From IMG/VR virus record IMGVR_UViG_3300042562_000683, positions 1-31,674 of that record: a stretch of DNA of 31,674 nt; one strand, given 5' to 3'. This document shows positions 1 through 31,674 of the stretch, one piece after another. The stretch's first letter is position 1. Every line of letters starts with the position of its first letter. Under the pieces are notes generated by a model that was given only the letters and a program-made list of their open reading frames with translations, was not told where the DNA came from and did not search any database. Both the position numbers and the translations under genes were made by a program. The stretch comes from a virus.

Positions 1-561
1 TGGCTTTACAAGGGCTACTGGTTTAGGTCACTTGCCGAAGCCCGGTGGGCTTCATTCTTCGATCATGTCGGATGGAAGTGGACGGTTGAACCGTTCAACA
101 CGGGTGGCTATGTTCCCGACTTCTTGATCCTTGGTCGGCGCCCGATGGTGGTTGAGGTAAAAGGTAAGGCGGCAAGCATCGAAGAACTTTCGGAGTTGAC
201 CGAGTACGTATACCCAAAGCTTTTAGGCGAGTGGGATAAAGACATTCTGTGTCTTGGATCTAAGCCACTTCGGATTGACGACAAATACGTTGGGGACTCG
301 CAGATCGGCATTCTTTCCGAATGGTACGGAGACGACGGGTGGGGTAATGGAGAAGCGATCTTCTGCCATTGCCCATCGTGGACTGATTGCGGATGCACGC
401 GGTATGGGATCGGCCACTCCAGCGGCAGTTACTCACTTAGGCCAAACAGCTGTTACGACGGGAACCTGAACTTGGTTGAGGAATCGCAGATTGAAGAGTT
501 GTGGGCACTTGCGACAAACGCCACGCGTTGGATTCCATCACGAAAAGCGGAGACGCGATGA
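1..561 (+). CDS. PD-(D/E)XK nuclease-like protein, 5' end cut by window edge
   Basis: The reading frame is open from base 1, so the start lies outside the window. The visible 186 residues begin with WLYKGYWFRSLAEARWASFF, which resembles phage-encoded restriction-like nuclease domains (FRSxxEARWAxFFD). A PDF motif and then VEVKGK follow, giving the spaced Asp and E-x-K that form a PD-(D/E)XK metal site. After this comes a Cys/His-rich stretch (CHCPSWTDCGC, then a downstream His) that may bind zinc. The TGA stop overlaps the ATG of the primase-helicase gene (ATGA), so the two are translationally coupled in the early operon. The partial gene at 31390-31674 ends in the same frame and may be its missing N-terminus if the molecule is circular. 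The exact substrate is unknown; the nuclease-like fold is fairly certain from the motifs. Confidence 0.75.
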   Translation, partial: WLYKGYWFRSLAEARWASFFDHVGWKWTVEPFNTGGYVPDFLILGRRPMVVEVKGKAASIEELSELTEYVYPKLLGEWDKDILCLGSKPLRIDDKYVGDSQIGILSEWYGDDGWGNGEAIFCHCPSWTDCGCTRYGIGHSSGSYSLRPNSCYDGNLNLVEESQIEELWALATNATRWIPSRKAETR

Positions 562-2861
562 CCCTTACTTCCGATTGGCTGGGTCACCTGTACGACCAGA
601 CCGACACCGGCTGGCTCACCCTGTTCGCTGTCGACCGCACCACCGGCGAACGCATCACCAAGTGGCACAGGATCATCGACCACGACTGGGCAGCCGACGA
701 AGCAGCCCAACTCGCCGAAACATGCTGCGTGTGGTTCGGCGTGGCACCCAGAGAACGCAAACTCCCCGCAGGCAAACGCGGTGGCGCCGGAGACTGTCTC
801 ACGCTGCCGGCCATGTGGCTAGACATCGACATCGCCTCGACAGTCCACGCCGCCGACGACCTACCGCCCGACATGGACGCAGCCCTCGAGCTGCTCGCCG
901 ACTTCCCGATCCCACCCACCGCCGTCATCAACTCAGGCCACGGCCTGCAAGCCTGGTGGAAACTCACCGAACCCATCGACGTCGACCTGCAATCAAGCGC
1001 ACTCCTCGCCGACTGGGGCACCACCTGGGCCGAACTAGGCCGGCGCCGAGGCTGGCACGTCGACAACGTGTTCGACATCGCCCGAGTCATGCGCCTCCCA
1101 GGCACCCTCAACCGCAAAGCCGAACCGGTCCCCGTCAGCATCATCGGCGCCGACTGGACACGCACCTACGGCGTCGACGATCTCGCCGGCCACATGCTCG
1201 AAGCCCCGACACCACAGGCACCCGACACCCGCAGAGAAGTCCCCTACATCGGACCCGAACGACCCGGTGACGCCTACAACGCAGTCACCAGTGGAGCCGC
1301 GGTCCTCGAGCGGGCAGGGTTCCACTTCGACCACCAGGACTCAGACGGATCACGGCACTACCGGGCACCGCACCGCACCGAACGCAACGACACCACCGGG
1401 GCCACCGTGTACGCAGATGGGCATACAACGCTGTGGTCGGAGACCTTCGCCCGCAACAACAACATGGACACCCGCCGGCCCTACGACGCCTACGGGCTGT
1501 TCACCCACATCGAGCACCGTGGCGACTGGGCCGCAGCCTCACGGGCACTACGGGCCGACGGGTACGGATCAGAAACCGTGGACCTCACCGACGACCACCA
1601 GGCGAAGGAACACATGCCGGCCGAGATCGACGACATGCCGCACGGATGGGAACGAGTCGACCTTGCCTTGGTACTCGCCGACGGATACGAACCGCCGGTG
1701 CCGTCGATCCTGCAACGCATCGACGGCAAAGCCCTCTTCTATCGGGGCCGCATGAACGCCCTGTACGGAGAGAGCGGCTCAGGTAAGTCGTGGGTGGCAC
1801 TCAAGACCGCCGCCCAGATCCTCGCCGACGGGGGCAACGTGGTCTACATCGACCTTGAGGACCACCCCGGATCGGTCGCCTCACGCCTCATGGCCATCGG
1901 AGTCGCACGGCAAGACCTCATCGAACGGTTCGCCTACATCTCCCCCGACGGCGGATGGAACGAACGAGCCGGGGAAGAATGGGAACGGTTCATTGTCGAC
2001 AATGACGCCGAGCTGGTCGTCATCGACTCCACCGGTGAAGCAATGGCAGCCGACGGCACCAAACCCAACGACGACGACGAAGTAGCCCGCTGGTTCCGCA
2101 GGGTGCCCAGACGCCTCGCCCGAGCCGGTGCATGCGTGCTGGTGCTCGATCACGTCCCCAAGTCCAAAGACACCAACGACCGCTTCGCCATCGGATCACA
2201 ACGAAAGCTCGCAGCGATCGACGGGGCCGCCTACAGGGTCGAGGTCGGAGTGGCGCCGGCCAAGGGCATCGAAGGTCACATCAACCTCATCACCACTAAG
2301 GATCGTGGCGGCAACTATCAGCACGGCGCCAAGGTGGCCGAGATCGACATAAGTGACGACGGCCTCGGGTCCACCACCGTCAACGTCAAGCCACCAGGCG
2401 ACGGTCTGCCCACGGTCCTCATGACCCGGATCTGTCAGTTCATCGCCGAGAACGGCGATTGCTCAGCCCTCGCCATCGAGAAAGCAGTCAACGGCAAAGC
2501 CACCGGAATCCGGTTCGCCCTGTCCAAACTCATCGACCTCAACTACGTCGACCGCACCGTCCGAACCGGTAAAGGTGGCGGCTTCACACACTCGCTGATT
2601 CGCATGTTCAACGAGTCAGATCTGTGGATAACTCCTAACCTCGTCCCCTCGTCCCAACCTCGTCCCGCAGGAGGGACGGAGTTGTCCATTCCTAACCTCG
2701 TCCCCTCGTCCCCCATTCATTACAAAGGGGACGAGGGACGAGGTTGGGAGTCCAAAACGGACCTACCTGAAAGCACAACCTCGTCCGACGAAAAGGGACG
2801 AGGTTACGAACCTCTCGCAGCCACAGGCACCGACGACTTCTACGACTTCGAACCGATCTAG
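558..2861 (+). CDS. Phage replication primase-helicase (RepB-type primase plus RepA/RecA-like ATPase)
   Basis: A 767-residue protein that probably primes and unwinds DNA at the phage origin. The N-terminal third looks like a RepB/AEP-type primase: a WLDIDIAS motif with acidic pair D89/D91, then NSGHGLQAWWKL around H128, then a conserved FDIARVMRLPGTLN segment. The C-terminal half is a RecA-like helicase core: Walker A GESGSGKS at 404-411, Walker B ELVVID ending at D490, and LVLDHVPKSK after it. The last ~90 residues contain a winged-helix-like part and a low-complexity tail encoded by the repeat cluster at 2637-2805. I chose the ATG at 558 because it overlaps the upstream stop; an in-frame ATG at 501 would add 19 residues lying inside the upstream gene. 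No separate DNA polymerase is visible, so host polymerase is presumably recruited. Confidence 0.88.
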   Translation: MTLTSDWLGHLYDQTDTGWLTLFAVDRTTGERITKWHRIIDHDWAADEAAQLAETCCVWFGVAPRERKLPAGKRGGAGDCLTLPAMWLDIDIASTVHAADDLPPDMDAALELLADFPIPPTAVINSGHGLQAWWKLTEPIDVDLQSSALLADWGTTWAELGRRRGWHVDNVFDIARVMRLPGTLNRKAEPVPVSIIGADWTRTYGVDDLAGHMLEAPTPQAPDTRREVPYIGPERPGDAYNAVTSGAAVLERAGFHFDHQDSDGSRHYRAPHRTERNDTTGATVYADGHTTLWSETFARNNNMDTRRPYDAYGLFTHIEHRGDWAAASRALRADGYGSETVDLTDDHQAKEHMPAEIDDMPHGWERVDLALVLADGYEPPVPSILQRIDGKALFYRGRMNALYGESGSGKSWVALKTAAQILADGGNVVYIDLEDHPGSVASRLMAIGVARQDLIERFAYISPDGGWNERAGEEWERFIVDNDAELVVIDSTGEAMAADGTKPNDDDEVARWFRRVPRRLARAGACVLVLDHVPKSKDTNDRFAIGSQRKLAAIDGAAYRVEVGVAPAKGIEGHINLITTKDRGGNYQHGAKVAEIDISDDGLGSTTVNVKPPGDGLPTVLMTRICQFIAENGDCSALAIEKAVNGKATGIRFALSKLIDLNYVDRTVRTGKGGGFTHSLIRMFNESDLWITPNLVPSSQPRPAGGTELSIPNLVPSSPIHYKGDEGRGWESKTDLPESTTSSDEKGRGYEPLAATGTDDFYDFEPI
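2637..2805. repeat. Cluster of direct and inverted GGGACGAGG repeats (candidate replication origin iterons)
   Basis: Inside the 3' end of the primase-helicase gene, the 9-mer CCTCGTCCC occurs five times on the plus strand (2639, 2647, 2658, 2696, 2704), its complement GGGACGAGG three times (2728, 2735, 2795), and an 8/9 match lies at 2779. The copies form two hairpins: 2694-2713 pairs with 2727-2745 (19 bp with one bulged C), and 2777-2786 pairs with 2796-2805 (10 bp, perfect). Iterons inside the initiator gene are known from lambda, where ori lies in gene O. Origin function here is an inference; a coding-level repeat expansion is the alternative. Confidence 0.7.
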
Positions 2862-2874
2862 GAAAGGCCACCCA

Positions 2875-3411
2875 ATGACCCGACACATCACCGCCATCCG
2901 ACGAGACATCCTCGAGACACTCGCCCGCCTCACCGCACTCGATGCCGGGCTGACCGACGCCTGGTCGAACCTCAGAGACGCACAGCCCGGCTACCCAACC
3001 TCCACAGGTGGATCGGGAGCAGCACCCACTCGCAATGACGACGGACACCCGGCCGGCTTGGAGAAGTTCCTAGGCCGGCCGGACCCGGCGGCCGAGGATC
3101 TCAGACTCCTCGACATGGAAGCTCTGAAGCTGGCCCGCTGCGCCTCGTCTCTGCATGACCTAGTCACACGGTGGGCAGCGACAACCGGCACCGAGGACGG
3201 AAGGGCTGAGCGGACACGCCTGCCCGGTGGTGACTGCGTGGCGTGCAGCAGGTATTGCTCGGGCAAGGGCGATGCCGACAGGCTCAGGTCTGGGCTGTGC
3301 CCAGCATGTCGATCAGCGTGGGGTCGATGGGTTGCCGTGCGTCAAGGTGATCGTGGTGACTGGATGATCGAGCGACGTGCAACTCTCAACCAATGCGAGG
3401 ATGCAGCATGA
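2875..3411 (+). CDS. Hypothetical phage protein with C-terminal Cys cluster
   Basis: A 178-residue protein of unknown function. The start is supported by a Shine-Dalgarno-like AGGAAAGG at 2860-2867, about eight bases upstream of the ATG. The N-terminal half (MTRHITAIRRDILETLARLT...) is predicted mostly helical, the middle is Gly/Pro-rich and poorly ordered, and the C-terminal part holds CVACSRYC followed by CPAC, which looks like a four-cysteine zinc site. It sits 13 bp after the primase-helicase gene and its stop overlaps the next start, so it belongs to the same transcription unit. Proteins with a C-terminal zinc knuckle at this position in actinophage genomes are common, but I recognise no named family. 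Confidence 0.7.
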   Translation: MTRHITAIRRDILETLARLTALDAGLTDAWSNLRDAQPGYPTSTGGSGAAPTRNDDGHPAGLEKFLGRPDPAAEDLRLLDMEALKLARCASSLHDLVTRWAATTGTEDGRAERTRLPGGDCVACSRYCSGKGDADRLRSGLCPACRSAWGRWVAVRQGDRGDWMIERRATLNQCEDAA

Positions 3412-3707
3412 GCGAAACATTCCGCATCGGGCTGCAACAGACATTCAGCGATCTTGTCCCCGAGGAAGCCATCTCGGCTTGCTCTCGTGACAATGAACTG
3501 AGACTCGAACGGGCCGGATGCGTAGACATTGAAACCACCATCGTCACCGCCCTCGAGCCCGAGTGGGAGTTCGACGAGGACGGCAATCTTGTCAAGGATG
3601 AGAATGGCGAATACGTGGAGACAGGGAACATGATCACCCTTCGAGTCGCAACCACGAAGGCGACAGCTACCGCTGAGCAGGCAAGAGCGGCAGGGGTGAG
3701 ACCATGA
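3408..3707 (+). CDS. Hypothetical small acidic phage protein
   Basis: A 99-residue protein starting at the ATG that overlaps the previous stop (ATGA); an upstream in-frame ATG at 3393 is less likely because it lies inside the preceding gene. The middle is strongly acidic (EPEWEFDEDGNLVKDENGEY), a pattern resembling a beta-hairpin loop in small phage accessory proteins. No catalytic or metal-binding motif is visible and there is no signal peptide or membrane segment. It sits between the zinc-knuckle protein and a 46-residue gene, all tightly packed ahead of the HNH endonuclease. Function unknown. Confidence 0.65.
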   Translation: MSETFRIGLQQTFSDLVPEEAISACSRDNELRLERAGCVDIETTIVTALEPEWEFDEDGNLVKDENGEYVETGNMITLRVATTKATATAEQARAAGVRP

Positions 3708-3844
3708 CCGACAAGTGGGTACGCGGGTACGGCTGCGATCCAAAGAAACACAGCGGGCATCCACCACTTGTGCGCATCGGTGCTGTACTGTGTGCGTCAG
3801 GTCGGCGTCGTGTGCATCAGCACTCGGCGCCGTTTACGTTGTGA
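3704..3844 (+). CDS. Very small basic hypothetical protein
   Basis: A 46-codon reading frame that begins with an ATG overlapping the upstream stop (ATGA at 3704-3707) and ends ten bases before the HNH gene. The translation (MTDKWVRGYGCDPKKHSGHP...) has two cysteines and several histidines, so a metal site is possible but not shown. The evidence for it being a gene is the exact stop/start overlap and the otherwise gene-free 150 bp it fills. No family recognised; it could also be a translational bridge to the HNH gene. Confidence 0.5.
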   Translation: MTDKWVRGYGCDPKKHSGHPPLVRIGAVLCASGRRRVHQHSAPFTL

Positions 3845-3854
3845 GCCACGCCAA

Positions 3855-4145
3855 ATGAAAAGGCCCTGCCTTGATTGCGGTGCCCCTGCCCATGCCGCCA
3901 GGTGCAAGTCGTGCGCTGCAGCTCGACCGAACAGCACGGCTCGAGGTTACGGATCTGCACACCGCAAGGCCCGAGCGCTGCTCGCTCAAACTCTTCCGAG
4001 ATCGTGTGCCTATGGGTGCGGGGTGGTACTCACCTCCTCCTCCCATTGGGTCGCAGCTCATGTCGAAGATGGAAACCCGGCGGCAGGGTGGCAGGCCTCC
4101 TGCCGATCGTGCAACGAACTTGCGAAACGAAAGTTCACGGCGTGA
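3855..4145 (+). CDS. HNH endonuclease (packaging-associated type)
   Basis: A 96-residue HNH-family nuclease. It opens with a zinc-binding CLDCGAPAHAARCKSC segment, continues with ARGYGSAHRKARALL, a signature of the small HNH proteins found next to terminase genes, and ends with the ββα-metal core: a CxxxC pair around SCAYGC, AAHVEDGNPAAGW supplying the active-site His, and CRSCNELAKRKF as the second half of the structural zinc site. The ATG at 3855 is chosen because upstream in-frame codons lie in the preceding gene. In HK97-like phages such HNH proteins work with the large terminase in cutting cos DNA; the terminase genes start about 930 bp downstream, across a noncoding segment and a small primase gene. 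Confidence 0.85.
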   Translation: MKRPCLDCGAPAHAARCKSCAAARPNSTARGYGSAHRKARALLAQTLPRSCAYGCGVVLTSSSHWVAAHVEDGNPAAGWQASCRSCNELAKRKFTA

Positions 4146-4257
4146 CCCCCTGTCCCCAGATCGTCTGCCGGCGTACGACCTGAACTTCGAGTCGTTCGTG
4201 CTCGTTGCGATCTGACAGGCGGCCAATCGGGGGCGCATGGGGTGGCACCTCGTTTTT

Positions 4258-4300
4258 CCGGGTCACCTTCGAGCCACGGAGACCCGGTTTAGCCTTTCTT
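4258..4300 (+). terminator. Candidate terminator after the HNH gene
   Basis: CCGGGTC (4258-4264) pairs with GACCCGG (4281-4287) across a 16-base loop, and the right arm is followed by a T-rich stretch (TTTAGCCTTTCTT). The stem is only 7 bp, so termination is plausible rather than strong. It would separate the early operon from the packaging/structural operon. Confidence 0.45.
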
Positions 4301-4342
4301 GCGCACCCGCGAAACTCACGAGCCCCTGACGACTTCCCCAGG

Positions 4343-4372
4343 TCGAGCGTGCTGGGCGCCCAGCGTGCTCGA
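4343..4372. repeat. Interrupted palindrome upstream of packaging genes
   Basis: A perfect 14-bp palindrome GCTGGGCGCCCAGC (4351-4364) is flanked by outer arms TCGAGC (4343-4348) and GCTCGA (4367-4372), each separated from the core by GT. The same bases also form a direct repeat of AGCGTGCT at 4346 and 4362. Such combined symmetry suits a dimeric DNA-binding protein or a terminase recognition site; which of these applies cannot be told from the sequence. Confidence 0.6.
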
Positions 4373-4481
4373 TGGCTGGCTTGTCATCGGCTCGGCCGGC
4401 AGGCCAGCAGGCGCCAACGTCGTCGGAGTTATTCTGTCGGCTCTGACATTCCCCCAGCGTGCGAGGCTGTAGCCGTTACGC

Positions 4482-4487
4482 TATGCT
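4482..4487 (+). promoter_or_regulatory. Likely leaderless promoter of the packaging operon (-10 box)
   Basis: TATGCT matches the actinobacterial TANNNT -10 element and ends six bases before the ATG at 4494, which places the expected transcription start at or next to the start codon. No Shine-Dalgarno sequence precedes this ATG, in agreement with a leaderless mRNA. No good -35 hexamer is visible at 17-18 bp. Confidence 0.5.
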
Positions 4488-4493
4488 TCGGGC

Positions 4494-5066
4494 ATGCGCC
4501 GCTGCTTCTTCTGCTCAACTGCTCTTTCGCCTCTTGCTCGAGCCGACGTTCGCTACTGCTCGGGCCGCTGCCGCATCGCCGCACACCGCTTGAAAGGCGT
4601 TCTGCCGGCCGAGCTGGTCGCGCTCGATCGCTGGATTCGGTACTCGCCGATCAAGGTGCCGCTGACTGTTCGGGGCCGGGCGGCCTCGTCGACCAACCCC
4701 CGCACCTGGTCAACTTACGAAAGCGCAAAGGACAGCACCATCGGTGCAGGTCTGGGCTTCGTCCTGAACGGCGACGGTGTCGTTTGCATCGACATCGACC
4801 ATTGCCTCGAAGCGGGCCGGCCTACTCGCTGGGCCTCTGACTTCCTTGCAACCTTGCCCGACACCTACGTCGAGGTTTCACCTAGCGGCGATGGCCTGCA
4901 TGTCTGGGGCGTCGCCGATCTTGGCTTCACTGGCCGGCGCATCAAGATCGCAGGCGGCGACCTCGAGGTCTACGGAAACCTTCGCTACCTGACCGTCACC
5001 GGCGATGCCATCACTTCGACCCGCCACCTCGGCGACCTCACCAAGGCGGTCGCTGCTCTCGGCTGA
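4494..5066 (+). CDS. Small archaeo-eukaryotic (Prim-Pol) type primase with N-terminal zinc motif
   Basis: A 190-residue stand-alone primase-polymerase domain. The N-terminus has a four-cysteine motif (C4, C7, C22, C26) typical of zinc knuckles fused to such domains. The Prim-Pol core follows: GLGFVLNGDGVVCIDIDHCL with metal-binding D100 and D102, then VEVSPSGDGLHVWG with S131 and H136 matching the nucleotide-binding SxxGxH motif, then GGDLEVYGNLRYLTVTGD, the last strand motif of the family. It is much shorter than full Prim-Pol/helicase fusions and lacks an ATPase. It begins directly after a -10 box, without a Shine-Dalgarno site, and heads the terminase operon, 11 bp ahead of TerS. This is the second primase in the genome; whether both act in replication is unknown. 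Confidence 0.82.
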   Translation: MRRCFFCSTALSPLARADVRYCSGRCRIAAHRLKGVLPAELVALDRWIRYSPIKVPLTVRGRAASSTNPRTWSTYESAKDSTIGAGLGFVLNGDGVVCIDIDHCLEAGRPTRWASDFLATLPDTYVEVSPSGDGLHVWGVADLGFTGRRIKIAGGDLEVYGNLRYLTVTGDAITSTRHLGDLTKAVAALG

Positions 5067-5077
5067 AAGGCCCACCA

Positions 5078-5509
5078 GTGGCACGCACCGGACGACCCCC
5101 AATGCCGACCGAACGCAAACGTGCGCTCGGCAATCCCGGCAAGCGCGCCCTGCCAGATCGCACCGTCGGCAACCTCGCCGCAGTGCCGGCGGTCGCTTCG
5201 GAACCTTCCGACCTTGACCCAGCCGCAGCCCTTGAGTCTGTGATGTTTGCCGGCCGTGTCTGGCTGGCCGCTACCGACTCGGTCGCGTTGTCGATGCTGC
5301 GCGAGTCGCTCGAAGAACGCCAAGCACTGCGCGACGTTGTCATTGCCACCCAGTCGGAGACCGCCCGCAAGGCGCTCCGCGATCTCGACAAGCAAATCAT
5401 CGGGCAGCTTTCGCTGCTCGGGTTCGATCCCGCCGCCCGTTCTCGACTCGGGCTGGCCGAAGTCAAGGCGGCATCGACGTTGGAGAAGCTCCGCCAATCT
5501 CGTGGCTAG
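5078..5509 (+). CDS. terS: Terminase small subunit (P27 family)
   Basis: A 143-residue DNA-recognition subunit of the packaging motor. The N-terminus GRPPMPTERKRALGNPGKR is the hallmark of P27-type small terminases (GRPxKPTxxKxxxGNPGKR), which fixes the GTG at 5078 as start since the next ATG at 5102 would cut the motif off. The remainder is helical and ends with a coiled region (KAASTLEKLRQSRG). It overlaps the large-subunit gene by eight bases. It should bind the pac or cos site and hand the DNA to TerL. Confidence 0.9.
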   Translation: MARTGRPPMPTERKRALGNPGKRALPDRTVGNLAAVPAVASEPSDLDPAAALESVMFAGRVWLAATDSVALSMLRESLEERQALRDVVIATQSETARKALRDLDKQIIGQLSLLGFDPAARSRLGLAEVKAASTLEKLRQSRG

Positions 5510-7052
5510 GGCGAAGGGCTGGCCGCCACGGTGGTCGACTCTGAACCCAACGCAGCGCACCCGCACCCGCGGCGACCAGGCTGCCGAGTTCATCAACGCC
5601 TACTGCCGCATCACCAAGTCATCAGTCGGGGGAAGTGCGGGCGACCTGATCGTCCTGCGCCCTTGGCAACTCAAGCTCATCGACGCCCTGCTGGCCGAGG
5701 ATGCGACCCCGCAACACATGCTCAAGCACCGTGCCGCCCTGATCGGCATGCCCCGCAAGTCAGGCAAGTCCGCGCTCGGTGCCGGTCTCGCTCTCTGGTC
5801 ACTCTTCTGTGGTGACGATGGCGGCGAGGTTTACTCCTGCGCCGGCACTCGTGACCAGGCACGCATCGTGTTCGCCACCGCAAAACGCATGGTCGAACTC
5901 GACGGCGAACTGTCCTCGATGGCAAAGGTGTACCGCGACGCCATCGAGATCCCCGCTACAGGCAGCGTCTACCGGGTGCTGAGCCGAGAGGCCAACGCCT
6001 CCGAAGGACTCAGCCCCACTCTCTGCGTGTTCGACGAAGTTCATGTCCAGCCCGACGACGAGTTGTGGAACGTCATGCAGCTCGGCGCTGGCGCTCGACG
6101 CGAGCCGATGCTGCTCGGGATCACCACGGCCGGCAGTCGAACCGACAACCACGGCCAAGACTCGCTGTGTTATCGCCTGTACCAGCACGGCAAACGTGTC
6201 GTGTCTGGCGAGGTCAATGACCCTTCGTTCTTCTTCTCGTGGTGGGAACCGAAAGCCGGCGCCGATGCCGACCATCGAAGCCCGAAGGTCTGGGCCGAAT
6301 CGAACCCCGGCTACGGCGATCTCAACTCGGTCGAGGACTTCAAGTCGACGCTGATGCGAACACCTGAAGCGGAGTTCCGAACGAAGCGCACGAACGTGTG
6401 GGTGGTCGGCTCGTCTGCCGCTCTGCCTCACGGCTCGTGGGCGAAGCTCACCGACACCGACCGTGTGGTCGACTCGTCGGTCGATGTGATCCTCATGGCC
6501 GATGGCTCCTGGTCTGGTGACTCCACCGGCATCATCGGCTGCACGGTCGAGGAACGCCCGCACATGTTCGTGCTCGACGTGTGGGAGAAGCCCGAACATT
6601 CCAACGACTGGCGCGTGCCGGTCGCCGATGTCGAAGACGCGTTGCGTGTCGCTGCCCGCGATCTGCCTTGTGTCGAGGTCGGAATGGACCCCTACCGCTG
6701 GCAGCGGTCCATGCAAGTCCTCGAAGACGACGGCTTGCCGATGCTCGAGTACCCGATGGGCAGCGTCGAACGAATGGTCAAAGCGTGGAAAGCGTTCTAT
6801 GACGCGGTCCTCGACAGCACGTTTACTCACGACGGTGACCCACGACTGGCCCGCCATGTCGAAGCGATGGTCTTGAAGATCGACGCTAGGGGCGCACGCC
6901 CCACCAAAGAACACAAAGCCTCGACCCGCCACATCGACCTCGGTGTCTGTGCGGTCGCCGGCCTAGAGCGTGCCGTCTGGCATGCGAACCACTCACCGAC
7001 TGCGCCATCTCAGCCGCAGATTCTCGACCCTTGGAGCCTTACCGATGCGTGA
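5502..7052 (+). CDS. terL: Terminase large subunit (ATPase and nuclease)
   Basis: A 516-residue packaging motor. The ATPase half has LRPWQLKLIDALL (adenine-binding Q motif), Walker A GMPRKSGKS (82-90), Walker B LCVFDEVH with D178/E179, and coupling motif GITTAGS (206-212). The RNase H-like nuclease half has likely metal ligands D334 (LMADGSWSGD), D396 (VGMDPYRW) and D479 (RHIDLGVCA). The GTG at 5502 overlaps the end of terS and starts the conserved KGWPPRW...RGDQAAEFI segment; an open frame extends further upstream but lies inside terS. Length and motif order fit Terminase_1 (HK97/P27-associated) enzymes. It powers DNA entry through the portal encoded two genes downstream. Confidence 0.95.
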   Translation: MARAKGWPPRWSTLNPTQRTRTRGDQAAEFINAYCRITKSSVGGSAGDLIVLRPWQLKLIDALLAEDATPQHMLKHRAALIGMPRKSGKSALGAGLALWSLFCGDDGGEVYSCAGTRDQARIVFATAKRMVELDGELSSMAKVYRDAIEIPATGSVYRVLSREANASEGLSPTLCVFDEVHVQPDDELWNVMQLGAGARREPMLLGITTAGSRTDNHGQDSLCYRLYQHGKRVVSGEVNDPSFFFSWWEPKAGADADHRSPKVWAESNPGYGDLNSVEDFKSTLMRTPEAEFRTKRTNVWVVGSSAALPHGSWAKLTDTDRVVDSSVDVILMADGSWSGDSTGIIGCTVEERPHMFVLDVWEKPEHSNDWRVPVADVEDALRVAARDLPCVEVGMDPYRWQRSMQVLEDDGLPMLEYPMGSVERMVKAWKAFYDAVLDSTFTHDGDPRLARHVEAMVLKIDARGARPTKEHKASTRHIDLGVCAVAGLERAVWHANHSPTAPSQPQILDPWSLTDA

Positions 7053-7185
7053 ACGTCTCACCACCATCGCCGAGGCCATCGGTGCAGCGCTCATCGTGGC
7101 CGGCGTTGCTGCCGTGTCAATCCCCGGCGCGCTTGTCGCTGCGGGCTGTGCCCTCATTACCCTCTCGTGGGCGGCGAACCAATGA
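7045..7185 (+). CDS. Small membrane protein between terminase and portal
   Basis: A 46-residue protein with two hydrophobic helices (IGAALIVAGVAAVSIPGALV and ALITLSWAA) and almost no charged residues after the first six. It overlaps the end of terL by eight bases and its stop overlaps the portal ATG (ATGA), so it is translated in the structural operon. The ATG at 7045 is the natural start given these overlaps. Short two-helix proteins at this position occur in several actinophages without known function; a membrane role in infection or lysis is possible but not shown. Confidence 0.65.
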   Translation: MRERLTTIAEAIGAALIVAGVAAVSIPGALVAAGCALITLSWAANQ

Positions 7186-8345
7186 GCTTCCTGTTCGAAC
7201 GGCGCTCTGCCCCGCTGGCTCTGCAGCCGGCCGGGTTCACTATCGGCAACAACTGGACCGGCGAAACTGTCACCGAAGACTCAGCCCTCGAGGTCGCCGC
7301 CGTTCTGGCGTGCGTGTCTCTCCTGGCTGACTCGGTGGCATCGCTGCCGCTGCGTGCCATCAAGCAGATCGGCGACCGTAACGAACCGCTGGCTGTGCCG
7401 GCATGGATTCAGACCCCGGCGCCGACGGTCACTTCTTACGAGCTGATCCACATGCTGGTCAGTTCGCTTGCCTTGCACGGCAACGCCTACGCGGTCCTCG
7501 ACTACGCCGGCGGTCTGCTCAAGTCGATCACCCCACTGCACCCCGCCCACGTTGTCGTCACTGTCGTCGACTCGAAGCGCACCTACAACGTCAACGGCGT
7601 CGACGTGCCAGCCGACGACATGATGCACCTGCGCTGGTTCACTTCCCCGCAGCAGGCCAAGGGCATCTCCCCGATTCACACGCAGCGCACCACGATCGGC
7701 CTGTCGCTGGCGATGGACCGCCACCTCGCCCAGTTCTACGGCGAAGGCGCAACGCCCTCCTCGGTCCTCGAGACCGATGCGGAGATGACTGTCGAAGCCG
7801 CCAAGGTTCTGCAGGCAACTTGGGAGTCTCAGCACCGTCGCCGCCGCCGCCCCGCCGTCTTGTCGGGTGGGCTCAAGTGGCGTGCCGTCTCGGCCTCTGC
7901 TGCGGACATGGAACTCAATGCGACGCGAGAAGCCCAGATTCAGGAGATTGCGCGCATCTTCCGAGTCCCCGCACATATGGTCGGCAGCTCAGGCCCATCG
8001 CAGACGTACCAGAACATCGAGCAGGCCGGCGTGCAGTTCGTGACTTACACGCTGCTGCCCTGGTTGCGTCGCATCGAAGACGCCATCAGTGCGCTCATGC
8101 CCTCGCCGCAGGTCGTGCGTTTCGACACCTCGGCGTTCCTGCGTGCGGACACCATCAATCGCTACCGCGCCCATCAGGTCGGCATCAGTTCCGGTTTCAT
8201 CACACCGAACGAAGCCCGCAACGTCGAAGGCCTCGAGCCTTATGTGGGCGGCGACGAGTTCTTCCTCGCATTGCCCGGTGCCCCCATGGCCGGCCCGGGC
8301 GTCGACTTGCCACCTGCTGGCATCGACGCCTCCCCGCCCCAGTAG
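7182..8345 (+). CDS. Portal protein (HK97 family)
   Basis: A 387-residue portal subunit that forms the dodecameric ring through which DNA is packaged. The N-terminal VLACVSLLADSVASLPLR, the ALHGNAYAVLDY segment, MMHLRWFTSPQQAKGISPIH, and the central REAQIQEIARIFRVPAHMVGSS followed by NIEQAGVQFVTYTLLPWLRRIE are standard HK97-type portal signatures, in the expected order. The length is normal for the family. The ATG at 7182 overlaps the stop of the small membrane protein; a GTG five codons upstream is a weaker alternative. It lies between terL and the prohead protease, the usual order. Confidence 0.95.
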   Translation: MSFLFERRSAPLALQPAGFTIGNNWTGETVTEDSALEVAAVLACVSLLADSVASLPLRAIKQIGDRNEPLAVPAWIQTPAPTVTSYELIHMLVSSLALHGNAYAVLDYAGGLLKSITPLHPAHVVVTVVDSKRTYNVNGVDVPADDMMHLRWFTSPQQAKGISPIHTQRTTIGLSLAMDRHLAQFYGEGATPSSVLETDAEMTVEAAKVLQATWESQHRRRRRPAVLSGGLKWRAVSASAADMELNATREAQIQEIARIFRVPAHMVGSSGPSQTYQNIEQAGVQFVTYTLLPWLRRIEDAISALMPSPQVVRFDTSAFLRADTINRYRAHQVGISSGFITPNEARNVEGLEPYVGGDEFFLALPGAPMAGPGVDLPPAGIDASPPQ

Positions 8346-8366
8346 TCAAAGTCTCAGGAGATCCGC

Positions 8367-9065
8367 ATGACCGAAGAAACAGTCTCAGAAGTGGAAGACG
8401 TTGCCGCCCCCGTGGCTGTTCGCTACACGGCCGTCGAGGTCGAAGCGCGCAAGGTGGCCGGCCGTGATGTGGAGTTCCGCACCGTCGAAGTCGGGAACCT
8501 CGAGCTGCGTGCCGTCGAAGGCGACGACGATGCGAGGCCGATGCGCTTCTCTGGTTATGCCGCTGTGTTCGATTCACCGTCGGAGCCGCTGCCGTTCATC
8601 GAGACGATCGCTCCTGGCGCGTTCACTCGGTCGCTGCAATCTGGTCGTGAGACGAGAATGTTTTTGAACCACAACACCGACCAGGTGTTGGCGTCCACGA
8701 AGTCGGGTTCGCTGATCGTCTCCGAGGATGAACGTGGCCTCGTGGTCGACGCTGAACTCCCCGACACTTCCTACGGTCGTGACTTGTCGGTGCTGATCCA
8801 GCGCGGCGATGTGCACTCGATGTCGTTCGGGTTCTCGGTTCCCAGTGGTGGCGAGTCCCGATCGGCCGACGGCCAGTCACGCCGCCTCAATGAGGTCATC
8901 TTGCACGAGGTCAGCGTTGTCACCGGCTTCCCGGCTTACGCCGCGACCGAAGGCGCACAGGTCCGCACCACAGAAGAACTCCCCGCCGAGCCAGCAGACG
9001 AGCCGACCCCCGGTCGCTCTGTCGCTCTTGCTCAGCGTTACCTCGCTCTCAACGCCAAGCGCTGA
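8367..9065 (+). CDS. Prohead protease (HK97 family, herpesvirus-assemblin-like serine protease)
   Basis: A 232-residue maturation protease. After ~50 divergent residues, the core FSGYAAVFDSPSEPLPFIET...APGAFTRSL is typical of the family. Catalytic candidates are H102 in MFLNHN and a serine in VHSMSFGF (S153, with S151 nearby); the later HEVSVVTGFPAY motif supplies the last conserved strand. The C-terminal ~40 residues are acidic and Pro-rich, a likely self-cleaved scaffold-like tail. A CAGGAG ribosome-binding site lies at 8355-8360. It would cleave the N-terminal delta domain of the major capsid protein encoded next. Confidence 0.92.
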   Translation: MTEETVSEVEDVAAPVAVRYTAVEVEARKVAGRDVEFRTVEVGNLELRAVEGDDDARPMRFSGYAAVFDSPSEPLPFIETIAPGAFTRSLQSGRETRMFLNHNTDQVLASTKSGSLIVSEDERGLVVDAELPDTSYGRDLSVLIQRGDVHSMSFGFSVPSGGESRSADGQSRRLNEVILHEVSVVTGFPAYAATEGAQVRTTEELPAEPADEPTPGRSVALAQRYLALNAKR

Positions 9066-9170
9066 GTCGAACCGCAGCCCGGAGCCTCGCCCGGAGCGTC
9101 ACCGACGCCACCACCGACGGCCACCACCTGCATCACAGATACACCACCCCCAACCTTTAGGAGCATTGCT

Positions 9171-10370
9171 ATGAGTGACGAACTCATCAACAATCTCTCG
9201 GAGCAGCGCGCGATCGCGTGGGAAGCCGCAAAGGGCCTCCTCGATCACGCCGCAACCGAGAGCCGTGACCTGTCCGGCGAAGAAGCCGAACAGTTCGACC
9301 GCATCAACGCCGACCTCGACGCGCTCGATAGCCGTCGTGCGAAGGTCATCGAATCCATCCAGCGTGACCGCGACATCGCGGAAAGCCGCAACCGTCTCGG
9401 GCTTCCGCTCGATCTCGGTGGCGAACGTGCCGCAGTCGTTCCCTCTGACGAAGACACCGTGCGTGCCCTCATCAACGGCGAGCGTCGCTCGGCAATGTTC
9501 GAGAAGCGCGCAGTCATCAAGTCGGGATCGGGTGGCGCAGTTGCCACCGGCGTCTACGACCAGATCGTGTCGCACCTCGTCCAGACCAACGTCGTCCGCA
9601 ACGTCGCAACTGTCCTGACCACGGCCAACGGCGAGACGCTCAACGTCCCGACCTCGACCGCCAACTCGACGGCATCCATTGTCGGCGAAGGTTCACAGGC
9701 TTCCGCTTCGGACCCGACGCTCGCAACACGCGCGCTCAACGCCTACAAGTACGTCGTCCTCGTGCAGCTCAGCAACGAACTTGCTGCTGACGCCTCGGTC
9801 GACGTCGCTGGATTCCTTTCCGCTCAGGCCGGTCGTGCGATCGGTGTCGCCACTCGTGGACACATGACCACGGGCGACGGATCAGGCAAGCCCACAGGCA
9901 TCGTCGTCAGCTCCACCGCTGGCGTCACTGGTGCCGCAGCAGTAGCCGGCGTCTTCACCGCCGACAACCTCATCGACCTTCGTTTCTCGGTCAACTCCGA
10001 ATACACGGCGCAGCCTGGTACCGGATGGATGATGTCGTCGACGGCAATGGCCGCGGCCCGCAAGTTGAAGGACACGACGAATCAGTACCTCTTCGCTCCT
10101 GGCCTCAACGGCGACCCGGACAGCCTCCTCGGCTACCCGGTCCTCCTCAACGACGCGATGGCATCCCCGGCTGCCACCGCCAAGTCGGTCCTGTTCGGCC
10201 ACTTCCCGTCCTACTTCATTCGTGAAGTCAACGGCGTCGAAGTTGCTGTCTCCGATGACTTCGCCTTCGACTACTCAGTGCGCACGTTCCGTGTCTCGCT
10301 GCGTACCGATGGTCTCCTCATCGACCAGACCGGAGCTGTGAAGCACTTCGTCGGCGGCGCTGCCAGCTGA
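9171..10370 (+). CDS. Major capsid protein (HK97 fold)
   Basis: A 399-residue capsid subunit. The first ~100 residues are charged and helical (EQRAIAWEAAKGLLDHAATE...), matching the delta/scaffolding domain removed by the prohead protease; the rest begins with KSGSGGAVATGVYDQIVSHL and contains the E-loop-like SIVGEGSQASASDPTLATRA, the spine and the A-domain motifs (HMTTGDGSGKPTGIV, and LLGYPVLLNDAM near the C-terminus) found in HK97-type coat proteins. A TAGGAG site at 9161-9166 precedes the ATG. The ~105 bp before it are noncoding. A very strong hairpin follows the gene. Confidence 0.95.
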   Translation: MSDELINNLSEQRAIAWEAAKGLLDHAATESRDLSGEEAEQFDRINADLDALDSRRAKVIESIQRDRDIAESRNRLGLPLDLGGERAAVVPSDEDTVRALINGERRSAMFEKRAVIKSGSGGAVATGVYDQIVSHLVQTNVVRNVATVLTTANGETLNVPTSTANSTASIVGEGSQASASDPTLATRALNAYKYVVLVQLSNELAADASVDVAGFLSAQAGRAIGVATRGHMTTGDGSGKPTGIVVSSTAGVTGAAAVAGVFTADNLIDLRFSVNSEYTAQPGTGWMMSSTAMAAARKLKDTTNQYLFAPGLNGDPDSLLGYPVLLNDAMASPAATAKSVLFGHFPSYFIREVNGVEVAVSDDFAFDYSVRTFRVSLRTDGLLIDQTGAVKHFVGGAAS

Positions 10371-10383
10371 TCGAAGTAACCCC

Positions 10384-10425
10384 GCTGCCCACCAGATCGT
10401 TCCCCCCGACGATCTGGTGGGCAGC
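10384..10425. terminator. Perfect 17-bp stem-loop after the major capsid gene
   Basis: GCTGCCCACCAGATCGT (10384-10400) pairs perfectly with its complement at 10409-10425 across an eight-base C-rich loop. No T-run follows (ACCCCCAAACC), so it may act as an mRNA 3'-end stabiliser or attenuator rather than a classic intrinsic terminator. Its position suggests that it raises capsid mRNA abundance over that of the downstream connector genes. Confidence 0.75.
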
Positions 10426-10453
10426 ACCCCCAAACCTCTCTAGGAGTTCCCCC

Positions 10454-10678
10454 ATGCAGGTCCGTCAACTCATCGCCCTCTCCGGCACCATCGACGGCAT
10501 CGGCTGGCCCGGCATCGGTCAGACCATCGACCTCGCCCCGCATGTCTGCGAATCGCTGATCGCCAACGGCTTCTGCGAAGCGGTCGCCCCCCCTTCCAAG
10601 CGCGAGATCGCCGCCGCTGACCCGACGGTCGAGACCGCCGCCATCAAGCCGGCCGCCCGCCGCACACCGAAAGCCTGA
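10454..10678 (+). CDS. Small head-region accessory protein
   Basis: A 74-residue protein just after the capsid hairpin, preceded by TAGGAG at 10441-10446. The pattern GIGQTIDLAPHVCESLIANGFCEAV (small barrel, then a helix ending in L-I-x-x-G) occurs in many short actinophage proteins between capsid and connector genes. The C-terminal third is a basic, Ala-rich tail. A similar pattern, AGESLDVDEVTAAALIRQGW, is found in the gene at 11719, so the two may share a fold. Function is not established. Confidence 0.7.
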   Translation: MQVRQLIALSGTIDGIGWPGIGQTIDLAPHVCESLIANGFCEAVAPPSKREIAAADPTVETAAIKPAARRTPKA

Positions 10679-10681
10679 GCC

Positions 10682-11263
10682 GTGGCTTACCTGACTGCGG
10701 CACAGGTACGCAGTCGCGTGCCGGCCCTCGCCAATACCACCACCTACTCGACCACCGAACTTGACAGCCTTGTCGCCGAGTTCACCGAGATCGCCGAGCG
10801 TTACCTAGGCGTGGCCTTCGAGCCTCGCACGGTCACCGCCGAACAGGTCGTCCGACCGAACCGCCTGGTGAAGCTGGCGAACCCTCAAGTTCGCACCGTC
10901 ACCGCTGTCACCATTGACGGCGTCGCCCTCACGGCCGGCGAGCTGGCCGACCTGACTGTCGACCAGGTGGCCGGCACGGTCATCGACGGACTGTGGGTCG
11001 GTTCACCTTTCGCCACGTTCACCTACTCCCACGGGCACGACGAGCCCACGCCGACCCTGCTGCGTGCGACTTCGGAGTATGTCCGGTCTGTTGCGTTCGC
11101 TGACCGTTCTGGTCAGTCCCGCGATGTGATCGCCCAGTCGATGGACGGCAGCTTCACCAGGTACTCGACGCCCGACTGGAATCGTGGCCGGCCCACCGGC
11201 TTCCTCGAGGTCGACCGTCTCCTCAACTCGCTCACCATCTTCTCCACTCCCGGTGTCGCGTAG
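10682..11263 (+). CDS. Head-tail connector protein (HK97 gp6-like)
   Basis: A 193-residue protein in the position of the first head-tail adaptor. The N-terminal MAYLTAAQVRSRVPALANTT...LDSLVAEFTEIAERYLGVAF is an all-helical start that matches gp6/DnaT-like connectors, where it packs on the portal. A beta-rich middle follows (VRTVTAVTIDGVALTAGE), then an helical C-terminal part with the conserved PTLLRATSEYVRSVA. The GTG start at 10682 lies three bases after the preceding stop. Assignment rests on gene order and overall pattern more than on a single motif. Confidence 0.75.
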   Translation: MAYLTAAQVRSRVPALANTTTYSTTELDSLVAEFTEIAERYLGVAFEPRTVTAEQVVRPNRLVKLANPQVRTVTAVTIDGVALTAGELADLTVDQVAGTVIDGLWVGSPFATFTYSHGHDEPTPTLLRATSEYVRSVAFADRSGQSRDVIAQSMDGSFTRYSTPDWNRGRPTGFLEVDRLLNSLTIFSTPGVA

Positions 11264-11265
11264 TC

Positions 11266-11709
11266 ATGGCGACCACCAGCATCCGTTGGGACGCGTGCAC
11301 CCGCATCGTGTCTCTGCTCCGCGCCGATAACTCGTTGGCCGGTGTGACTGTCGAGCCGGGCTGGCCCGGCGACCGTGTCCCCGCTGCGCAGCTCATCTGG
11401 GTCGACGAACTCGACGGCACCTGTGAGATCCCTGTGATGACAGCGGGGCGCAAGCAACGCAACGACGACTTCGACATTCCGCTGCAAATGCGGGTCATGG
11501 GTCTCGGAACTCTCGACGACACGATGGGCAAGCTGTCGGTGCTGATCGCCGCTGTCGAGAACGTGCTGGCCGATGACACCTCCCTCGACGACCTCGACGG
11601 TGTCTTGTCCGCTGAGATCACACGCGAACGCATGACGTCCGCAATGTTCCCCGAAGGCCCTGTCGGCTTCGCTGAAGTCGTCGTATCCGTCTCGACCCGT
11701 CTGCTCTAG
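11266..11709 (+). CDS. Tail-terminator or neck protein
   Basis: A 147-residue protein two bases downstream of the connector gene. It has an N-terminal helix (RWDACTRIVSLLRADNSLAGV), a strand-rich middle including AQLIWVDELDGTCEIPVM and DDFDIPLQMRVMGLG, then a helix (GKLSVLIAAVENVLADD) and final strands. This alternation resembles the Gp17/lambda gpU-like tail terminator fold, which caps the tail tube and joins it to the head. The order connector, terminator, small protein, tail tube supports that role. No catalytic motif is expected or seen. Confidence 0.65.
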   Translation: MATTSIRWDACTRIVSLLRADNSLAGVTVEPGWPGDRVPAAQLIWVDELDGTCEIPVMTAGRKQRNDDFDIPLQMRVMGLGTLDDTMGKLSVLIAAVENVLADDTSLDDLDGVLSAEITRERMTSAMFPEGPVGFAEVVVSVSTRLL

Positions 11710-11718
11710 GAGCCACAA

Positions 11719-11910
11719 GTGAAGGTCACCAATTCCACCGGCATCGATCTCGATGTCGCCGCGCTGCAGGTAACGGTCAAGGCGGGCGAATCGCTCGACG
11801 TTGACGAGGTCACCGCCGCGGCACTCATTCGCCAGGGCTGGAAAGCCTCAAGCGTCAAGCGCATCACCCAACCCGAACAGGCCACCGAGGCCGAAACGAA
11901 GAAGGACTAA
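11719..11910 (+). CDS. Small tail-region accessory protein
   Basis: A 63-residue protein with a TAGGAG ribosome-binding site at 11707-11712 and a GTG start. The core VTVKAGESLDVDEVTAAALIRQGWKAS resembles the 74-residue protein at 10454, and the last 15 residues are charged. It directly precedes the tail tube gene by two bases. It could be a head-tail joining or tube accessory protein; no function is established. Confidence 0.65.
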   Translation: MKVTNSTGIDLDVAALQVTVKAGESLDVDEVTAAALIRQGWKASSVKRITQPEQATEAETKKD

Positions 11911-11912
11911 CT

Positions 11913-13061
11913 ATGTCTCGCACAGGCCTCGCCGCTCAGATCGGCTACGCAACAGAAGTCACCGTCGGCACCCCCGTCGCATCGACGGCGTTTGTTCCCC
12001 TGCTGAGCGAGTCGCTCATGCAGGACCGCACCCGCCTCGAGTCGGGTGGCATCATCGCCGGCCGTCGGGTGCTCACATCTGACCAGTGGAGCGGTGGCGA
12101 TGTCACCGTTTCGGGTTCAGTGCAGCACGAGCTGTACAACCGCGGCCTCGGCAAGATCTTCACCGCGATGTTCGGAACCGTGGCCACGACTGGCGCCGGG
12201 CCGTACACGCACACGTACACCCCTGGTGATCTCACGGGCGACGCGCTGACCGTGCAGGTCGGACGGCCGGCCACCAACGGCACCGTCTACCCGTTCACCT
12301 ATGCGGGCATGAAAGTCACCTCCTGGGAGATCGCCTGCGCTGCGGGCGAGATCGCCACGCTCGGCATGGATCTCGTCGGGCAACGCGAGTTCGCCTACCG
12401 GGTCGTCACCGACGGTGTCACCACCTCGGGCTCCGCTGCGATCACCAGCGTCACCGCTGCGTTCTCGACTGACGACATCGGCAAGCCCATCTCGGGCACC
12501 GGTATCCCTACCGGCGCGACAATCATCGCTGTCGGTTCGGCGACCGCTGCCACCTTGTCGGCCAACGCCACCGCCACCGGCACCGGCGTCTCGATCACTC
12601 TCGGCGTGGCACTCGCATCGGCGACCTACCCGGCGTCCATCAAGCCGCTGCGATTCAACCAGGCGTCGGTCACCCTCGCCGGCGCAGCGGTGAACGTGAA
12701 GTCGCTGACCCTTTCGGGCAACAACACCCTCGACGACAGCCGCCGGTTCCTCGGCACCCAGTACATCGCCGAGCCGCTCGAGACCGGATTGCGCGAGTAC
12801 ACAGGTTCGCTGGAGATCGAGTTCACCGATCTCAGCCAGTACACCCGTTTCGTGGCCGGAACCGAAGCCGCCCTTGTCGCATCGTTCGTGTCGGGCACCG
12901 ACACGGTCACGATCACCACAAACGTGCGTGTCGATGGTTCGACCCCCAACGTGGGCGGCCGTGAGATCCTCACGCAGACACTGCCCATCAAGTGCGTCGC
13001 CTCGTCGACCGATGCGTCGGCGATCACCGTCGCCCTGGTCAACTCTGACGCCACCCCGTAA
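11913..13061 (+). CDS. Major tail (tube) protein with inserted module
   Basis: A 382-residue tail tube subunit. The N-terminal GLAAQIGYATEVTVGTPVASTAFVPLLSESL and the following SGGIIAGRRVLTSDQWSGGDV are typical of phage tail tube proteins of actinophages, as is HELYNRGLGKIFTAMFG. Around residues 165-230 there is an extra Gly/Ala/Thr-rich segment (TSGSAAITSVTAAFSTDDIG, ISGTGIPTGATII) that looks like an inserted surface beta module seen in many phage structural proteins, probably displayed outside the tube. The rest returns to tube-like strands. It is followed by the tail completion gene and the chaperone. Confidence 0.85.
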   Translation: MSRTGLAAQIGYATEVTVGTPVASTAFVPLLSESLMQDRTRLESGGIIAGRRVLTSDQWSGGDVTVSGSVQHELYNRGLGKIFTAMFGTVATTGAGPYTHTYTPGDLTGDALTVQVGRPATNGTVYPFTYAGMKVTSWEIACAAGEIATLGMDLVGQREFAYRVVTDGVTTSGSAAITSVTAAFSTDDIGKPISGTGIPTGATIIAVGSATAATLSANATATGTGVSITLGVALASATYPASIKPLRFNQASVTLAGAAVNVKSLTLSGNNTLDDSRRFLGTQYIAEPLETGLREYTGSLEIEFTDLSQYTRFVAGTEAALVASFVSGTDTVTITTNVRVDGSTPNVGGREILTQTLPIKCVASSTDASAITVALVNSDATP

Positions 13062-13063
13062 TC

Positions 13064-13570
13064 GTGGCCGCTGCACCTAGCAACAAGGTAATCACCGTCG
13101 AAGGCCTCCGAGAGTTCCGCAAGGCACTCAAGGAGGCCGGCGACCAGTTCCCAAAAGAACTCAAAGCCGCGCATCTTGATGTCGCCGACATCGCTGCAAG
13201 GGTCTCGCAGTCCGAGGCCCGACGCATGGGTGGCGTGCAAGCCAAAGCGGCCGGCGCTCTTCGGGGCAACGGCACCGCCACACAAGCCCGCCTCCAGGTG
13301 AAGCCGTCGAAGTCGAAACGCAACGCGACCGCCATGGCCAACGTGGCGTTCTGGGGTGCGACGAAACGAACCGGCTGGTACGCCAAAGGCCGCTACGCCG
13401 ACAGCCCCAAGCCCCAGCACAAACCGTGGGTCGGAAATACCTGGGATGTCATGGACCCGACCGAAGGCCCCTACGCAATCAACAAAGCACTCCACGCCCA
13501 TCAGGGCGACATCTACGACGCTTTCGACGCAGCCCTCGACCGGCTCGTCAGCCGAGCGTTCGGCAACTAG
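13064..13570 (+). CDS. HK97 gp10-like tail completion/neck protein
   Basis: A 168-residue protein starting at a GTG two bases after the tail tube stop. The opening EGLREFRKALKEAGDQFPKE, the basic KAAGALRG...RLQVKPSKSKRN middle and the VAFWGATKRTGWYAKGRYA...KPWVGNTWD segment are the usual signatures of the HK97 gp10-like family, which includes tail completion and minor capsid proteins. Length is normal. In many siphoviruses this gene precedes the tail tube; here it follows it, just upstream of the assembly chaperones. Confidence 0.78.
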   Translation: MAAAPSNKVITVEGLREFRKALKEAGDQFPKELKAAHLDVADIAARVSQSEARRMGGVQAKAAGALRGNGTATQARLQVKPSKSKRNATAMANVAFWGATKRTGWYAKGRYADSPKPQHKPWVGNTWDVMDPTEGPYAINKALHAHQGDIYDAFDAALDRLVSRAFGN

Positions 13571-13603
13571 CTCACAATCGCCACAGACCCGCAGGAGGGC
13601 ACA

Positions 13604-13969
13604 ATGGCAACAGCACCACGACCCGGCGCCGCAAAGCGTCAGGCGGCAAAACAGCAGGCACAGAACGTCTTGCGCATGACCTTCGAAGGTCGCACCCTTT
13701 CGTTCTGTCCCGACAACATCCCATTCAGCGAACAGGTCGTCGTCCGCAAGGCGTGCGGCGGTTTGCCGTTCGCTGCGTTCTGGGGTGGTGGCCCGACGAT
13801 CGGCGAGGATTCCTTGCAGCTTGTGTGGTGGCTGGCCCGGCGTGCGTCTGGCGAAAGCAACTTGCAGCTCGCCACCGTGCTCGAGGAATGGCCGAACCCT
13901 CTGCGCCCCGAAGACTTCAACATCGAGTTCGACGAAGCAAGCGAAGCCGACGTTGACCCGGAATCATAA
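13604..13969 (+). CDS. Tail assembly chaperone, short (unshifted) form
   Basis: A 121-residue protein between tail tube and tape measure genes, the fixed position of the G protein of lambda-like tails. It has a basic N-terminus, a beta-rich core (RMTFEGRTLSFCPDNIPFSE), helical FGLVWWLARR-type middle (LQLVWWLARRASGESN) and an acidic tail (EFDEASEADVDPES). The stop TAA at 13967 lies six bases downstream of a slippery heptamer, and the -1 frame stays open past it. The GCAGGAGG site at 13591-13598 precedes the ATG. It should bind tape measure protein during tail assembly. Confidence 0.85.
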   Translation: MATAPRPGAAKRQAAKQQAQNVLRMTFEGRTLSFCPDNIPFSEQVVVRKACGGLPFAAFWGGGPTIGEDSLQLVWWLARRASGESNLQLATVLEEWPNPLRPEDFNIEFDEASEADVDPES

Positions 13970-14106
13970 GGGCCAGGCTTTCTGAAGCTTGGCCCGCTCT
14001 TTCGCGTATCTACGGCATCCGGCCATGGGAACTTCCCCGACTGTCGATGGCCGAACTCAACGCGTACCTCGAAGACCTCGATGCCCTGGCACGACGAACC
14101 CCCTGA
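13604..14106 (+). CDS. Tail assembly chaperone, -1 frameshifted long form (G-T type)
   Basis: A predicted 167-residue fusion made by a -1 ribosomal frameshift near 13957-13963. The -1 frame has a stop at 13954-13956, so the slip must happen between there and 13967; the slippery heptamer lies exactly in that window. The extension ends with SRIYGIRPWELPRLSMAELNAY..., where YGIRPWE is a motif of the T-part of tail assembly chaperones. It has no start codon of its own near its beginning; the first ATG in frame, near 14047, lies after the motif. This gene pair with programmed -1 frameshifting is conserved in most long-tailed phages. Confidence 0.85.
13957..13995 (+). promoter_or_regulatory. Programmed -1 frameshift signal
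   Basis: The heptamer C-CCG-GAA (13957-13963) is read in the zero frame as CCG GAA. A six-base spacer containing the zero-frame stop follows, then an 11-bp stem (GGGCCAGGCTT at 13970-13980 with AAGCTTGGCCC at 13985-13995, one G-T pair, four-base loop). Slippery site, short spacer and stimulating hairpin is the classical arrangement. The heptamer is not the canonical XXXYYYZ, as the A-site codon GAA would re-pair imperfectly. Confidence 0.75.
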
Positions 14107-14119
14107 TTAGGAGACCGCA

Positions 14120-16465
14120 ATGGCGAAGACTTTGCAGATCGTCATCGCCGGCGTCGACAAGGGCGCCACCAAAGTCTTCAAAGATGTCGACGATGCGGCC
14201 GAAACCACGCAAGGCAAGCTTGCCGCTATGGGTTCGAAGATCGGCCCCGGCGTCGCTGCTGCTGCGACTGCTGTCGTGGCCGGCGTCGCCTTCGCCGTGA
14301 AGGGAGCCTACGACGCTGCGGCCGAATCGGCGAAGATCGGCCGCGAGACCGAGCGCGTGTTGCAGACAACGGGCGCTTCGGCTTGGACAACTGCCGACCA
14401 GATTGGCGACCTTGCCGGGTCGATGTCTGAACTGACTGGCGCCGATGACGAGATGATCCAGTCGGGCGCCAACCTGCTCCTGACGTTCACGAACATCAAG
14501 AACCAGCTGGGCGAGAACAACGACATATTCGACCAGGCCACCGGCCTCGCTCTCGACATGTCCACTGTTCTCGGGACCGACATGTCATCGGCCAGCATCC
14601 AACTCGGCAAGGCGCTGAACGACCCGGTGAAGGGCATTACCGCCTTGTCGAAGGCCGGCGTGTCTTTCACCGGCGAACAGAAGGAACAGATCAAGACCCT
14701 CACCGCTACCGGTGACATCTTGGGTGCTCAGAAGATCATCCTGGCTGAACTGTCGCGCGAGTTCGGCGGTGCCGCTGAAGCCGCCGGCACCCCGGTCGAC
14801 AAGCTCAGGACGAAACTAGGCAACCTGCAAGAGCAGGTCGGCGCGCAACTGATACCGATCTTCGACACGGTGGCCGGCATCATCGGCACCGTTGCCGAGG
14901 GTTTCATGAATCTCCCGGGCCCGGTGCAGGTTGTCATCGAAGTCTTGACTCTCATGGGCACCGGCGTCTTTGGCGCCACACTGCTCGTGAGCAAGTTGGC
15001 GTCAATGTTCTCGGACACCCTCGGCCCGGTCCTCGGCTTCGTCAGGAAGTTCGCCGACGACGCTGCCTTGGGCATAGCAAACATTGCGACGAAGATGGGC
15101 GCCAGTCAGACCGGCGCCGCAAACTTCGCAGCCGGTCTCTCGGGCGCGCTCGGCCCCGCACTTCTCGGCGTCGGCGCTGTCGCAGTTATTGGCATGGGCA
15201 TCTTCTCGATGTACCAGAAGAACCAGCAAGAAGCCGAAGAAGCTGCAAGAAAGTTCGGCGACACTCTCGACGCTCAGACCGGCGCAATCACAGGCAACAC
15301 GACTGCGCTGATTGAGAAGACACTTACAGACAGAAACCAAGTAGATAATCTCAACGCCGCCGCGATCTCTATCAATGACTACACGGCAGCAATCAGCTCG
15401 AGCACGGACATGCTGTTCTCTGAGTTTGACATGAAGATGAAGATGGCCGATGCCGACAAGTACGGCGGTCAAATCCGAGACAACTTGGTAGCAAAGCTGC
15501 GCGAAGAAGGCGGCGAGCGAAACCTAATGCTCGCTACTTTAGTTGAGCAGAAACAACTCGACGGCGGCCTGATTGAGACGATCTATCAGCAGACCGGCGC
15601 GTACGACAAGAAGATCGAAGCGCTTAGGCAGCAAACCATTCTGCAAGGTCGCGCTAACGGTCTCACAAATGAAGAAGCAACCTCGGCTGCGAACGCTGCG
15701 GCGGCAAACATCAAGCACGCCGACTCCCTCAAAGAGGTCGCTGCCGAGCTGCGCGCGCAGACTGACCCCTACTTCGCTGCGTTCCGCGGTCTGGACCAGG
15801 TAAACAAAGCACAAGCGAACTACGACAAGACCGTCGCCGATGGCTCGAAGACAGACCAAGAGAAGAAGGCTGCGTACATTGACCTTGCGCAAGCGGCCGC
15901 CGGGTACAAGGGCGACCTGCTTGAACTCGACGAGCAGAACAAGCGCAACGGCACCAGCAACGACGACCTAACGACATCACTGGATGGCCTCGCCCAGTTC
16001 GGTCTGAACAAGACCGGCGCAGCAGCCGACGGCGCCAAGCAGGATCTTGCCAACCTCGGCTTCGTGGCCGCTGTTGTCGGACAACAAGAGGTCAACATCC
16101 CGGTCACTGTCAATATCACCGAAGCACAAGCCAAGATCCGTGAACTCGTCGGTTTCATCTCAACCCAACTGACAGGCACGTTCGGCAATGGTCTCGGGAT
16201 CAAGGCGCCACCTCCCGCACGCGCAGCCGGCGGACCCGTCAGCGCCAACGGCACCTACCTTGTCGGCGAACAGGGCCCGGAGCTGCTGCAGATGGGATCG
16301 GGTTCCGGTCGCATCTTCTCCAACCCGCAGTCCTCGCGCATGTTGGGCGGTGGCTCCTCGATGAACGTGACGATAAACATGCCAGCCGGCGCCAATGGTG
16401 ACGACGTTGTCCGTGCCCTCAAGCAGTACGAGCGCGCCAACGGTGCCCTCTACGCGTCCGTATGA
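14120..16465 (+). CDS. Tape measure protein
   Basis: A 781-residue protein that sets tail length and occupies the tail lumen. The start (KTLQIVIAGVDKGATKVFKDVDD) is a typical tape-measure N-terminus. It contains two hydrophobic stretches (GVAAAATAVVAGVAFAVKGAY near 45-65, and VIEVLTLMGTGVFGATLL), a TMP-core-like AGVSFTGEQKEQIKTL...ILAELSREFGGAAEAA segment with PVDKLRTKLGNLQEQVG, and long helical repeats after that. The C-terminus has ARAAGGPVSANGTYLVGEQGPEL, seen in many tape measure proteins. At about 0.15 nm per residue a tail of roughly 115 nm is expected. TAGGAG at 14107-14112 precedes the ATG. Confidence 0.93.
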   Translation: MAKTLQIVIAGVDKGATKVFKDVDDAAETTQGKLAAMGSKIGPGVAAAATAVVAGVAFAVKGAYDAAAESAKIGRETERVLQTTGASAWTTADQIGDLAGSMSELTGADDEMIQSGANLLLTFTNIKNQLGENNDIFDQATGLALDMSTVLGTDMSSASIQLGKALNDPVKGITALSKAGVSFTGEQKEQIKTLTATGDILGAQKIILAELSREFGGAAEAAGTPVDKLRTKLGNLQEQVGAQLIPIFDTVAGIIGTVAEGFMNLPGPVQVVIEVLTLMGTGVFGATLLVSKLASMFSDTLGPVLGFVRKFADDAALGIANIATKMGASQTGAANFAAGLSGALGPALLGVGAVAVIGMGIFSMYQKNQQEAEEAARKFGDTLDAQTGAITGNTTALIEKTLTDRNQVDNLNAAAISINDYTAAISSSTDMLFSEFDMKMKMADADKYGGQIRDNLVAKLREEGGERNLMLATLVEQKQLDGGLIETIYQQTGAYDKKIEALRQQTILQGRANGLTNEEATSAANAAAANIKHADSLKEVAAELRAQTDPYFAAFRGLDQVNKAQANYDKTVADGSKTDQEKKAAYIDLAQAAAGYKGDLLELDEQNKRNGTSNDDLTTSLDGLAQFGLNKTGAAADGAKQDLANLGFVAAVVGQQEVNIPVTVNITEAQAKIRELVGFISTQLTGTFGNGLGIKAPPPARAAGGPVSANGTYLVGEQGPELLQMGSGSGRIFSNPQSSRMLGGGSSMNVTINMPAGANGDDVVRALKQYERANGALYASV

Positions 16466-17766
16466 GCGTCACCGGCTGGGGCGGCGTAACGCTCACGGTC
16501 GAACTCGGACTCGCAGCCAACTCTGAAGATCCGGGCACGCCGGGCTTCGGGACTGGCACCTGGGGCGTGTCGCTCTGGGACGAGGACGTGTGGGCCGCCG
16601 GCCCTGTGTTCTCCGACATCACAGAACATGTCCTCGGTGTCGACATCTCCTCGGGCTTCTCCTATGAGATGGACAAGTACCAGACCGGCCGGCTGAGTCT
16701 CACTCTCGACAATGCCGACGGCGAGTTCTCCACCGATAACCCGTCGTCCCCTTACTGGCTGTTCGGTCAAACCACTATCGCCCCGCTTCGTCAGATCCGT
16801 GTCACCGCTTCCTACGCTGGGGTCACTTGGCCCGAGTTCGCCGGCCGCATCGATTCATGGGATGAGTCTTTGGACATGGCGGGCGGCACCGTCTCGGTCA
16901 CCGCCCTCGACTTCTTCGGCGACTTGGCTGCGTGGACCGGGTTCGCTACGACTCCTGTCGGCGCAGGCGAGACGTTCGGCGCACGATGCACTCGCATCCT
17001 CGATGCCGCCGGGTGGACTGGGCCGCGTGCAGTCGATGTCGGCAAGTCAACCCAGCAAGCCACCGACCTCGCAGGGTCGGCTGTCTCGCAGCTCGAAGCG
17101 GCAGCAGCCGCCGAGGGTGGCGCGGTGTGGGTTGACGGCGCGGGCTTGTTGCGTTGCGAGGGTCGTAACTCTTTGCTGGAGAAGTCGGGGTCGAACACCA
17201 CGCAGCTTCGTTTCTCCAATCACCGCGAAGGCTCGGCCGAGTTTCTTTACGAGCCTGATTCTGTGGGCACGGCTTACGACGCCACCACTGTTGTCAACGT
17301 GGCGAGCTATCAGGCGACCGGTGGCACGCTGCAGACCTCGACCTCGCAGACCAGTCGCGATCTGTACGGCGACCGGATCGAATCGAAGAGTGGCCTGGAC
17401 AACTCGGCCGACGACGATGTCAAGATCCTCGCCACCCGGGCCATCGCTCTTGGCCAGTTCCCCGAGCGTCGGGTGGAGTCGCTTACCTTTCAGCCGATGC
17501 GGCAACCGTCGCAGGCTCAGATCGACAGCGCATGGCAGGCAATCGCCGGCCAGGGCACCAGCCTCCGATCGCTCGTCGACTTCTCGCATCGGACCCCGCA
17601 AGGCTTCGACGTTGACCGCTGGCTGTACGTCCGCGGCCGCAAGGTTCGGATTACGCCGACCGACTGGACGATGTCGCTGGAGTTCACGTCGGCGACTGTC
17701 TGGCAAACGCTGTTCGATTCTCGCTGGGATGTGGCCACCTGGTCCGCGTCGGCGTGGACCTGGTAA
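16462..17766 (+). CDS. Minor tail protein (distal tail/baseplate type)
   Basis: A 434-residue tail-tip protein whose ATG overlaps the tape measure stop (ATGA). The N-terminal region contains FSDITEHVLGVDISSGFSYE and YQTGRLSLTLDNADGEFSTD, the tail-protein pattern common to the first minor tail protein of many actinophages, with a WPEFAGRIDSW strand following. The middle is a helical/beta domain (FGARCTRILDAAGWTG) and the C-terminal RGRKVRITPTDWTMSLEFTS resembles late baseplate-hub strands. The position immediately after the tape measure gene fits a distal tail or hub subunit. No catalytic motif seen. Confidence 0.8.
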   Translation: MSVTGWGGVTLTVELGLAANSEDPGTPGFGTGTWGVSLWDEDVWAAGPVFSDITEHVLGVDISSGFSYEMDKYQTGRLSLTLDNADGEFSTDNPSSPYWLFGQTTIAPLRQIRVTASYAGVTWPEFAGRIDSWDESLDMAGGTVSVTALDFFGDLAAWTGFATTPVGAGETFGARCTRILDAAGWTGPRAVDVGKSTQQATDLAGSAVSQLEAAAAAEGGAVWVDGAGLLRCEGRNSLLEKSGSNTTQLRFSNHREGSAEFLYEPDSVGTAYDATTVVNVASYQATGGTLQTSTSQTSRDLYGDRIESKSGLDNSADDDVKILATRAIALGQFPERRVESLTFQPMRQPSQAQIDSAWQAIAGQGTSLRSLVDFSHRTPQGFDVDRWLYVRGRKVRITPTDWTMSLEFTSATVWQTLFDSRWDVATWSASAWTW

Positions 17767-17792
17767 CCCCTCTCAACTTCTAGGAGCCTCAC

Positions 17793-18410
17793 ATGGCCGT
17801 TCCCCCTTATGTCACAGCAGGCACCGCCATCGAGGAGACCTGGGGAGACCAGATCGCCGAGTCGGTCGTGAACCCGTTTGCGTCGGCAGCTGCCCGTTCG
17901 TCGGCGATCACCGCGCCAGTCAACGGCATGACGACGGCGATCACGGCGGCCAGCGCTCTCAACGGCCTCGAGGTCTACAACGGCGTCAGTTGGCGCAAGC
18001 CGTGGAGTATGCCGTGGGGCTTCGTCGGCCAATACACCCCGGCGTCATTCAACTTCAACGTCACCATCGGCTACTCGGCGACGTTCTCCCCGACTCTGGT
18101 GCAGAACCGCCTTTACAAGTTCTCGATCACCGGCCGATTCGAGAACGGTTCTGTCACCGGCGTGATCGACATCTTGGCCCTGTACCTGAACACCGGCAAT
18201 GTCCTAGTGCAGAATCACTTGTTCACCTACACGCAGACCACGGCGAGCGGCCAGAACGGGGCCACAGGGACCACCTACTACACCGCCGCGGCCAGCGGTG
18301 CGCTCGCGTTCAAACTCGGCGCGGCCTCGACATCATCGGCCACGAACCAGCAGTACATCACGACCAACATCATCGTCGAGGACATCGGGCCAAACGGCGC
18401 TCCCGTCTGA
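17793..18410 (+). CDS. Minor structural (tail) protein, beta-rich
   Basis: A 205-residue protein preceded by a TAGGAG site at 17781-17786. The opening MAVPPYVTAGTAIEETWGDQIAESVVNPFA is common in small actinophage tail proteins that follow the tail-tip genes. A short helical/collar-like section is followed by a long beta-rich jelly-roll-like region (FNVTIGYSATFSPTLVQNRL, YKFSITGRFENG, LFTYTQTTASG). This suggests a receptor- or surface-exposed decoration of the tail tip. The stop TGA shares bases with the ATG of the endolysin gene. Confidence 0.7.
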   Translation: MAVPPYVTAGTAIEETWGDQIAESVVNPFASAAARSSAITAPVNGMTTAITAASALNGLEVYNGVSWRKPWSMPWGFVGQYTPASFNFNVTIGYSATFSPTLVQNRLYKFSITGRFENGSVTGVIDILALYLNTGNVLVQNHLFTYTQTTASGQNGATGTTYYTAAASGALAFKLGAASTSSATNQQYITTNIIVEDIGPNGAPV

Positions 18411-19258
18411 TGGGGTTCTACCTTCTCGACAACCCGCCAGCGTCTCGGCAGTTCTACCCGACGCGCACAAGCGCACCGACGTTTGCGGTCGGCGTGCACA
18501 CTTCCGAGGGTCCGACAGGACCGGGTAGCGCACGCGGCTTAGCAGGGTTCATCTCTCGGCGCAGCGACCCGGGATCCTACGCGTGCATCGTCGACAGCGA
18601 AGAAACCATCGCCATGGTCCCCGCCGACTACACGACGTTCTCGGTGGCCGCGTCTGGGTACAACTCGCGCACCTGGCACATCTGTCTCGCTGGCAAGTCG
18701 GCGGAACTAAACCCCGACGACGCCAACACACAGGCCATGATCGCCCGCGCGGGCGCTGCGATTCGTGAGCTGTGGAACGCGCAAGGCGTCCCGCTCTCGT
18801 CCGCTCAGTGGATCGGCACCGAAGCTCTGAACCGCCCGGGTCTGTTCTGTCATGGCGACGTTCAAAGTTGGGATCGTTCCGACGCGTGGAGTCGTCACCC
18901 TGACCGTGGGCGCCTCGACCAGATGCTCGCGGACGCAATCGCACCTCCCGCACCGCCCGCCCCGAAAGGCTCCCACAAAATGATCTCGCTACTGACAATG
19001 CCGGACGGCCGTGGTGTCGAGTTCCGAGCCGTATGGGGGACGATTGTCCACCGCTGGCAGAAGACGGTCGGCGGATCGTGGACCGAGTGGGCGCTAGTCA
19101 ACGCGACGAAGCCGCCGACCGTCGTCGATTCCGTTTCCGCTCGCGTCGCTTCCGGCGGGGCGCTGGAGATCCTCGCCTGGAACTCAGCCGACGGCACAAC
19201 GGTCCGTTCATGGCAGCCCACGAAGGGCAGCAGCTGGTCGGGATGGTCTGCCGCATGA
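18410..19258 (+). CDS. Endolysin: N-acetylmuramoyl-L-alanine amidase with C-terminal lectin-like repeats
   Basis: A 282-residue lysis enzyme that should cleave the amide bond between MurNAc and the peptide stem. The Amidase_2-like domain (1-175) has VGVHTSEG (H30), a conserved RTWHICLAG (H90), ALNRPGLFCHGDVQ (H148) and WSRHPDRGR (H163, D165) as likely zinc and catalytic residues. A proline linker (APPAPPAP, 178-185) leads to a C-terminal region (190-282) with two repeats ending SWTEW and SWSGW, like PLL-type fucose-binding lectin blades, probably binding wall polysaccharide. The ATG at 18410 overlaps the previous stop; a longer upstream frame lies inside structural genes. Lysis partners follow at 19255 and 22765. 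Confidence 0.87.
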   Translation: MGFYLLDNPPASRQFYPTRTSAPTFAVGVHTSEGPTGPGSARGLAGFISRRSDPGSYACIVDSEETIAMVPADYTTFSVAASGYNSRTWHICLAGKSAELNPDDANTQAMIARAGAAIRELWNAQGVPLSSAQWIGTEALNRPGLFCHGDVQSWDRSDAWSRHPDRGRLDQMLADAIAPPAPPAPKGSHKMISLLTMPDGRGVEFRAVWGTIVHRWQKTVGGSWTEWALVNATKPPTVVDSVSARVASGGALEILAWNSADGTTVRSWQPTKGSSWSGWSAA

Positions 19259-19488
19259 ACGCGGAGCCGATGATCGTCGCCGCTGTACCTGCGACGATTG
19301 CGCTCCTCGGTGTTGTGTGGCAGTCCCGCAAGACTCGCAAGCTCAATACCGACGAGCACCAATACAACGCCGACAAGCTCGACCGTATCGAAGGCACCGT
19401 CGAGAAGGTCGTCGACAAGGTCGACCGGCTGGCCGAGAACCAGCAGCGACACGAACAGGTCAAGCACCGGCGCGAGCGTCGCTGGTAG
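19255..19488 (+). CDS. Membrane-anchored coiled-coil protein; possible holin or lysis accessory
   Basis: A 77-residue protein whose ATG overlaps the endolysin stop. It has one N-terminal membrane helix (MIVAAVPATIALLGVVW) and a long charged coiled coil with heptad pattern (LDRIEGTVEKVVDKVDRLAENQQRHEQVKH). Such one-span plus coiled-coil proteins stand next to endolysin genes in many mycobacterial-type phages (DUF2746-like) and are considered holin candidates. It is short and ends in a very basic RRERRW. Confidence 0.65.
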   Translation: MNAEPMIVAAVPATIALLGVVWQSRKTRKLNTDEHQYNADKLDRIEGTVEKVVDKVDRLAENQQRHEQVKHRRERRW

Positions 19489-19516
19489 TCCGTATCCCTC
19501 GAGCATTGGCGGGCGA

Positions 19517-20329
19517 ATGATCGAAGCACGAACGCACCTGGTGATCCCGGACACACAGTCCAAGGCCGGCGTGCCGACTGTTCACCTTGAGTGGATTGGC
19601 CAGTACATCGTCGACAAGCAGCCCGACGTGGTCATCCATCTTGGAGACCATGCCGACATGCCGAGCTTGTCGAGCTGGGATTCTGGTACTCGCGCTTTCG
19701 AGGGCCGGCGCTACACGGCTGACATCGAGGCCGCCAACGCTGCGTTCGACATCCTGTGCCGGCCGATGGCCAAGTACAACGCCCACATGGTGGCGATCAA
19801 GGGCAAGCAGTACAAGCCCGAGCGGGTCATCCTTCTCGGCAATCACGAGCACCGCATCGACCGAGCCACGAACGACGACGCCAAGCTGACCGGGCTGATC
19901 TCCACCGACGACCTGAACTACGCCTCGCACGGCTGGACGGTCGAACCGTTCCTACGCCCCAAGTTCATCGACGGCGTTGGGTACTGCCACTTCTTCTCTA
20001 ACCCGATGACAGGCAAGCCTCTCGGCGGTGCGGCTGCGACCCGACTGAAGACCATCGGCCACAGCTTCACGATGGGCCACCAACAGACCCTCGACTACAC
20101 GGTGCGCTTCTTGTCGAACGGCCAGCAGCAGAACGGCCTCGTGGCCGGCGCCTGCTACCTGCACGACGAGGACTACAAGGGCTACCAGGGCAACGCCCAC
20201 TGGCGTGGCGTGATCGTCAAGCACCAGGTGCACGACGGCAGCTACGACCCGATGTTCGTGTCCCTCGATTACTTGTGCCGCCGCTACGAAGGCCGCACCC
20301 TCGCCCAGTTCATGCAGCACCTCTACTGA
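19517..20329 (+). CDS. Calcineurin-like metallophosphoesterase
   Basis: A 270-residue phosphoesterase. The five metallophosphatase motifs can be followed: LVIPDTQ (D...), VVIHLGDHADM (GDxxD), ILLGNHEHRID (GNHE), GHSFTMGHQQ (H) and a later NAHWRGVIVKHQ with histidines. It is followed by a DUF6378-like gene and preceded by the lysis genes. The ATG at 19517 begins right before the conserved first strand; the open frame upstream lies over the preceding gene. Substrate is unknown; a role in nucleic-acid or cyclic-nucleotide hydrolysis is possible. It is common in actinophage genomes in this region. Confidence 0.85.
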   Translation: MIEARTHLVIPDTQSKAGVPTVHLEWIGQYIVDKQPDVVIHLGDHADMPSLSSWDSGTRAFEGRRYTADIEAANAAFDILCRPMAKYNAHMVAIKGKQYKPERVILLGNHEHRIDRATNDDAKLTGLISTDDLNYASHGWTVEPFLRPKFIDGVGYCHFFSNPMTGKPLGGAAATRLKTIGHSFTMGHQQTLDYTVRFLSNGQQQNGLVAGACYLHDEDYKGYQGNAHWRGVIVKHQVHDGSYDPMFVSLDYLCRRYEGRTLAQFMQHLY

Positions 20330-20344
20330 TCGCAGGAGATCGCC

Positions 20345-20722
20345 GTGGGCAAGAAGAAGAACGCCATCGAACCCGGTGTCGCACAGTGGGATTCGATTAC
20401 CGCCGACGCTCATGCCCTGGTCTACGGCGACCGTGGTGCCCTCTATGACCACCCGGCCGTGGACTACCAGCGCACGGTCGACCTGTTCAACTCAATAGTC
20501 GAGGGCGCCGATCTGACCGCCGCCGAAGGTGTCGTGTTCATGCTGTGCGTGAAGCTCTCCCGACTCGGCAACGGCATCGAGCAGGGCTTCCCACCCGAGA
20601 TGCTCAGGGACACCATCGTCGACTTGGCCGGCTACGCCGAATGCCTCTATGGCGTGCTGACCTTCGTGCCGCCGGCCCTCGAAGACGAGCTCGACGACGA
20701 GCCCGACGACGACGATGACTGA
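20345..20722 (+). CDS. DUF6378-like small phage protein
   Basis: A 125-residue protein starting at a GTG with a CAGGAG site at 20333-20338. The sequence has ALVYGDRGALYDHPAVDYQRTVDLFNSIVEGADLTAAEG followed by VKLSRLGNGIEQG and DTIVDLAGYAECL, the pattern of DUF6378 proteins (R-x-x-x-YGHP, DYxRT, KLxR, DxxGYA). That family is widespread in phages and proposed to be all-helical, MazG/NTP-pyrophosphatase-like in fold; activity is not established. The C-terminal tail is very acidic (DDEPDDDDD). It overlaps the next gene by eight bases. Confidence 0.72.
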   Translation: MGKKKNAIEPGVAQWDSITADAHALVYGDRGALYDHPAVDYQRTVDLFNSIVEGADLTAAEGVVFMLCVKLSRLGNGIEQGFPPEMLRDTIVDLAGYAECLYGVLTFVPPALEDELDDEPDDDDD

Positions 20723-20957
20723 CACCCAGTGGGGCTGGGCGCTGCTGGTCTGCGAACTCGCCGGCCTCGCTGCCACGAGTCACCTGGTCGGCGCACGTCG
20801 CCTCTGGTGGGGCTGGCTAGTTGTCCTCGGCTGCGTCTCGGTTCCGTGGGTCGCTTACTCGATCGCCACGTCTCGCACCCCTTTCCTTCTTCTGTCGGTC
20901 CTCTGGGCCGGCGTGCACATCACGAACGCCTACCGGTGGAAAGCAGATCCCGAATGA
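20715..20957 (+). CDS. Three-helix membrane protein
   Basis: An 80-residue integral membrane protein. Three hydrophobic stretches are visible: GWALLVCELAGLAATSHLVG, WWGWLVVLGCVSVPWVAYSI and PFLLLSVLWAGVHITNAY. The WWGW and the NAYRW at the end are features of small phage membrane proteins of the type found near lysis genes in actinophages. Its ATG lies inside the preceding stop region and its own stop overlaps the next ATG. It might assist lysis or membrane conductance; that is inference. Confidence 0.7.
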   Translation: MTDTQWGWALLVCELAGLAATSHLVGARRLWWGWLVVLGCVSVPWVAYSIATSRTPFLLLSVLWAGVHITNAYRWKADPE

Positions 20958-21292
20958 CTACGCCCGCTGTGTATTCGTTGAATGTTCGCATCGGTTCGAC
21001 CGAGACCGTGTCGCTCACCCTGCAAGGCGCCGACGGCACGCCCACCAATATCACCGGGCGCACCTACGCGGCTCAGATCCGCACGACCGCCGACGCCACC
21101 ACGACCGTCGCTGTCTTTGCTTGCTCGATCGTCTCGGCCGCTGCCGGCACCGTGTCGGCCACACTGTCGGCCACGACCACCGCAGCCCTCGCACCGCAGG
21201 CCGCGGTGTGGGATCTCGTCGAAACCAACGGCGCCACGGTCACCACGCTCCTCGCCGGCCCGGTCACTGTCCAGCAGGGCGTGACGCGATGA
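20954..21292 (+). CDS. Baseplate/tail-fibre-associated beta-sandwich protein
   Basis: A 112-residue protein beginning at the ATG that overlaps the previous stop. The pattern SLNVRIGSTETVSLTLQGADGTPTNITGRTYAAQIR... ending LLAGPVTVQQGVTR is typical of small BppU-like beta-sandwich modules placed just before tail fibre genes in many phages. No catalytic residue is seen. Its stop overlaps the fibre ATG, so the two are coupled, and it may attach the fibre to the tail. An open frame extending upstream is noise in the previous gene. Confidence 0.72.
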   Translation: MTTPAVYSLNVRIGSTETVSLTLQGADGTPTNITGRTYAAQIRTTADATTTVAVFACSIVSAAAGTVSATLSATTTAALAPQAAVWDLVETNGATVTTLLAGPVTVQQGVTR

Positions 21293-22488
21293 ACGACGCA
21301 GTGACCCTGCGCACCTCCGATGCGGTCGTGGTTCGTGTCGGTGTCGACTCGGTGCGCGTGGTCGAGTCTCCGAGCAACGTCATCACAGCCGTCGGCTCGA
21401 GCGTCTCGGGGCCTGTTGGCCCGCAAGGCAACCAAGGCTTACGGGGTGCTACTGGCGCTCAGGGTGCGACTGGTGCGACTGGCAATCAGGGCGCCGTCGG
21501 CGTCCAAGGTGCACAGGGCGTCATCGGTTCACAGGGCGTCATCGGTGCACAGGGTGCCACCGGTGCACAGGGCAACCAAGGATTCCAAGGTGCCACCGGT
21601 GCACAGGGTGCTACTGGCGCTCAGGGCGTCATCGGCGCCCAGGGTGCACAGGGCAGCACCGGCCCACAGGGCAACCAAGGCCCACAGGGTGTCGGTGGTG
21701 CTCAGGGAGCGGCTGGTGCTCAGGGTGCTCAGGGTGCTCAGGGTGCACAGGGAGCACAGGGCAACCAAGGATTCCAAGGCAACCAAGGTGCGACCGGTGC
21801 ACAAGGTTTCCAAGGTGTCATCGGTGCACAGGGAGCACAGGGCAACACGGGCGCACAGGGTGCCGGTGTCGCCGCGGGCGGAACGATCGGTCAGGCGTTG
21901 GTCAAGAACTCAGCCACCGATTACGACACGCAATGGGCTTCTATCAATTCGGTGGACCGCTTGCGCGACTATCTGCAAATGTCCGCCACGGCACTTGACG
22001 TATTCTCGCGTTCGATCGTTGTCTCGACTATCACGCTTGTCACCGGCCAAGCGCGTGTCGTCTACTTCACCCCCCCCTATGACATAACTGTTTCGGAAAT
22101 CACGTTCATTAGCGGTACCACTGCGTCAAGCGGTTTGACTCTTGCTCGTTTCGGACTTTACGACCCGACCGAACTAGTAGCTCGCACCGCATCCGATACC
22201 ACTTTGTTCAACTCAACTGCAACGGCATACACCCGGTCCTTCGATACCGCAGGCGGCTTCCCGGCCACGTTCGACCTTGTGGCAGGCACCCGATATGGGG
22301 TGGGATTTATCTTCGTGGGGACAACCCCGGGCAGCGTCTTTGGCACGAGTCAACCCGGAACTGGCGGGCAGGTGTTGACTGCGCTAAGTCCCCGAATTAG
22401 TGGCGTCCAGAACGGCCTGTCGGACTTCCAGACAGGGACCCTGCCCGTCAACAACAACGGCGGCGTCCCCTTTGCGAGACTGTCATGA
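21289..22488 (+). CDS. Collagen-like tail fibre protein
   Basis: A 399-residue fibre. Residues 1-40 form the attachment head (NDAVTLRTSDAVVVRVGVDS...). Residues 41-192 are an uninterrupted Gly-X-Y collagen-like shaft of about 50 triplets, dominated by GAQ, GNQ, GVI and GAT. A short helix (VDRLRDYLQMSATAL) and a beta-rich head domain follow (VSTITLVTGQARVVYFTP ... LDSG-rich turns), ending PVNNNGGVPFARLS, as in receptor-binding fibre tips. The head domain DNA looks less GC-rich than the shaft, which hints at exchange between phages. The shaft would trimerise; the head is the likely host-range determinant. Confidence 0.88.
   Translation: MNDAVTLRTSDAVVVRVGVDSVRVVESPSNVITAVGSSVSGPVGPQGNQGLRGATGAQGATGATGNQGAVGVQGAQGVIGSQGVIGAQGATGAQGNQGFQGATGAQGATGAQGVIGAQGAQGSTGPQGNQGPQGVGGAQGAAGAQGAQGAQGAQGAQGNQGFQGNQGATGAQGFQGVIGAQGAQGNTGAQGAGVAAGGTIGQALVKNSATDYDTQWASINSVDRLRDYLQMSATALDVFSRSIVVSTITLVTGQARVVYFTPPYDITVSEITFISGTTASSGLTLARFGLYDPTELVARTASDTTLFNSTATAYTRSFDTAGGFPATFDLVAGTRYGVGFIFVGTTPGSVFGTSQPGTGGQVLTALSPRISGVQNGLSDFQTGTLPVNNNGGVPFARLS
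21409..21867 (+). repeat. Tandem 9-bp-type repeats encoding the collagen-like shaft
   Basis: Runs of variants of GGTGCACAG, GGTGCTCAG and GGCAACCAA repeat in register with the codons for Gly-X-Gln. The repeats are imperfect at the DNA level with many synonymous differences, which indicates an older array or selection for protein, but closely spaced identical units make length changes by slippage or recombination likely. Confidence 0.85.
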
Positions 22489-22640
22489 GCGACCCCGTAC
22501 CTATCCGCACCGACTATGTCGGCATCGCCGACGGCGGCCACCTCTGGTCTGTTTGGCGAACAGACACCAACGAGCAAATCGGCTGGAACCTCACACCAAT
22601 CGACACCGACCTCGTGGCCGAACCCGAGGTGCCCGAATGA
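22485..22640 (+). CDS. Small Trp-rich hypothetical protein
   Basis: A 51-residue protein whose ATG overlaps the fibre stop (ATGA) and whose stop overlaps the next ATG. The sequence contains GGHLWSVWRTDTNEQIGW with closely spaced Trp residues, resembling small tail-fibre-associated or chaperone-like proteins encoded next to fibre genes. No motif allows a function to be assigned. The dual overlaps are the main support for it being a real gene. Confidence 0.55.
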   Translation: MSDPVPIRTDYVGIADGGHLWSVWRTDTNEQIGWNLTPIDTDLVAEPEVPE

Positions 22641-22765
22641 CCATCACCGAGACCCGCCCCGAGGTGATCGAGATCCCGACCATCGAAGACGACCAGGACG
22701 ACGACGACCTCGAGTACGTCGACCCGCCCGCAGTACCCACCGAACACCCTGAATGGGGAATGTGA
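22637..22765 (+). CDS. Very acidic 42-residue protein
   Basis: A 42-residue protein starting at the ATG that overlaps the previous stop. The middle is nearly all acidic (EDDQDDDDLEY) and the end is proline-rich. Its stop overlaps the ATG of the holin gene. Its function is not known; small acidic proteins in such a position may act as lysis regulators or fibre chaperones, but that is a guess. Confidence 0.5.
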   Translation: MTITETRPEVIEIPTIEDDQDDDDLEYVDPPAVPTEHPEWGM

Positions 22766-23031
22766 TGAACCGCAATCTGATCCGAGCCATCATCGAACGC
22801 GCAGCGAAGACCGCAGCCCAATCGCTGCTCCTCTTCGTCGGAGCCGCACAAGGCCTCGACCTGTTTACCCTCGACTGGCAACGGGCCCTCGGAGCCGCCG
22901 CAGCAGGAGCGCTACTTAGCGTCCTCACGTCGATCGCCTCGCTCGGAATAGGCCCGGCCGACTCACCGTCGCTCGTCGCCCCGATCGTCTCCTCAGATCC
23001 GGTGACCCCGCTGATCCCTCCGAGCATGTGA
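22765..23031 (+). CDS. Holin-like membrane protein
   Basis: An 88-residue membrane protein at the end of the lysis/late block. It has a basic, amphipathic N-terminus (MNRNLIRAIIERAAKTAAQS), a hydrophobic helix (LLLFVGAAQGLDLF) and a second helix (ALGAAAAGALLSVLTSIASLG), a two-helix layout common for r1t-type phage holins; the C-terminal tail is Ser/Pro-rich. The ATG at 22765 overlaps the preceding stop; GGGGAA just upstream serves as Shine-Dalgarno, and an ATG four codons earlier is less likely. A strong terminator follows within 140 bp. Paired with the endolysin at 18410. Confidence 0.75.
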   Translation: MNRNLIRAIIERAAKTAAQSLLLFVGAAQGLDLFTLDWQRALGAAAAGALLSVLTSIASLGIGPADSPSLVAPIVSSDPVTPLIPPSM

Positions 23032-23140
23032 CCTAGCTCTCCGGCTCGACGACGACGAGACCCCTGCACCTCGTCGACTAGGTGACCGCGCAGCCCTCAT
23101 GGCATGCGACCGCACCCCAACACAACCGAGCCGGCCAACG

Positions 23141-23171
23141 ACGCCCCCACTGCTTCGAGCGGTGGGGGCGT
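23141..23171 (+). terminator. Intrinsic terminator of the late operon
   Basis: ACGCCCCCACTGCT (23141-23154) pairs with AGCGGTGGGGGCGT (23158-23171), a 14-bp GC-rich stem with one T-G pair and a TCG loop, followed by a T-rich CTGTCGTTTCT. It lies about 110 bp after the holin gene. The stretch 23032-23140 before it contains no gene that I can support. Confidence 0.8.
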
Positions 23172-23186
23172 CTGTCGTTTCTGGGA

Positions 23187-23192
23187 TACCTT
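23187..23192 (+). promoter_or_regulatory. -10 box of a likely leaderless promoter for the first HTH gene
   Basis: TACCTT, within GATACCTT, fits TANNNT and ends seven bases before the ATG at 23200. The second HTH gene at 25884 has a similar GATACCGT at almost the same distance from its start, so both may be made from leaderless mRNAs. No clear -35 box is visible here. Confidence 0.45.
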
Positions 23193-23199
23193 GCCGGCC

Positions 23200-23397
23200 A
23201 TGGAAGAAGTCCGGCAGGGACGGCTGATGGATCTGAGGGGCGTGGCTGCTTACCTCGGAATCACCGAACGCCAAGCCCGCCACCTCGCCGAGCAAAACCG
23301 CATACCAGTTACCCGCATCGACGGTCGGCTGCGCTTCGACATCTGGGCAATCGACAAGTGGATCGCCCGGTCAACGACCAAGCCGACCTCTAGGTAG
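23200..23397 (+). CDS. xis: Excisionase-type winged HTH protein 1 (candidate Xis/RDF)
   Basis: A 65-residue MerR-like/excisionase DNA-binding protein. LMDLRGVAAYLGITERQARHLAEQ is the helix-turn-helix and RIPVTRIDGRLRFDIWAID the beta wing; W near the end of IDKWI is conserved in excisionases. It lies between the late terminator and the attP core, 450 bp before the integrase start, suitable for a recombination directionality factor. A second copy at 25884 has a nearly identical wing but a different recognition helix. The ATG at 23200 follows a -10 box directly; an upstream ATG at 23104 would run through the terminator hairpin and is rejected. The name is by role, not by tested activity. Confidence 0.75.
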   Translation: MEEVRQGRLMDLRGVAAYLGITERQARHLAEQNRIPVTRIDGRLRFDIWAIDKWIARSTTKPTSR

Positions 23398-23410
23398 GAA
23401 GGGCCGGGCC

Positions 23411-23638
23411 ATGACAAAGGGAAAGACCAAGAAATACAAATGCGAGGTGTGCCCCGACGACAAGCGCATTCTCGGCGGGCTTTGCACACATGAACACCGA
23501 GTCTCTCAGGGCAAACCACCGACAATTGAGGACCCCGAAATCCTCGAACTACTGCGGTGGATCTTGCGGCCAGATCCACCTCGGCAGCAGAATCGTGTGC
23601 AAAATAAGTGCATCACCCTAGACATTCACCCGCTCTGA
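23411..23638 (+). CDS. Small hypothetical protein with CxxC and His/Cys motif
   Basis: A 75-residue basic protein directly after the first HTH gene, with AGGAAGGG at 23396-23403 as ribosome-binding site. KCEVCPDDKRILGGLCTHEHR could hold a zinc ion (C-x2-C...C-x-H). The rest, EILELLRWILRPDPPRQQ, is helical then proline-rich. The 3' end includes a GTGCAAA motif (23597-23603) also found next to the integrase start and stops about 25 bp before the tRNA-like att core. Function unknown; its place suggests a link with integration or excision. Confidence 0.55.
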   Translation: MTKGKTKKYKCEVCPDDKRILGGLCTHEHRVSQGKPPTIEDPEILELLRWILRPDPPRQQNRVQNKCITLDIHPL

Positions 23639-23664
23639 GCTGGGATTATGGCACAAAGCCGCCA

Positions 23665-23711
23665 TGCCCTGCAAAGGCGCGTACCCCAGTTCGACTCTGG
23701 GCGCCGCCTCC
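23665..23711 (+). other. attP: attP core: 3' half of a tRNA-Cys(GCA) gene
   Basis: The segment contains an anticodon stem-loop TGCC-CTGCAAA-GGCG (anticodon GCA at 23671-23673), a T-arm CCCAG-TTCGACT-CTGGG (23685-23701), and the 3' acceptor strand CGCCGCC with the U73-equivalent T at 23709, a tRNA-Cys identity base. No 5' acceptor strand or D-arm precedes it, so it is not a complete tRNA gene. Integration of phages into tRNA 3' ends restores the gene from attP, and the integrase gene starts 140 bp downstream. Phage genes on both sides mark it as attP and not attL or attR. Confidence 0.82.
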
Positions 23712-23714
23712 GGG

Positions 23715-23752
23715 AGCAGGACCAGCATAAGTGCTGGTCCTGCTTGCTTTTT
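23715..23752 (+). terminator. Intrinsic terminator next to the att core
   Basis: AGCAGGACCAGCA (23715-23727) pairs perfectly with TGCTGGTCCTGCT (23732-23744), a 13-bp stem with a TAAG loop, followed by TGCTTTTTG. It lies right behind the tRNA 3' end, as a host tRNA terminator would, and may have been carried in with the att site or serve to restore transcription termination after integration. Confidence 0.85.
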
Positions 23753-23795
23753 GCCCTCATTCTGACGGTCTGCTGTTGTGGCCGATAGTGTCCAC

Positions 23796-23837
23796 TTGTG
23801 CCGGTTTGTGCGACCTCATGTGCAAACTGAGTGCAAA
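23796..23837. repeat. Phased TGTGC/GTGCAAA boxes upstream of the integrase (candidate arm-type sites)
   Basis: TTGTGC, TTGTGC, ATGTGC and GAGTGC occur at 23796, 23806, 23818 and 23829, spaced 10-12 bp, about one helical turn. The last two extend to GTGCAAA (23820-23826 and 23831-23837), which also occurs at 23597 and resembles the TGCAAA in the att core. Such phased short repeats are expected for integrase arm-binding or Xis sites; the assignment is inferred. Confidence 0.4.
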
Positions 23838-23849
23838 GCGAGGGCACCT

Positions 23850-24983
23850 ATGGCGGTCAAGAAGTACGGCACGAAACAATGGCAAGCACGCTGGCGAGAC
23901 GAGGCAGGCAAGCAGCGCGCCAAAGTGTTCGCCAAGAAGAGCGACGCCGATGCCTTTTTGCGAGCCGCTACCGACGGCTCAGGGCAGGGAGGACTTATGC
24001 CATCGGCCGGCGCCATCACCGTGGCCGAGGTCGGCGCCAGGTTCCTCGCCTCCTGCATCCATCTCTCCCCGGGCACCATCGAGGGCTACACCCGAGACCT
24101 CACGCGCTACGCCTACCCGGCGTTCGGTGACCTCCCGATCTCGAAGCTCACCTCGGCCATGATCCAGAGTTGGCTTGCCGAGCAGCTCACCCGCCTCGCA
24201 CCCTCGACCGTCAAAGCGAACTACCGCAGCTTGCGCGTCATGGTCGTCTGGGCGATCCGCGCCCGCTACCTCGCCACCAATCCGTTCGACGGCGTCAATG
24301 CGCCGCGCGTCCCTTTCGTCGAGAAGGAATACCTGACCGTCCAGCAGGTCGAAGCAATCGCCGACAACATCGGAGACCGCTACCGCGCCTTCGTTCTCGT
24401 CGCCGCGTACTCAGGTGCCCGACTCGCCGAGCTGACCGGGCTTCGTCGAGCATGGGTCAACGGCAACGCCATCACCATCAACGAACAACTCAAGATGCGC
24501 GCTACTGGCTGGTCACGCGAAGCAACCAAGACCTCGGGCAGCAGGCGCACGATTGTCCTGCCCGCTTCGATCGCCGAGGAACTGCGCCAGCACATGGACA
24601 AGTACACCGGACCGGGACCGGATGACCTGGTATTCATCAACCAGTACGGCAACCCGATCGGGGCAAGCTTCCGAGGAAACGTGTGGGCGCCGGCCTGCTA
24701 CAAAGCCGGCCTCGCGGAACTGAAGACCCACGCCGATCGGCCCACCACGATCGTCGGCTACCCGAAGTTCCATTCCCTCCGGCACACCTCGGTCGCTATC
24801 TGCATCGCTGCCGGCGTTGCCCCGAAGGTGATCCAGCAGCGCCTCGGCCATTCGTCCATCGTGCTCACGATGAACACCTATGGGCACCTCATGCCGGGCC
24901 TCGATGACGCCGCCGCCGCCGCCATGGATGGTCTCAGGCCATCAGCGGTCGTTGACGATGTTGGCGATCCTGCCGGGCGTTAG
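23850..24983 (+). CDS. int: Tyrosine-type integrase
   Basis: A 377-residue site-specific recombinase. The N-terminal arm-binding part is MAVKKYGTKQWQARWRDEAGKQRAKVFAKKSDADAF; the core-binding SAM-like domain spans ~55-150 (LSPGTIEGYTRDL). The catalytic set is complete: R191 (YSGARLAEL), K227 (ATKTSGSRR), H308 and R311 (FHSLRHTS), H334 (RLGHSS) and nucleophile Y344 (MNTYGH). The ATG at 23850 is chosen because it begins the conserved arm-binding part; a GTG at 23778 would run across the phased repeats. The gene stands ~140 bp behind the attP core, in its usual orientation. Its last 42 bp overlap a minus-strand HTH gene. Confidence 0.95.
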   Translation: MAVKKYGTKQWQARWRDEAGKQRAKVFAKKSDADAFLRAATDGSGQGGLMPSAGAITVAEVGARFLASCIHLSPGTIEGYTRDLTRYAYPAFGDLPISKLTSAMIQSWLAEQLTRLAPSTVKANYRSLRVMVVWAIRARYLATNPFDGVNAPRVPFVEKEYLTVQQVEAIADNIGDRYRAFVLVAAYSGARLAELTGLRRAWVNGNAITINEQLKMRATGWSREATKTSGSRRTIVLPASIAEELRQHMDKYTGPGPDDLVFINQYGNPIGASFRGNVWAPACYKAGLAELKTHADRPTTIVGYPKFHSLRHTSVAICIAAGVAPKVIQQRLGHSSIVLTMNTYGHLMPGLDDAAAAAMDGLRPSAVVDDVGDPAGR

Positions 24984-25160
24984 ACCGAGAAGCTTGCCGA
25001 TGCGGACATGCGTCCATCCGGCGCGTCGGAGCGCCACCACGGCCTGCCTGCGCGCGTCTGAAGCGACAGCTACCGCAGTCATTAGATCCTGAAGATCCCT
25101 TTGGGCTTTTAGTGCTCTTTCGATCATTGGCTCAGACGCCGCCACGTCACCCGCACCCAT
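24942..25160 (-). CDS. Small HTH protein, minus strand, overlapping the integrase 3' end
   Basis: A 72-residue DNA-binding protein. After a helical segment (ALKAQRDLQDLMTAVAVASD), RRQAVVALRRAGWTHVRIGKLLGLTPGRIANIVN forms a helix-turn-helix of the sigma-region/Trp-repressor style. It runs toward and overlaps the integrase gene by 42 bp, so its transcript is antisense to the integrase 3' end. A GATACT -10 box (25181-25186, minus strand) and AGGA precede the ATG at 25160; a later in-frame ATG is possible. Small HTH proteins in this place may regulate lysogeny; the target is unknown. Between its start and the repressor gene (25161-25406) I find no convincing gene. Confidence 0.62.
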   Translation of the reverse strand: MGAGDVAASEPMIERALKAQRDLQDLMTAVAVASDARRQAVVALRRAGWTHVRIGKLLGLTPGRIANIVNDR

Positions 25161-25406
25161 CCGCCGACGGTACGTTCCTGAGTATCTATCGCCCCCCTAT
25201 CGCTTCTGCAACCATCCTGCTACCGTGTGACCGACGGCACCGGCGGTGTCGTCCAATCGGGTCCGCTGTCACGGCCGGCCGGTAGGGTCGAACACATGTT
25301 CAGCAGTGGCGGGTTAGGCACGAAGTCTCACGAAGCGGTGGCGCGCGTTGGGGCAGCGACAAATCCGGCTCTAGCACGCCATGTCTGGCGAGTGCTTCGG
25401 GCTGAG

Positions 25407-25775
25407 CTACTGGACTTTGAACGAGCGCAAGACGGCGATGACGGCTTTGGCCTCGATCGGCTTGAGCCCGGGATCGGCGAGGATAGCCAGCTCGGTATCG
25501 GCAATGGCCGGGGCGCCGACGGGCAACCAGCCCAGGTGGCGTGACAGCCCCCCTGGTTCAACACCAACCAGCTCCTCGATCGCCAAGACCTGCGGCCTCG
25601 AGGGTTCACGCTTGCCCGACAGCCAGGAGTTCGCAGCCCGCCGGGCCGACTCGGTCTTGTCAGATCCGGCAATCGGGAACAAGGCCGAGACGCGCAAGCC
25701 CGCATCGGTGAGCGCGCCAGATACGGCTGCACCAAAGGCTATTCGCTGCTCGGTTGTGGAGTTTTTCCCGCTCAT
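25407..25775 (-). CDS. XRE-like phage repressor (immunity repressor candidate)
   Basis: A 122-residue protein on the minus strand. Residues 1-80 are an XRE/lambda-type HTH: AFGAAVSGALTDAGLRVSAL, ...TESARRAANSWLSGKREPSRPQVLAIEELVGVEPGGL, with SxWLSGKREPS as turn and recognition part. A short C-terminal helical part (KPIEAKAVIAVLRSFKVQ) probably dimerises; there is no LexA-type peptidase domain, so SOS cleavage is not expected. It diverges from the second HTH gene at 25884, with two opposed promoters and TATTTAGT boxes between them. This layout is that of CI and Cro. Start ATG at 25775 directly borders the operator region. Confidence 0.78.
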   Translation of the reverse strand: MSGKNSTTEQRIAFGAAVSGALTDAGLRVSALFPIAGSDKTESARRAANSWLSGKREPSRPQVLAIEELVGVEPGGLSRHLGWLPVGAPAIADTELAILADPGLKPIEAKAVIAVLRSFKVQ

Positions 25776-25801
25776 AACACACTCACTCTACGCCTGCGTG
25801 G

Positions 25802-25831
25802 ATCATAAGCAGATCACCCGTATTTAGTAAA
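25802..25831 (-). promoter_or_regulatory. Repressor promoter (minus strand)
   Basis: Reading the minus strand, TTTACT (25831-25826) and TATGAT (25807-25802) are separated by 18 bp, a good -35/-10 pair pointing to the repressor gene and giving a leader of about 20 bases. The -35 box overlaps the TATTTAGT element at 25821-25828, so a repressor bound there could control its own gene. Confidence 0.6.
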
Positions 25832-25846
25832 GAGACAAAAAGAGTC

Positions 25847-25875
25847 TTGACCGGACTTATTTAGTCCGATACCGT
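25847..25875 (+). promoter_or_regulatory. Early (lytic) promoter with operator in the spacer
   Basis: TTGACC (25847-25852) and TACCGT (25870-25875) are separated by exactly 17 bp. The spacer contains the inverted repeat GGACT-TATTT-AGTCC (25853-25867), an operator-like palindrome that includes the TATTTAGT box repeated at 25821. The start codon of the second HTH gene lies eight bases behind the -10 box, so the mRNA is nearly or fully leaderless. This is the P_R-like counterpart of the repressor promoter. Confidence 0.65.
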
Positions 25876-25883
25876 CCTGCACC

Positions 25884-26099
25884 ATGCAGGCACACGAAAC
25901 CACAACTGAGCGAACCGGCCGACTTCTAGACCTCGCCGGCGTAGCTGAATACCTCGGGCTCGACCCAGTCACTATCCGCTCGCTTGTGATCAAGGACCGC
26001 ATACCGGTCACACGCATCGACGGCCGGCTGCGCTTCGACATCTGGGCAATCGACAAGTGGATCGTGCGCAAGACCACGAAGCCGGGGCGTGCGGCATGA
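25884..26099 (+). CDS. Excisionase-type winged HTH protein 2 (candidate Cro-like regulator)
   Basis: A 71-residue paralogue of the protein at 23200. The HTH is LLDLAGVAEYLGLDPVTIRSLVIK and the wing RIPVTRIDGRLRFDIWAID. From the start of the wing the DNA matches the first gene at 65 of 69 positions, including a 40-nt exact run (26025-26064 and 23326-23365), while the helix part differs. It is the first gene of the rightward early operon and faces the repressor across the operator, like Cro. Its stop overlaps the next ATG. Whether it is Cro, a second RDF or both is open. Confidence 0.75.
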   Translation: MQAHETTTERTGRLLDLAGVAEYLGLDPVTIRSLVIKDRIPVTRIDGRLRFDIWAIDKWIVRKTTKPGRAA

Positions 26100-26287
26100 G
26101 CGTCCACTGCTTCTACTGCTCCCGGTGTTTCAAGAACGCCGACTCGCTGCCGGCCCACGACTGCCGGCGCACCACCCACAAGCAGACCGAGAACACGACG
26201 ACCCGTGTGACCCCGGAGCAGTGGGCGCAGATCAGCGCCCGACTCCAGCACCCTTCGTCGACCTATGTGCCGGACGGTGCAGCGTGA
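26096..26287 (+). CDS. Small zinc-finger-like protein
   Basis: A 63-residue protein starting at the ATG that overlaps the previous stop. HCFYCSRCFKNADSLPAHDCRRTTH has C-x2-C and later H-x-C/H pairs, as in C2H2-type fingers. The second half is hydrophilic and includes VTPEQWAQISARLQ. The stop overlaps a GTG start behind it. It may bind DNA or protein in early expression; no family name is assigned. Confidence 0.6.
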   Translation: MSVHCFYCSRCFKNADSLPAHDCRRTTHKQTENTTTRVTPEQWAQISARLQHPSSTYVPDGAA

Positions 26288-26460
26288 CCGCCGCCGGCCA
26301 GCTCGTCGTCGGCGCACTGCTCGTCGTCGCATTCTTCGCCATAGGCGCACTCGTCGAGATCATCGCCACCCTCGACCTCGGCGCCTCGGCTCTCTGTGCA
26401 GTGTTCGCCGGACTCGCCACCGTCACCCTCGTCGCCATCTACCCGACGGCCGGCAAGTGA
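26284..26460 (+). CDS. Tiny two-helix membrane protein
   Basis: A 58-residue hydrophobic protein with a GTG start overlapping the previous stop (GTGA). Two membrane helices are visible (LVVGALLVVAFFAIGALVEI and ALCAVFAGLATVTLVAIY). It is one of two adjacent tiny membrane proteins at the front of the early operon, where superinfection-exclusion or host-membrane factors are often found. Function is unknown. Confidence 0.55.
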   Translation: MTAAGQLVVGALLVVAFFAIGALVEIIATLDLGASALCAVFAGLATVTLVAIYPTAGK

Positions 26461-26549
26461 AAGGCGACCTGCTGGCCCTCGCAGTCATCGCCGCCTGTGT
26501 TGCCTCGGTCGTCATCTTCACCTTGCTCATCAGTTCGGCCGCATTGTGA
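26457..26549 (+). CDS. 30-residue single-span membrane protein
   Basis: A 30-residue frame with GTG start overlapping the previous stop and a stop overlapping the next GTG. The sequence MKGDLLALAVIAACVASVVI followed by FTLLISSAAL is a single membrane helix. Its support is the precise overlaps at both ends and the hydrophobic composition; it might also be a non-functional translational bridge. Confidence 0.42.
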   Translation: MKGDLLALAVIAACVASVVIFTLLISSAAL

Positions 26550-26881
26550 CGAACCCGAACAAGGCGAAGGGCTCGAAGGCCGAACGCCTTGTGCGTGACT
26601 TCCTCATCGCGTGCGGTGTTCGCTGCCAACGCATTCCGGCCGGGGCGACGCTCGACGAGGCCGACCTGTTCGTGTCCGATCCACGCTGGCCGAGCATCGA
26701 CGTGAAAGACCACGCCGCCTTCCAGCCCGCATGGCTTGATCGAGCGCAGGAACAGAAGATCCACGCCGGCCGCATCTTCGGCGTCGTGTGGCACAAGCGC
26801 CGAGGCAAGACCAATCCGGCCGAGTGGTTCGTCACCATGCTCGGCGCCGACTTCGTGACTCTGATGGAGAACCAAAAATGA
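26546..26881 (+). CDS. Holliday-junction-resolvase-like PD-(D/E)XK nuclease
   Basis: A 111-residue nuclease resembling Hjc/RecU-type resolvases. NKAKGSKAERLVRDFLIACG has the N-terminal conserved Glu (E13), RIPAGATLDEADLFV gives D40, and SIDVKDH gives D52-x-K54 in place of the more usual E-x-K. The C-terminal segment GVVWHKRRGKTNPAEWFVTM fits the rest of the fold. The GTG at 26546 overlaps the preceding stop. It would process recombination or replication junctions before packaging, together with the exonuclease and SSB-like proteins. The family assignment rests on motif pattern. Confidence 0.75.
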   Translation: MTNPNKAKGSKAERLVRDFLIACGVRCQRIPAGATLDEADLFVSDPRWPSIDVKDHAAFQPAWLDRAQEQKIHAGRIFGVVWHKRRGKTNPAEWFVTMLGADFVTLMENQK

Positions 26882-27066
26882 GCAGCGATTACCTGTCCGA
26901 GAAGATCCGCACCCAGGCACTGGCCGAGCAGCCCGACCGTGAGCTGCTGCTGGCTATCGCCGACCATGTCGACGGCGTGTTCTGCGACCGTGACCGACTG
27001 CGCCTCGTCGTCGAATCACTCACCGCCGAGAACCAGCGCCTGCGAGCCACCGAGGGTGTCTGGTGA
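26878..27066 (+). CDS. Small helical hypothetical protein
   Basis: A 62-residue, probably all-helical protein. The ATG overlaps the previous stop, and its stop overlaps the GTG of the WhiB gene. The sequence DYLSEKIRTQALAEQPDREL and LVVESLTAENQRLRATEG suggest a coiled coil at the end. It contains a single Cys and no recognised domain. It is probably a small early protein of unknown role. Confidence 0.55.
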   Translation: MSSDYLSEKIRTQALAEQPDRELLLAIADHVDGVFCDRDRLRLVVESLTAENQRLRATEGVW

Positions 27067-27431
27067 GCGGCTGGTACGACCTCGCCGCCTGCAAGGGCCT
27101 CGGGCACAAGATGTTCCCCGAGCGCGGCAACGCCCAGATGGCGCACGCTGCCATTGCCATCTGTAATACCTGCCCGGTCACCGAGCAGTGCCTGGCATCG
27201 GCCCTCAAGACCGAAGAACGCTTCGGTGTGTGGGGCGGTCTTACCGAACGCAAGCGCCGAGAGATCCGAGTCCCGCGCGGCCCGTCGGCCTGTGGCACCC
27301 GAGTCGCCTACGACCGCGGCTGCCGCTGCCTCGGGTGCAAGAAAGCAACCAACGATTACAAGCGTGAGCGCCGCATCGAGAACGGCACCCTGAACGTCAC
27401 GATATACAAGCACGCGACGGCCGGCGAATGA
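27063..27431 (+). CDS. WhiB-family iron-sulfur transcription factor with extra C-terminal cysteine cluster
   Basis: A 122-residue WhiB-like regulator. The four [4Fe-4S] cysteines are C10, C34, C37 and C43 (LAAC...ICNTCPVTEQC), followed by the FGVWGGLTERKRRE turn and basic tract that in this family contacts sigma factor and DNA. After ~70 residues a second Cys group follows (C77, C87, C89, C92: CGTRVAYDRGCRCLGC), which is not part of the core family and could bind a further metal. Phage WhiB proteins such as that of mycobacteriophage TM4 are known to affect host genes and superinfection. The GTG start overlaps the preceding stop. Confidence 0.92.
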   Translation: MSGWYDLAACKGLGHKMFPERGNAQMAHAAIAICNTCPVTEQCLASALKTEERFGVWGGLTERKRREIRVPRGPSACGTRVAYDRGCRCLGCKKATNDYKRERRIENGTLNVTIYKHATAGE

Positions 27432-29011
27432 GCGTCGACCTGATCGAAGTCGAGATCCCCCGCGATCACATGGGCCGGCCACTCATCAAAGCCCCGGGCA
27501 CCTTTGAGCGCGTCGCCTACGAGCGCCCCTCGAGCGCCGGCCGTGCGATCACCGACGCATCGTTCATTGTCGACTGGCAGAAACGCAACGCTGCCCAAGG
27601 GTTCGCCGAGAACCCCGAGCTGCTTGCCCAGTTCATCGCCGCCGAAACCAACCAGGCGAAGAATGCCCTGATTCGCAAGGCCGAACGTCTCGCCGGTGGA
27701 TCGGCCAAAGCCATCCGGGGCACCGCGTTTCACAACGACTTCGAACATGACCAGAACGGCCGGCCGATCCTCAACCCGGCGCACCAAGCACCGTTAGACA
27801 GTCTCTATGCGGCCCTCGCAGCCGATGGCCTGACGATCGTCCCCGGATGGTGCGAAGCGTTCCTCGTGAACCACGACACCAAGTACGCCGGGTCGATCGA
27901 TCTGCTGCTGACCGACGGCACCGACATCTTCGTAGCCGACATCAAGACCGGTGGCCTGCATCACATCGAATACGCCGTGCAGCTGTTCATCTACGCCACC
28001 ATGCAGAAGCGCTACTGGCACGGATCGAACGACAAAGGACTGTTCGACTCCGAGACGCCGCTGCCAGAACTGTCCACCTCGGCCGCTGTGATCCTCCAGG
28101 TGGATCTCGACAAGGCCACCACCCGACTGCACTGGGTGGATCTCGAAGCCGGCGCCGAAGCGTTCGACCTCGTGCAACATGTGCTCGAGGTCCGCGAGGT
28201 CAAGATGATCTCGCCGTTCACCGCCGAACCCGAGGTTGTGGCAGATCCAGTTGCCATGGTCACAAGTATCTGTGCCAAGGCCGCCAAGCGTGACCGCCGG
28301 GCCATCCGACCAGGCGAACTCGTCGACGCTGACTGGCGCCGATGGGCACAGGACCGAATCGACACCCTCAAGGTCGACGGACACGCTGCGACACTCGCTG
28401 CGATCTGGCCGGCCGGTGTCCCGACACTCAAGTCCAACGAGCCCCTCTGGGTTTACGAGGGCGACGAGATCACCACTGCCATCAACGCAGTGGAGAAGCA
28501 GATCGGGTCGGCGTTCCCTGCCCTTCCCCCGGGGTTCGAGGTCTCCTTGCCTCTGAAGGTGAGCGCCACCCGATCTGCACCAATCGAAGGCGACGATGTG
28601 ACCGCCGCCGATGTCGACGCAATCAACGCAGCCGCCAAGCGACTCACCGTCCCGGGCCGCATGTGGCTCGATGCCACGCTCAAAGAAGCGTTCAGAGCAG
28701 GCCGGCCACTGCGACTCTCAGGCCCATCGGGCAAGCCGACGCAGCGCCGCTGGGAGATCGTCTCCGCATTGCTGGCTATCGCCGACTCCGAGGACGACGG
28801 ACTCGCCCGGGCCCTGGTCTCGATTGCCTTGGGCGAAGAGTTGCAGCCCACCGTCACCCTCGGCTCGGCCGTCGGCGACCTCACGCTCGACGAGGGCCAC
28901 GCCCTCGGACAACTCGCACGCGCTGTGCGCTTCGGAACCTTGACCCCGCTGTGGGACGAGGCCGGAGTCACCGTCGAAGGCGATGTCAGCGCCGCAATCT
29001 CTGCGGCATAA
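27428..29011 (+). CDS. RecB/Cas4-like PD-(D/E)XK exonuclease
   Basis: A 527-residue protein of the RecB/Cas4-type exonuclease group. The core motifs are GTAFH (98-102), E143 (WCEAFLVN), GSIDLLL (D158), VADIKTG (D171 and K173) and a motif V-like EYAVQLFIYA (Q185), in the right order. The C-terminal ~280 residues are helical and without recognised domain (DWRRWAQDRIDTLK; GLARALVSIALGEELQ); they may interact with the SSB-like protein coded next. Its ATG overlaps the WhiB stop. It probably makes single-strand tails for recombination or degrades host DNA; lambda-type partners such as a RecT annealase are not seen here. Confidence 0.82.
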   Translation: MSVDLIEVEIPRDHMGRPLIKAPGTFERVAYERPSSAGRAITDASFIVDWQKRNAAQGFAENPELLAQFIAAETNQAKNALIRKAERLAGGSAKAIRGTAFHNDFEHDQNGRPILNPAHQAPLDSLYAALAADGLTIVPGWCEAFLVNHDTKYAGSIDLLLTDGTDIFVADIKTGGLHHIEYAVQLFIYATMQKRYWHGSNDKGLFDSETPLPELSTSAAVILQVDLDKATTRLHWVDLEAGAEAFDLVQHVLEVREVKMISPFTAEPEVVADPVAMVTSICAKAAKRDRRAIRPGELVDADWRRWAQDRIDTLKVDGHAATLAAIWPAGVPTLKSNEPLWVYEGDEITTAINAVEKQIGSAFPALPPGFEVSLPLKVSATRSAPIEGDDVTAADVDAINAAAKRLTVPGRMWLDATLKEAFRAGRPLRLSGPSGKPTQRRWEIVSALLAIADSEDDGLARALVSIALGEELQPTVTLGSAVGDLTLDEGHALGQLARAVRFGTLTPLWDEAGVTVEGDVSAAISAA

Positions 29012-29028
29012 CGAAAGGCAATGCAGGC

Positions 29029-29451
29029 ATGTCGGATTCACTAGTAGAAGACCCGATCTCATCGGGTGCCCCAGCCGCCAAGTTCCCCGAGATCGGCGAC
29101 ATCATCCGCATCACCGTCACCGCAGTCGAGAAGCGACAGTCGACCGAGTTCGGGACCGATGCGCCGCTGTTCCACCCGGACGGCACCCCAGTCTGGGAAC
29201 GTGTCATCTCCGGTATCGGAGAAGACGGCGAGGAACTGCGGATCTTCGCCAAGAAGCAGATGCTGTCGATCATCACGCAAGCCGTGCGAGACGCAGGACT
29301 GTCCGACTGGGGATCGCTCACCGGCGGCACCCTCGCCGTGAAGTTCGATTCCGAGAAGCCCTCGACGACCAAGGGCTACGCACCCCAGAAGATCTACACC
29401 TCGAAGTTCACGCCTGCGAAGCCGCAGGCAGTCACCGTCGACGACCTGTAA
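29029..29451 (+). CDS. SSB-like single-stranded DNA-binding protein (putative)
   Basis: A 140-residue protein behind the exonuclease. FPEIGDIIRITVTAVEKRQS, ...DGTPVWERVISGIGEDGEELRIFAKKQ and GTLAVKFDSEKPSTTKGYAPQKIYTSKFTPA give the strand-rich pattern of phage OB-fold-like SSB proteins encoded next to recombinases. Acidic C-terminal end VTVDDL resembles the SSB tail. AAAGGCAATG lies before the start. This assignment is from pattern and neighbourhood; no direct ssDNA contact residue can be named. Confidence 0.62.
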   Translation: MSDSLVEDPISSGAPAAKFPEIGDIIRITVTAVEKRQSTEFGTDAPLFHPDGTPVWERVISGIGEDGEELRIFAKKQMLSIITQAVRDAGLSDWGSLTGGTLAVKFDSEKPSTTKGYAPQKIYTSKFTPAKPQAVTVDDL

Positions 29452-29465
29452 GGCGTCGGACGATT

Positions 29466-29502
29466 GCCCGGCCGGTCGCCTTCGATCAGCGGCCGGCCGG
29501 GC
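29466..29502. terminator. GC-rich hairpin after the SSB-like gene
   Basis: GCCCGGCCGGTCGC (29466-29479) pairs with GCGGCCGGCCGGGC (29489-29502) as a 14-bp stem with one T-G pair and a nine-base loop. There is no T-tract, so it may be an attenuator or mRNA-processing/stabilising element, similar to that after the capsid gene. It occupies the 78 bp gap before the next gene. Confidence 0.6.
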
Positions 29503-29529
29503 CCACACCATCGAGCAACAAGGAATCAC

Positions 29530-29703
29530 ATGTCGCAGCTTCTCCACTGGCGGATTCGTCAGGATCTTCGCAACCACTTCTTCTACATAGATCTCGTCGG
29601 TGGGGCCGACTACCTGACCCTGCCGATCGCACACATCGACCGGGCGGGCGCCGAGCAACAGATGCGTCTGCTCAGGGCTGCGTCAGGCGTCGGCGACAAG
29701 TGA
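29530..29703 (+). CDS. Small hypothetical protein (57 residues)
   Basis: A 57-residue protein behind the hairpin; AAGGAA at 29519-29524 serves as ribosome-binding site. The sequence HWRIRQDLRNHFFYIDLVGG contains several aromatic residues, and the rest is short helical. There are no metal-binding or membrane features. Its stop overlaps the next GTG. Function unknown. Confidence 0.55.
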   Translation: MSQLLHWRIRQDLRNHFFYIDLVGGADYLTLPIAHIDRAGAEQQMRLLRAASGVGDK

Positions 29704-29936
29704 ACTCCGACAGCTACCAGGCGATCCTCGACCTGTTCGACGAGTGGCACGCCGCCAACGCCGACGCCAACGAGTTCGCCTGGTTGCAAGCGGAACGCCA
29801 CCTCGGTCGCACGATCACCGCCGGCGCACGCATGGCCGAGCTGCTCGTCGACATCGCCCGCACCGCCTCCCCCGAGATACGCGACGAGATCGGCTCGCGA
29901 TTGAACGCATGGAACCACGCAGCAAAGACCCGATGA
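29700..29936 (+). CDS. Small helical hypothetical protein (78 residues)
   Basis: A 78-residue protein with a GTG start overlapping the previous stop (GTGA) and a stop overlapping the next ATG. The segments YQAILDLFDEWHAANADANEFAWLQAERHLGRTI and MAELLVDIARTASPEIRDEI are acidic helices. It may be a host-takeover or replication accessory protein, but no family is recognised. Confidence 0.55.
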   Translation: MNSDSYQAILDLFDEWHAANADANEFAWLQAERHLGRTITAGARMAELLVDIARTASPEIRDEIGSRLNAWNHAAKTR

Positions 29937-30076
29937 CCTCGAAGCACTGGTCGTGCCCCAAGTGCGCCGGCCAGTACGCAACACCCCGCAAAGTCCAAGC
30001 CGTCCTATGTGTCGGCTGCTCAAACAAAGGAAGAACCGAACAATGGATGAAACCAGTAACCGAATCAGAGCAGTAA
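29933..30076 (+). CDS. Zinc-ribbon mini-protein
   Basis: A 47-residue protein with two CxxC pairs, CPKC and CVGC, spaced by about 20 residues (SKHWSCPKCAGQYATPRKVQ), a minimal zinc-ribbon. Its ATG overlaps the previous stop and its 3' end overlaps the start of the lipoprotein gene by 34 bases. It may bind nucleic acid or act as an RNA-polymerase-contact protein; that is inference from the fold type only. Confidence 0.6.
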   Translation: MTSKHWSCPKCAGQYATPRKVQAVLCVGCSNKGRTEQWMKPVTESEQ

Positions 30077-30591
30077 TCGCACTCGCAGCAATCGCGTCGA
30101 TGTCCATAGTGGCATCGTGCGCGCCGTCCACCCCGGCGCAATCGGCGCCGTCATACATCGAAACCGAAGCGCCGTCGACCTCGACCACAGCTCCGCCCGC
30201 AGATCTCTCCTGGCTGAACGTCACGACCACGACGGCGCCGGAAACACGGAATACCGGTACACCCGTTCCACAGCCGGCCCCGGAAGTCGCCCCAGTCGAA
30301 GGCTGCTTCATCGACCTCGCCCGCCAGATCGGCTGGCCCGAGCACACGCTGGCCACCCTCGCCCACATCATCAACCGCGAGAGCCGATGCGACCCGAACG
30401 CCTACGCCGATCGGCCCTCGACGCTCGACAACTCCCGAGGGCTTTTGCAGATCAACGCCTGGGGAACTCTCGCCGACAACATCCGTGCCAAGTGTGGCGT
30501 GGAACCCGAAGACCTCTTCGACCCCGCAGTCAACCTGACCTGCGGACTGACCTATTACCAGACAATGGGCTTCCGGCCCTGGGGGCAATGA
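30043..30591 (+). CDS. Secreted lipoprotein with lytic transglycosylase (SLT-like) domain
   Basis: A 182-residue exported enzyme. Residues 1-26 form a lipoprotein signal: basic NRIR, hydrophobic AVIALAAIASMSIV, and lipobox IVASC with lipid-bearing C26. A Thr/Pro/Ser-rich linker follows (residues 27-85). The domain 88-182 has HIINRESRCDPNAY with catalytic-type E113, and SRGLLQINAWG, the two classic SLT/lysozyme-fold motifs. Four cysteines (88, 116, 151, 167) may form disulfides, sensible outside the cell. It would anchor in the membrane and cut peptidoglycan glycan strands. Its place in the early operon, not in the lysis block, is unusual. Confidence 0.82.
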   Translation: MDETSNRIRAVIALAAIASMSIVASCAPSTPAQSAPSYIETEAPSTSTTAPPADLSWLNVTTTTAPETRNTGTPVPQPAPEVAPVEGCFIDLARQIGWPEHTLATLAHIINRESRCDPNAYADRPSTLDNSRGLLQINAWGTLADNIRAKCGVEPEDLFDPAVNLTCGLTYYQTMGFRPWGQ

Positions 30592-30594
30592 ACC

Positions 30595-31008
30595 ATGAGC
30601 AATGCAGGAACCATCATCACCGCCTACAAGGCCATTACCGACCTACTCAGCGAACTCAGTGACGAAGACGCACGCAGCGTCCTCGAGGTCATCACCGTCG
30701 AACGTGGCGGCTTTACCGTTCGTGCCGAAAGCTTCGGAAAACAGCCCAAACAGGCACCCGCCGAGGTCGAATCGGAACGAACGGTCACACTCGACGACGA
30801 CCCGGCCATCACCTCAATCGGAGGCCATGGCTGCCTGTTCTGCGGAGAGACCGGCATCCGCCAACTCGGCCGGCATGTTCGCAACGAACACGGCGAAGAG
30901 GTCGAAGAGGAACTCGCAGCCACCGGCTATCGCGGACTGATGCAACTGTTCGGACTCAGCGAAGGCACCGCCTACTCGATTGCCAAGCTGGTCGAGGCCG
31001 CAGCATGA
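30595..31008 (+). CDS. Putative zinc-finger DNA-binding protein
   Basis: A 137-residue protein just behind the lipoprotein gene. The middle GGHGCLFCGETGIRQLGRHVRNEH is a C2H2-like finger (C-x2-C, H-x4-H), followed by a helical, possible second DNA-binding part (GYRGLMQLFGLSEGTAYSIAKL). The first 60 residues are acidic helical. Finger proteins of this kind are frequent in actinophage early regions and may control transcription. The stop overlaps the next ATG. Confidence 0.65.
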   Translation: MSNAGTIITAYKAITDLLSELSDEDARSVLEVITVERGGFTVRAESFGKQPKQAPAEVESERTVTLDDDPAITSIGGHGCLFCGETGIRQLGRHVRNEHGEEVEEELAATGYRGLMQLFGLSEGTAYSIAKLVEAAA

Positions 31009-31190
31009 GCGCCAAAGACGACCAGATCGCACGCCTCGAAGAAGAGGTCGAGACACTTACCGAGCTACTCGCCGAGTCGCTCCCGAAACTCGTCGAGAGG
31101 CTGCGACTCATCAACGAGGTTGCCTATCTGCGAACACGACTCGAGCACGGCAACCCGCCCACCAACACACTCACCCCGGGCGACCTGTGA
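31005..31190 (+). CDS. Small coiled-coil protein
   Basis: A 61-residue protein starting at the ATG that overlaps the previous stop. DQIARLEEEVETLTELLAES...KLVERLRLINEVAYLRTRLEHG is an uninterrupted amphipathic coiled coil with heptad leucines. The stop overlaps a GTG start. It may be an oligomerisation partner of its zinc-finger neighbours. Function not established. Confidence 0.6.
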   Translation: MSAKDDQIARLEEEVETLTELLAESLPKLVERLRLINEVAYLRTRLEHGNPPTNTLTPGDL

Positions 31191-31393
31191 CCCCGGAGCG
31201 CTGGGCACTCATCCCCACCGTCGACTGCTACATCGCAGGGCCACCGTGCATCGTCGCCACCGCCGGCCAATACAACTGTGACGGGTGCCTGGAGAACGGG
31301 CGACGCATGCTCCCCGGTGCAGCGCTCATGGTCAACGTCGCCACTGATGGACACGGCCGGCCAGTAGGCATCGACCTCGAGGAGCTGACATGA
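31187..31393 (+). CDS. Small hypothetical protein with CxxC motif
   Basis: A 68-residue protein with GTG start overlapping the previous stop (GTGA) and its stop overlapping the next ATG. It has four cysteines in two groups (VDCYIAGPPC and YNCDGC), which may form a metal site, and a Gly/Val-rich C-terminal half. No family recognised. Confidence 0.55.
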   Translation: MTPERWALIPTVDCYIAGPPCIVATAGQYNCDGCLENGRRMLPGAALMVNVATDGHGRPVGIDLEELT

Positions 31394-31674
31394 GCGGATA
31401 CGTGTGCATGTGGAATGGGTGCGAGAAGCCTGTGCGCCCCTCACCAAGAGTCGGCTTTCTCACGACAATCGTGATCACGAGAGCAATGTGTGGTGCCCAC
31501 TACCAGCAGTTCAGGCGCGAACATCCGAACTATTCAGAATCTATAGAGCGCATTTGCATGGTGTGCAAGAAAGAGCTTGGCGCCGGCCGACGCCTTTCGT
31601 TGTGTGTGTGGCACGCAAAACTTGCGAAGACGAATTATCAAATGTGCGATGAGGACTCATGTCTCTACCCAGCA
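31390..31674 (+). CDS. Zinc-finger-rich protein, 3' end cut by window edge
   Basis: Ninety-five codons visible, open to the right edge. The ATG overlaps the previous stop. Two Cys/His groups are visible: CMWNGCEKP...MCGAHYQQF and CMVCKKELGAGRRLSLCVWH, so two zinc sites are likely. The final visible residues are CDEDSCLYPA. The last complete codon ends on base 31674, so the frame joins that of base 1 exactly, where a nuclease-like domain continues without start. If circular, the product would be a 281-residue zinc-finger nuclease. Base composition is less GC-rich than its neighbours. Confidence 0.68.
   Translation, partial: MSGYVCMWNGCEKPVRPSPRVGFLTTIVITRAMCGAHYQQFRREHPNYSESIERICMVCKKELGAGRRLSLCVWHAKLAKTNYQMCDEDSCLYPA

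Follow-up and report, generated by a model that had tools for sequence, protein, structure and literature searches.

Two small helix-turn-helix (HTH) genes lie on opposite sides of the integration module of the viral DNA analysed here, and they are nearly identical over the part that encodes the wing of their products. This raises the question of which tasks the two proteins perform and how the pair arose. The window, meaning the whole stretch analysed, is an entire IMG/VR record of 31,674 bases, in which a search for an end repeat found none. Gene 1 stands before the integrase gene and gene 2 beside a putative immunity repressor gene. Across the wing repeat they are identical at 65 of 69 bases, with a longest exact run of 40 bases (23326-23365), and a repeat search extends the match to 89 nt at 87% identity. 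The proteins (65 aa and 71 aa) are 65% identical overall; the wing RIPVTRIDGRLRFDIWAIDKWI is the same at 22 of 22 residues, and the HTH helices differ (ITERQARHLAEQ in gene 1, LDPVTIRSLVIK in gene 2). An initial annotation had described this match by its base count, its 40-base run and its differing recognition helices, and all three were reproduced. The features of the locus are collected in Table 1.

Table 1. Features of the integration module and switch region (positions in the window)
Feature	Position	Strand	Basis
Intrinsic terminator of late operon, directly before gene 1	23140..23172	+	15-pair stem, 11 G-C, T-rich tail
Possible gene 1 -10 box, TACCTT, 7 nt before ATG	23187..23192	+	sequence; weak
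Gene 1, 65-aa MerR-type winged-helix protein, excisionase-like	23200..23397	+	PF12728, phrog_66, model
Wing repeat, copy 1	23297..23365	+	repeat search, base comparison with copy 2
Small ORF, 75 aa, 3' of gene 1, overlapping attP left arm	23411..23638	+	sequence
attP left arm-type motif, TGTGCAAANNNAGTGCA	23596..23612	+	motif search
attP core, tRNA-Cys anticodon loop to 3' end	23668..23711	+	sequence
attP right arm-type motif, second copy of TGTGCAAANNNAGTGCA	23819..23835	+	motif search
Tyrosine integrase	23850..24983	+	PF00589 62.7 bits, phrog_1 243.5 bits
Putative immunity repressor (HTH)	25407..25775	-	position; HTH_3 match E 0.04, below cut-off
Gene 2 promoter, TTGACC - 17 nt - TACCGT, 8 nt before ATG	25847..25875	+	geometry in 12/12 phages
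Dyad CGGACT-TATTT-AGTCCG, 17 bp, between -35 and -10	25852..25868	.	probable repressor operator
Gene 2, 71-aa MerR-type winged-helix protein	25884..26099	+	PF12728, phrog_66, model, orthologues in relatives
Wing repeat, copy 2	25996..26064	+	repeat search, base comparison with copy 1

Two further contigs, L003 and L004, are fragments of close relatives with about 98.5% identity to the window (L003 over 8 kb). L003, an independent contig, carries gene 1 and gene 2 without a single change and at the same spacing, so the pair is not an assembly artefact; L004 has gene 1 and stops short of gene 2. Between L003 and window positions 19654-24632 there is a block of about 5 kb with zero differences, adjoined by stretches that differ by several percent, which suggests recent recombination between close relatives. 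Elsewhere in the window, a tail-region protein at about 21450-21960 has a long collagen-like Gly-x-y repeat, and a phage-encoded WhiB is found at 27063-27431 (PF02467, 73 bits). The WhiB gene suggests an actinobacterial (Actinomycetota) host. Genome contigs scanned for prophage matches to find the host gave none, and phage and plasmid collections gave only weak matches (best E ~2e-3).

Based on profile matches and structure models, we assign both proteins to the MerR-type winged-helix class, like phage excisionases (RDFs). Both score above the PF12728 (HTH_17) cut-off of 27 bits (gene 1, 32.4; gene 2, 31.7), and both match phrog_66, annotated as "excisionase and transcriptional regulator". For the excisionase model TIGR01764 (cut-off 28.8 bits) both fall below threshold (23.4 and 22.1 bits), and the single-copy orthologue of the relative L005 and the copy in the relative L016 lie above it (35.8 and 36.0 bits). 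AlphaFold models of the two proteins without their tails have two helices, a two-stranded wing and a C-terminal helix (mean pLDDT 75-78). Solved structures closest to the models include the RdfS excisionase, mycobacteriophage Pukovnik Xis, BldC, RacA, P2 Cox and phage small-terminase-like domains. These matches are weak (E >0.03, TM ~0.5-0.75) and therefore speak to fold class, not function. As expected of excisionases, both are small winged-helix HTH_17 proteins, and their genes accompany a tyrosine integrase gene and an attP made up of core and arms. Gene 2 matches HTH_17 and neither HTH_3 nor a Cro family; modelled as a winged helix, it is Cro-like by position alone and not a lambda-type Cro.

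The gene order is late genes, terminator, gene 1, 75-aa ORF, attP, integrase, minus-strand HTH gene, repressor and gene 2. The attP assignment, made from the sequence, is well supported: none of 100 shuffles reached two copies of the arm motif flanking the core. That gene 1 stands by attP, as originally described, thus holds, with the tRNA-Cys core and both arm-type motifs nearby. Given where attP lies, the integrated prophage would have gene 1 at its attR end, and the integrase, repressor and gene 2 would be found towards attL. The attP cores derive from tRNA-Cys in the window, L015, L052 and L055 and from the 3' ends of other tRNAs in L005-L011 and L016; related integrases use differing tRNA cores, and the arm motifs vary as well (TGTGCAAA versus GTGTACC). 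The 75-aa ORF, which has a possible Cys/His metal-binding motif, has no relatives that we could find beyond near-identical contigs. The small minus-strand HTH gene between integrase and repressor (24942-25160) is HTH_23-like, below cut-off, and found no match in the relatives.

We place the start of gene 1 at 23200 because the residues GRL just upstream of a second in-frame ATG at 23227 are conserved with three synonymous codon differences; on this ground we rejected the later start despite its Shine-Dalgarno-like AGGGA. No -35 box was recognised before gene 1, and a consensus scan did not find a gene 1 promoter. The initial annotation had both genes made from leaderless mRNAs with a GATACC-type box. 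For gene 1, the TACCTT-N7-ATG arrangement with no recognisable -35 weakly supports such a start. For gene 2 the leaderless layout stood in 12 phages, but the -10 element is TACCGT rather than GATACC.

Gene 2 is transcribed divergently from the putative repressor gene across a gap of 108 nt, and its stop overlaps the start of the next gene (ATGA). The repressor counterpart in L005 is 41% identical. Gene 2 and its orthologues share the geometry TTGACN-N17/18-TACNNT-N8-ATG, with no Shine-Dalgarno sequence, in 12 of 12 phages, and this is good comparative evidence for a predicted leaderless early transcript. Dyads are found at the same promoter offset in several relatives, and their sequences vary with the repressor clade although the HTH protein is nearly constant; for this reason they are probably repressor operators. 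Considered singly, the dyads reach marginal significance at most (p 0.04-0.06 in the window, L007 and L010), the best dyad of L007 lies at another place, and L005 has none. The statement that gene 2 faces the repressor across an operator accordingly stands, with the dyad as the probable operator. The operator dyad recurs nowhere else in the window as a perfect copy, and we thus see no sign of direct repressor control of gene 1. An Rfam search of 22900-26400 gave no matches.

To place the pair in context, we compared the window with a collinear phage group retrieved by scanning viral contigs. The detailed comparison set comprises 11 relatives (L005-L011, L013, L015, L052 and L055; L052 is truncated), and L012 and L014 are near-duplicates of L011 and L013, respectively. 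Many of the records are fragments, and statements of absence refer to the compared stretches from the late operon to int. An HTH_17 gene facing the repressor is present in all 12 phages with a readable locus (the window and the 11 relatives), and the initial residues of one are visible at the contig end of L044. Since every readable repressor-facing locus carries such a gene, we take this to be the ancestral, Cox/Apl-like post. Gene 2 and its orthologues are the first gene of the early lytic operon and adjoin the repressor gene, as do Cox and Apl, and gene 2 is probably both a regulator in the Cox/Cro position and the ancestral RDF.

A search for further genomes with both genes, proposed at the outset, returned L003; the 11 relatives have the switch copy, and none has an HTH_17 gene between late operon and int. 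The near-complete records G007 and G010 contain one HTH_17 copy in total each, and the small early ORFs that we inspected in G007 included nothing else resembling an excisionase gene. L055, which is single-copy, is the closest relative of the window by repressor (100/99). As the relatives are single-copy, with none before attP, the simplest account of gene 1 is that the lineage of the window gained it. Pattern matches in L031 and L039 were rejected as chance; the frames hit are not HTH_17 genes. The stretch between late operon and int is variable, with a different ORF in L052 and extra sequence in L009 and L013.

A separate case occurs in L016, where an HTH_17 copy at 8072-8263 lies directly behind int, has a Shine-Dalgarno-like GTG start, and precedes the sequence that other phages have immediately after int. 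The L016 integrase groups with that of the single-copy L009 (93/98), so that L016 is nested among single-copy relatives. Its contig ends before the switch region, where a second copy facing the repressor is expected. The int-adjacent copy is probably a case parallel to gene 1. The window's branch in the integrase tree is long and its placement unsure; a tree of the 71-aa proteins did not resolve and was left out of the conclusions.

The two halves of the genes have diverged differently. In the HTH half, 5 of the 13 codons for shared residues are identical, compared with 5.5 expected from codon bias, indicating that synonymous sites are saturated. In the wing, 18 of 22 codons are identical against 12.8 expected, with P ~0.008 for so few differences and P ~0.0014 for the identical run in a test done after the match had been seen. 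A caution is that in distant comparisons, too, the wing has fewer synonymous differences than the HTH half does. Nine single-copy orthologues, by contrast, have synonymous changes spread evenly over the gene, which speaks against an embedded site or other nucleotide-level constraint on the wing. The original proposal of a duplication or a gene conversion of the wing therefore stands in part: the genes are paralogues, and the excess synonymous identity of the wing is consistent with conversion, but a recent whole-gene duplication is unsupported because the HTH half is saturated. An old or acquired paralogue with later conversion of the wing fits these patterns.

The wing is also the most conserved part of the protein between orthologues. 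Gene 2 and the single-copy L005 protein are identical at 20 of 22 wing residues, in phages whose integrases are only 49% identical. Wing identity between gene 1 and gene 2 is thus largely ordinary at the protein level and by itself indicates no special link, contrary to the role first assigned to it. We searched for a motif common to the attP and switch regions by exact and near words and by local alignments against resampled sequence, and found none beyond chance. This counts against a dual RDF, which should have such sites, although RDF sites are short and degenerate (PMC7498355). RDFs of the MerR-type class are described as monomers that bind cooperatively, head to tail, on direct repeats one turn apart (PMC7498355), so that mixed arrays are the realistic form of the mixed dimers suggested earlier. 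A connection between immunity and excision, competition between the proteins and mixed oligomers through the shared wing are plausible proposals at this level. A dyad-like motif, GTGGATC-N-GATC, occurs in the window only at 23557-23581, just upstream of the left attP arm, and at 25798-25815, in the gap between repressor and gene 2. It was found by eye, and as about one such shared pattern is expected by a rough estimate, it is a lead that may be due to chance.

From the homology and placement of the pair, the single-copy relatives, the promoter layout, the saturated HTH half and the excess wing identity, all read directly in the sequence, we infer excisionase and regulator activities, a division of labour between the proteins, and gene conversion as the cause of the alike wings. 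We give about even chances to the reading that gene 2 keeps the ancestral switch job and that gene 1, beside attR and timed separately, serves excision as a dedicated or auxiliary factor. The ground state of the phage group would be a single Cox/Apl-like MerR-type excisionase, encoded by the first gene of the early operon, which served as lytic regulator and excision factor in one and whose leaderless promoter was probably shut off by the divergent repressor. In the window's lineage a second copy stands at a distance from the repressor operator, with the late-operon terminator on one side and attP on the other. The recognition helix of gene 1 has diverged to saturation, and its wing would have been re-homogenised with that of gene 2, most simply by gene conversion. 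Gene 2 would act at the switch as lytic growth starts, and the extra copy would let the phage control exit from the chromosome separately from the switch to growth. It is rather improbable that the pair is instead a dual excisionase/regulator split into two paralogues on opposite sides of attP, and hence at opposite prophage ends, in which repeated wing conversion keeps the proteins able to line up on the same DNA and the activity of one at attR is adjusted by how much of the other is present at the switch, with the separate int-adjacent copy of L016 as a parallel.

Several features of gene 1 would also suit an acquired passenger, perhaps derived from the switch gene of another phage, with little or no role in excision, gene 2 alone being dual RDF and switch protein. 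The relatives evidently manage with the switch copy alone, the stretch from late operon to int is variable, the HTH half of gene 1 has reached saturation relative to gene 2, and gene 1 has a weak promoter. However, the reading frame of gene 1 is intact, its core and wing residues match the family, its wing has been kept or made like that of gene 2, and it adjoins attP; L016, moreover, carries a separate copy next to int, and the core of that copy is intact. We consider the passenger reading unlikely, though far from negligible. Gene 1 could also be a transcription regulator acting elsewhere (on int or the late region, in the manner of BldC), with gene 2 as the RDF and switch protein; in favour of this, the structure matches include the pure regulators BldC, RacA and MerR with this fold, and some RDFs are known to repress int from att (PMC7498355). 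The attP-adjacent position and phrog_66 membership favour a role in recombination instead, no target site for such regulation was identified, and we regard this as quite unlikely.

The copies beside int in two branches, the window and L016, could alternatively be remnants of an ancestral int-associated excisionase lost in most relatives, each kept like the switch copy by conversion within its lineage. In favour of this history, both lack the P(G/E)RAA tail that is tied to the overlap with the next gene. Yet they stand on different sides of int, their starts differ (leaderless-like in gene 1, Shine-Dalgarno GTG in L016), and the L016 copy has an L005-clade HTH while gene 1 has window-type residues. 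Because L016 nests among single-copy phages and L055 is single-copy, several losses would be needed, and we give this history only a slim chance. Our preferred reading remains a retained switch protein with an added excision factor.

The initial annotation knew of no described system with this arrangement, and our search of the open-access literature agrees: no description of paired excisionase genes, or of the two tasks split between paralogues, was found there, and single-protein and multi-RDF systems are described. Fold, family, tyrosine integrase and tRNA site are as in the window for Pukovnik Xis, other HTH_17 excisionases and RdfS of the Mesorhizobium ICE, but these systems have a single excisionase per integrase, and identity to the window proteins is ~17-21% in structural alignments. 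The tripartite Mesorhizobium ICE has three MerR-type RDFs in a cascade (PMC5882170). RdfS, RdfG and RdfM resemble the present case in that one element carries several MerR-type RDFs, one of which controls expression of the others, but they serve three integrases with one RDF each, do not belong to a phage, and are not described as a shared-wing pair (PMC5882170). In Pf4 and Pf5, the excisionases XisF4 and XisF5 also repress the phage repressor gene and activate replication (PMC7379572), but these are filamentous phages with one such protein per prophage.

One protein serving both excision and the switch is known in 186 (Apl), P2 (Cox) and Pf4 (XisF4) (PMC7498355, PMC7379572). The single-copy relatives resemble 186 and P2 by position and family, in that one protein would serve both posts (PMC7498355), and gene 2 occupies the location of lambda cro and of cox and apl in P2 and 186. 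The window differs from 186 and P2 in having two paralogues, in that shared att and switch sites were looked for and not found, and in that its repressor and regulator genes are divergent and not face-to-face; for this last reason we compare it with P2-type switches in its way of working but do not place it among them. By its sequence, the window is a real and uncommon arrangement, a Cox/Apl-like single-protein system with an added paralogue at the integration module. The group also supplies a series of conserved leaderless early promoters in which operator-like dyads vary with repressor type, and it offers a test of whether an identical wing enables paralogous RDFs to work on the same DNA. 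Where 186 and P2 have one protein for both jobs, this phage group has mostly one copy and two branches that have apparently gained an extra, and so it offers a direct test of how and why excision and switch jobs separate.
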